From positions 11,405,412-11,469,411 of the forward strand of contig NC_061065.1 in NCBI RefSeq assembly GCF_021917145.1: DNA of 64,000 nucleotides. The letters are read 5' to 3'. This document shows positions 1-64,000 of this stretch, one piece after another (position 1 is the stretch's first letter; each line of letters opens with the position of its first letter). Below the pieces are notes generated by a model that had not been told where the DNA came from, made no database searches, and saw only the letters and a program-made list of their open reading frames with translations. The position numbers and the translations under genes are program-made. Source of the stretch: Hypomesus transpacificus. Lineage: Eukaryota > Chordata > Actinopteri > Osmeriformes > Osmeridae.

Positions 1-933
1 TTTGAACCTTGATGACAGAAAGATTGACAGATGGCATTATGGTGCCAATAACAAGGTGTAGATCATATGTGCTGCAGATTATGCTTCTGATTTGATTAGA
101 TTTGGTGTTCATTGCTGATACTTGATCATGTATTGTAATTTAGAGTTTAATGCATTGTATCATCCAGAAAGTCATATATCTTCATTGCAAATCACTAGAT
201 TTGTCACAAACACAGAAATTGTGTCTGTCATGTTTCATTTTTAGCTTTGTTTGTTCCTGCAAGTTAAGCTTGGATAAGGTTAAACCATTCATGTTGTGAG
301 CTGTGACACCAACCAACCCTCTGGCCAAAATCCAGAGCCCACTTTTATCACCCTTTCAACCTATTCTATTATCTATGCCCTGGACTGCTTCAACACTCAG
401 AGAACACAAAGAACCTTGATAAAACTCTCCCTCCCCCTAACTCTCCCTCCCCATCTCACTCAGCAAGGTCGTTGAAAGAAGAACTCCAGAGAGATCCAGA
501 CAATGCCTCCTAACGTTCCTTCACCTGGAGACCGGCCGGCCTGATGCGACGTGGCCTGGCCCGCTGCCCTGTCAGCTTGTCCAGACAGCAAGGGGATGAC
601 ACGTGACTGTTACACAACCCCACACCTGGTCTTATGAGCTCATCATGTCTCTCGCAGACACCAACACATCCAGTCAAGACAAGGATAGAGATATCTGGTT
701 TGTCGTTTTGTGCTGTCTATATTTGGTCCCTCTGATTTCACTGTTATTTCCTTGTCTTCTGCATGCCTGTGTCTGCGCCGCACAGTGGGTTAACATCTTT
801 ACGTTACTGGGTCTGTTTTTGCAAATCTGAGCACACAAAAAGGGTGTTAATTTACATTTGCTGATGTCCACTGAAAGCAAATCTTTTCCATGGATTTTGT
901 TATTGGTACTTGTTAGTTAGAAAACGTGCCTTG

Positions 934-1001
934 AAGTGCCTTGCCCAAGGACACAACCTAATTTCGTGCCAAATGACGTTGTGTCCTTGGGCAAGGCACT
1001 T
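934..1001. repeat. perfect 24-bp inverted repeat with 20-bp loop
   Basis: Positions 934-957 are the exact reverse complement of 978-1001, so the region can form a 24-bp hairpin with a 20-nt loop. The arm sequence (core TGTCCTTGGGCAAGGCACTT) is, from general knowledge, a common motif of fish interspersed repeats. The simplest reading is two copies of one repeat family meeting head to head. Confidence 0.85.
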
Positions 1002-1098
1002 CACACTACTTGCCTCAGGGAGAAAGTCCCTGTACTTATCGTAAGTTGCTCTGGACAAGAGCGTCTGCTAAATGACTACATGTAAAATGTAAATGTAA
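978..1098 (+). mobile_element. SINE/LINE 3'-tail type interspersed repeat
   Basis: After the arm at 978-1001 comes a stretch ending in GAGCGTCTGCTAAATGACTA and a run of ATGTAAA-like units at 1,075-1,098. The AGAGCGTCTGCTAAATG core followed by short tail repeats is typical of the 3' tail shared by fish SINEs and their partner LINEs. Only a fragment is present and no reading frame is expected. A degraded piece with the same core (AAAAGCGTCTGCTAAA) is seen near 61,480-61,510. Confidence 0.6.
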
Positions 1099-1404
1099 GA
1101 AAACATCTGATTGCACAAGAGGTTTAGACTGAACTTAATCCAGCATGTTGCACTGTGAATTGTGACATCATCATTGTTGGGGATAATGAGGTTGTTTTGG
1201 TAGTCTCTGAAGGAGGACAACCAGCCAAAATAGGACACAATGATGGTTTGAATCTCGGGTTAAGCAATAAAGCAGGTGGCATAAGCCTGACTTTCAAGAC
1301 CAACCTGTTTTACTGGTATTCTTTGCTGTAGTCATTGGAGTTGGAGGAGAAGGAGTGTGGAAGTTGAGGATGTTGGGGGTAGGAGGAAAGGGGAGGAAGT
1401 TGTG

Positions 1405-1619
1405 TGAGGAGGAGGAGGAGGAGGAGGAGGAGGAGGAGGAGGAGGAAGAGGAGGAGAAGGAGGAGGAGGAGAAGGAGGAGGAGGAGGAGGAGGAGGAGGA
1501 GGAGGAGGAGGAGGAGGAGGAGAAGGAGGAGGAGGAGGAGGAGGAGGAGGAGGAGGAGGAGGAGGAGGAGGAGGAGGAGAAGGAGGAGGAGGAGGAGGAG
1601 GAGGAGGAGGAGGAGGAGA
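1405..1619. repeat. (GGA)n polypurine microsatellite, about 215 bp
   Basis: This is an almost pure GGA/GAG trinucleotide array with scattered GAA interruptions. It is read as poly-Glu or poly-Arg on the plus strand and poly-Leu on the minus strand, which are artefacts of the repeat. Such long purine-pyrimidine mirror-like tracts can adopt triplex (H-DNA) structures and are often length-polymorphic. Confidence 0.95.
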
Positions 1620-4600
1620 GGTCTCATAATGAGTACAATTTGTGGCTAATTGTTCCCACTGTGTTCTGGTGTTGTGGCATGTGGGTCACAGCTGAGTCTG
1701 CTTCTCCGCCACAGACGGGGACAGTTGGCTGCCACTGAAAGAAGGCAGGCTACATTCAAAACTAATCATTTTGTGTGCTACACGTCATGAAACTTTAGAT
1801 GTAACTAATTGAAATACTTACTAAACCTAAAGCGAATGTTGTCAAATAGACACTATATTCACCAAAGGAACTATCAGTTAGAATTATTCAAATCAGTCAA
1901 CGTTTGGCAGGAAAGTAATACAAATATATATACATCTGATGACTTCAGCTGTACGCATCATTACGCATTTAGCAAGTTGTGACACCAATAAACAATAATA
2001 CTTGCCTGTGACTCAAAATATTCACACAGCCTTGTTGTGAACTTTTGCTTGAGAGATTTACATTTTGATCTATTGTATATTTTCCCAGAAGGCCAATTAA
2101 TGTGTAGCACAAATTTCAGACAAACAACAACTGGTTCTCATAAACAGTATTCCTCCACCGTGATAGTCCTCCACCACAGAGAAAACACTCTAGTGCCGCT
2201 TAGCAGCCCTGAAAAACTGAAACCTGTAGTTTGTCTGTCTGTGGGCTGACTATGGTTGACTGTCCCCAAAATATATTTAAGGTTTGGCTGGTTGTTCACA
2301 GGCACAGTTCCTTGGCTTGGTCATGCAATAAAAAGTCAAATCTCATTTTGAAAACTGGATAAAAAAATGCAAATTTAATTTAATTGGTTGACATTTATAT
2401 TATTTATGAATGAGTTTACATGTTCTGTAGTCCTCATCTAATGATTGTGATTTTTGTTGTCTTGTGAATACACTTGTAATAATCCACAGATTGTTTGTCT
2501 GTCCATCCTGATGCATCCCACTAGAAATAGATGAAGTTTGATTAGGTAGATTTTCGTTGTTCCCTCCACCACCCAGTCTCCACCCGTGGTTCTGTCTTTG
2601 TTTAATCTGTCAGTGGGAATTATGGATATTTTACCTCTCTGCCACTGATGTTGAGATGAAGTCTCAAGATGGGTTTTCTTGGGAAGAGAGCGGTCGCAAA
2701 GCAGACCAAATATGGCATGTTGTAAAACTCAATCAAATCCTGGTAAATTATCCTGACTGAACTGAACTGTGCTGAGTAGAAACCCATTCAGGAGTATGTT
2801 GCGGAAGAAAAGAAAGTCTTGTCTCCACTAACAGTGTGGCTGAAGTCTAAGTTCCTGAAATTATATGCATTTCAGTCAGCTGAGTGGAAAGAGAGTGACA
2901 CCAGACAAGATATAGGACTGAAATAATTAATAGATCAGAGACACTTAGGGTTAGGGTTAGCACACAAGGTCTGCTGCAAAGTCTCTGAGACAGAAGTCAG
3001 AGAGCTCATTTTGCATATTGAACACAATGAAAACACAGAGATAAGAAAGACAGCTTACTTCTTGGTCTAAGCACCAAACTTAGAAAACACATTGTTTAAC
3101 ATATACCAATGGTAAAGCCTTCCATTTCCATTCCACAGCGGTAGTGCACTGTCTGGAAGCCTCTACTGGATGTTAGTGGTCTGGGGGATCCAGACCCCTG
3201 TGTTGACACCCCTGTAACATGTAGGATTGTGGTTAACTCAAGAGACTCGGTGGGCTGGCCCATTTCCAGAAAGAACAACATCTGGATTTTGGATTTTAAT
3301 AATGTGAGTTTGACCCAGGCCAGAGCACTGAGTGGAATAGGATAGCTATCACAAAATTAAACTGTCCATCAAGTGCATTGGTGTCCTCGATCAAATAAAA
3401 TCGAACTGCATTTGTATATCCCCTGAGCTTAACAGTTGCCCACAGATCATTTACATTACATTTACCTGTATTAATTTAGCAGATGTTTATATGGTAACCA
3501 ACCTAAACCCTCAGAGAATACAATGAGAAACTCCTGAAAACTCTTAAAGGATAAAGGAAGACAAATTGTCCCTGAAAATAATTGTTTATCTGGTTGTAGA
3601 ATTGCTCTATCTGTCTAATCGTGAGGGTAGTAACAATATATTCCTATGTTTCATAATCAGTAATGTGTTCCAATGATGTGTTCAGCAGAGATGCTCTTGA
3701 AAAATGTGTGGGTGATTTGAACCCTGTGCAAGCTGCCCGGTGGTGAATAACCTGTATTGTGTTTCAAGTACAGTATAGCAGCATTCAGGACTGTAACAGG
3801 TCAAAGCTGTGTGCTGGAAAATCTTCTTAGTGCATCAGTGGAGTGTGCTGTCATGGTGGTCATTAGAAATATTGTCAATTAAGGGATATGAGTAATCCCA
3901 AACTCAGTGTTTGAATTTCAACACCTAGGGCTTAATTGTTACAAGGTTTTAGAAATGTCAATATTTAGTTCCTATTTCCGTTTTGCCAGATAAGCTGTTT
4001 TCTTTAAAACATTCAAGATCTGTATGTATGTGATGCATCAAGAGTCAGATGTGTCTGTAACATACAGAGTGTTAAATGTGTTTGAGTATGACTATTTAAA
4101 CCCCCCAGCCTCTTGTTATGCAGCCTGCTGAATCAGCTATGTTCTTCCCTGAGTGCTTTTCAGTACTTGAGTTACACGGCAGTTTAATGTGCTAACAGCC
4201 CAGCCAAGAAGGAATCTATTATGGAACACTGGACTCAGTAGATTTAGTGTTGCTGGGCAGACAACCAAATGCTATAATGGCTTTTACTGATGAAAGAAGG
4301 AGCCAACATGACTAATATGAGCAGTCCATCACTGGGCACGGTTTTATTAGCATCTCTTTTCTGACCAGTAATTATTAGAAATGGAGTGAGACATAAATGA
4401 GGTTCTGGAGAAGACCACACCAACTCCCACCTGCCACCCTGTCTACGTACCTGATTACCATGGAAAGGCCACACCTGAAACCTATCTGCTAATCCAATGC
4501 AAAACTCGGATTAGTCAATAACATAATTATAAATATACCCTCGCCACACCAGCCACTCACGTGTCTCTGCTTTTGCATCCCACCCCCTCTTCCAACTCCT

Positions 4601-6616
4601 TCTCAACTGTTGAGCTCCCCTTCTGCTACCCAGGCACCTCGTGGGTGATCACAAGACCTCCGAGAAGCCCAGTCAAGACCTGTCAATACCTTCACAAGGA
4701 TGTCTACTGCTATGGAGATGTGGTGGTTACTGTACTCTAGAAGGTCTGCTGTAAGGGAAAAAAATCATGTTGCTACCAAACAAATATGGAAATATTCAAA
4801 TGAAAGTCATACTGTGTTCTTGCTTTACTGCCTTAATACTCAACAAGAGAAAAGACCACTCATTTACTACCAGCAATGGGAAGATTCCATGTCCACTTTC
4901 CCACGGCCTGTTATCGGGTCAGGAAGGCCAGGTGCTCAACCAAGCTATGCAAGACAGAATAGAACTGTCATCAATGTGCTTGGCATTCCATCTTCCAACA
5001 TTGAAAGGTATTGTTAACTCACATGTATGGCACGCTTCTGCCATGCTCTGTCCTCCACCCTATCTCCATCTCACACACACACAGACAACACAGCTGGACA
5101 GACATACCTTCGTTTCACTCTGAACATGGCAGAGATTAAGGCTGGGTCTGTAGTCAGCTTGTCAGACTGTTCATACATGGAATGTTTTGGTATGGAATTG
5201 CTTAATTCCACACATTGAGTCACAATTGAATTGAGCAGTTTGTAAGGGAGGGAGAGGGCCTTCATTAGTGGTGACACTGTGACTGTTTGGTTCTCACTGT
5301 GTGATTGATCAAGCAGGGTCTGGAGGATGTAGAACAAGAACACTTTTGTCCTCAAAGGGCATGTGACACGAATACCTTCAGATTACCTGATTTGCAATCT
5401 AATACAATTATGTTTAAATTAATGTTTCAATAAGTAAACATAAGCTTTGATGTCAGCCTAAAGCGGTTTCGCTGTTCCAGATGGCCAGGCATTTAAGTAA
5501 ATGACATGCTGATTACATATTTTCAATACATACAGACAGATGATAGAAACAACGTTGTCCGTGGTTGTGTTTCATAGCAGCTTTCGGCTGGACAATAACT
5601 TGTGTCATGTTGTTTTACATCAACGTGGAAGATCGTTTGGGTTTAGTGAGTGTGCCTTTGTCCAGGAGGAGAGTTGTGAGGGCGGGGGCTCAATGTTGGC
5701 CGGTCGGTCTGTGATGGCATGCTTGGAGCTGTAGGAGGCGTTTGTTGTCTCCACATAGCTTCTCACGGTGACAGTTGCTCTTCCTGTAAAGGTGGAGCAC
5801 GGCGGGAAACCCTTTTGTTGTTGTTTTTTGTTAGGCTGACACGTGTCCTTGTCACCCCGACCATGTCTGGCGCAACACCCAGACACTGCCTTGTCAGCAC
5901 CGGGAGGTTCAGCTAAGCATGTTGCTACGGTAATCACATCTGAGTAATGCAATGTAGCATCGGCTTTGGCAGAACACAAGGCATGGAGATGGAGAGTCAG
6001 ACATACATCGAAGTGTACATTTTGTATCAGTGACACGATTAGAAAGTCCTCCCACGTGTGCACAATCTGAACTTTTTTCATCACTCACCTTCACAAACCA
6101 CAATCACTTCTCTATTCTGTCTCTTCTTAACAGGAAGCAATGATCTATTTTTCAACACTGACCTTTCAGTTATAGCTTTGGTTAACACCATGTGACTGGC
6201 ATATTTTCCCCTCATCATTGTGATGTTATCACAATAGGTACTGTTAAAACGGCTGAGAACTGTTTGTGCTGCAATTAATGTATTATGACAGTAACCCTTG
6301 GGATTCTGTATGGTTGGTTAACTCCTGTTACTGTTGTGTCTGGAATGAGACAAGTAGCCATAACAATGGATAGAAATTGTCTATGATGTTCAGATGAACT
6401 GCAATATGTCACTGCCAAACAATGGTCCAAGGATGACCTTTTGATACTGGAGACTTCCTATTAGCAGGCCTCTATTTTGTTTACAAAGTTACACCCACCG
6501 ATATGTTAACACTACACAACCTACAGTATGTTGCTGTTGTATTCAATCTTAATAAGCTTTCACAGTTTGTGTCAAGTCACAACAAGCAACATGGACAATG
6601 TACAGTATGTCTTTGT

Positions 6617-6638
6617 GTGTGTGTGTGTGTGTGTGTGT
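6617..6638. repeat. (GT)n microsatellite
   Basis: A run of about eleven GT dinucleotides. It is a simple sequence repeat and is not part of a gene. Confidence 0.9.
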
Positions 6639-7192
6639 CTTGGGAAGCAAGAGAGAGCCTGCTGGGTAGTGAAGGTGATCATGGTGATTGTTTTCTCTCT
6701 GGCAGAGAAGAGTCAGGACAGAGAGTATAAATGTGCTGGCTGCCCAGCTGTGGACACAGAAGCAGGCCCTAGCTCCAGAGACCATTACAGAAGGCAAGAG
6801 GAGGGAGCAGAGCAGAGCACACACAAACATGAGTAATGATAACCAGCTGCTTGCACCAAATTTCTATAAATATACATTCACACATGCAAACAAGCACGCA
6901 CACACAGAGGAAACAGGGATTGGGAGAAGATAAATGCAGATGCTGCAGAGAGAGGTTTGTTGGATACAAGTAGTAGTTGTAAAGGTTGATTTTGAAGTCA
7001 CATACAGGCACACAGTCAAACACACCAGATAAGCGCACACACCAGACACGCACACACAGATACACACACACTGTTTTTCACTGGCTGTGTTTTTCACTGG
7101 CTGTGTAAAGATAAGGATGTGTGACTAGTGTTTGTTTGGGAGATACTGTAAATGTTGTGGTGTGAATGGGGTTTGTGTGGAAAAAACTAATC

Positions 7193-7939
7193 TGGGACCT
7201 CATTTATAAACGTTGGGTATATGCACAAAAGAATGCGTACGCCACTTCCAACGCAAACTTTAGGATACAAATTTTAAAAACTTCACGTGAGAATGTGCGG
7301 TCCTCTACGCACTCTTTAATAACCCATGCAGACACACAAAACCTGGAGAAATGGGAAACTGCGACTCTGATGGTAGAAGGATGAAACGTAGCCTACCCCT
7401 CACAAATTACATATGAAGAGTTCCCTGGAGTGCACACTACAAACGGAGATCTGTTCATGCAAAACAACCCCTCAGTTTGATGCGGAATCTATAATCATTC
7501 AACACTTCTTACATGTTAAGCAATGTATTCTCATAAATATTGAGCAGAATGAACGTGAAGACTAATTCAAGTTTAAACTGAGAGTGTTGCCTCAGTCCAG
7601 CAGATTTGCACAGTGTCATAAATGTTATCACATATTCGTTGCTAATTACTGTCAAAGTGATCATGCCAAACAATATCGTTTTTTACCGTTCAACCTGCAA
7701 CAACCTCAATTTCATACTCTGTGTAATTCCTGTTTTGTAGGTTGTCTGTTGGGATTTGCCGTCATTGCAGTCAGTGATTCAGTATCGATTAATGTTTTTT
7801 TTTCACAAACGATTTTTATAGACTTTTTGTGGGAAAAGAGAGAGATGCTCACGCTTAATTTCAAGGTTGTGATTTATAAAGGAAAACTGGAATGGGATGT
7901 GCCTGCGCACTGTTTTATAAATCCAAATGTTTTTGTGTA
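7193..7939. mobile_element. MITE-like non-autonomous DNA element (candidate)
   Basis: The left end contains CATTTATAAACGTTGGG followed by GCGTACGCCACTT. The right end (about 7,895-7,939) contains GCCTGCGCACTGTTTTATAAAT, which is a degenerate reverse complement of the left end (ATTTATAAA, then a GCGCA-rich block). The inside has no transposase frame. Ends of this kind are common in fish interspersed repeats. The family and exact borders are not known and no target-site duplication was established. Confidence 0.45.
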
Positions 7940-10900
7940 GAAAGAAAGAAAGGCCATATTTATGTGGTTTTGTATTGACAATCTAAGTCTTTGCTTACGA
8001 CTCCTAATAAAGACTGTCACTCCTCCAGGTCCTCCTCCTCCGTCTCCTCAGTCTCCTCCCAGGGGACTTACCACACTCTTATCTAACCCTTAGGTGGTGA
8101 CATCACTGTCCTCCAGGAGTAACTGTACCACAGGAGTCTCAGGGCACCTGTCGTGCAGCCAGCCCTCCACAACCCTCCCTGGTAACAACAACTCATTCAT
8201 TACTGCTGGAACAGACTTCACTATGAACCCTCCAAGTGATTCAGAGTAATTGACTTGGTTTCAGTTTACATGTGATTCACTCTCTGGTTACACTGATAGT
8301 GTAGGAATAAAGGTCAGTGTAATATTAGCGTGAGTCATATGGATCTCATTTAAACGGGCAGTTATGGAGCTTAAAAGTAAAAGTAGAAATTCATGTCATT
8401 TTCAGGCTTCACATTTCTGTTCATTTGTCTTGGTTAGTGTGGGTTGCGTTACAGGACATGAGGTTAACCAGCAGATGTATGTTTGTTTCAATTGTCAACA
8501 GTTTGAGGCTCATAGTTCACTACTAATGTCTGAAGATCACATGAGCAGCCAAAATGTGTTTTCTCAGGTAAGGTTTCTCAAGCTTCCTGTTAAATCTCCA
8601 TTGTATTTAAACTTCCCAAAGTATTTCTCCAAGAGAAGACATGATAACAGAGATACTTCGTTTCAGGGAACCTCCAGATTAGGAGGTCAGAGAGTTTTCA
8701 TTTTCAGTGTCAGCTGAGAACCGTGGAGGGGAGGGTGGACCTGACAGGGTAGGGGGCACCAGCTGAAGCTCCCTTGCAAGCTCAGCAGATCTCTGTGGGG
8801 TTTCTTTTTCTCCTTTCTTTTTTTGTGTTTACACACAAAGCTGACAGTAAAACTCAGAGATTGGTAACTTGAGACGTTAGACGGAGGGAAGGCGGGAGGA
8901 ATGAAGAATTCTCTCTCTGGGGGGAGAGAAAAGAAAGGAGAGAGAGAGAGACTTAGAGAGGTCAGGAAAGGAAAAAGTTAGGAGGGAGGCTTGTATGAAT
9001 ACAGGACTATAATACACATTGTATACAATCATACAGCATACACTCTTTACATTCAAGTTACATTAACTACCATGTAACTACATAGCAATTGTAATGGCAT
9101 TGTCATGTATTTGAATCATACTAAATATTATCAGTATAGATAAAAGTTCATGAAGGCACATGTGGGGAAGGGTTGTAAGGGGTTGGTGAATGTTGTTAAG
9201 GGGCAGTTGAAAGTTGTGTTACCAAAACAAGATCAGTGTTAACACACACTGACCACTGGAACCATCATCATAATCATTTGTAAACATATGAAACTATAAT
9301 GTTGTTGTTACAGGTATTGTTATGTACAAGGTAGTTATTGTCACTTAAGTGTGAAATGCTGCATGACATACAAATCTATCAATGAATGGAGAAGTAGAAT
9401 AAAACAGTGACTAAGATGCGAAGAAACAAAGCGATAGAACAGTAAAGAGCACAAACAGGAGACAATCTGAAACAAGAATAGAGAGATAAGTAGGGAGGGA
9501 TGTAAGAGAGGGGTTAAAGGTGGATGCGGATGTGAAGACTAAGAGACAGTTTGTTTACCCAAGCAGTGAGTTGGACTGCGTTGGTGTTCTGGTTGTTTTG
9601 GTGACCAGAGTAGCAATCAGCTGCACCAGCTGTGACCCCATGCTTCACCCATATGACCTTTGACCCCCTAGTCAACCTAAACACTCAGTGCAGTGCAAAC
9701 ACAGCAAACCGCCACTTGCCAGTTTTCGTACTGTTGTTTTTTAGTCTTGTAAAGAATTTAAAGGAAGCTAAAGTGGACAGAGAAGGTTGTCCAAAAAGAA
9801 TAACTTGTTGTAGACTTGTAAACACACACACACAAACTCGCACACATACTCACACACATGTACACATGCACACCAACCACAACTGAATGGGATATCCTGT
9901 TTTCACAGGGCCCGCTTCACCTACAATAGCATGATGGAAGGGGGTTTGTTATTGTTGCCCATATCATGCAGAGGAATATAAGGAAGCATCTCTCATTGTG
10001 TTCTCCCCTGGCTTGGTCTCAGACAACTGCCCTAGGAGCCCTTGAGGGCCCCTTGACCCAGTCTGGCATCTCCACAGCGACCCCTGCCCAGCCCTTCTCA
10101 TTAAAGAGTCATATCTCCATCAGCATCTGCAGCTAGAGTTACACTGCCTCAATGCTGCTGGGGTGTGTGTATGAGGGGGGCATTGTAAGTGGACACGAAG
10201 ACACACGCAAAAACACACACACATGTAAACACACACTCAAACACACACACACACATACACTCACATTCCTTGCTAATGCTCAGTTATGTGTATGAGGAGG
10301 TGGAGGGGCATAAAGATACCAATCACACACACACACACACACACATGCAAACATGGACCTTCCATGCTAGTGCTGAGGTACATGTTATGTGCAAGAGTTT
10401 ATTGTAAATTGACATGCATGTGTACACATACAGTACATGCTGTATACACACATAGACTCACATACATAAACACACACACGTACACACACACATGCTGCAG
10501 CTGCTGTTTGTGTCCTGCATGCTGGAGGGCATTGCTCCATCGGTACGCCCAGGCTGCAGGTATGCGTGGCACGCGGCCTGGTTGGTGCCAGGGCCATGCT
10601 GCACTTGCGCTAGGGTCAAGGCAAACCTCTCCAGGGGTCGTAGGTCAGGTTCTGGAACAGCCATAAAACATGAGAGCTGGAGGGCAGGTGGTCTGCAGAG
10701 AGATACGGGAAGGACACATATTTAACAATTTCTCTGCAGTGGTAGTTTTCATGACAATGTGGTTATCTTATGTGAAAGTGCATGTGTATGTGCATGCCGG
10801 TTGGCAAATGAATACTAATGTGACACATGGCATGTGGTGCCGTGTATTTACACCGATGGCTTATCACCCAGACACACATCACACATTGAAGACACTGGTC

Positions 10901-13244
10901 TAAATATATACCATGTAGATACAATGCATATCTGTACATTTGAGGCTTGCAAACTGAAGAAATTCAGAAATGATCCCCCACTCTCCTCTCACAAGAGTCA
11001 AGGTCATATAGGAATAGCAGTAACGAGGGTATGTAGTCCATCTCCATGGTGACAGACATCCACCTGTCCCTCTCTGGGTGAGGGGGACAGCTGCAGAGGA
11101 CTGGTGGCCGTGGGAACAGCAGACCAGCAGTGTGTTGTGATGGTTTGTGAGTGTGTCCAGGATTAACAAGGCCAACAGATGATTTACCAGCTAAGACTAC
11201 AGCTAAATATACAGCCAGGACAGGTCTGGGCTAAGGGGTTCAAGGCTTGTTGAATGCATGGAATCCTTCACTAACTGTCAATTGCGTTGTTACTGTAATT
11301 ACCGTAATCTGCAATTACATATTTCATAAGCACTCATATCTATGTATTAACTGCCATAAAGTTTGGAAAGAAATATTGATTATTCCCCAGTAGTAGCAAC
11401 TCAACATAAAATACATGAAAAAGTAGGCTTTGTATTTGAAGTGAGACATGGTGGTTGACATGACCATCAAATCCCAGCAGTTCTGTGAGTGATGTCACTG
11501 GCTCCGAGGTGCCCTGCTGTCCTAAGCTTGATGGGGACATTGACAATATCAGACCCATTCCATACCAACAGGCTGTAACTCCACTGTTGAGAGGACAGGA
11601 GGCACTGATGACCTTGCCCACATCAATATCTGAACAACATTGCTGGCAGATGATTAAAACCAACCGTTCTTGTTGCTATTGTACCATTGAGGGACTCTTG
11701 GTATGGAAGTTCCAGGAGAGAACAGAAGATACTGGTCACAGACACCGGCATCACAGACACCGGCATGTCTCACACCTTTCGCCCACACAAGCCACAGTGT
11801 CTGAACACAGGGCTAAAAGTGTCAAGTCCCAAACAGTGTGTGCGTGCAAAGACCTTGATTAAAATCTGCCGGTAAGAAAAGGAAGCATGCTAACTTGTGT
11901 GTGTGTCTGTGTGATCATGGCATGGCCATTTATTGCGGGTCACTCTCACAGGTAGTTGAAATGGAAGTATGTAAAAATGGTATGGGACTCCTCAGATTAA
12001 ATGTTTTCTCTGAAAGCAGGATCAGATCATGTTGTTTGACACAGCTGTGTCTCTAGCATGTTGATAATGATCACGTCAATCGCATCAAGGCATTTATTGA
12101 TAGCAGGTTCAAAATACCTTTAAGAGCTCAAACTAAAGTCTTTAAGTTCTGTGTGAACCACTGAACCAAATAGGAGTTAAAAAAAGCACAAAAGTGTTCC
12201 ATCTCATGTACCTTCAAAGTTTCCCGACACTGTCTCTGAACTGGCTGTGGTGCATTGCCAAGATGGACGCAGAGAGAGAAGTTGCAAGGCAGAGCCAGCA
12301 AAACAGCCAACCCACCAGAGGAAGGAGTATTGTTCTTGGCACTAGAGGAGGCAACCAAGTCCAAGAGCCCAGATGGACTCCAACAAGCTCCAGCAATAAC
12401 ACACACACACACAGACACACAGACACACATGCACACAAACACGCACTGAATAGGGGTCACCTCAGGATACACACACAATAAATCCATTGTGAGTGGTTGT
12501 CTCTTTTCACAGATATTTAGCTGTTCGAAGACCTTATCTACTTTTCGACCCAGAGGAAAACGACAGGAGAACAATGACAATCTTGAATCTAAACACAAAT
12601 CAGGTTATCTCAATACCACAACCTGGGACCTAGAAGAATGGAGTGCAGAACAAGGAAGCCTACTCTCAAATTCTGCCTTTATTCCTTTAACTGACTGATA
12701 TTCCCCAAATAACCAAATAACATTTATAGAATAAAACAAAAGAACAGCAACTAAAATCAGAATACAGAATACTAACTTGCTCCTCTAATGGAATAGACAG
12801 TCAGTCAGACAGACAGGATTGGCAGTGAGACACAGATAGACAGACATAGGCACAACCCCAGACCTACACAAACAGACACAGACACACCCTCGCAGATGCG
12901 TGTACTCTGAACCCACACATATGAGAAACTCTCATGATCACACACAGAAAATTAGCAAGGCTCATCCTCATCTACCAGTTTCTGTCACACTTGTAAATCA
13001 ACATCATCTACAAGTGTTACTTTCACATTCAGACACACTGTGCCCAGTGTTGTCATCATCCACAGATGTCAACAAACAAAACGGATATTGACTGTGCAAA
13101 TATGAACAATGTTAACTTTAGAACAGTTTCTCAGATACACTCATGCACAAACATGGTGAGTGTTAGATTAAATCTCTGCCCCCAGGGAGATAACTGCTCT
13201 CTACTGAATGAGTGAACTCCTTTCTCTCTCTCACTCTGTCTCTC

Positions 13245-13248
<4 letters not shown>

Positions 13249-13340
<92 letters not shown>
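13249..13340. repeat. (TC)n microsatellite, about 90 bp
   Basis: A near-pure TC dinucleotide run. The neighbouring 13,230-13,248 is a less regular TC-rich lead-in. Apparent Ser-Leu and Glu-Arg reading frames across it are repeat artefacts. Confidence 0.95.
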
Positions 13341-13342
<2 letters not shown>

Positions 13343-13628
13343 GAAAACAAAAAAACCGCAGCAACCATAGCGACAGAGCGAGAGGAAGACCTGGCCCAGG
13401 CCTGTCACCTTGGGAGGCTGCTGATTGGTCGAGGCCCACAGTGCTTTGTTGCCGTGGACAGGCAGGCAGTTCTCAGAGCGTTGCCGTGGACGCAGCTTTC
13501 TCAGCAGTCCTGTCAGTCCCATTATACCAGCTGCACTGTGACAACGTGACACACTTTCACCAACACCAACCTCAACAACACCACCCAACCTTTCCACAGC
13601 CCCCATCTACACCAATAATACCACCCTG

Positions 13629-13653
13629 AAACACCACCACCACCACCACCACC
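13629..13653. repeat. (CAC)n short repeat, followed by C-rich DNA
   Basis: About eight CAC units, followed at 13,680-13,700 by a poly-C/CCCTT tract. Both are low-complexity sequence. Confidence 0.8.
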
Positions 13654-16624
13654 CCTTCCTGCACCCCACACACCATCACCCCCCCCCCCTTCCCCCTCCC
13701 AAGCACAGGTGCTGCAGATGAAGAGTCCTAGTAAACGTTGTACTCAGTGAATCAGTCACCCAATCCTGTGGGTTTCCTGCCCTGTGGCCTGATGTTGACA
13801 GATGATGATATACAGTAACTCAAACCCAGTGACAAAGTCTCAGTTGAAGAAGCATTGACTGACTACTCTGTTTGAGTACTATGGTTTCCAGGCAGAATAA
13901 AGCATAGAGTCTTTAAGACCCTACTTCAATGTTCAATGTTTGTTTTTTTGACGATCCACTCGAGGCTGGGAGATTTTCATGTTCACATGACAATGTGGTT
14001 AGTCGATAGACACGAGGCTGAAACTTTGTGTCTGTTTTGTTTATCTGGTCTCCTGTGGGGACGGACCACCGCACAGCTACAAGTCACTGTGCCGTTCTTT
14101 TATCTTTCAATATCTAAAGCCTTTTTATTGTCAGTCACTCTGGGCTAGTCGCCATGCCTCATGGCCATGCCCTCAATTTGTTATTGAGTGTCTGAAGCTG
14201 TTTTCATGTTCCTTTTAAATCAGTAAGTGATTATCTGTTTGAAAATGCCATTTATTGTGAGAATTGATGATGGGAAAATGGGGTTTGGCTCCTGGTGTTA
14301 TACTGTTATTATGAGGACAAAGAACTCACTCAGGACATGGAATTTGGTCATATGGGCTTGTGGTGAATCATATCATAATGTGTCAGACCAGCCAGACACA
14401 ACACAGACATGTGGCTGGTCACCAGTACCCATCAACACACCACAGGTTTCCTGCCTTATCTGACCTTACCAACACATTGGCACATTTCCTGTCCTCACAG
14501 GCTCAGCTAACGTTCACCAGTAATGTAGAGATACCTAGAGTGTGCACCATCTATAGATGAATGGATACCCAGTCTGTCTTCGTATGCAGAGAATTCTTGA
14601 GGTATCAGAGCTTCTCAGTTTGACTGAGCCATGCTGCAGTCCTGTAGACCTACTCCTGTCCTGCAGGATCATATGTGGTTCTTCAAAGAGTCCCAGATAT
14701 TTTGAAGAATGTGCTGAAGTTCTGTAAACATAGTCCTGTCCTGTAGGACCGTGCAGCTGAGTCCAGACTGGTCTGGAGTAGTAGCAAATTGTGAAAACAA
14801 AGTAACATGTTGACAGATCGGACCAGAGACATGACCACAGAGTGAGAGACTGATACTGTGAAACCCTTACACTTACCCACTGTATTAAAATAACTTCCGG
14901 AAGTTAGAAGAACTTAACAAAAAAGAATGTTGGTGGGTTTACTAGTTTAGGTAATATTATTTTACACTGAAACACATAAAACCTGTGTGCTTATGGAGAG
15001 CGTGATTATACACAGACTCACAGACCCCCCTACAGACATACACACAAACACGCTTTCTGTATGTTGGAGCTCCTGATACAGGAGACAGGTCCATGGGCTG
15101 TAATTACCCAGGAATGGGCCATGCTATTAAACATAGCTCTGACCCCAAGGTCATTAGAGCCCTCTGAGCCGGCCTGGGGGGTTCACACACTGCAGTCACG
15201 CTCAGCTTTCAGCTGAACCTTGACACACACACACATACACACACACATGCACATTAAAATACACACACACATTCGCATACACGCACACACATACACAGAC
15301 AAAAAGAAACATACAGAAACACTCGGGCCAGAGTAGTCTATGACAGGTCAACTAGTCAGCTAAAGTAGGACAGGTTAGCTTGTGTAGGTTAGCTGATCTA
15401 AGGCAGGTCAGCCAATCTGTGATTGTTTAGGTGCTTCACGTGCTATTGGTATCTAATTACACTTGACAGCCAGTGGAAACATTCCCCACAAATCACCCAA
15501 ATCGATGACAGTGAGATTAGCCAAAAGGGGAATTCTCTGAAAGCAGAACCAAAGAAAAAAGGGTGGCCAGTCCGATGTTGGCACGCCTGAGGGTAATGCT
15601 TGAGAAGGCTATATTTCTGTAAGACGCCAGTAACATGATTAGAGAAGCCCTCATTTAGGATTAACCACAGAAGTGGAACAATTCTATTGAAATTACAACC
15701 AATTTTTACCTGGAAGAACAGTGAATATGGACATGGTGGATCAGTAGGGAGCAAATTTAGGTTTCTGAAGTCAACTGGTTTATAAAAGAAAATCATGTAT
15801 TCGAATGTTCGTTTGATGTGTTTCGCATCAGAGTTATGATTGAGGTGTTTATTCCAATTTTCCTTCATTTGAGGCTGTCAACAAACCCTAACCCGACTTC
15901 CTCTCCTCAAGTGTCCTCACCTGCTTTCTTCACGTGACAGTGGTCAACATGGTCATTCATCTGGGAACCTTGCCCTGCCCACATCCACATTGCTGGAGGG
16001 ACGATGATACCCACTGGTCAGGAGGGGCCAGGGGGCCAGAGGGGTGCTGAGAGATAGGGTTCAATCCAAGACTGTGGAGTCCAGACAAATTGAGGAGGTG
16101 GTTATCCCTTCCATCTCCCCACACTGCTTACCTCACATCCTGTCGATATCTACCATCCAACCCCACCCAACCTCATGTATGCCTGCCATCCAACCCCTGT
16201 GATCTCACTGTAATCCTTCTCAGGAAGTGATGCAGGTTGCTGGTGATATTACAGTAAAGATATACAGAGGCATTCAGTCAAACGTGGTTGGTGTCAAAAA
16301 AGGATATGCATTATTTGAGTAAAAATGTGTTTATGTAGTTAATGAATGTAATTAATGTATCAATAGTAAATGAACTAAATACTTATTGTATAATTAATAA
16401 TAAACAATTAAGTTGTTTGATAACTTTGTTTGACAGAAAGTTTGATAATTAAAAACATATATTCTTACCTTTGTCCAACTCTTGACCAGAGAAAGTGAGA
16501 TGGCTGGGTTCAGAGGTGGTGATTGCAGGAGCGGGTTGACTCATTAATGCTTATGTTGATAGATGTGTTGACGGGGCAAGGTTAAGGTTCAAACATGGCA
16601 GCCAAACCCATAATTACCCTTCTC

Positions 16625-16637
16625 CACACACACACAC

Positions 16638-16701
<64 letters not shown>
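16625..16701. repeat. (CA)n microsatellite, about 75 bp
   Basis: A long CA run with a single CACGCA interruption. The His-Thr and Cys-Val reading frames over it are artefacts. Confidence 0.95.
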
Positions 16702-16703
<2 letters not shown>

Positions 16704-16982
16704 AGCGGACCATTGTTGAGCTGACCACTGGAGTCTCTGAACTCTGTCTGATCCCAGACCAGTCTAAAGCCCACAGGCCAGACATACCACAGACACACAT
16801 ATTACCCTGTGAACCCATCATGACAGTTTACGTAAAGCTCACCAGACTTTTGTTAGATGAGTCGTAGGTCTCCATGGAGATGGGAGATTTCTGTCCTGAG
16901 GGTAGTAACCTGCTGGTGTTGAGCACTTTAGGTATCCTTTATTTTTAGATAGATGGATGCAAGCACCTTCACCTTCACCTTT

Positions 16983-17006
16983 CAGACAGACAGACAGACA
17001 GACAGA
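16983..17006. repeat. (CAGA)n tetranucleotide repeat
   Basis: About six tandem CAGA/AGAC units, followed by GATCGATACATGCATGCATACATACAT, which is itself a short ATGC/ATAC alternation. Confidence 0.85.
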
Positions 17007-17196
17007 TCGATACATGCATGCATACATACATCACCTACAAAACAAAGCATACAAGGCTGACAACGTTAAGCCCCAAACAGTCAAGCATTGTCAATTGTCA
17101 AGAGTGACGATCTGACTCACATCTCCATGTTCATGTGCTTTGGTTGTGTAGCCATCTGCATTGTGTGTACGTGCGTGTGTTTCTGTGAGTTTATGT

Positions 17197-17230
17197 GTGT
17201 CTGTGTGTGTGTGTGTGGGGGGGGGGGGGT
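17197..17230. repeat. GT run followed by poly-G
   Basis: A short GT repeat runs directly into about thirteen G residues. This is low-complexity sequence. Confidence 0.85.
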
Positions 17231-20154
17231 TGGCATACAATACAATAGGCTGTTCTCCTGCTGACAGGATGTCACGTTATAAGCCCCCCTACAGCAATCT
17301 CGACCAAACACATACACTCAAACACCCTCAATTATGAAGGAGGGTAACCTGCTGTCAATTGGGAAAACCACAAGCTGCACAAGGAGGTGGTGTGACACAA
17401 TCCCACAAGGTCACGTGATGTTTACCCGGGAAGAGAGAAGAGGTTTCAAACTTTCTATTGTCTGGTTAAAAAGCTGATTATCTTAACCCTTGAATCATTT
17501 CCAGTTCGACATCTTAATATATTCACAAACACAGCATGTCACTAATTATAATGTTTGCAAATGAATATTTTATCTCAACACCCGGCGGCTAGATCAGTAT
17601 TATCCACACAGCACGTAGAGTAGCTCCAGAGGATATCTCATCGCACATTTTCTTTCCCTCTGTCCTGATGATAAGCTCAGCTCAGCATCCTGTTATTACT
17701 GTAATTACACACAGCATGCTTCCCCAACATGATCAGTGCCCTCCTTCCCCAGGTCTCATCTAGACCCCTCTGATCTAGTATCTGTCTCGCTCTCCCATTA
17801 AAAACTGCTTAGCTGCTCAAACAATCCTGTGGTTTTCTAATCAGGCAGACCAAGGATCCTTCTCTGTAAGCAAACACACCAATGGGTGAGGATAAGGAGG
17901 GTCGGCTGTACGCACAAATCAGCTCCACACATCCAAGAAAACAGTCAGAACGTCAACCTGAGACCATCTTTTCCAAAAACAGAATGTTTCTGCAAGTTTT
18001 GAAAGGTCGAACGTGTCTTGGGCTGTTGCTTGACACGGTGGCATGTGTAAGAGCAGGTTTTCTGGAGAACATAAGTCTTCATCATACTGTGAAACTCTTA
18101 AGGGACCAAACCTCGCAGTGGTTGTCAGGTGGACCAACAGATGTCTGGAGAATCTCCACTCTGGTTAAAAGGTCTCAGGCATGGTAACTATCTGCAAACA
18201 AAAGAGTCTGTATAAACTGTATGTTCTCTATTCAAACGGATGGAGGGAAAAACACTGAAGCCAAACAGCTGCACATGCAATCAACTGAGACGGCTCCGCA
18301 TGACTCAGTATGGCATGCCAAGGCTAGACCTTTGAGTTGTGGTTTGTGTTGGAAACCTCTGAATGGCTGCAAACCAAGCCTGTCATTCACAAACTGGTTC
18401 ATTCTGACTGACAGATTCACACCATCATGAAAGGTTGTTCACTGAGTGGTAGTCTTTCTATCATTGGACATCCAACATACTATAATTTGTATGATTGATA
18501 AATGAATGATTCATCATTATCATTTGCAGGTGATGCATGCATGAGTGAGTGCAGGTAATGGTTTGCATGCATTAGTGTGAATCTGTGTGTGCACCTTTGT
18601 GTGTACTTGAACGTGTGCGTGTGTACCATTTATGTGCATGCATGTGTGCGCTTGTTTAAACTGGTGTGTGTGTGTGCATGAGTGCGCATCTGTATGCGTG
18701 TACCTTTGAGTGCGTGTGTATAGTCGACAATACGGAGGAGGCGATAAGGAAGGGCAACAGCTAGATTGATTGATAAATTCACCACACAACTGGTTTCAGC
18801 AGCAAGTGATGGCAAAGAGACAGACACACAAAAACACAGCAGGAAACTCAAAAAAACACGGAGGTCTTATTACTTTTATAATCATTCGGAGTATTGAAAT
18901 CCTTTACGATAAACAATGCATCATTGACTTCATCATGACCAGAATTTAGGCCTGGGTTCGTTTCAGGCTTACAGTGTTGTGGTTAACCCTGGCCCCAGTT
19001 ACTTTATTGGCATCGTTCCAGCACGGCTCAATGGGAAGCTGCAAGCACAGCCGAGTCAGATGTTTGACAGAGATAAAGCATTGCCATGCCACAAACACAC
19101 GGGTCATGACCACCTTGCAGGAGGAGCTCTGCCTCTCAGTCCAGCCACACAATGTGCTTGCTGTTCAGCTATTTAACATGCTGATATGTATTAATGAATC
19201 ACGATTACTATCTAGGTCCAAGCAGTAGTACAATATTTATTGTTTTATACTCTAACTTTTAATAAAGTACTCTTTATTAACACAGAACAGAAAACACACA
19301 CTTAATATACACAGGACAGAAAGTAACTCTATAATACCAACAAACATTATGTAAAACAATCAGCTGCAGTCCAACCTAGTCAAAATCCTAGAATGGAGAC
19401 GTTTCAGATCCCAGTCATCTCCCTCACACATTTTTCTTCAGCTCCTATAATTATCTGCTAGATAACAACACTACATCATATTGACAAGCACAAGGCAGGG
19501 ATCCAGCTTCCACACAGTGAGTCACCGTGACTCAGTCTGTAACCCAGCACGTGAGGCCTCCTTGGGAGGGTAAGATGGGGGGGCCAGCGTTGGCAACAGT
19601 GGAAGAGCCAGCTGTAAGTCTCAGGTCCATCATCTCCTGGCCAGGTTGGTGCTGCAGAGTCTTACCACAGGAGGAATGTGTGGGAGTTGAAGATCGGCCC
19701 GCTGCATCAGTGTATGAACCCTGCGTATCCCCCTGCGTCAGAGGCATTTATACTTTTCTCGTAGTGCGGGTTTTATTGTGTTGCAATAACTGTAACAAAT
19801 ATGAAGGGTTTTCTTTCATTTAAGTAGGTAGGACATAGATTGTTACAATTCAACAGCCTAACCGGGGCCTTTGGCATTATTGATTGCTAGCTAAACTTTG
19901 GGCCAGTTACATTTCCTAATACATCAGCTGGTGGTTTTGTATGAGATTGCCCAGTTCCCATGTTTCCCTGTTATGTGTGCAGATCTGACTCTGCCTTCTC
20001 AGACCAGTTAGAGAGGGACAGTTAGGGTTTCTAGGAAGAACAGTGTGGTCACTGTAAGACTCCTGCAGCAGTCTTACGGCAAATCGCACACCAACACACA
20101 TACTCATACACGCACAGAGACACCCACATGCACAAACACACACACAGTCAGTCC

Positions 20155-20184
20155 GTCAGACAGACAGACAGACAGACAGACAGA
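20155..20184. repeat. (CAGA)n tetranucleotide repeat
   Basis: About seven CAGA units, flanked on both sides by CA-rich sequence. Confidence 0.85.
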
Positions 20185-20620
20185 GACACTCATTTGGATA
20201 CACTAACACACACACAGACACACACACAGGTGTCATGTCAGCCAGTGAAGCCTGTGTCAGGTTACAGAATACAGCCGGAACAGGTGCAGTGAATTAACTC
20301 CTAACGCATCTCTCTGTAAGCTCCTTTTGTCTGCTCTGTCTCCCCCTCTCTCCATTTCCCTCTCCTGAGTCTCCTCTTACACCGCCTCTAGGCCGGATGA
20401 AGAGGTTCAGCGCTGGTGAAAGGAGACTCGGGACCGGAGGAGAACTTTCATTGACAGGTGATGAGTTCCAAAGGGTATAGGAACATAGACTGCTGTTGGA
20501 TCAAGCCCAAGACAAGGTGGCTGCAGGAAGCACTATTGTTGCAGCTCCACGAGAAGTGATAGAATTCTCGGAAGTGCACCAGCTGATCCAGGAGCAAAAG
20601 GCTCAGGTTTGGTTGACACT

Positions 20621-20659
20621 GTGTGTGTGTGTGTGTGTGTATTTGTGTGTGTGTGTGTG
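20621..20659. repeat. (GT)n microsatellite
   Basis: A GT repeat with a short ATTT interruption. Confidence 0.85.
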
Positions 20660-20757
20660 ACATGTCTTCAAACCACCAGGAAGTAAAGAAACCACAGTCA
20701 CCTACAGAGGCCTAGGGGTTGACTGATGACAATATGCGTGTTTGTGTGTGGTATTGT

Positions 20758-20808
20758 GTATGCATGCATGCATGCATGTGTGTGTGTGTGTGTGTGTGTA
20801 CACACACA
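20758..20808. repeat. (ATGC)n plus (GT)n compound microsatellite
   Basis: About four ATGC units run into about eleven GT units and then TACACACACA, so the end can pair back on the GT run. Confidence 0.85.
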
Positions 20809-21593
20809 GGTTACATCTTATCCACTGAAGTGGGGGAGGTTCTAGCACCCTAACCACTTCAACACTATACCTATAAACATTATACATCTGCTGGAAGGTG
20901 TACACATCAAACATAAAGTTCAGCATAAAGGTTTGAAGTGGTTGCATTTGCCTCATTGACAAGGACGTCCAGAAGCATACATACTGTACCAGTTTAACTG
21001 AGTCCAGGTTCAGATTAGACACCTTCACAGGGAGAAGTCAAGGTTACAAGTTAAAGTTAATAGACCCTGGTTCTGTTGTGTGCTCAGAGGGAGGTGCACT
21101 AAAGTCTGAAATCCCCACTTAACACTAAGTAGATGTTGCAAAAGTAGGTTGATGCCAAGTGAGACCTATAAAGCTGTCTCCAGTCAGTAGTGTAGTCGTG
21201 ATACAGGGGTGTAGAGAAGCCAAACATACTCCCTTTTACTGTTGAACAGGGAGTTTACTTGTGTAATGGTTGAAATGCGTAAGAAATACAAGGTGTTGCG
21301 TGAGTTTCACAGCGAATGCGTGAGACTTGAGATCCCTGCTTTACTATTTCCAGAAAAACCCTCAATGGAAGTCAGTTCCAAAAGGCTGAGCTGAGCTTCT
21401 GAAGGTCACTTTCTATAATACAATGTGACTAGGGCAGTGCAGCATCTGCCATGTGTCTTCAATGAGCAAAGATCAGTGGATACTACGTACATTCACAAAG
21501 GTAGGAGGTTCTTTTCAATCATCAATCTCAGTCCTACAATCAGCCAAGACATTGGCGGTGTTTCGATGCAGGGGACACATCAATAGAAAAGGA

Positions 21594-21736
21594 GAGCGAG
21601 AGTGTGTCGTTAGGCGCTTGTCTAGACGGGGAGCGAGATCCTTTCCCCTCATTGTTGGTTGGCATTGAACGGCTGCAAAACAGGAAACCATTTTGGAGGG
21701 AAAACACAGCCAACCTCAAAGGAGTAATGTGGGTTT
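21594..21736 (+). repeat. long direct repeat, copy A
   Basis: This 143-bp unit recurs at 24,452-24,592 in the same orientation with about eight substitutions and two single-base indels. Both start at GAGCGAGAGTGTGT and end at GATGTGGGTTT or AATGTGGGTTT. The two copies are 2,858 bp apart and bracket the zc3h14 partial copy and the Tc1 remnant. The family is not recognised. Confidence 0.9.
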
Positions 21737-22359
21737 AGGGGGGATGTGTACCCCTGTTGACTTGTGGACATGACCAGTTGAAACTCAGAAATCAGACATT
21801 TCATCTTTCAAGACGTGAACAGGGGGTACAGGCTTTTGGTGCAGCCTAGCCCATCAACACACCTGCTTTACCTGCTCACAGTCTTGATTGGTGAACACAT
21901 GTTGTCATCCTGTTGTTTTACAGCATCAGGGCACACGTTTGCTTGGCAGATCCTGACCCCACTGCGCTGGTTTATAGATTTTCAATAGAGCGTACCAACT
22001 ATGGTTTCTACGTTTCCACTACAATTAGAGAGGAACTAAGTACTTTTGACTCCGTTGCTCCATTCCAGACACGCTGTCGGCCTCTGAACCAGCAGGCTTC
22101 AGAACGGATGAAATATAGGTCTTTGCTGACATCTTGTGGTTTGTTGTGTAGTAATGAAGCTGTTGAGTCATGTCATGGTTGGATACTACATTTTGCAACT
22201 ATGACGCCAACATCTAGGTACATCGATCCCCCGACCCCCCTAACACCACCACAAAAAAAAAATTGGAATGTACATTTACATTTTTACATTTAACGCTAGT
22301 TTAATTGAATCAATTGGTTAATTTAACATAACTTAACATCTGTTCATGTGGTGTTTTAG

Positions 22360-23590
22360 GCGGCCACAAAGCAAACTACATGAACTTACTGGAGATGTGG
22401 GTACGTATGGTCCATACTACCGGTTGTAGCCTACTTAACTTCAGCATACATTTGTGAAAAGATAACTAGAGCAGGATAACTGATGAGTACGTAGTGCTCC
22501 TGTGCCTACCTAGCACTAACACATTTATTTCCGTTTAGAATAGGAACTGTCAGACTTCATATGGCTGATGGTGGTCAACAAGAAGACTTCCCAGCAAATA
22601 GCAGACGGCCTCTCTCTCTTTCTTGGCAACAATGCTGTACTGCAGATCTGTTGAGGTATCCTCTCACATCAAAGCCCAGAAAGAATCCTTGCAGGTTAGA
22701 AAACAGCTGTAGGCCCTCCAGAAACAGTGCCTGCAGTAGTAAGGTACAGCAAATAACTCACACTGTCTGAACCTTTTTTTATGCTTGGTGTGGGGATTAA
22801 GAACTGTCTATAACATCTTCCATTCATAAACGTGTGGGGCAAGTATTATTGTTGTTATTACCACTATTATTAAATGTCATATCACAAACCCACATTTCTG
22901 TTTTGTTGCCACACTACAGGGGGAGACATCGTTGCGGAAAACCAACCATCCGGCAAGCTCTGTTGTCCAAGTGAACAAGTCTCCTGATGAGGCTCAGGAC
23001 AGTAACATCCTGTATGAGAAAGGTAACGATGAGAAGGATAAAGACCCCGGGTCCAGGAGAGTCTACAGTTGTGTCTCCCTACCAAGGAAACCAGAATGCA
23101 AGTGAGTAGTGCTACCGGCTGGTACTTTCTGTTGTTATGTTTGATTCTATAGTTCTCTCTTGGAAAAAGAACCACTGGTCTCAATGTGATTGAGTCATGT
23201 TAGTAAACTTGCAGAATACTGACAGAACACATGAAGGCATTTACTGGAACAGTAAAGTCAACAATAACTGATGCAGTTACTGCACTAAGAGTATTCTTTG
23301 TTATTCCAGACCCTCCCTGCACCCAACCAAACGGGCCAAAAGGAAGCTGAATGTCAAAACCACCTCTAAGTCTATGGGCTCTGTCACAAAGAAAAAGGGC
23401 AGCCAAAAATGTATGTTTCTTCCTATCCTGTCGGTATATTCTAAATGAGGTGATCTGATATTGACATTTTTGGGTAAGCAAGAGAGGACATTTGTAGAAA
23501 CCAAAGTTAGTCTCTAACTGTATCCCTGTTTCCCCCTCTACAGTGCCCCAGAAACCTGAGAGGAAAATAAAAAGCAAGGAACACTGTGTA
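22360..23590 (+). pseudogene. partial, intron-containing zc3h14 copy (pseudogene)
   Basis: Several exons of the intact zc3h14 gene about 4 kb downstream are matched here in order with their splice sites. They are exon 2 (22,360-22,400, two bases short), exon 3 (about 22,540-22,655, with a +1 insertion near GGCTGATGG that shifts the frame), a weak exon 4 match (about 22,692-22,740), exon 7 (22,919-23,101), exon 8 (23,310-23,412) and the start of exon 9 (from 23,544). Exons 1, 5 and 6 and everything after exon 9 are missing. Introns are present, so the copy arose by DNA duplication and not by retroposition. Exon 3 is frameshifted. Exons 7, 8 and 9 are still open in one frame across their splice sites. 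The copy ends where Tc1-like transposase sequence begins. It most likely makes no Zc3h14 protein, although transcription cannot be excluded. Confidence 0.85.
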
Positions 23591-24325
23591 GACTTCCGAA
23601 ACAAAATAGTATTGAGGCATATATCTGGGGAAGGTTAAAAGAAAATTGCAAAAGTTTAAGATGTCTCCCAAAGCACAGTGAGGTCTGTCATTGTGAAATG
23701 GAAGGCGTTTGGAACCACCAAGACTCTTCCTAGATCTGGCCGCCCAGCCAAACTAAGTACCAGTACGAGTAGGGCCTCAGTCAGAAAGAACCCAACGGTC
23801 ACTCTCATTAGGGTTAAGAGACAAGAAAACTTAAACCATGAAGATCCATTGTAGTGGCACTCTGGCAAGCACGCCTTGATTGAGTGGACAGACAAAAGGC
23901 ACACTTGAGTGAAAGGCATATGAGAGAATTACTGAAAGCATAAGAAATAATATTATCAGGTCTAAACTTTAATTCACTGGCCTAACATTTGTACACCACT
24001 CAAAACGGTTCCATCTTGAGAACCAGACATCGCTCATCACCTGGCTAGTACCACACCTACAAAGGATCATGGGGATGGGGATCCTTCCCAATGACGGGGG
24101 CAGAAGTACTCGTCAGGACTGAGAGAATGGATAACCACAGCCGATACAGACGGAGCCTTAAAGAAGACCCGCTTCAAAGTGCACATCACCCTCAGACTGG
24201 GGTGATGGTCCAGCTGTCGGCATGACAACAGCCAGTAGGAGCTCCAGTACCAAGCCAAAACCCAGACTTTGAACAACATAGCAGATCTGTGGAGGCACCT
24301 GAAGAATTCTTTCTAATACAGTTTC
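23565..24325 (+). mobile_element. Tc1-like transposon remnant (broken transposase)
   Basis: The conceptual translation shows the N-terminal helix-turn-helix part of a Tc1-type transposase: SKEHCVDFRNKIVLRH, a stop at 23,636, then KKIAK, STVRSVIVKWKAFGTT and LPRSGRPAKLS (to about 23,760). Further on, nucleotide-level similarity to Tc1 elements continues: GCACGCCTTGA near 23,868, GGCACACTTG near 23,898, and CGCTCATCACCTGGCTAGTACCA near 24,030. It ends with CCAGACTTTGAACAACAT near 24,265. Several stops and frameshifts interrupt the frame, so it is inactive. No terminal inverted repeats were identified. Its 5' end is joined to the last exon of the zc3h14 partial copy. Confidence 0.8.
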
Positions 24326-24451
24326 AGAAATGTACAATTAAAAAATAATAAACACAGTTTCTGTGTAGAGATCTTTCTTGTATGTGTAAGATTAGAAACA
24401 CCATTGAGACACTGCAAATGTCCTTAATCACCTCAAGCAGACGGCCCCATC

Positions 24452-24592
24452 GAGCGAGAGTGTGTGTTAGACGCTCGTCTAGACGGGGAGCGAGATCCTT
24501 CCCCTCATTGTTGGTTGGCATTGAACGGCTGCAAAACAGGAAACCATCTTGGAGGGAAAACACAGTAAACCTCAGAGGAGCGATGTGGGTTT
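24452..24592 (+). repeat. long direct repeat, copy B
   Basis: This is the partner of 21,594-21,736, with about 93% identity over 141 bp in the same orientation. It lies about 130 bp after the last recognisable Tc1 sequence. See copy A. Confidence 0.9.
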
Positions 24593-24599
24593 CGTTCGG

Positions 24600-26052
24600 G
24601 GTGGTTACATAGTCATAAACTACAACATTAGTTGAAATGGATATTGACTAGTACAAAAAGGCTAAAGAAACTGGTGTGATGTAATGAAGAGAAAAATAAT
24701 GACAAGGTGTTTTAAGAGGACTTCGTCAACATCTGTCTCCTAAGTCTATCTCATAATAAATAGGAGTTTTTAGAGATATCTGCTGTGAATTAAACATATT
24801 TTTTATATCAGTATGTATATTTGTAAGAAACATTTTTTTAACATTGTGATAGGTGTAAAAGGGGCTTTTTGTGTGATTGGTTATAAAGGTGTCAATGTAA
24901 TGCAGGATTCATGTGGATGCTTAAAACAGCAAAAAGTGGTCACATATTATTCTGTTCGCTTATCATTCCATGTACCCACTGTCGATAAACCCACGAGCAG
25001 CACCCGTTTTACTTTAATAACTTTGACAGCATAATAAGCCAATGTATTCAAGATTGCTTTTGGCCCAAAATGTGTTCTCTTTTCTCATACCTTTTCTTCG
25101 TTAATGACTTTTGTTAAGTTGCTAAAATTTTATTTTAAATGCCACTCACATTACAAACAATAAGAATTGTTGACAGCAGTAGTTTCCAACATAGTATACA
25201 CAGAAAAATACATAAAAAGGAACAGGTATGTTATCATCACACAAATATTGTAAAAGCTTCACATAGAGACCTAGTACGTTTTGCTTTACTGTTTTTCCAG
25301 CCAAGAAGTCACTCAATATGTTTTTTCTATCTTGAATAACAAAAAGCTTGGTTTGCCTTAAGCCCATTTCTGTTTATGAATATGGCATTTACCCATAACC
25401 AAACAAAGATTAACAATAAAGGCCACATTTTCCCGTAACGTGTTTTTTTCATTAATGAACGATCAGGTAAGAAATACAGAAGCATAGTAAAGATACCGTT
25501 TACAAATACAATAATGAAAAACATAAGATACAAAATCAGTAATAACGATTAAGATTAAAATACAGTGGATAACAATCAAGACAGTTAACAAATAGAAAGA
25601 TACATAAATCAGAGCAGCAGAGACATATTTGAAAACAGTTCCCTATTAAATAGTGTATAACATTATAAGTCTATGTTATTTCGCAGCAGATTAAGAGATT
25701 CTATCAAGAGATTAAAGTATATTAGAAATACTGTAAACCACGGAATATAATTTGAAAATGTGGCTTTATGAACATGAAATGTACCTGATCAGAACCATAA
25801 TGTTAACAATCCAGTTAAATCATAACCACGGTTCATTTTATACTGTCTATGGCTTGGTCAATCAACTCGACGTCATCGCCATGTGTCCCATACTGCATTT
25901 CGGTTGATGGTGTGTTTGTGTCGGTATATGTTAACTAGCTAGCTAGCAAGAACATACTGCTGTAGCATTTTTCGAGCTACTCAGTTTTAGGCACGCTGTT
26001 GCATCTAGAAAGCTAATAAAAAAACATCGGTTGTTTCTCACAGGTTGAAAAT
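24600..26052. other. upstream region of zc3h14, no gene seen
   Basis: AT-rich sequence without recognisable coding content. The zc3h14 promoter and any 5' UTR should lie in the last few hundred bases, but no TATA box or clear transcription start could be fixed. Confidence 0.5.
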
Positions 26053-29000
26053 ATGGAGATTGGGACAGAGATAAGCAAGAAAATTAGGGTAAGACGTAAT
26101 GTAATAGTCGTGTGTGGTTGTATGCTAGCTTGCTACTGTTAGCATGGTTAGCCTATTTGTCTCACTGTAGTCTGATCTAGTCTAGTGGTTGTGATATGCT
26201 AGCCAGATTGACAGTTATTGTAATAACTATTTAGCTAGCAAATATTTTGATCCCAACCTGTTGTATGCATTTCTAACTAGCTCATGAAGTTATTTGTTTA
26301 GCAGCAATTGGTGTGGGCAGCCAGCTACGCAGGAGAAAAATGTGTAGAAAATGTGTCAAGCTACAGAGCGGGACAGTGTGTGCTTGTAGCTCGATCTGGA
26401 TTAGAAATGCTGGTGATAATGCATGCATATAACTGATACCAACGATAGATCTAAAGGCACTTGTCTTTTTTTATGCAATATTTCAGGCGGCCATCAAGGG
26501 CAAGCTTCAGGAACTTGGAGCGTATGTGGGTAAGTATGGATAGTAGTGCTTAGAAGCCGGCTTTAAAATATTGCCCCTACTAATATGAATGAAACTGACA
26601 TATTTAATTGAGCTATCCTAACCTTTTTTTTTTTTGTTCAGACGAGGAACTCCCTGACTACATAATGGTTATGGTGGCGAACAAGAAGACTTCCCAACAA
26701 ATGGCAGACGACCTTTCTCTCTTTCTTGGGAACAACACTATCAAGTTTACTGTCTGGTAACTAGCAGATTTTCTTCTATACGACGTGACTTGAGTGTTTC
26801 TCAATGAGTTATGTATTCGCCTCGCGGTAATATGTCAATAGAGTTGCTTGGGTTTGTATGTCATTGCAGGTTGCATGGTGTCCTTGAGAAACTAAGATCT
26901 GTTGCAGTGGGTAAGTCCCCCAAAATACTATCTTACTGCCAAAGCGGTTATTGATTGTAAAAGATCATTAAAAAATGCATCTGATTGCGATGGCCTTGTA
27001 GCTGATATTGTGATGTTTTATCTTTTGTAGAGCCAGCAACCTCAAGACCCCAGCTCTTTGATAGTGGTGTTCCTGCTGCTGAGAGTCATGACTTGGAGAG
27101 CGAAGTCAGGAAGGGGGAGGGGTCAAAGGCCCTTGCTGTGTCCAGCACACGCTCTGACAGGGCAGAGACCCGTGTGTCAAGCTCTGCCCATGACCACCAT
27201 GCAAGGTGAGTGTCTGCAGGTCATCATAACGTCTGGAATATTAACGTTTTGGATCAGTTTATTGTTGAGTAATTAGCAGTTGGAGTACAGGCCATGTGAG
27301 ACATTGTCCTTTTCATGCCGGAGGCATTATGTAACATCAGCAAAATTAAATATAACCTTGGCTCAACAGGTGCCAAGCTAAAAACTCATCCTATCAATGG
27401 CTCTTTTCAAATAGACTACGAAGAATAGGAATGTAAACTTTTAAGTTGACTGGTTAATAACACACCACTGCAAAACCATTATTTCTAGTTTTTTCAAAAA
27501 TATGAACATGCTGTTTAAGCTATGTAGGGGAACTGCCATTGAACAGATGGGGATTTCCATTGACAATGCATCTGGTGTGTCTGTCATACTAGCTAAACAT
27601 GTTATCGTGGCTCTGGCCTTTGTCTCAGTAAACATTAAGTAAGTACATATACACGTAAATCTGGATGGAGTAGGAGATTTGACCCCAACCTACCGCCACC
27701 TCTATGAACGACCTTGGGTTAACGTCACACATGGTCATTTATCTGAAGGGCCGCCGCAGCAGAGCGGATGTCCTCCCGCCTGACATCCACTGTGAAGCCC
27801 ATGATGGAGCCGCCGTCCTCCGAAGCAGTCATCGACATCAAGCCTGAACTGGACGATGACCTTATTGCCACAGACGTGGTGGAGGTAGGCGTCCCAGGTG
27901 GTCGCATGCGCGGAAACTCCAGCCGTGCCACGGCGCAGGTCTACAGACCCCCGCCCGGCAGGTCCTACTCCGGCAGGTCCGCGGACACCTACAGGTCTTT
28001 TGAGGGGTCCTCACACAGCAGGCACCAGGAAGGAGCCTTGCAGGACCGAAGAAGCAACAGGACCTCCAGAAATGGGGCCAGCAGTAGTAGGGTATGTTGA
28101 ACAGCAACTGAAGCTTTTTAAAATCTTTGGGGACTAAGAACTTATTTGAATATCCAAGGGTTTGCGAGTGAATTGTTGATGTATTTATTTTTTTGGTGGT
28201 GGGCCGTTATCGGCATTAACGTGCTGCGTTAACGTGAGACTCCTGTCGGGCGATAAAAAATAATAATATTGCTTCCTGTGTTTGACCGAATCCTGTTCTG
28301 TTTCACAGCATCAGCAGGATGAGGCGTCACGAAAACGCAAGGCGCCAGTAGCCAGTTCTGTGGTCCGGGTGAGCAGAGCTGCAGACGAGGCTCAGGATAG
28401 TGACGACCAGGATGAAGAAGATGATGATGATGAGGAAGATGAAGGCTATGGGGCCCGTAGCATGTCTAGCCGGGTCTCCCTGCCTAGGAAACCAGAACGC
28501 AGGTGAGCGGTGGTGCTGTCTGTGGGACCTGCATTTAGGGCTTTAAAAAGAGCCACTGGTCTCTATGTGGCTCCATCTACATAAATGTCAGAATAGTGTC
28601 ATCTTTTTGTTTTTGAGGTTGTCTTTCAAATGATGGCTTCATATTCTGATGCTCAAGCCTTTAGTAGTATTAGCTTGGGGTATGAATGTGTCGTATGTGT
28701 TCCTCCAGACCCTCCCTGCCACCAGCCAAACAGGCCAATAAGAACCTGCTCCTCAAAGCCATCTCTGAGGCACAGGATTCCATCTCCAAGACAACAGCTT
28801 ACCAAACAGGTACATGTGCTTCCCATGCTAGCTGAATGATAGTGTGTGTGATAGGGCATGACTAGAGGGGTTTAAGAGAACTCTGACCCAGTGACACTGA
28901 CCTGATCCGTCTTCAGACCTTCAGAGGAGCAGTGGAGAAACACAAGCTCTTGGCTGAGTTGTGATGTTTTCTTCATGTTGCCCTCCTCCTCCCTCCAGTC

Positions 29001-31604
29001 CACCAGAAGCAGACAGTGCCCGTGGCGCCCCGGACCCGTATGGTCAGCAATGAGATGAGTGCCGCCATCCAGCTGGTCCAGGAACACCTTCACAGCCTGG
29101 CTCCTCGGCCCCAGACCTACACCCCCACTGGGCTCCAGCCCCCTAGGCACGCTGGTGGGTCACATATCACCCTGGACAATAGAATTCTGGGTGTATTTGG
29201 TTGATGAATTATAATCTCATGTAATGCAGCTGCTAATTACAAAAGGTATATTGATCCTGAGACAATGTCCTCTCCCTTCCAGTTCAGTCGAGATCGCTGG
29301 CGTCCCGTCTCCAGTTGGACCTTCCGGAGGAGAACGCCACAACGCTGCCCTCTGACTTAGGTAGGTGGAACTTGCATTACCCAAGCAACTTGAGTCTGGA
29401 CCAGAGTTCTCAAACTGTAGAGTTGGGTAGTAACGTCCCAGTATTTTGCTATAGAAGAGAACATGTATTTCTGAGCGTTTTGTGCTTCAGTGGCAGCGGA
29501 AGCCGAGGAGCAAGAGGGCAAGGCCCTGGACACGCGCTCCTTCATCATGAGCAGGCCTGTCCTGGCGGAGGAGCCCGTCTCTGTGAGGAGCAGGCTGGGC
29601 CTTCTGGATAAGGAGGACATCACACCTGCTACACTGCGCATGGTGCAGGCCAGGTACACACCCTCCCTCTGCTGCTACATGGTGCAGGCCAGGTACACAC
29701 CCACTCCCTCTGCTGCTACATGGTGCAGGCCAGGTACACACACAACATACAGTGTTCGCCTCTTTTAATCTTGCCCTCTTACCAGGCGCTCACAATAGTT
29801 AGCTTGTCAGTGCTGTGCTTCTTGTAGACCTAAACTCAGCCTCTGGTCTGAGTGTTGTGGCTCTTCCTAGTTGAAGGGTTTTGTTCCCACTCTGTGTCTC
29901 CTTAGTAAGGAGAAGGGTTCTGTGCTGGGCTCTGCTAGTCCCAAGTTCATCGTGACGCTGGACGGCATCCCCAGCCCACTTGGAAACCTCGCCGACTGCG
30001 ACATGGAGACGGATGACGGTGCCAGAGTGGCTAAGACTGCCGTAGCCGAGGCAGCCATCCATTTGAACCGTGAGCCAAAACTGAGCATCCATCAGAGACT
30101 CCAGCATGGAGCCCTCTTTGCTGACGGTAAGACTCTTTCAGGACACTGGGGGTAGGTTGAGATGTAGTTGTTCCAGATGGTACTGCACATGGTGTATTAT
30201 GTGTCTTCCTAAGTCATGGCCTCCATCTCATCCCCCCGTTTCTAGAGGAAGAGATGGAGATGGGGGAAGACGAGGCCGTCCCTGTCAAACGACAGAAGGT
30301 TCTAGAACGCTGCAAGTTCTGGCCCGTGTGTAAGAGTGCAGACGACTGTTTATACCACCATCCTACCACACAGTGCAAGTAAGTACTCGGTGAACACAGA
30401 CGGCACAGGTGAGACATTCTGAAGATGGGATTTGAAAATGCAAGGATTGAATATTGCTTTTGCTGCACACCCCCACATTATTTAACATCTTTTTATAATT
30501 TTGCTCATCCAGAATGGTGAAGTTGATGATTATTCTGGCTATAGGTATATGGCATGCAGATTTGCTCTGTTTTAATCTCTTTTGTCTTCATTCTTGTCTC
30601 ATGGAAGGACATTCCCCAACTGCAAGTTTGGAGAGAAATGTCTGTTCGTCCACCCCAACTGTAAATACGATGCTAAGTGCACCAAGCCAGACTGCCCCTT
30701 CACTCACGTGAGCCGCAGAGGCCCCGCCCCCCCTCCCAGACCAGGTAGGAGGACACACCCACACAGCAGCCAGTATTACCAGGAAATAAATCCCTGTATC
30801 ACCATGAGTTTTTGTAATTGAATGGGTTGGGCTGATTGCGGCGTGCGTCCTTGAGAACTAAGACGTACGGACAGACCTGTCCCCACTGCAAAAAAAAATC
30901 AGAAAGGTAACCCTGTAGACATTTGAGATGTGTAGCTTTTGAATCCCTGTTCCTGTCTCCCCTTCAGTCTTTACTCCAGCTCTCTTTACTCCAGCTCCAC
31001 AGTCGCAGAGTGCTAGTGTGTGCCGCTTCTTCCCAGACTGTAAGAAGGTGGACTGCCCCTTCTACCACCCCAAGGTAGTACACATGACCGCCCTATACGT
31101 GTGATTCTGGAGCACCATTCTTTGAGACCTTGACTTTAGATGCATTTTGTATGGTCTCAATAGTATCTATACATCCAGAAGTATTGTGACAGTTGTGTCC
31201 TGTAAGCGGTAGTGCAGCTGCCAGTGTTTTTCTGAGTGTAAAAGTGGAGTCACCCCAGCAGGAACAGACTGGATGGTAACACGTTGTCTTGATATGCAGC
31301 CTTGCAGGTTTGCAGCCCAGTGCAGGCGTACGGGGTGTACCTTCTACCACCCCTCCACCTCTGTACCTCCCAGACACGCCCTCAAATGGACAAAAACTCA
31401 GAGCAGGTAGGAAGGAACACACACACTACAAACACACTACACATACACACATGAAGAGCGCTGAGACTAAGCAGGTATAGTATCATTTACTAATTGATAC
31501 AGTGAAATATAATGTATATAAGTATGATATGACTATTGGTCTGCAGGTATATGGTTGTATTGTAAGTTAACTCCAGTGTTTTGTTTGTCCCTTTTTGTAG
31601 TTGA
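26053..31604 (+). CDS. zc3h14: Zinc finger CCCH domain-containing protein 14 (Zc3h14/MSUT2)
   Basis: Seventeen coding exons join to 717 codons plus stop: 26053-26088, 26487-26529, 26642-26756, 26870-26910, 27031-27205, 27749-28091, 28309-28502, 28709-28809, 28999-29154, 29283-29360, 29491-29653, 29906-30126, 30246-30378, 30608-30744, 30968-31074, 31300-31406 and 31601-31604. All junctions are GT/AG and the phases agree. The start is the ATG at 26053, followed by MEIGTEISKKIRAAIKGKL, the PWI-like N-terminal fold of this family. Exon 6 carries the conserved VIDIKPEL segment and exon 7 an acidic stretch. Residues about 580-715 hold five CCCH zinc fingers (for example CKFWPVCKSADDCLYHH and CRFFPDCKKVDCPFYH). 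The family binds poly(A) RNA in the nucleus and limits poly(A) tail length; this role is family knowledge. The human protein is 736 aa. The last exon supplies only one base before the stop. The end of exon 11 is triplicated with its splice donor. Confidence 0.95.
29639..29742 (+). repeat. triplicated splice-donor segment in zc3h14
   Basis: The exon 11 end and its donor (CATGGTGCAGGCCAG|GTACACAC) occur three times in tandem. The possible exon ends are 29,653, 29,692 and 29,733. Using the second would add 39 bases (13 codons, in frame, no stop). Using the third would add 80 bases and shift the frame. The first is taken as the normal donor because it keeps the downstream exon in frame and matches the family length. 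Confidence 0.9.
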
Positions 31605-32112
31605 GATCCTTACCGGCCCAGATGTGCTGCTGCTGTTGTGGAAGAAGAATCGCAGCTTTGATTAGTTCCCCTGGATTTACCACACTATCAAATCTGTTGT
31701 TTAATTTCATCTTTAAATTCATTTTTATTTTATTTGTGAAACTTACTTTTAATAGAACTTAACAGGTACTGTAACTGGGTTTTGTAAGTTGCTGTACTCT
31801 TGACTTTTTCTTTTTTTTTACTGGGGGGGAGGGTGAGTAAAAGAAAAAGAACCCCATATCAACATGTCAGTGTCTGTCTTTTGATTGTGAATATTTTTCA
31901 TGTGTCTTATGTTATTTAGGGTCAATCATTGGCTGGTAGTAATGGGAGGGAAAACCTATATAAAACAAATATAGCGTTGAGTCTCGGTTTGTCCTGACGC
32001 AACTAGACATCCAAACCAACCTAGAACTAAGGTTAACATGTACATAGGGACTATGGTTAACATGTATAGAGTTGGACTTGAACACTTGAATTTGCTTCAG
32101 GTTCAATAGTAA

Positions 32113-32118
32113 ATTAAA
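32113..32118 (+). other. possible poly(A) signal of zc3h14 (ATTAAA)
   Basis: An ATTAAA hexamer lies about 510 bp after the zc3h14 stop. No AATAAA was seen closer, so this is a plausible but unproven 3' end. Confidence 0.3.
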
Positions 32119-32504
32119 AGATAGTGCTAGTCTTATATGGCTCCTCCAGAGAAATCAAGCCCCAACTTTCTGTGGGTATGGCCAGGTTGGGGTGTACAAA
32201 AATATATCCATACTTTGAGTTTGAAGTAAAATGGGAAGCAAGCACTAGAAGAAACACACCTGGTCCTGGAAAGAGACAACTTGGAGAAGGAGAGGGAAAA
32301 TTAGGTAGATTACCAACTTTAACAAAAACAATTATAGCAGTAAAAAGGAGACGAATATATCATCCTCTACCTTCATCTTCTCAGCTGCAGCATTCTCCTT
32401 CTACTACTTGAACCAGATTTTGAACCTTCTCAAGAGCCCTTGGTTCCAGGGGGCCTCATTCATCGTGGTCTGTGACAACGGGCAGGTTTATGATATTTGA
32501 CAAT

Positions 32505-32645
32505 TCATCTGCCGTACTGATGGAAAAGGTGTTCCATGTGCGCAACTACTCGGATTAGCTTCTTGACCTCAGCGTCGGCGTCTCCGACAATAGGCAGGTT
32601 GTAGAGTGAAAAGTTAATCGTCTTCTTCCAAAGTGATGCTGCCGT
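32505..32645 (-). other. unrecognised open-frame fragment (47 codons)
   Basis: On the minus strand an uninterrupted frame runs from just after a TAG at 32,646-32,648 to a stop at 32,505-32,507. It contains FSLYNLPIVGDADAEVKKLI and RVVAHMEHLFHQ, a composition that looks like real protein and not like repeat. There is no ATG at its start. The TAG could serve as a splice acceptor, but no polypyrimidine tract was confirmed. I do not recognise the protein. It may be a relic exon or part of a mobile element. Confidence 0.25.
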
Positions 32646-33237
32646 CTAATCTATCATGTGAGCAGACAGAGCGGTCTGTAGTCCTTTACAGTGGTTTTGG
32701 ATATACTCATCTTCAGTTTTCCCTTAGTCCGAGGGAACAGTAACGGGATTGTATCTATCAAAATAAGATATATCTTTATTCGAAATAGAGGAAGATGTAG
32801 GAAAATTGGGCGGAAATGACAATTTATCTATTCATTACGGTTAGGCCTACAGAATATATGAAATTAATTTCAATACACAGGTCCAACACTTATAATAAAT
32901 CGTTTTTACTGTAGGTACATTTCGGTGAAACAAATATTTATCCGAACAGTAAGAAGACAATGCGACCTATGATGAAAATGATTTAAAAATCTGGAAGCGG
33001 AACACAAAATCTACCATTTCCATGCAATGTCCCATTTAACTCCGGTCATAATTCTGACTAGTATGTGAAATAGAATATTAATCAAAATTTCATGTTGCAG
33101 TGAAAGGTGCACCCTCTCTCCCAACCTCTCTTGTAAATCCACATGTCACCACAAGAGTGCAGTGCAGAGCACAGTATGTTGCCGATTGCGCAATCTCTTT
33201 CACAGAGTCAAAAGAAGTAAAAACCTCATGAGTACTC

Positions 33238-33536
33238 GCCGGGTGCAGTGGCGTGCGCCTGTAATCCAAGCTACTGGGAGGCTGAGGCTGGCGGATCGTT
33301 TGAGCTCAGGAGTTCTGAGCTGCAGTGCACTATGCCGATCGGGTGTCCGCACTAAGTTCGGTATCGATATGGTGCTCCTGGGGGAGCCCGGGACCACCAG
33401 GTCGTCTAAGGAGGGGTGCACCGGCCCAGGTCGGAAACGGAGCAGGCCAAAGCCCCCGTGCCGCTCAGTAGTGGGATCGCGCCTGTGAATAGACGCTGTA
33501 GTGCAGCCTGAGCAATATAGCGGGACTCGGTCTCCT
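33238..33536 (+). ncRNA. 7SL RNA (signal recognition particle RNA)
   Basis: The sequence is collinear over about 299 nt with the vertebrate 7SL RNA. The 5' Alu-domain part starts GCCGGGTGCAGTGGCG and includes CCTGTAATCC and GGGAGGCTGAGGCTGG. The S domain contains CTATGCCGATCGGGTGTCCG, CTAAGGAGGGGTG (helix 6 loop) and CCCAGGTCGGAAACGGAGC (helix 8, SRP54 site). The 3' part reads GGGATCGCGCCTGTGAATAG and ends near GGGACTCGGTCTCC. A TTTT run at 33,536-33,539 could stop RNA polymerase III. There is no poly(A) tail after it, which argues against a retroposed copy. The RNA is the scaffold of the particle that targets secretory proteins to the ER. Fish have no Alu elements, so the S domain and origin both point to 7SL itself. 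Whether this copy is expressed is not shown by sequence. Confidence 0.9.
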
Positions 33537-33914
33537 TTTGTGTTTTTACCAAAAAATGTTGTTCATATTGGCGCAGCAAATCTCACTATTTTGAGGGAGG
33601 GGGGTCGACAAATAGGTGATCTCCCACTCAAAAAGCTCTACAACCGACTGCCTCCTTCCGGTCAACTGCTGTAATTTCTCTTGTTTCATTATACTTCCTT
33701 ATAATACACAGTAGGGGGCAGTGTTTTCGATTACACAGTGTATGAGATTGCAGTCTTTCAATTTATTTCAGCCGTTCACCGCAATCCAACGTCAGACTGA
33801 TGCAGTTTCTGTAATGATCTATAACAGCCACGTCTTTTTTGAAAGAAAAAAACAAAACAATAATTTGCTCCGTTGTGTCACCAGAATGTACAAATTAAGG
33901 AAAACACAACAAGG

Positions 33915-34090
33915 CCATAATCATATTTATGGAGGACACATCCCCCCAATATTTACATCTGGTCAAGATGTCCCCCCCAATATTTATATAAAAATGTTAA
34001 TACAAATATAAATGTGCTACGACAGGCAACCACACACGCTGTCTGAAATTATCATAAAAAATGTAATGTCCCCACCAATGTTGACTCCAT
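33915..34090. repeat. short tandem and interspersed repeat piece
   Basis: CCCCCCAATATTTA occurs at about 33,943 and again at about 33,974, each after an ACATC or GATGT context. A further TGTCCCCACCAATGTTGACTCC follows near 34,066. This resembles the end of a fish non-autonomous transposon. The family was not identified. Confidence 0.35.
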
Positions 34091-34238
34091 GGCTACAGCC
34101 TTGAAACACACCTATACTGCATGTTAGCCTGTACTGATGAAAACGTCCAACTTCAAAATGTATCGTAATTTAGTTTGATACACAAACTACTGACCATCCT
34201 TCAGTAAAGAACCAGAACATAGGTTTGCATCAACCTTT

Positions 34239-34244
34239 TTTATT
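34239..34244 (-). other. poly(A) signal of eif2b2 (AATAAA)
   Basis: On the minus strand AATAAA lies 22 bp after the eif2b2 stop, so the 3' UTR would be very short (about 40-50 nt). Confidence 0.65.
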
Positions 34245-34265
34245 ATAGTTATTTATAAACACTGA

Positions 34266-37047
<2,782 letters not shown>

Positions 37048-37194
37048 ATTTGAGTTTTTTAGAAGAAATTCTACTCTTCAAAAAGCTACCAGTTCTCTCT
37101 GGTTAGACTTTCATCACTTTTACATCAGACCTGAGAAAACCGGACATACAGTGGGTGATAGCTTCCGGGTCATTGTCTAGAATTAGGTTTTTAT

Positions 37195-37360
37195 TCATAG
37201 ATCAGTGGTTCTCAATCTTTTCGGGCTTCAGTACCCCCATCTTCCTGATTTTAAGTACCTCCTATACCCATGTTTGTACCAATACCAATATTTTCATGAT
37301 AAACTCTAGTATTTTTCAATTTTGCACTTTCTGGGGCGAACACGTACCCCCCATTTGATC
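37195..37360. repeat. interspersed repeat fragment upstream of eif2b2
   Basis: The stretch begins CAGTGGTTCTCAATCTTTTCGGG and contains GTACCCCCATCTTCCTGATTTTAAGTACC and ACGTACCCCCCATTTGATC. This pattern is widespread in fish genomes as a non-autonomous DNA element. No autonomous partner or coding sequence is present. Confidence 0.45.
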
Positions 37361-37452
37361 ATGGTACGTGTGATCTTATGACAGACTACAGTATAACTAT
37401 TCGGCAAATACAAAGCAAATACGAAAGAATGTTTTGTAAATCCATCCAATAT

Positions 37453-37458
37453 TTTATT
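37453..37458 (-). other. poly(A) signal of tmed10 (AATAAA)
   Basis: AATAAA on the minus strand about 1.28 kb after the tmed10 stop, giving a 3' UTR of about 1.3 kb. It is the best candidate but not proven to be the site used. Confidence 0.5.
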
Positions 37459-38736
37459 GAATAAAAGCCCAACATAAACCTTTATAAAATGTATAGCAAT
37501 CAACATAGATATCATCGACCGTAGACATCGTAAAATGCACCGTAAAAAATCTCCACAATCCACAGATGCAGTAGTAAAAGTTACCAAGGAGAACTACATT
37601 CTAACCTCCACATATCCTTAGGTAAACCAAACCCCTGAATTATAATAATACAAATAAAAAGATTTCTGGATAGATCTTTTATGTTCAATCATTTGGAATA
37701 GATTACCATCCCCTCACTTTACATGATGTGAGCAACTATGCAAATTAAGCACGTCGACCCTGGGGCTTGTCACTGTATTCTTTTTACTACATACCCTTCA
37801 CCATTTCAAAGCTGACATGTCAAATGGCTAAATGGCCTCCATTAACAACCCTCTGTTGAAAATTACTCTTTACCCCCAATATGATCTAATTGAAGAAACA
37901 TGAAGGACCAGCTGGTTTCTGAAGTCATTGGTTGGTAATGAAAAGGGTGTGGGAAGGGAATGTGACACTTCTTTTGTAAAAAGTAACTTAACATGCAAGC
38001 GTTTTGATAAACGTGACCTGTTAAACTAGAGGATATAATTTTCCTGATAACTCACACCCCCTGAAACAGCTGTAATAGCAACTGTAAAGCACAATATCAA
38101 AACAAAGACGCTGTTGAATTTAGCTACCAAAAATGAATGTAAATTAACTGACAAAACACAAAAGGTTCAGTGGTTGCCAAAGTTTCCTCTTCAGAGAAAC
38201 CAAATCTTTACGATGTCTATAGAAGCCTTCACTTAGCACAAATGGGCACCAGTGATCTAGTTTGCTTGGCATGGCAAAGAGAACAATTGAAGGGCAACAT
38301 TTACTCCTGGTACATCCATTCAAACCAGATAAACTGAGCAAAAAGAAAATCTAACTGTACATGATAAATGACAGATTCAAGCTAAAAATTAAATAATTAT
38401 TCTATAGGATGCAATATTCCAAACGTTGCAGATAGAACACTTACAAACATAAGTTAGATTTCACTTATCCTTTAAGATTTGAATCTATACTGTACATATA
38501 CCCCTGTCTGATTCTATCAGCTACGCTCCTAACACTCCATCCCAAAAATTGAAATCTCCACATAGGTGTTCCACTTGCAGAGGACTGATACCCATAGTGC
38601 CCTTTCACACCATTTAAAACTATCGTTGCGCCCTTCTATCACTCTGGTTGCTGAAGGTAGTCTGAGGTGGGTGGATGGAGGGGGATGCAACGATGGCTGG
38701 CTGCTTCCCCTGGGGCAATTCTGGAGGTGGGGGCCT

Positions 38737-41616
38737 CTACTCAATGAGCTTCTTTGCTTTGAAGAAGCGGCGGAGGTAGAACACCTGCCAGGTGGCCAGG
38801 CCAATCAGACAGCACATTGAGAAAATGCTGAAGTACAAAACACGGGTGTTTGTAGACTCTGAAATTAATAGAAAGAAATATCAGCAATGTAATTCAATTC
38901 ATAGAGTTTTGGGTGTTGTCTTAATTATTGCAAAATCAGCCCAGTGGACAAAACAGAACTTGGAGTTGTTTCCCTTTTATCAGAGCTTGATACATCCATG
39001 TTGTGAGTGACCTTCAGTATTCCTACCATTGGTGTCCCTCATCTCCTCCTCCCTCTTCTTCATGTAGGCAAAATCATTCACAATGGACTCTGACAGGTCC
39101 TCCAGTCTCCTGAGCTCCACTTCCAGGGGCTTCAGCTTTTCCACTTTAGCAATCTGATAGGATAGAAGACCCAACAATCAACAACACATCATGTTCACGT
39201 GATTTAGATAAAAGGACTCACCACCTCACCCTTTAACCTTAAAAAATAAACTTGAGGGTCAGTAGGGAACAGTATATGATTGCCAACTGTATTTGAATTA
39301 AATATGCTATGACCTTTTGTCCAGTAGATGGCCCTCTTGAGCTCCTATATTTCGAAAACTTTGTAGCAATCAATGCCAAGGACAAACTGATTCTGTTTTT
39401 ATAAAGAAACCAAGAGAATACACAGTTTGTTCTTTCATGTTTTATCTTCTCACAAGTTCAAAGCTTATATGTGAGGCCCGATACATAAAGTATTAGGTTC
39501 AACAAGTTTCTAATCATTGCTTGCCAACTTGACAAAATGTTCAGTAATTACAGACGAGTGATCTCATCTGGGAGAGATCCACGCCAATAGAACAATCTGT
39601 TCAAATGTTGTGTAACTGGTACGCATTTGTGCATGCCTATTGGACGTGTTGGCCCTAAATTTGTTCTGCTGTCTACTATAACACGCATTTGGCTTCAGGC
39701 GTACATTCACACAATACGCTGCCGTTCTCCTGCCCACTCAGGAACTGGAATTCACTCAGCAGAATGTGTGTGGTGTGTGTATCTGTCTGAGTGGGTGGAG
39801 GGTGATTCTCAGTCTAGAGGGCTTCCTAGCTCCCCGCCCCCCCCCCCCTCCCCTTCTTAAAATCGAGTCATCTGGCATTGGCATTTTCAACTCAAATTTG
39901 AAAAGGGAATAATATACCTATTAATTTCTCTCCATACGCATTATGTGGCATAAATATAATATTTTATAAACATTACAATTACAAAGGAGTAAGTCAAATT
40001 AGAATGCCAAGCAGCAATTTTCCTTCATTTAAAGAAAAAAATATTATTCAAACTAGACTACTCACCTCTTCATAGTTCTTGGCCTCCACCCCATGCTTCA
40101 TGTCCAGGTTGACCAGTTGGTCTGGGACCCTCCCAGTTCCTGATTGACATAAGACACAGATTCAAGTTGAAGCCAAAATTCTGGTCACATTCAACCTGAA
40201 TTGTTCATTTTGCTTAAATAATCTTTAAATAGAGTATGCAAGACACATGTGACAAATATTGTCCTTAACTTACTAGACTGAAGTGTCAAATCACTGTAAC
40301 TGAATATATTTAAATAATCACCAGTTACCAGTATTTTCTAACAACAAACTAATGGCTGACTGCATGTCTACTCACCCATTGGAGATTTGCTCTCAAAGCA
40401 CACCTCAAACATGTCATAATCCTCCGTAGTAAAGGCAAACTTTCCTTTTGTGGCATCTTCCTTGGAGTACAGGGTGTGAGTCGAGGAATCTGTAATCTAA
40501 AATATTAAGACTTGATATCAGACCCTTCCTAAGTAAACCACATCCGTATTCGAGCAGACAATTGATCATTTATATACAGTTTACCTTTACTTACAAAATG
40601 AATACATGCCCAATTGCCCATAGTAATACATTGAGTAACATTCTGTAAACCAATGATCTGACAGATGGTGCACGTTTCCTGCTATTTTGTAGTTAAGGGT
40701 CTACACACTATTTTCACAAATCAAACCAGTACATCTAATTTTATTGAAAGTGATAATGTTATGTGTTTTTTTATCATAATTTTTTATCATTTTTTATCAG
40801 CCTGCTAAACGTAGCTAGCTGTGTGGGAAGCAAGCTAAAATTTTCGTTGGGCAAACTGGGCTAAGACTGACGTGTAACATCCTAATAAGAGTTCACCACA
40901 GTGACAGAACAGGTACATTTGCCAAAAGTAAATCACCAGAAACACAGATTTCAGAGATACCGTATTTAAACGTTGATACGCGACCAGTATATAACCATAT
41001 AATGAGTGTACAAAATTAATCCACAGTTCACGTAAGAAAACATAAAGACGAGCTGGCATAAGTGTAAAACCAGGAAAGGCACGTCAGGCCCACAACACAG
41101 TTTGCTAGCTGACGACTCTCAACCTCTGCTACTGCTAGCTCAGTAGCTTAATAGCAATAGCAAAGACAGACTAATAATTGGACGCAGCTTGTTAAGATGT
41201 CACTCGCTAGCTAACTTCACCCAGCTACTTTAGATACAAGTTTTTTTTCTTTAATTGATAGATAGCAAGATAATGTGCATTTTTACATAGGTAGCTAGTT
41301 AGCCAAGTCAGGGCCCACTAGTGTTAGCTAACCTAGCTTAGCTGGTTTAAATCAATCGGTTAGCTCTAGATTGCTAACAACTAAACCAGTATTCTGCTAA
41401 GCTAGCTTGGCTTTGCGACATCCTCGCCACCAAACTCACCTTTAGGTTTGTTTTGGTGTTCGCTTGTTCGGAAATGTCATACTCCCCTGTGACGAGAACG
41501 TCTTTGTGGATCTCTTCCCGTAAACATTTCCTGGAATTAACTGGTAATGAGAATGAAATTGAAAATACCGATTCAATGAGAACCGGTAAAAGCAGTAAGA
41601 AAACGAACCGAGCCAT
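38737..41616 (-). CDS. tmed10: Transmembrane p24 trafficking protein 10 (p23/TMP21)
   Basis: Five coding exons on the minus strand give 206 aa (human 219): 41616-41440, 40496-40376, 40139-40066, 39153-39027 and 38858-38737. Residues 1-19 are a signal peptide ([19 protein letters not shown]). The GOLD domain follows ([20 protein letters not shown], later [14 protein letters not shown]), then a coiled-coil segment ([20 protein letters not shown]). Next come one membrane helix ([15 protein letters not shown]-like) and the short cytosolic tail [11 protein letters not shown]. That tail has the FF motif for COPII and the KK motif for COPI coats. The protein is a type I membrane cargo receptor cycling between ER and Golgi and is a member of the p24 family. 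Exon 1 of the fish gene lacks the longer Pro-rich N terminus of the human protein. As in mammals, the gene sits next to fos. Confidence 0.97.
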
Positions 41617-41639
41617 GGCTGTTAGCTACTAGCAAGCAG

Positions 41640-44600
41640 CAAGCTAGCCGAAATAAACACTGGCTACCCCAAATCAAACTGACGGGCTTAGGCAGCTCAA
41701 TAGCGCAACCGCTGTCCAGGAGGGATATGTGCATGTATTTTAGAAAACAAATATTGTTATTTACTATACCCAGAAATCCAGCCAAGTTTAACTGCGACAC
41801 TTACAAGTCCAACAAATATTATGGACTGCTGGTGTACTACGGACAATGAATAGACTAGGTTTACACGGCGTCTTTCAGTTCTAGTCAAAGCCTTCGAAAA
41901 TAAATATGCCTCTATTTTTATTTGTAATAAAAAAAAAAAAAATGGTAATTAGGTTATCATTTTGTGTCTTGTTTCAAATTAAGTTACCATAAAAGGACCA
42001 TGTCTGTTCCATGGCAAAATATCCAACATGCCTCAATTGCACCACTGCACAATTGCACCACTATTATTATTATTATTATTTTCTTTTTAATTATATTATT
42101 TAATAGTATATTATTATTATGTTTTTTTTGTGTGCAATTTGTAATTTACAGAAACTGTGCCTATTTTATTTTTTATTTTATTCCCATACTGATAAATATT
42201 TTTCCAGTTCTGCATTGCATTACAGCCAGAGCAGTGTGGATTAATCCTCAACAGTATGAGAACAGGAATATCATATTCAGGGTTCACTGGGGTATTAAGA
42301 AATCCCCAAGGCTATTATTTTGTTGTCAGCGGTACAGGGATTACCCAATTACGTTTGACAGAGCTGTCCAGTTTCCAGGGAAACATCCCCTCACTGGTTC
42401 CCAAGAGGCGATCCGGCACTAGATGCTCTCTGCTTAGCAGAGAGTCTTCTACAGAGTAAGCAGTCATCATTGGACAGAGATGCCCCTTCAGTATTATTCC
42501 TTAGTGCATTAAATAACTACTCAGAAATCTATGTCATCATACTGACACGTTGAAATCCTACACACCTTGCAGTCTTCACAGACTTTAACGTCAATTCACC
42601 CAACCGAGCAATGGTTAATTATATTCTACAGGATTTCCCTGAAGGACTGTGCTGGAGTAGTGAACTGCTCGAAATAAAACGTGTGTTACCCGCCATTTTC
42701 ACAAGAGAGAAGGTAACAAGCCTGCTTGCGTCACTAGCCAGGTCAGACGTTAAGGAATATGGCACCTTCAAAAGCAGGTAGACAGAATGACGCAAGTGTG
42801 TCTCCACACCCTAAATCTAAGGGCTTTCACTATCTGGATCAGTGACTTTATTACCCATGCTGTAGACACAATGAGAATAGCACACCTCCTGCCACTGATA
42901 GTGGGTTGGAAATGCAAAGTGGATGTTTGCCAATGTTGGTTTTTAAAGGTCCCAAAGCTTATTGTGGGACTGCTCTTAGTGCCTGTAGTTCTGCACCAAG
43001 GCTTAATTTCGGGAAATAGATTTCAGATACAGTATTAGGGGACCACTAACGCCTGTATAAAAGCATCCAAAAACAGCATGTCATGGGATCTTTAAGCATT
43101 AGTATCCAGTATTTAAGTATCAGTATCCAGGATTGTCATTTGTCCTATTCCTGTGAAAGTATGGAAAACATGGCCTCAAAGGTGAATGTCAACACATGAC
43201 ATTTTGACCCAGCCATCTCATATTGAAATATGTGCACCATTACATCAGAAATAGATTTTTCCAATATTAGTTTTAGCATTTTTTATTGCTTTAGCCTAAG
43301 TGTAAAAAATACATTCACTGAATTGTAATGTTGTTCGTCATACACACAGACTAAGGCAGGAAATTAGGTTGTATTTCTGGATTTCCAAAGCGTTAAACAT
43401 CTGCACACTTGAGAGTCAAGAGATGGCAGTTGACGGTCTTCCGTGAAAATGGAAGCAATCCAAATCGGGCTCTTGTTGTCATGGCATGTTGGCTCCTCCG
43501 TCATCACTGTACTAAACAAATTCATCGAGCCAGGGTCGTCTCTTTCCCTATACCTCCTTCTCTCACGCATTTTTTATCCCTCCTTCTTATCGTCTCTTTC
43601 TCTCCATCTCTCTCTGTCTCCCTCCCAGCCTCTCTCACGCACACACACTCCTTATCCTTTTTCCTTTTTTTCTCCCCTCTCCTTCTCAGGCGTACGCTGC
43701 CTGCCTCCTCCCCTGGGTAGGAGCACCGACGCAGGTTGGCGTCACAATGTTCTAATTTTACTGCTGTTGATGCTGATGTTAAAAGAAGCAACGAGCACCT
43801 GCTATTTCTGCAACTGCCCCATCTCCCAGAGCCTGGCAAGTGGTATTAATAGAGAAAGTTGGTAGATAGTTATCACATGTAGGAGCATCACTAAAGCTAG
43901 GAGGAAGCACATCTTTTGTGTGAGGGAACATTGAACAGCCATTGAATAGCCCAGTCAGAGTCCACTGAAACATACTTATGAAACAAGAGTCCGGGGTCAC
44001 TGGGTGCTTTTCTCACACAGACATAGAAAATGGTTGCCTATTAAGAAGTGGGTTGAGAATTATGAACTGCTATAGATTCTGGGCTGCGATCAATATTACT
44101 GTAATTTTACATTTTCAGAGTGTTCCAGTCTTTAATCTTTTCGGTGCTATCTGACTAAATTCCCTGGAAAAATTGCATTAAGGGGGAATGGTGATGCAAT
44201 AGTGAGTGCAGTGCAACAGCGGGTGTGATCTCAGGAGTGTTGCACAAAAAGGGTGTGTCTAACATACAGGCCGCAAAACAGTCAGCGCAAAGGCAGTTAT
44301 GCTGTGTTGACTTCCGCCCTTTGTGCACAAGGACATGTACAACACATTTCCTGGGTAGAGTTATTGAGCAAATGCCTGTGACAATTTTATCCATACAAGG
44401 GACATTTCAGACCAGAGGGAAATAAGAGCTAATAGTGACTGTATGGTCTTTAACCATGAATGATTAGCTCACCTTTTTACACATTTTACCATTCAATTTC
44501 AGAATGATTGGGTAATCATACTTCTTGATTAGCAATTAATTATTTCTGGTTGCAGTGTTGACATAACTTGAATAGCCATATACTTTCATTATGACTGTAA

Positions 44601-45590
44601 CTGTATGATGAACGATGATATGTTTTGTACCAAAACACATCACAAACAAACATCTCATGCACTTTTAAAATGCCTTTTTGGCATCAGCAAAGAGATGCAA
44701 GGACTGGTTGATATCAATAATTAATAAACATCACTTTACCCTGAAAAAACAGCAGGCTACTAGCCTTTGTACTGTCAACCCAGACACCCAGTTTGGCCCA
44801 AGTAAATGTCTGTCCGTTTGTACAGTTCTAAGAATAACAGAATAATAAATATAATATGTGGAATAGTGTTTAAAAGGAAATAATTTAAAATGAAATAGAA
44901 CTGTCGCCCTATCTTCTATGATCCTATTTTTTATTGAGAAACGAACAGGTGAGACAGACTTAAATTCCAAAAGGGCAATATGAAGTATTACTACTTTGCC
45001 TGGCAAATACTGTGACTTTTTTTGGAGAAGTATTGTGTATGTGTATATTCAAGCAAGACTTATAGCTAACATTTCACATTTCAGACAGATCAGTCTCTGG
45101 CACATTATACAGCCATAATTCTAAGACATGTTTGAAACGTTTCTGATCGTCGATGTTTGAGAACCGGGAAAAAAGCAAAATCTTTATTTGGGCACGGAAG
45201 TTAAACGTCAGCCCACTAGCGTTACAGGGTAAAAAATGGAAAAGAACGCACTGACGTATGAGCTCTGACGCGTAGTCAACCTTGGCAACAGACGGAACAA
45301 TAAATAGAGCCAACGCTGTGAGGTGCAGGAGAAATAGACCACTGTCTCTTAGGAGGTCTAATATTAGACAGTCGTTTAATTGCCCCCAAGTAAAGCGATT
45401 CCATGCAATTTCTCCTGAAAGGTTGGGTGTTTCAGAGTCGATATGATAACGCAGCAGGCATTTCGACAGGTTATAGTCGTAGCCAGGCTAGATTATTCTG
45501 GAATAGTACATTTGGCTGCATTCTTCCCAAGGAAGACAGGCCTTCAGACAACAATTTCGACGCAAAATAGGCTATATTTAAATGTCATAT
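41640..45590. other. intergenic region between tmed10 and fos, no gene seen
   Basis: No exon or RNA gene was recognised. It contains an A-run near 41,928-41,942, an (ATT)n stretch at 42,061-42,080 and an interspersed repeat (listed). The tmed10 promoter should lie just above 41,616. The reading frames at 43,400-43,870 cross a TC-rich stretch and are not credible. Confidence 0.55.
42975..43095 (+). repeat. interspersed repeat fragment
   Basis: The stretch has GTAGTTCTGCACCAAGGCTT, GGGGACCACTAACGCCTGTA and TCATGGGATCTTTAA. I associate this set of motifs with a dispersed fish repeat. It is only a fragment and no coding frame is present. Confidence 0.45.
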
Positions 45591-45591
45591 A

Positions 45592-45597
45592 TTTATT
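45592..45597 (-). other. poly(A) signal of fos (AATAAA)
   Basis: AATAAA on the minus strand about 540 bp after the fos stop. The 3' UTR would run from 46,138 to about 45,575 and includes a few ATTTA pentamers, the motif of unstable early-response mRNAs. Confidence 0.6.
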
Positions 45598-46138
45598 TTG
45601 TTACAAGGTTTGCAAACAATGATCAACAGTTTGCATTTGTTCCCTTTAAACACTATGTAAAAAAATAGATTTGATAAATTAAAAACGCTAACGTTTTCAC
45701 AGAAAACTTTCATACTAAGTTACATCACTCAGACCATGGTTAAAGCACATCATGTTTTAAATAACACAATACTCTCACATTCCATCAACCAGAAAACAAA
45801 ATAGCTCAAGATCTATTGCTCTGAACAACATATAGCAACACTACATCAACTTGGGTTATCTAGCACCATAAAATGTAATATAAATTGTCTATTTTGTAAA
45901 CTCAGACTATTAGGTGGTATTAGTTAAAACATGCTTATACTTGCTACATAAGAAGAGACAAGTAGGCTAATATAGTTAGTTCAGATTAAGAACAAATCAT
46001 AATGATAACAACCATAACAGATTTGCTTCCTGGTAGTAGAAGTCCTTTCCATAGCCCTGCGATTTGTTATTTGCACATCTACATAACATCAAGTACGTGT
46101 GCTCTGGATAAAGTGTTAATTTGAAAGGAAGAGTGTCT

Positions 46139-47931
46139 TTAAAGAGCTAGCAGGGTGGGGGAACTGAGGGAGTCGGAGGACTGATCGTTGCTGTTGCTGC
46201 CTCTCCTGTGGGCGATACCGCAGGTGGGGAAGGTTTCTGCCTCTGGGTAGCTGAACACAAAGGAAGACGTGTAGGTGGTACAGGAGGGAGTGCAGGTGAC
46301 TACAGGTGTGCACAGGGACTCAAAGTCATTGCTGGCAGAGGTGTAGAGGGGCTCCCAGTCCTGGTTGTAGAGTGAGTTGGACAGGTCCACTTCAGGAACC
46401 GACCTCGCCGTCTCCATCTCTGTCTTGGCCAGCAAGTCGAGAGACTCCTCGAGCGTGGAGTCCAGGTCGGACATCTTGACTGCACCACTGGTGTTGGAGG
46501 CGTTGGAGAGGAGAGGGCTGCTGGAGAAGAGGGAGATGGAGGTGGATATGGTGTTGGCCTGGCTGGTGGGTGCCACAGTAATGGTATTCTGGGGCTGTGG
46601 GATTAGCTCGATGGGAGAGAGGGAAGTGGTGTGGAATCCAGAGTTCAGGTCAGAGGGGATCTTGCAGATAGGCTTGTGGGCGGCCAGGATGAATTCTAGC
46701 CTTTCCTTCTCCTTCAGTAGGTTGGCAATATCGTTCTGAATGCTTGACTTCTCATCCTCCAGTTCATCAGTTTCCTGCCAATCAAGAGGGAGAAGCACTG
46801 TTAATTTGGCTGTTAATTAACATCGTTTTTAGCACTGGAGATGAATTATAAATATGCAATAAGTCTCGCTGGATTGTGTATTTGAATACTTACAGCTTGG
46901 AGAGTGTCGGTAAGCTCTCTTCTCCTGTTGCGGCACTTGGCTGCTGCCTGCTTGTTCCTCTCTCTGCGGACTTTCTTTTTCTCTTCCTCCTCAGCTGAAA
47001 CCTGGCAAAAAGAAAAACAATCACATTATTTCTCAACTCTTTGATTCTATCTCTATGTCATATGTAACCTTAAAGGACACAGGGCTGCTTTTTATATTGA
47101 CAGGGACACTCCCTCTTGTGTAAGTCACTGCCAGTTCTTGGTTATGATAATTACCTGTTCCATCTTGCTCCTCCTGGAAGAACCGTGGCCCTTGTTGCTT
47201 GTGGACTTCATTGCTGCCCTTGAATAGGATGGGCTGGGGCTTGAGCTGTAGGGATTGCGTCTGTTAGAAGGGGCCACTGACGAAATAAGCGGCTGGACCA
47301 TCCACTGCAAGTCTGGGCTCGCAGATATGGCTGTGACTGTGGGGATGAAGGAGGCACTTTCCACTGTCAGGTCAGTGAAGTCCTGTAGGGAATTAAGGGA
47401 AACGCTGGTCAGAACAGGACATATAAATATATTGCAGACATTGGGTGAAGCAATGCACTGCATATGAATGAAGCAGTGGTCTATATAAAGCAGGGTGGTC
47501 TATAAATATCCCCGTGATGTAAGCTATGACGTTAACATCTCTCTGGAGTTTCTTGGTGAATGAAGATTGCGTGCCTTGTTACAGAGTTAATGTTCAATCA
47601 ACTTGACATACTATAGTGGACTTTTGATGCATATAATTCTGCCTCTCTTACACAAAATAATAGAATCAGTAATCAATCATTTTCGATGTTCTGGTTCTGG
47701 TAGGTTGAGCACAAGTTGAATCGTTGTGTTCTTTCTTCAATTAAATAAGCAATGCGCATTTGATTGATCAACATAGATCAACATTGATCAACATACCTGA
47801 GATTGGGGAGATCCCATGCTTGAATATGATCCCGCAGGAGAAGGGTAGTATGCTAGGTTGTCACCAACTGGAGAAGCGGTGCTGCAGCGGGATGAAGAGT
47901 CGCAATCTGTGTTGAAAGCGGTATACATCAT
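46139..47931 (-). CDS. fosab: Proto-oncogene c-Fos (AP-1 bZIP factor)
   Basis: Four coding exons on the minus strand give 368 aa (human 380): 47931-47797 (45 codons), 47382-47155 (76), 47001-46894 (36) and 46774-46139 (211 plus stop). The start is the first of two adjacent ATGs, [20 protein letters not shown]. Exon 2 has the Fos signature [20 protein letters not shown]. Exon 3 is the basic region ([17 protein letters not shown]). Exon 4 opens with the leucine zipper ([20 protein letters not shown]). The protein ends in [13 protein letters not shown], the conserved C-terminal transactivation and phosphorylation tail. Fos proteins pair with Jun to form nuclear AP-1. The symbol follows zebrafish naming for the tmed10-linked copy and is an inference from synteny. 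TATA and serum response elements lie upstream, and the gene is divergent to a second fos gene. Confidence 0.96.
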
Positions 47932-48102
47932 CGTTTCAGAAGATCACGAAAATGAAAAATGATTGAAAGGTTTGACGTTGTCTTCGAAGAAAGTGTTCGG
48001 TTGGCAAGTTTGACAGTTTAAGTCCTGAGTTTAGGTCCCGTGCTGTCGTGTTGATTTCTACGTTGCTCAAAGTTAGACTATCATCTCTCACTGCTCGATG
48101 GG

Positions 48103-48110
48103 TTTATATA
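48103..48110 (-). promoter_or_regulatory. TATA box of fos
   Basis: TATATAAA on the minus strand, 172 bp upstream of the fos ATG. It predicts a start of transcription near 48,075 and a 5' UTR of about 140 nt. Confidence 0.8.
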
Positions 48111-48147
48111 GCCTGGTCTTTCTTTTTTTTTTGTAGAGGAAAGCCTA

Positions 48148-48198
48148 CTGACGCGAAGAAGGTGGGACCATCTTTGCAGGGGAGGGGAATACGTCAAA
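48148..48198 (-). promoter_or_regulatory. CRE-like sites of the fos proximal promoter
   Basis: On the minus strand TTTTGACGTATT (around 48,190-48,197) and GCGTCAG (around 48,148-48,154) lie about 40 to 90 bp upstream of the TATA box. Mammalian c-fos has its main CRE near -60, so the position fits. Confidence 0.55.
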
Positions 48199-48390
48199 AC
48201 AAGTCCAAACTTTGTAATCTATCTACAAAATACGAATCCTAAGTATGTGACATATGCACAGTTATTTGAATAAAACTAAAGTTGTGTTCTTAAATATGAT
48301 TTTATTGTGAATAATTGTCCAGAGATGCATGTCTATAAGTTACAAGTTCCCCATTCCTAAAACATGGAACGTTCCAGAAGGGAACCCCAA

Positions 48391-48422
48391 TACGTAATTT
48401 GCCTTATATGGTACGCATCCTG
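48391..48422 (-). promoter_or_regulatory. serum response element with ETS and AP-1-like sites (fos)
   Basis: Read on the minus strand the order is CAGGAT (48,417-48,422, ternary complex factor/ETS site), five bases, CCATATAAGG (48,402-48,411, CArG box for SRF), then TTACGTA (48,391-48,397). This is the arrangement of the mammalian c-fos SRE (ETS, CArG, FAP). It lies about 330 bp upstream of the predicted start of transcription (human about -310). Confidence 0.85.
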
Positions 48423-51400
48423 TGAAAAAGGCGGACCCTGATTGGAAGGGGAGGGTAGTCTGTTCAACGCAGTAATGTGACGTTACGTAAAGAAAACAAG
48501 AGGTTGTTGTGAAGACAGCACGGGACAACTACGAGATATGGTCAAAAATGGCCACAGGTGTCATGTTTATATTAATTAAATATACCTAACATCGGTTGAA
48601 AAATGTGTGGTCTGTAACTGTTGTTTTCCTAATGTTGTTTCCTCAATGGTTTTGATTTGAACAAAGCGTATAAGACAGTGGAACTTACATACCCTTATTG
48701 CTACAAAAGTAGTATGTGATAACTAGTACAGTTTTGTAATGCATTCGAAGTTCTGAAGAACAAACATTAGGCAATTCTACGACCAGGCTTATCAGTGCAT
48801 TCCGGTGCATTTACTAGGGTAAGATGATTTATATATTCAAGCTAAGCAGATGTCGTGGTACTTTTCCATTTGTGTACAAACTGAGCAAAAATGTTGTCCC
48901 TTTGCTACACAGAAAAAGGGAGGCTATTTTCTCAAGCCCCAACAACATTCCTGTACCGCATGTCTTGCGCAATGGCAATATGTGTACCTGTGCGCGCGCA
49001 ATTCTGAGAAGGACGTGTATTGGGCGTGTACAGCAAGAAAGGTGTGTTTTTATTGTATTGGTTAGACCTCGCAGTCTCTCCTTAGTTCATCAACCCAAAG
49101 GTGTTCCCTCAGGAATGCTAGAGGTTTGCTTACTTCATCAAAATATAACTGCACCATCACAAAAACTAAAGGGCCTTTATTATTATATTTCATTTTATAG
49201 TTTATGTTTAATAATACTTAAAGGAAGTTGAAACATTTACAATTCCAAATTGAATTAGATTCATAATTGAGTCATGCTTTATTTGTATACGTTTTCAGAC
49301 ATTCTAAAATCCCAATAGGCTGGATTAAATTGCCATGGCTGGAATATCTCAATTTCGGATTAAAAAAATTAAACAAATATTTTACTAAACTTTTCATGTC
49401 ATGGAAAGTTGGTATCCACAATGGCTGTCTCGACTCTATCTGAATTCGCAGTATCAGCGTTTTCATTGGTTTCCTAATTTCAAGCAGCGTTTCCCAGGTT
49501 CATGTTTTGTTGAAAATTCTTCGTTGCCCTGACAACGCCCCACCCCTTCGCGTCAGTGACGCTCTCGGTTTGCATAGCTCTTTTCGGAGCTGAGCAAGTG
49601 GAATGGGACACCCTGCCTCCGCAGTCACGGACATTGTTTGTTTAGGTATCTAAACGAATTGGCTAGAGCTTTATTCAGAACATTTTGACTAAAGTGCATA
49701 ATCGCAATGTTTGTTCTAAAAGAGTGTACCAACAGGTTTGAGTTAGTTAGACAGTACTGTAGGTACTCAGTCAGCAAAATAAACTTAGGCCTATGCATTG
49801 TTAGTAGCCATAGCTGTAGGCTACTGTCTCTGGACAAACGTTTTTATCAAGTAGGCTAGGCAAATTGTTGTTTTCCCGTTAACCTTGATTGAGTTTAAAA
49901 TAAACAGCATCAGTGATACAAACAGTTGTTTGCTCTTCAGAACCCACCCCCGCCCCCTAATTCCCAATAACTAGCCTATATACCGAATTCGACAGTTGAA
50001 CACTTCTGATTCAAGCTCTGATGTCATCCTTTTCCTCAAATAGACTCCTTCAGAGAGTTTCTCACATTCAGTCTTAAGTTACCCCAAGTTAAAACATTTC
50101 TTTGAGGTGAAGTGATAGGGTCTATATTTATCTTAACATTTTCGCCCCCTTCTTCTTCAAAGGCGACCTAATGAACGACCACCCTAATGACATGCCGGTA
50201 AACGGGCCAGGGGGGCGTGACTGCCGGGAAAAGCACCGCTCTAGTATTTCAGGGTTCAGTTCGCAGTCTCATTTGAAAGCATTGTGAGGTCATCGAATGT
50301 GAACAATGGGGTTCTCGTCCACAATTCACGAGATTTGTGTATGCACGATATTCATTGAACAACCTAAACAGCCATGGTTTGAACGCAAGTAAATGGGTGC
50401 TGTAATGTGTGCTATAGCGTAGATCCGTGGCCATTATTTTTATAATAATTTAAATAATTGATCCGTTGTAATTGCAATCCTGCTTACTTGAGTTTTTCTT
50501 TTGTTTGAAACAGAACAACATAGCACTAGCTGAAATAGAGGGATTTGTGCGTCCATGTGAACCGGATTTACCATATATGGTCCTAGCGGTCCTCTTTGTG
50601 ATTGGCTGTCGCGATACAGCGACAAGTCTGTTGCTGGAGCTGTATCCATCTGGCTGTGTAATAGCATAATGACAAGGTATTAATAACTTTTACAACTAAA
50701 TGGCATAATTTCGGTTTGAATCATCATGAACTATTTATAATAGCTATACAGGCCATGCATACAGAGACATCTACATGCTGGTATAACAGCAAAAAAAGCA
50801 ATAATCGGCATTCATCAAGTCCTTCATCTCCAGCTTTATTATGCAATGATTAGAACACTACATAAAATCAACTGTATGTGTATTATGTGTAGGCTATATG
50901 TGACGCTGGATTAAGATAATTACATTTTGCAGTGGAACCGCATTGGAACGCATGGCAATGTTTTGTGACGTTATTTAAAAATGACAAAGGTAGCCTACTT
51001 GCTAAAATGTAGCCCAACACACTATAGCATATGTGCGTGAATTTGGCATCGTGGACGGGGACTACTATGTAGTTTAGTAATTATTATGAAAGTAGCCTAT
51101 GTGCTCAATGTAGCTATGTGTGCACAAAATGAACGTATCGGCTACGTAATGCAAATTCTGCATGGTGACGTAGTTCATTCATAAAGTGGGGATTTCATCC
51201 ACCGTTTTCTTGAAGGGGGATGTAATTTTAACATTAATTCAATTTGTAGCACTTGAATTATGTAATACGTTCAGATAAAGCTAAACAGTTTTATCTGCCT
51301 TATATAATGTTTACTCAGATGAGTTGTTTTGTTGAAACAATTAACCTGTTTATTTCCTTTCCATCAGCCTCCCCTCTTTCTGAAATGGTTTTGTCTCACC

Positions 51401-51432
51401 ACACCGATTTCATTCATAAAATTCGAGCTCAC
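48423..51432. other. shared intergenic region between divergent fos genes
   Basis: This 3-kb region has no exon. It carries clustered motif sites: TGACGTTACGTAA near 48,478-48,490; an RFX X-box-like GTTGCCCTGACAAC at 49,523-49,536; and the CRE-like palindrome GCGTCAGTGACGC at 49,550-49,562. The second ETS/CArG pair (listed separately) and a CRE (TGACGTAG) at 51,166-51,173 complete the set. Activity-regulated enhancers upstream of c-fos are known in mammals; equivalence here is inference. Confidence 0.6.
50562..50624 (+). promoter_or_regulatory. second ETS plus CArG element with CCAAT box
   Basis: CCGGAT (50,562-50,567, ETS) is followed after three bases by CCATATATGG (50,571-50,580, perfect CArG). 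Downstream are an inverted CCAAT box (ATTGGCTG, 50,601-50,608) and the inverted repeat TGTCGC...GCGACA (50,607-50,612 and 50,619-50,624). It lies about 900 bp before the start of the second fos gene and 2.5 kb from the first, so it could serve either. Confidence 0.65.
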
Positions 51433-51440
51433 TATAAAAG
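51433..51440 (+). promoter_or_regulatory. TATA box of second fos gene
   Basis: TATAAAAG 140 bp before the ATG at 51,573. It predicts a transcription start near 51,463. An imperfect CArG (CCTTATATAA, 51,298-51,307) lies 135 bp upstream. Confidence 0.75.
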
Positions 51441-51470
51441 GAGGAGATTTCCACTGTCTGAACAGTTACC

Positions 51471-51488
51471 ATGTACGTGAACCTCTAA
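51471..51488 (+). other. short upstream reading frame in 5' UTR
   Basis: ATG TAC GTG AAC CTC TAA, five codons and a stop, within the predicted 5' UTR of the second fos gene. It would begin only about 8 nt after the predicted start of transcription, so whether ribosomes use it is uncertain. Confidence 0.4.
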
Positions 51489-51572
51489 CACTGATAGGGA
51501 ATTCTGAATAATCAGAACAGCAAAATAGGTATTTTATTACTTACAGAAGAACAGTTGCCACCTGGGAAAAAG

Positions 51573-53998
51573 ATGTATCCCGACTCAAGCCCTGATTACG
51601 ACTCGTCGTCCAGCTGTAGTACGACATCGTCTGCTGGGGACACCCCCGTGTGCAGCCAGAACTCTCCAGACTCGCTTTCTAGCGCATCATCTACGGACGG
51701 CACGAGCCAGAAGGTACAAGCCTGTATACAGATTTCGGTTAATGTTCCAGGAAAACTGTCAAAATTAAATAGCAAAACTAACCCTGAGGCTTTGAATATT
51801 CCTTGTACAAAATATGTTGTAGCCTAATTTGCATGACTAAATCACTGATTAAATCACTGACAGTTATTGATCTCCACCCTCCGATTTAAAATGCACGCCT
51901 CCATTGACAGAAAATATGCAAAGTATTGACCTGTCATTCCAATCAGTAACGACAACGATAAAATGTCTGAGTATACCAATTAAAACGTCTATAATGTTTC
52001 TCATGACCTTTAATATTGTTTAAATGGAGACTTGATAACGACCCAATTAAGATAGATTGTATAAAATGGTAAAGATAATGATGAACAATTGTTATAGCCA
52101 GCCACAATTCGTATTTTAATGTATTGTGCATTATTGATTCTTGCGTCAGTGTTGACGTCAGAAGTTATCCTAAAATCCACATTTAATCGATTTTGATGAT
52201 AATGGAAACATGTATCCTTTCTTTGTGGACACATCAGCCATTAAGCTGCTATCTAATCATCGTTGACATTCTCACTCAAATGATTGATGCGTTTACCTAA
52301 CGCACAATAATGAAGGTCAAAGATAAACGCATCCGACGAAAGCCCCTTCATAATGATCAATCTGAAATGGCAATATGAAGTGAACGGTTTGTTTATGCCT
52401 TATTTGCAGGATGTTTGTGCAGAAACAGGTGCGTCAAGCTCCACCTTTGTTCCCACTGTGACTGCAATCTCTACCTCCCCGGATTTGCAATGGATGGTGC
52501 AGCCGACAGTCCTCACATCTGACACCCCCTCCCCTGGCCGCAATCAACCAAGGAAAGTGCACGGCGCTCTACAATCCTCTCATAGAGCTGGTGGTTGCAA
52601 GAGACAGTCCACAGGCAAGAAGGAACACAAAAAACAGGTACTTTTTAAATTCGACATTTAATATATGGTCTTAAATACAGTTGTGTACAGAGCTATTGTG
52701 ATTACGCGTGAAAAGCTTATCGCTTATTCGACTACGCCAACAGTGCAGCATTTAACGCACGCGTTGAACGCAGTCTGGTGTTGAAGACAGCACGCACTCG
52801 AATCTTCTACGACGGTGTATTTGAACCACATGCACTGCGGAAAAATGATGTATTGTCCATGCCATAATATCTCCGTGCCAACTTGTGCCAAGACGTGTGC
52901 CAAGACGTGACAAGATTGCCAGACTGTATACGTATTTAAATATTTCTTTGTTTCTGTGATTGATTCAGCCTTCCTCAGAGGAAGATGAGAGGAGGAAGAT
53001 CAGAAGGGAGAGGAATAAGATTGCGGCAGCCAAGTGTCGCAATAGACGGAGGGAGCTTACAGATACCTTACAATCTGTAAGTATGACCCCTCATATTTTG
53101 AAAAAGCAGACACACATATACAGAGTATTATATTTTTTAACCGTGAGGTAATACAATGTTATACTTAATTCTATATTCACATCACATTCATAACATCATT
53201 CAACCAAGTCAGACTGGCCAAAGCCATTCAAGAATTGGATGGGCAGCATTTGTCAAATACTCTCTGTCAGCTATTCCTCCTAACAAGTCTGTACCCTGGT
53301 ATATCTGCTTTTCCCTGCAGGAAACAGACAAGCTAGAGGATGATAAGACTGCACTGGAGACCGAGATAGCCGACCTCCTGAAAGAAAAAGAGAGACTGGA
53401 ACAGATCCTAGCTTCCCACCAACCCACCTGCAAACTGTCCAATGTCGATGGCGATATTGAAAGCATGCTCCAGGACCCTCCGGCTTCCCCTCACATACTC
53501 TCCATATTAGACCACAGCAAACTCCCAGAGGGAGGTGTAGCCTTGGAGGGCCCCTTGATGCAGGACATTGAAGCCTTTGCTCCTAACATTTCTGCAACGG
53601 CCATCTTGGGGAACTCCAACATCCTGTTGTGCGCCACTGCCACCATAGAGGAGCCCATGAAGGACCTGAGGGGAGACGACTTGGAGGACTTGGTCCCAAG
53701 CTTAGAGCTGACGAATACCTCTGAAACGGCTGTGTCCGTACCTGACATTGACCTTGGAGGCCCCTTTTGCGTCTCTGACTGGGAAACCCTTTATAAGTCA
53801 GTGGCAAATGACCTTGAACCCCTCAGTACCCCGTTTGTGTCTTCCAGCCCCACCTGTAGCAGTTACCGCTCTGCTTTCTCTTTCAGCTGCTCGGAGATTG
53901 ACTTCTTGGCAGAGAGCCTCGATGGCCTCAAAGGTAGCCTGGGGAGGTCAGAGTTCACAAAAGATAGTCTTCATTCTCCCACACTTTTGGCCTTGTAA
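51573..53998 (+). CDS. Fos-family bZIP transcription factor (tandem divergent fos paralogue)
   Basis: Four coding exons give 384 aa: 51573-51713 (47 codons), 52410-52637 (76), 52969-53076 (36) and 53321-53998 (225 plus stop). Exons 2 and 3 have exactly the lengths of those in the neighbouring fos gene, and all introns are phase 0. The start is ATG 51,573 ([20 protein letters not shown]). The in-frame sequence upstream has no ATG. Exon 2 carries [20 protein letters not shown]. The basic region is [17 protein letters not shown], with Ile where c-Fos has Gln. The zipper begins [20 protein letters not shown]. The C terminus LHSPTLLAL matches c-Fos. It should form AP-1 dimers with Jun; that is family knowledge. 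It is clearly Fos-like and closer to c-Fos than to FosB or Fra in its ends, but I cannot fix its accepted name. Confidence 0.94.
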
Positions 53999-54571
53999 AA
54001 CTGTTATGCAATTGTTATGCGGATATGTTATACAGTTATTCAAAAACAACTTACCAGTCTATATTGTTCCTTCAAATGATGTTTTGTAATGTTTGTTTGC
54101 TGTTGTGTAAATCCTAACCACCAAAGGTTACATCAATGAAATTAAAAGTTAACTTTGACTGTGTTTGACTTCTTCCAGATATAATTGGTGCAATTTTTCT
54201 TGAACGAGATATTGATTTGTCCTTATATCAATTGCATGCAAATGTGAACCGTTTTGATTTAAAGAGGTTGAACAAGTTTGTATTTTGTCATCCCTAAGTG
54301 TAATATGAAAGTGTAATATGAAAATAGATTGTGGTTTGTGTGGACACTGTGAACAGATTGTGTTATAACAAATGGAATTACAGTTTTAGTCATATGTGAA
54401 CAGTTTCATCATTTTACTGTATGAGGTGAAAGTGATATTTCTTTCAAGTTTTCCATGAAAACATCATGCCATGTACTTTATTAAGATGTATTCTACGACA
54501 TAGTTTATTTTTTTACCTCCAAAGTTGAGACTTGTTGTTCAGATGCAAAACATAGAACACAAAAAATTACT

Positions 54572-54577
54572 AATAAA
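54572..54577 (+). other. poly(A) signal of second fos gene (AATAAA)
   Basis: AATAAA about 575 bp after the stop. An ATTAAA near 54,139 is an alternative nearer site. Confidence 0.6.
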
Positions 54578-54811
54578 AAATATATGAATTATATTGTTTG
54601 TTGACCAATTTGTCTCCAGTAATAACACTGATGATGTTGCACTATATACAAATTCCCTTTCTATTTATAAACTAACGTACTCCAAGGATTTAATAGGATC
54701 TTTTTAATTAGAGGGAGCAACAAGATCATAGGAACCCATGGGAATGGGTTTCGTTCCACTATTCACACGGTAAAGGGAATTTGAATGTAGGGCACGGAAC
54801 GTGCATTGCAG

Positions 54812-54875
54812 TACGTCACAACGTTCACTTCCTTGTCCATAAATGGAAGTTCAGTTGTTTTGTTTCCATGGAGAC
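54812..54875 (+). promoter_or_regulatory. promoter-like block: CRE half-site and RFX X-box
   Basis: TACGTCA (54,812-54,818, reverse of TGACGTA) is followed 44 bp later by GTTTCCATGGAGAC (54,862-54,875), a near-palindromic X-box of the type bound by RFX factors and often found at cilia gene promoters. A possible first exon with a good splice donor follows. See the reading frame at 54,940-55,169. Confidence 0.45.
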
Positions 54876-54939
54876 GGTGTCACATTTCACGATCAGAGGT
54901 TTTCCCTGAAAAAGACAAAGCTAAATCAAGTAGGACTAC

Positions 54940-55169
54940 ATGAATGACAGAACCGCTGTTGTAGCATTGACGGTAAGAAAAACAACGATAAGCCTTTACC
55001 CCAGAAGCCGCAAACATAGTAGAGACGTATTAAATACACTACTTCTCATTGGACATAAGTTTGTACATTTCCTTTTTAGTCCTCCAGAGTGAGCGACAGC
55101 GGCACTCGAAAGCACAGTGCAAGGACGAAATGGAGTTGTACAATAAACCATATGTTTTTCTTTTCTTAA
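54940..55169 (+). CDS. possible two-exon short reading frame (unrecognised)
   Basis: Exon 54,940-54,972 (ATG, eleven codons, MNDRTAVVALT) ends at a good donor (ACG|GTAAGA). A pyrimidine-rich acceptor (CCTTTTTAG) at 55,079 joins in frame to 55,080-55,169 (SSRVSDSGTRKHSARTKWSC and nine more residues, then TAA). The total is 40 aa. The promoter-like block upstream supports transcription. I do not recognise the protein. Its small size and the poly(A)-like AATAAA inside the second exon leave open that this is a non-coding RNA, a first exon of a longer gene, or chance. Confidence 0.2.
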
Positions 55170-58100
55170 AAAAACCCCAAAACTTTCATCTAAATCGCCT
55201 CCTCAAATCTGTATGAAAATGTACCATTAAATCTTTAGTCTCAAATTGGTTCTTGAACAAGTATAATGCATTTTGTATGCTATAAATACACGTTTTAAAT
55301 GTGTAGCCTAAATATAACTGACTTCATCAATGAGCCTCAATGCGTGCAGGGGACCCTTGTGAACGTAGTTGTGCATTGGTGTGTGAGAATAGTCTCTCAG
55401 TTGGGATCAGGCTCTCTGCTGCACACTCGGCTGGCAGTAAACATTCAAACACCCTAAGCTTGAAGGCTTTTTGCGTCTGCGGAAGAATGGGTGCCTGTTT
55501 ATGTTGAAGTCTCGCTCAGTTGTCTTATAGTCGCCTTGCATCAATGCAAGTACATAGTGACAGCAAATCCCGACACAGTGTGTCTGTGTGTGAGACTGCA
55601 AATAATTACCAAATCCGTTTTACTACCTATTAACATATTTTTACTCCATATCCAAAGGAGAGGCATACTATGCTGTATCATACAGTATGATAATGTTTTG
55701 AGATTTCTGGACCTCTTTGTGTGGCATACAACAAACTTACGGTATCTCCGATGCTCCATTGTACCTCCAGCCATCAGGCCAACTTTACACTGACTGTATC
55801 CCCAGTATTCCCACTATCCTAGACTACACCACTGAACATGCCCATCAGAGTCAGGGGATCCAGTATGAAACAGGCCCTGTATTCTACACTCATTAAACTG
55901 TCATGAGGCTCAGCTGAGCTCTTCTTCACCAGGGTGTAAATGTCAGTTTGAAATGAATCCTGAGCCTCTTGGAGGATTCATAGGTGGATCCACACCCACC
56001 ACAGAAAACATAAACCAAACATGATCACGTGTCTTGAGTCAACACAGTTGAACTTAGCTACCCAATCATGTCAAACTATTGAGCGACTTTAGAACAGGTT
56101 TCTTGTGTTGGTGATAGGAGAATAGTGTACCTTAACAACAGTTATACAATTATATCTTGGTTTGGGCAACATTTTACCTTCACTCACACATCAGAAACAC
56201 TAGTACAATAACAGAAGACCTCATCTCAGCTCTGGCTTCTCCTACTCCTTGTCCTTTCTCCTCTCTTATTCTTTCTCTCCGATTTACAATAGAAAAGATT
56301 TGTAACTTTGTAACATGTTAGTTTTGTAATTGATTTAAATGTATTTGCAGTTTTATTAAATATTTATTTAATTTAACTTACTTTTACCATTCTTAGATTC
56401 AAATATCTGCAATGTATTCAGGAAACAGCATTTCCTTTAACATATCTTCAATATTTACAACCAACCATAAAATCCCCTGGTATCTTATGTCCAAAACTGA
56501 GAAGCATTCTTACATAAATGGATGTAGGACATTTCATGCTCCTGCTACTGTGCGTTCCTTTTTCCAAAGGAATGATCTCAACCTGATTATTCCTCATGAC
56601 CAGTTTCCTACCCACTGTAATATTCCTAAGGATGTACTATATTTATAAAGATAAATCATTGTCCTATGAGTGAAGACTTGAAGTCCATCAATCAGGCGTG
56701 GGTGACGTTTAAGCACAGTCGGTATGACCAGTTGACTGTGGAACATATTTGTAGATCAAATCCACACAGTCATTGAGACCGCTGCCATCAGAACTGAAGA
56801 GGTTTAGAGGTGGATATGACATACAGGATCTCTGTGAGCATAAGCCTCCCAATGCAGGCCAGGTACAAAAGCTTGGTACAACAGGCTCAGAGAGGTTACA
56901 GTAAACACTGTAACACAGAATTTTTGTAGTTAACCCATCATTAAGGGGCCATAAAACATGCCAAATGGATAGCCTACAATTTATGAATATGTTTACAGTT
57001 ATAGTGATGAGGATGAAAAGTATTTGTATAGCATAATGAAATTCAGTGTAAATAATTGACTACAAAGTGGAAGTCCTGCAAGGTTCTGTTAGACAAGGCC
57101 TACCTCCTCATTTAAATATACGTGAGCATCTACATCTCAGTTCCTTAAAGATCTGCTTATGCATGCATTTACTATGCCCACCAGCTAAACAAGGAACATC
57201 TGTTAATAGAAGTGCATTTGTGAAGATTCACTCATACGCTTGTAGACAGATGCTAACATGATTGATAACTGTATGTCTGCGATTATTTAAAAGTTAGGGG
57301 AAGGAAGGATAATTTATGGAAAGGTGGCATTAATAAAGAGGAAGCTAGTCTGTAGTGTCTGCAGGGTGATGAGAGAGAGATGAGTCAAGGCTGTGTCTGG
57401 AGGTGTGTGTGTCTGGAAGTGTATGTGGAGTGTGTGAGTGTGTGTGTGTTTACCAGGAATTTGCCCCATCAGCTAAAACTCTTCTGGATTGAGAATATAG
57501 CTGTGCATTTAGACACTTGGTACTGTCTTGATCATGTTTGGTTTGTAGGAAGCTTACTTCATTATGTAGTAGTTCCTGGCATGTTTTTATCATACAGTAC
57601 ATGCTTGAGGAAAAATTCCTATTTTGAAATAATGTAAACATGAAACTCAACGGTTTCTCAAAATGCTATTACACCTTGACACTCACCCTTTAGACAGAAT
57701 GATGAATGCCTTTATCTTATGCTTGCAAAACCAATAACCACTTAAGCACACCATTCATATTTGAAGCAGATGCAGGCAATGGTGCCCAACCTCATGTTTT
57801 AATGTAAATATACAGTAGAGCTGTACTGAGGCAATCATGGCCTTGGCCAGTGAGTGGAAAGACTGAAATAAATAAATGTATCATTAAACAGCCATTTTTC
57901 ATTGTCTTTCCTCCGGGAACAATTGATTGTTCAGCTGATTTGTTCTCCTTCACACAATTGGCGAACTCTGAACATAGATTCTGAATGGGATGAAAGATCT
58001 CCAGCCTAAACAGGGGACGTTGTAAGAAATGATTTCTAACACGTTTCTTTGGTTTGTTTAAGTTCAATAAATGTACGAGACTGTATGTTTACATTGCATG

Positions 58101-58430
58101 CTGAGACTGGTGTGCTTTCAATTAAATGCTATCATAAGAGATTGTTATTATGATTATTTGATCCTTTGTGAAGAGCCAACTAGACTGGAGCCATGTGGCT
58201 CCCAGTACTGATGAACATCTGTGGGCTACCTGCTTAGAGAGAGGGCCCGTCTGTGATGTACTCTGCATCCTGGTCTGTAGAGGGTCTGAAGCAGAGCAAC
58301 ACAGCCAGATCCCTTGACTCTGTAAGACTCTCCCCACCACTGTTTCACTTCTGCTTATATTCCTCCTCCTTCTAGTCGTGAAATGCCTCTCCCAAACTCA
58401 TCATCTATGTTTGGAGAGACTATGACGCAC

Positions 58431-58452
58431 CCCCCCCCCCCTCCCCCCCCCC
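58431..58452. repeat. poly-C tract
   Basis: Two runs of about nine to twelve C residues separated by CT. Confidence 0.85.
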
Positions 58453-59659
58453 TCCTAGGATCTAGACATAAATCACAGCGGAACTAAATTAGAATCTAAA
58501 AAAAGTAACGGGTAAGGGGGGCGTGGGGGATTTCAGTTTGGTTCGGATGGCAATGCTGCCTGGCTGTTCCAGGTGGAACGGCTGAGAGGGCATAGTGTAG
58601 CGCTGTCACTTCAACTCAGGCAAGACAATCAAACCAGCATCCTGACACAGATTCACCAGGGCTGCATAGAAATATTGTCTCTGTTATGCAACTTGACAAG
58701 GGACGGGGTTGACAAACATGGCATGCTGATTTGTAGACTCTTTACTTAAAATAGTTTTAGTTCATAAGATTACATTTTTCAATGACAAGTTCATTAGACT
58801 CAACACAAGCTCTTCTATTATCTCTTATTGAGTTACAACTCACACAAGTCTCTATATTCAGGAAAAAATGCTTGGCCTTAATTCCACGTTAGCCTAAATA
58901 GGAAGTGTGTGGATGTGTTTCAATGGTTTAAGGTCTGCTGGAGTACTGGAATGCGATAGTGAACTGGCAGGTAAAACATTTTGTTGTTTTGCCCTTCAAC
59001 CCTCATCAAACTGACGCACCAATGAGAGACTTTCATTATATCTGCTGTGCAAATAAAAGAAACTGTGATCAAAGTGCAGGTTGGATTGGTGCAGGCCATG
59101 CAAAGATCTAAGATATTCACTCAAATAAGCTTATATTTGACTGATTTCATAAAACTGTAGATGTTGGGGGTCAACATTAATGTTTTGCCACTAGAGGGAG
59201 ACAACATGTGCCATACCAGTCATCTCTATCCCAGCTGTTTTTTTCTGGAATGTTCCTGAGTTACACTAAATGATGAAGTTACGGTAATGACATCTCTTCT
59301 ACCTCCCCACACACTGCTCCTTCAACTGTTCCTAACAACAGATTGTTATGTGTAAATTTGCCATACTATGTCAGTTGTTAGGAAAACACAAGCAAACTTG
59401 CTGAAAAAAAAATGCTTTTTGATTAGTTTCACTATTTTATTCCATATAGGAAGAGGTTGAAAGTTGTGAACATCTGTGACTGATGCTATGTGCTGAATGG
59501 GTCACTTGCAAAAGGTAGACATATGTCTTATTGATAGGCCAGAAGTGCACAAATAGAATACCAGAATACCTGATATGAGCAGGTGCTATAGGGTGTAGTG
59601 ACAAGAGTGTGAATGGAAGTAGCGTCAAATTCCACAGCTAAATTTATTAAATTGCTCTG

Positions 59660-59772
<113 letters not shown>

Positions 59773-60083
59773 CAGACACAGTAGGTCACAAGTACTGTTG
59801 GTGTACCTGTAAAGCACGATATACTGCGACATTTAGTGGTTTATAATGCTATTAATATCGAAGGCCGAAAATGTTTGTTTACAGCCAGAACTTCAAGTTA
59901 CGTGGGGTAAACTACGCCTATGTCTCCGGAAAAGTTTCGGAGACAAAAAAAGTTTCCTCTCAGTATGTTGTCTGTGTTTTTTTGGTTGCTAGGGGTGGAG
60001 CGAACAACCCTCTTATATTTCATCCATGCTTACGTCTAGGACAACAATTTCCGCATTCCTGAGCCCTCCCAGATACCGATCAG

Positions 60084-60180
60084 TATTTAAACCGTCTGAT
60101 GCAACGACTTTTAGTCTCAACATCTACATCCGATTCTATAAGGCTATATCATCGTCTCCGATTCTGGACCCCGAATAGGT
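60084..60180 (+). other. candidate non-coding first exon with TATA-like box (jdp2 5' end?)
   Basis: TATTTAA at 60,084-60,090 is followed by a short stretch ending at a good splice donor (GAATAG|GTAAATAA, near 60,180). No ATG-led frame of note is inside. In mammals JDP2 lies downstream of FOS, so this may be the start of jdp2 in the plus direction. That assignment is inference from gene order only, because no coding exon lies in the window. Confidence 0.3.
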
Positions 60181-60840
60181 AAATAAACACGTTTTTCTCA
60201 GTGATGAAAGTTAGCATTTTGAATGAAGCTGAAACTTTCACAGTTTTCATTTACTTTTACAATCCCTTATCGTTATTTGAAACCTTTTATAACAAATCAG
60301 TTAACACTATGGTCTTTGTAATAACGGAATTTTCAGGGTTTATGTTAAACCAGTAACAAATCATTTGATTTCATAACAATCTGATGTGCTACCAATGTTA
60401 AAGGACTCGGATGTCGATTGTGGAGCCCTATCGCTTTTCATGCCGAATTTTTGTGCTCAACTCGGGCTTCATTGTTACAACCGTTTTGTCTCAAGTGAAA
60501 CAACGTAACGATAAACGGTTGCAGTAGTAGAATCACGTGTGGCTGGAATATTATGAATTGCCCATTTGTAATTGTTGCATTGTAACTGGAATTATATATT
60601 TTTGTTAATCTTAGTTGTCTCATCAGCCGATCATTATGTAACTTAGCCTACATAGACGCAACAGTTAAGAGTTTTCAGGAATATTTACACCGCTCAGCAA
60701 GACAGGAGAGGAGGGAAAAAAGCTTTCTTTAGTTATGAGTTGCAGTTGAGGCAAAATTGTGTTTTTTAATCAGTGTGTGTATACTTTATTTAGGGATACC
60801 AACTTTCATTTTCTCAAACTTTTTTTTGTTTTTTTAACAG

Positions 60841-60891
60841 CCTCCAGACAACATTATACCATAGATCAGAGGTCTACAGACTAACTGCAAA
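60841..60891 (+). other. candidate second non-coding exon (jdp2 5' UTR?)
   Basis: A strong pyrimidine tract and acceptor (TTTTTTTAACAG, ending 60,840) lead to 51 bp ending at GCAAA|GTAAGT, a consensus donor. There is no ATG in the exon, which fits a 5' UTR exon. It could continue the exon ending near 60,180. Confidence 0.4.
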
Positions 60892-63800
60892 GTAAGTGTT
60901 CAATTCATCATTTTCAAGCTACTTTAATTCAGTTTTATGAAGTTTCTGTCATGAGTAGACATGGAAGGAAATGGTCTCTGTTAATAGTTTACTTCTGGAA
61001 ACATATCTTCTTGAAACATATCTTCACCTTTCACAATATGAGGATACTTCCTTTCTATAAACTTAAATCTTTACACTTTCAAATGTGAAAACACCCTCTA
61101 ACTATGTATTGTATGTTAGACTCATCTGGAATGGGGTCCTGAATGCTTGCCAGACTGACTGGGCCTAGCCTATATATGGGAAACATTCAGAATCAGCAAA
61201 TTAGTCACTCATATCACACAGCATGGAGCTGTCAAGGAACTGGCAATGGTGTTTTGATCGGGTGCTTTGCTTTCAGTGCACCACTTTATAAGACATGGTC
61301 TCTGTGAACTGAAACATCGTCCTTGGGATGAAGACTCAAACTCTTGTCAGTGAGCATGACTACTTGTAAAGTCAGAGTATTATAGTATATTCTGCTCTAT
61401 TCTACAATATATTCTGAGATATCTACCTCTAGGCACAGGTACCCCTACCTCACTGGTAGGGTTATCTATATCTTACTAATAAAAGCGTCTGCTAAAAGCA
61501 TAAATGACTACATATGAGTTAGCAGTTCGGCCTACTAGTAACTCATCTGTAGACTACATGGCTTATCTGCCTTTAGAATGAACATCATGTTTTAACTGAT
61601 GAGCTCAGTAAGTTAAGATATGTATATGTTGTTGTGTGTTTGTGTGTGTCATTCAATGAATGTTTGGATACTTCGCGGTATGACTTTAACTGCATGCCCC
61701 ACTCTGTGTGTGTTTGTGTGTAATGGGGTTGTATAAATGCCCAAGTGCCTGCCTGGGCACATCAGTGGCGCGGTTTATGCAGAAACGGAACGCCGCCGTG
61801 TATTGGGGCAGGGCTGGCGAGCCAACAGGCAGCGCATGCTGGCAGGGGCGGAGGGGGGATACGTGGGCGCGCACTGGTTTATTTTAGGTAGAAATGCCTT
61901 CCAGTGCCTCTCTCTGGAGGGTTGAGAGAGCCAGGCTGCACTCTAACTACAGCAGACGAGTTACATGTAACAGCTAGTGGTGACTCACTTTGACTTTGGG
62001 AGCCCCCTGACAAGTCCTTGTATCTCTGGATTTGCAAGGTCTCTTCGATGTCCAAAAGTCAGTCCTCATGGCATGTGAACTTTGTGTTGACCCAACCACA
62101 ACTGTGGAAGTGGGCTCCTTGAAAACAAAGTGTAGCCTTACGAAGAGATCATGTAGGTTCTGAGTTGGAATAACATGTTTATAGCAGAAAACTCAGGGGA
62201 GGCCCTTTACAAGTCGTTGAGGTATAAGAGGTAATATTCAATACCTTCCAGATTTTCAAATTCCTTTAGTTGTTTCGAACCTTTGGAAGGGAAACTAATT
62301 TCTTAGCCTCACACAAGTATAGATTGCATGTTGTAGTCACAACTTGTCAGCTTTAGAGTTGATTTTTTGGGATAAGCCTTTTTTGTCATGTCTCTTTGAG
62401 TCATACTCAAATACACACTCATGTAGCCTTTATAGATGTTTTAGGGGTTAATATCATATAAAATTGCATGTATTGTTTATAATTCACACATAGGATAGGA
62501 TTTATTTCTCAATAAATTATTATTGTACACCATGACAAAGACTTTAAAGGTAAAGATTTCTAAAGTACCCGTACTTGGACCTGTCAGAATCAGAATATGA
62601 TTTTATTCACCATGTAGGTTTACACAAACACAGAATGTACTGTGGCCGGAAGGTGCAAGCAATAAACATATATGGATCTTCAATTAAAAAGTATAAAAGT
62701 ACATTAGTTCAACTAATCCTAGGAACTAACAATCTAAAAAATAAAACGAGGTGAATAAACTGGTAACTTCACAGTGACAGAAACAAACCACTGTTTTCAC
62801 CGTGCATCCTGGTTGTTCGATTACAGCAAACGTTAACCTGACATGAGGAAACGTCTGAGGCCACGTGTCGGCCATGGTGGAACCCTTCACCACAGATTGC
62901 ATCATCTGATGATTGCTTCAACAGGCAGCATTTAATCCTATTATTTGGCAAGTTTGGCTTATACGTTAATTTCAAGGTTTAGTCAAATGGCCAACATTTT
63001 GTCATGCAGATAACTCCATACTCCAAACACAACCCAGATGGAGAAATGCAGGTGCCTTGAAACAGGAAGACTTCATGTAGAACACTGTGACTGTGGGTGT
63101 GTGGTTCATAACAACAGTCTACCCAAGTGGATGGGAACGCTTAGTTTCCTTAGTGGATGATTTGCATCAGGATTTGACGAGGAAATGAATGTCAGTACTG
63201 ACATTTAGCACTTGCTGCCAGTTTACATAATCTTCTGACAACCACAATTTTAGCCTTATCATTTCAAAGAGACTCATGTAGGCTTGTAAATGCCATTAAT
63301 GACAGATTCAGAGAGACCAGTTGGTGATTTGGTGTCAAGATACGAGTTCTACCAAGTCTTTTGATAACTGAGCTTCCCAAAACCTTCTCATAAAAATGTT
63401 TTAGCAGTAAATCAAAACATTCATCTTGAGAGCAAACATGACAGATTACTTAAACTAGAATTTATACTACAACAACTTTCTATTTAAAGTGTTATTTGAG
63501 ACATGTTGAAGAGAGAGAGAGATACCTATTTACCTAGTCATTAATTTAGCTACATTTTCATTATTTTGGTTCCACCAATGTGTGCATGTGCTGTATGCCT
63601 GCTTTACGTCTGGGATTGAGTGAGAGAGAAATGAAAGCAGTAAAACATAATTTTTTTGTCCCTAAAGTCAGTCACACCCAAGAAGTTCAATGACCACAAG
63701 ATTGAGAACCCCTTTTGTTTTGTCCGGTCCTCATGCTTGTGTATTATCGATGTGAAAATAACAAGAGTTTTGTGGGACTAAGAAATTGTTATGTCCCTGC

Positions 63801-64000
63801 AAAATAGCGAATTCTTCTGGCTCTTTAGAGGATTGTAAAAGGTTGGGTCAGATACTCAGCACATATCTTGTCTGAGTGCGAGATATAATGATGATTGTTC
63901 AAGCCATGGCCAGTTCAGCAAAACATGGCTTGGCTAAGACTTCACTCTCATTGTTCATTTTGAGATCTCAGACCTACAGTAGCTAGACAAACGGCAAAGG
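60892..64000. other. no gene seen, possibly a long first-gene intron
   Basis: No coding exon was recognised. If the two upstream exons belong to one transcript this is its intron. The SINE-tail fragment near 61,480 is the only repeat noted. Confidence 0.4.

Follow-up and report, generated by a model that had tools for sequence, protein, structure and literature searches.

A head-to-head pair of c-fos genes between tmed10 and jdp2 in Hypomesus transpacificus that may be older than the duplication of its block

The fos pair and its upstream region

The window, a 64,000-nucleotide stretch of Hypomesus transpacificus DNA (contig NC_061065.1, here C6, positions 11,405,412 to 11,469,411) with 0 N, contains two intact four-exon Fos genes, A and B, arranged head to head. 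The features, numbered from the first letter of the window, are:

26608..30379, plus strand: probable zc3h14, a name that we presume from two exon peptides (weak Pfam hits to PWI, at 0.0047, and to a Nab2-type zinc finger, at 6e-05, neither of which reaches the curated cut-off)
34269..36129, minus strand: part of eif2b2, three exon peptides (PDB eIF2B beta, 3.5e-59, for two joined peptides; Pfam IF-2B in two of the three)
38743..41568, minus strand: tmed10, exon matches (tblastn with human TMED10; Pfam EMP24_GP25L, 9.6e-50, for the joined exon peptides)
46139-47931, minus strand: CDS of gene A, a fosab-type c-fos, 368 aa, intact model
47797-47931, 47155-47382, 46894-47001 and 46139-46774, minus strand: exons of A, with GT/AG splice sites
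47932..51572, no strand: upstream region common to both genes, 3,641 bp from one start codon to the other
48103..48110, minus strand: TATA box of A, TATATAAA on that strand
48402..48423, minus strand: Ets and CArG composite of A, resembling a serum response element (SRE), ACAGGATGCGTACCATATAAGG, oriented toward A
50562..50580, plus strand: Ets and CArG composite of B, CCGGATTTACCATATATGG, oriented toward B
51433..51439, plus strand: TATA box of B, TATAAAA
51573-53998, plus strand: CDS of gene B, a second c-fos and sister of the fosaa-type gene C described below, 384 aa, intact model
51573-51713, 52410-52637, 52969-53076 and 53321-53998, plus strand: exons of B, with GT/AG splice sites

Each model runs from a start codon to a single, terminal stop, has a coding length divisible by three and contains three introns bounded by GT and AG, and the TATA-like boxes of the two genes lie ∼3.3 kb apart, so that the original prediction of two complete, divergent Fos-family genes beside tmed10 was borne out. 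The prediction had also taken the equal lengths of exon 2 (76 codons) and exon 3 (36 codons) in A and B as proof that one gene was copied from the other. Fos-family genes generally have four exons with a third exon of 36 codons, and A, B and C all follow this layout. The 76 codons of exon 2 were arrived at via different indels: a four-codon gap is common to B and C and absent from A, while a two-codon gap is common to all three genes against human FOS. The equal lengths are therefore no evidence of copying. The N terminus of B was described in the prediction as quite different from that of A; exon 1 is indeed only 38.6% identical over 44 aligned residues, but the description was overstated, as the pattern D-DSSS-CST-S--GD is kept in both genes.

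Two Ets and CArG composites lie between the start codons, against a mean of 0.04 in resampled sequences, with at least two found in 0 of 300 of these, by a composite rule set after the sites had been seen. CArG boxes alone showed no excess over chance in the window (7 versus a mean of 5.34), and a lone perfect CRE in intron 1 of B was no commoner than chance. The core promoter of B (51316-51484) aligns with that of C at 54.0 bits, a score reached by 0 of 200 shuffles. A promoter duplication between A and B was considered and dropped, the comparison giving only short matches, the longest of 17 bases at E 0.041.

A third c-fos gene and the relatives of B

A third c-fos gene, C, lies on another contig (C3), flanked by counterparts of tmed10 and jdp2. 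The gene order is tmed10(-) A(-) B(+) jdp2(+) on C6 and, with the block reversed, tmed10(-) C(+) jdp2(+) on C3, so that C is oriented like B. The tmed10 search gave 12 matches, and the nine with more than 50% identity were all on C6 and C3. Peptides of eif2b2 and zc3h14 had no match in the 30 kb around C (C3:1596000-1625999). For batf, the best match was also on C6 but at a distance of 1.2 Mb, and the matches listed included none on C3. GTDB contigs were also searched with B for fish contamination, and none of the 43 pattern matches was a relative.

In phylogenetic trees from two alignments that included human rows, B and C were sisters with support of 100/100 in both. Placement of B and C with FOSB, FOSL1 or FOSL2 gave AU p values of at most 0.019 in the four placements tested; the SH test, which is less strict, left two of the four unrejected, those with FOSB and with FOSL1+FOSL2 (p 0.24-0.27). 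For B alone beside FOSB, the AU p value was 0.08. On the AU tests B is thus a c-Fos, positioned with human FOS. A position inside the FosB or Fra clades, which the original prediction had named as decisive against it, was not obtained. Both tested trees that placed B or C alone beside A were rejected (AU p below 1e-10).

Protein identity is 41.7% between A and B versus 52.4% between B and C, and A is 61.9% identical to human FOS. Fourfold sites, which are near saturation, differ between the C6 and C3 copies at 29/54 for tmed10 and 33/59 for jdp2, and among the fos genes at 55/90 for B-C, 48/66 for A-B (50/69 on another alignment) and 59/80 for A-C. The divergence of B and C did not differ from that of tmed10 and jdp2 together (p 0.39), whereas A-B and A-C did (p 0.025 and 0.010); compared directly with B-C, neither A-B (p 0.17) nor A-C (p 0.10) was significantly different. 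The earlier view of B as a plain local copy of A does not fit these relationships, since its closest relative in this genome is C. B appears instead to be an extra c-Fos, and the data suggest that the neighbour of the classic c-fos is old and diverged rather than a fresh copy.

Protein features and zebrafish names

The best solved relative of both proteins is c-FOS (PDB, 1e-24 for B and 5.5e-27 for A), and PDB matches and heptad residues reveal a Fos-type basic region and acidic leucine zipper in each. In Pfam, B lies above the cut-offs of PF00170 and PF07716, while A is above that of PF07716 and narrowly below that of PF00170 (26.8 versus 27.6 bits). The basic region reads NKIAAAKC in B and NKQAAAKC in A, as had been reported, and the substitution was thought to suggest altered dimer choice. 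This position varies, however, among Fos proteins: solved human FOS has M and FOSB has L, while in this fish Q is found in A and in Fosl1, and C has M. It is not part of the zipper, and the zipper of B matches human FOS at the a and d residues. A change in dimer choice is therefore not supported.

A C-terminal block, VPD-DL...DWE-L, is present in A, B, C and human FOS; FOSB, FOSL1 and FOSL2 belong to the same bZIP family as B, but their human sequences lack the block. B retains the N-terminal block and the C-terminal SPTLLAL tail. It has FSFSCS in place of an FTYP-type motif and LKGS in place of an RxxS context, which we take to be the ERK docking motif and the RSK site, respectively; the RSK-type context is missing from C as well. 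A keeps both features, with FSYP, TP sites and an HRRGS context. FOSB also departs from FTYP (FVLTCP), so the ERK and RSK motifs are no strict mark of c-Fos membership. Kubra et al. (2022) state that zebrafish Fosaa retains C-terminal phosphorylation sites (PMC9456341), which, set beside the missing RSK-type context of B and C, counts against our model.

Zebrafish names were approached through the peptides encoded by published oligonucleotides, a procedure in which one of four controls failed (the best score for fosl2 fell on xFosb). The fosab set of ten oligonucleotides, of which two overlap, scored 236 on A, 216 on C and 204 on B, and six fosaa oligonucleotides scored 156 on C, 132 on B and 112 on A, so that short peptides point to A as the orthologue of fosab and do not point to B as that of fosaa. 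A resembles teleost fosab and tetrapod FOS in FSYP, the TP sites, the HRRGS context and the SRE-like element upstream, and departs from them in the Gln at the variable basic-region site. With respect to TMED10 and JDP2, its strand is opposite to that of human FOS. B shares a clade with teleost fosaa by way of C, and DWETLYK of the zebrafish primer peptide recurs unchanged in B and C, but PTIITSV, SVSPSQG and AQGESP fit C better (C/B 33/23, 27/18 and 19/16). B therefore looks like a fosaa ohnologue on the fosab side rather than fosaa itself; an equation of B with fosaa, first read from two primer peptides, was dropped once the better-fitting C was found. Zebrafish fosl1b is described in PMC9456341 as falling outside every Fos subclade. 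Six fosl1b primer peptides gave very close scores (B 112, xFosl1 110, xFosb 102 and xL050 102), and fosl1b, unlike B, is named after FOSL1. A hand reading of one fosl1b primer as TNQPR, comparable to NQPR in B, was set aside because it was not the best-scoring frame. In the passages of the literature covered here we found no statement that fosaa and fosab are adjacent, although PMC9456341 and PMC11808014 may show this in their synteny figures.

Origin and meaning of the pair

We consider it probable that an ancestral fish c-fos locus carried two genes, alpha and beta, represented in this block today by A (fosab) and B, respectively, back to back between tmed10 and jdp2, that this neighbourhood was copied by block duplication, and that losses were then uneven. 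The C6 block would have kept both genes as A and B, and the C3 block only beta, as C of fosaa type, with alpha lost there. The duplication would most likely be the teleost whole-genome duplication, an attribution to all teleosts that draws on divergence within this one genome. As B and C are sisters, with C the best fit to fosaa and A to fosab, the inverted pair seems to predate the block duplication, and fosaa and fosab look like out-paralogues rather than twins of the fish genome duplication. A candidate relic of the SRE of alpha on C3 is suggestive only, its match being a weak one of 28.3 bits that 14 of 200 shuffles also attained.

Other histories were weighed against this one. Adjacency, inversion and the common four-exon layout would all suit a recent local inverted copying of A into B after the block duplication, but this is highly improbable given the rejection of the topology that joins B to A and leaves C outside, the lower identity of A-B than of B-C and A-B fourfold sites near saturation. 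A copy of C that moved next to A after the block duplication would explain why C is the closest relative of B, and the duplicated block is itself supported by three genes only; this too is improbable, because the move would have had to restore by chance the same placement and direction between tmed10 and jdp2 as C has, the introns, the core promoter conserved with C and a divergence similar to that seen for tmed10 and jdp2 themselves. An assembly artefact has an almost negligible probability: the window is free of gaps marked by N, C6 is 15.1 Mb long, C3 independently has a B-type gene between tmed10 and jdp2, and at only 41.7% identity to A, B is no haplotype copy.

A further possibility concerns the age of the pair and is compatible with an ancestral alpha and beta pair, namely that A and B split before the human-fish split and that beta was lost in tetrapods, coelacanth and lungfish. 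The best tree from each alignment, with B and C outside A and human FOS (UFBoot 88 and 65), agrees with this, yet B and C as sister to A (AU p 0.158 and 0.137) or to human FOS (AU p 0.184 and 0.48) was not rejected, and the long branches of B and C pull towards the outgroup. The two-codon exon-2 gap of A, B and C against human FOS also speaks against so old a split. Zhang et al. (2025) report a single fos each in bichir, coelacanth and lungfish (PMC11808014), so that several losses would be needed. On balance we regard the old split as unlikely, though by no means negligible.

Each gene of the pair has a separate TATA promoter and a separate Ets and CArG element aimed in its own direction, so both should be immediate-early genes fired by the same ERK/SRF signal, and the two may share enhancers in the intervening 3.6 kb. 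Either protein would be expected to dimerise with Jun and to bind AP-1 sites. Lacking FTYP-type docking and the RxxS context, the B protein would be expected to gain less stability from prolonged ERK activity. More tentatively, with somewhat less than even confidence, we suggest that the names fosaa and fosab hide an alpha and beta c-Fos pair older than the teleost duplication and thinned differently in each block, that this fish has three of the four expected genes, that B lacks a clear zebrafish name and is perhaps annotated as fosl1b, and that the pair forms a two-gene immediate-early unit with one output that reads ERK duration and one that does not.

The finding is of an ordinary kind, an old duplication in a well-known gene family. 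Neural activity in fish is commonly monitored through c-fos, and if fosaa and fosab are out-paralogues, with a third c-Fos beside fosab in some fish, then single-gene knockouts, probes and antibodies may miss the others or cross-react with them. If so, compensation between neighbouring fos genes could soften mutant phenotypes. A pair of one c-Fos with ERK docking and one without would be a natural test of the idea that c-Fos reads ERK duration.

A head-to-head Fos pair and a second block on another contig

The original prediction, of two complete Fos genes with TATA boxes about 3.3 kb apart, was borne out: A and B are both intact four-exon genes, with 3,641 bp between their start codons. A genome search with A as query gave 26 matches (E up to 0.01), which include a third c-fos, C, on contig C3.

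Three c-fos genes (A and B in window coordinates)
CDS 46139-47931, minus strand: A, fosab-type c-fos; intact, four exons, GT/AG introns, 0 internal stops
CDS 51573-53998, plus strand: B, second c-fos; intact, four exons, GT/AG introns, 0 internal stops
G000:C3:1610283-1612531 (L043:4284-6532): C, third c-fos, of the fosaa type; part of another tmed10 - fos - jdp2 block

The window corresponds to G000:C6:11405412-11469411 of a 437-Mb genome and contains 0 N. A and B each encode a Fos bZIP whose closest relative among solved structures is c-FOS. To the left of the pair lie tmed10, eif2b2 and probably zc3h14; jdp2 follows about 13.5 kb past B on the plus strand, so that the order on C6 is tmed10(-) A(-) B(+) jdp2(+). 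The window also contains a long trinucleotide microsatellite (1406-1618, GAG in 71 copies) and a tandem repeat (29639-29741, 41-bp unit, 2.6 copies) between two exon peptides assigned to zc3h14.

C has four exons with GT/AG introns, exons 2 and 3 being of 76 and 36 codons, and a further copy each of jdp2 and tmed10 flanks it. On the opposite strand these genes run tmed10(-) C(+) jdp2(+), and C therefore has the place and direction of B. Nine of 12 tmed10 matches exceeded 50% identity, all on C6 and C3. The block duplication is seen for three genes only (tmed10, fos and jdp2): eif2b2 and zc3h14 peptides found no match in 30 kb around C, and the best batf match was on C6, 1.2 Mb away, with none on C3 among the matches listed.

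The remaining loci from the genome search were fosb (C15), a Fosl1-like gene (C1), fosl2 (C3, 8.55 Mb), jdp2, a jdp2/atf3-like gene (C6, 4.26 Mb), a diverged Fosl2-like gene (C6, 3.73 Mb) and, last, one weak match on C40. This last Fosl2-like gene (L050:4735-5926) is very diverged, with a long branch (1.5) and the tail SPTLLTL, and may be zebrafish fosl2l or fosl1b.

Subfamily and relative age of the c-fos genes

Trees from two alignments combined the human proteins FOS, FOSB, FOSL1 and FOSL2 with seven Fos proteins encoded in this genome. B and C were sisters with support of 100/100 in both, and exon 2 has the same gap of four codons in each; both trees tested in which they stood apart were rejected. 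Their core promoter is conserved (54.0 bits, reached by 0 of 200 shuffles). A position of B inside FosB or Fra, which would contradict the original prediction of a divergent fos pair, was rejected by the AU test for B and C together, whether with FOSB (p 0.017 and 0.019), with either FOSL1 or FOSL2 (p < 2e-5) or with FOSL1+FOSL2 (p 0.011 and 0.015); the SH test rejected neither the FOSB nor the FOSL1+FOSL2 placement (p 0.24-0.27), and an earlier AU test of B alone with FOSB gave no rejection (p 0.082 and 0.081). Human FOS shares a C-terminal VPD-DL...DWE-L block with A, B and C; human FOSB, FOSL1 and FOSL2 lack it.

Fourfold sites differed at 29 of 54 positions between the tmed10 copies and 33 of 59 between the jdp2 copies. 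B and C (55/90) diverge about as much as these pooled neighbors (p 0.39), and divergence exceeds that of the neighbors for A-B (48/66, p 0.025) and A-C (59/80, p 0.010); measured against B-C alone, neither excess is significant (p 0.17 and 0.10). In the best tree of both alignments the split of A from B and C predates that of human and fish (UFBoot 88 and 65), and the alternatives, with B and C as sister to A or to human FOS, were not rejected. Fourfold sites and tree together argue that A and B split earlier and that the block was copied later. The 52.4% protein identity of B and C would fit the old teleost duplication better than a recent one. Relative to human FOS, a gap of two codons is common to A, B and C.

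Regulatory elements and protein features

Each gene of the pair has an Ets + CArG composite.

Ets + CArG composites
A, pointing in A's direction: ACAGGATGCGTACCATATAAGG
B, pointing in B's direction: CCGGATTTACCATATATGG

Both presumably resemble the human c-fos serum response element. By a rule set up after seeing the sites, two composites in 3.6 kb is above chance (resampled mean 0.04; two reached in 0 of 300), and two in the whole window is not (44 of 300 resamplings). A CArG box (CCATAAATGG, 54826-54846) with an Ets core of the other polarity lies about 0.8 kb downstream of B. Intron 1 of B holds the only perfect CRE in the window (TGACGTCA, 52153-52160), which is not rarer than chance. On C3, a CArG/Ets match (L043:7142-7189 against window 48377-48423) is collinear with A's element and has its polarity; its score was reached by 14 of 200 shuffles, and it could be a relic of a lost copy of alpha, the ancestral gene now represented by A.

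The B zipper matches human FOS at its a and d positions and is acidic at four of five g positions, from which pairing with Jun is expected. B retains TP/SP sites and SPTLLAL; FTYP and the RxxS context are missing from it.

Correspondence with zebrafish names

Short peptides encoded by zebrafish oligonucleotides from the literature were scored against the seven Fos proteins of this genome, taking the best-scoring frame. The fosab peptides scored best on A (236), fosaa on C (156; B, 132), fosb on the fosb gene (85) and fosl1a on the Fosl1 gene (97). The fosl2 peptides were misassigned (xFosb 90, xFosl2 83), the xFosl2 model being without exon 1, and the fosl1b peptides had no clear best gene. 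These scores support, short of proof, the naming of A as fosab and C as fosaa. On this naming, fosab would be alpha and fosaa beta, the ancestral gene now represented by B and C, and the two would not be twins of one duplication; B would be the beta gene in the fosab block.
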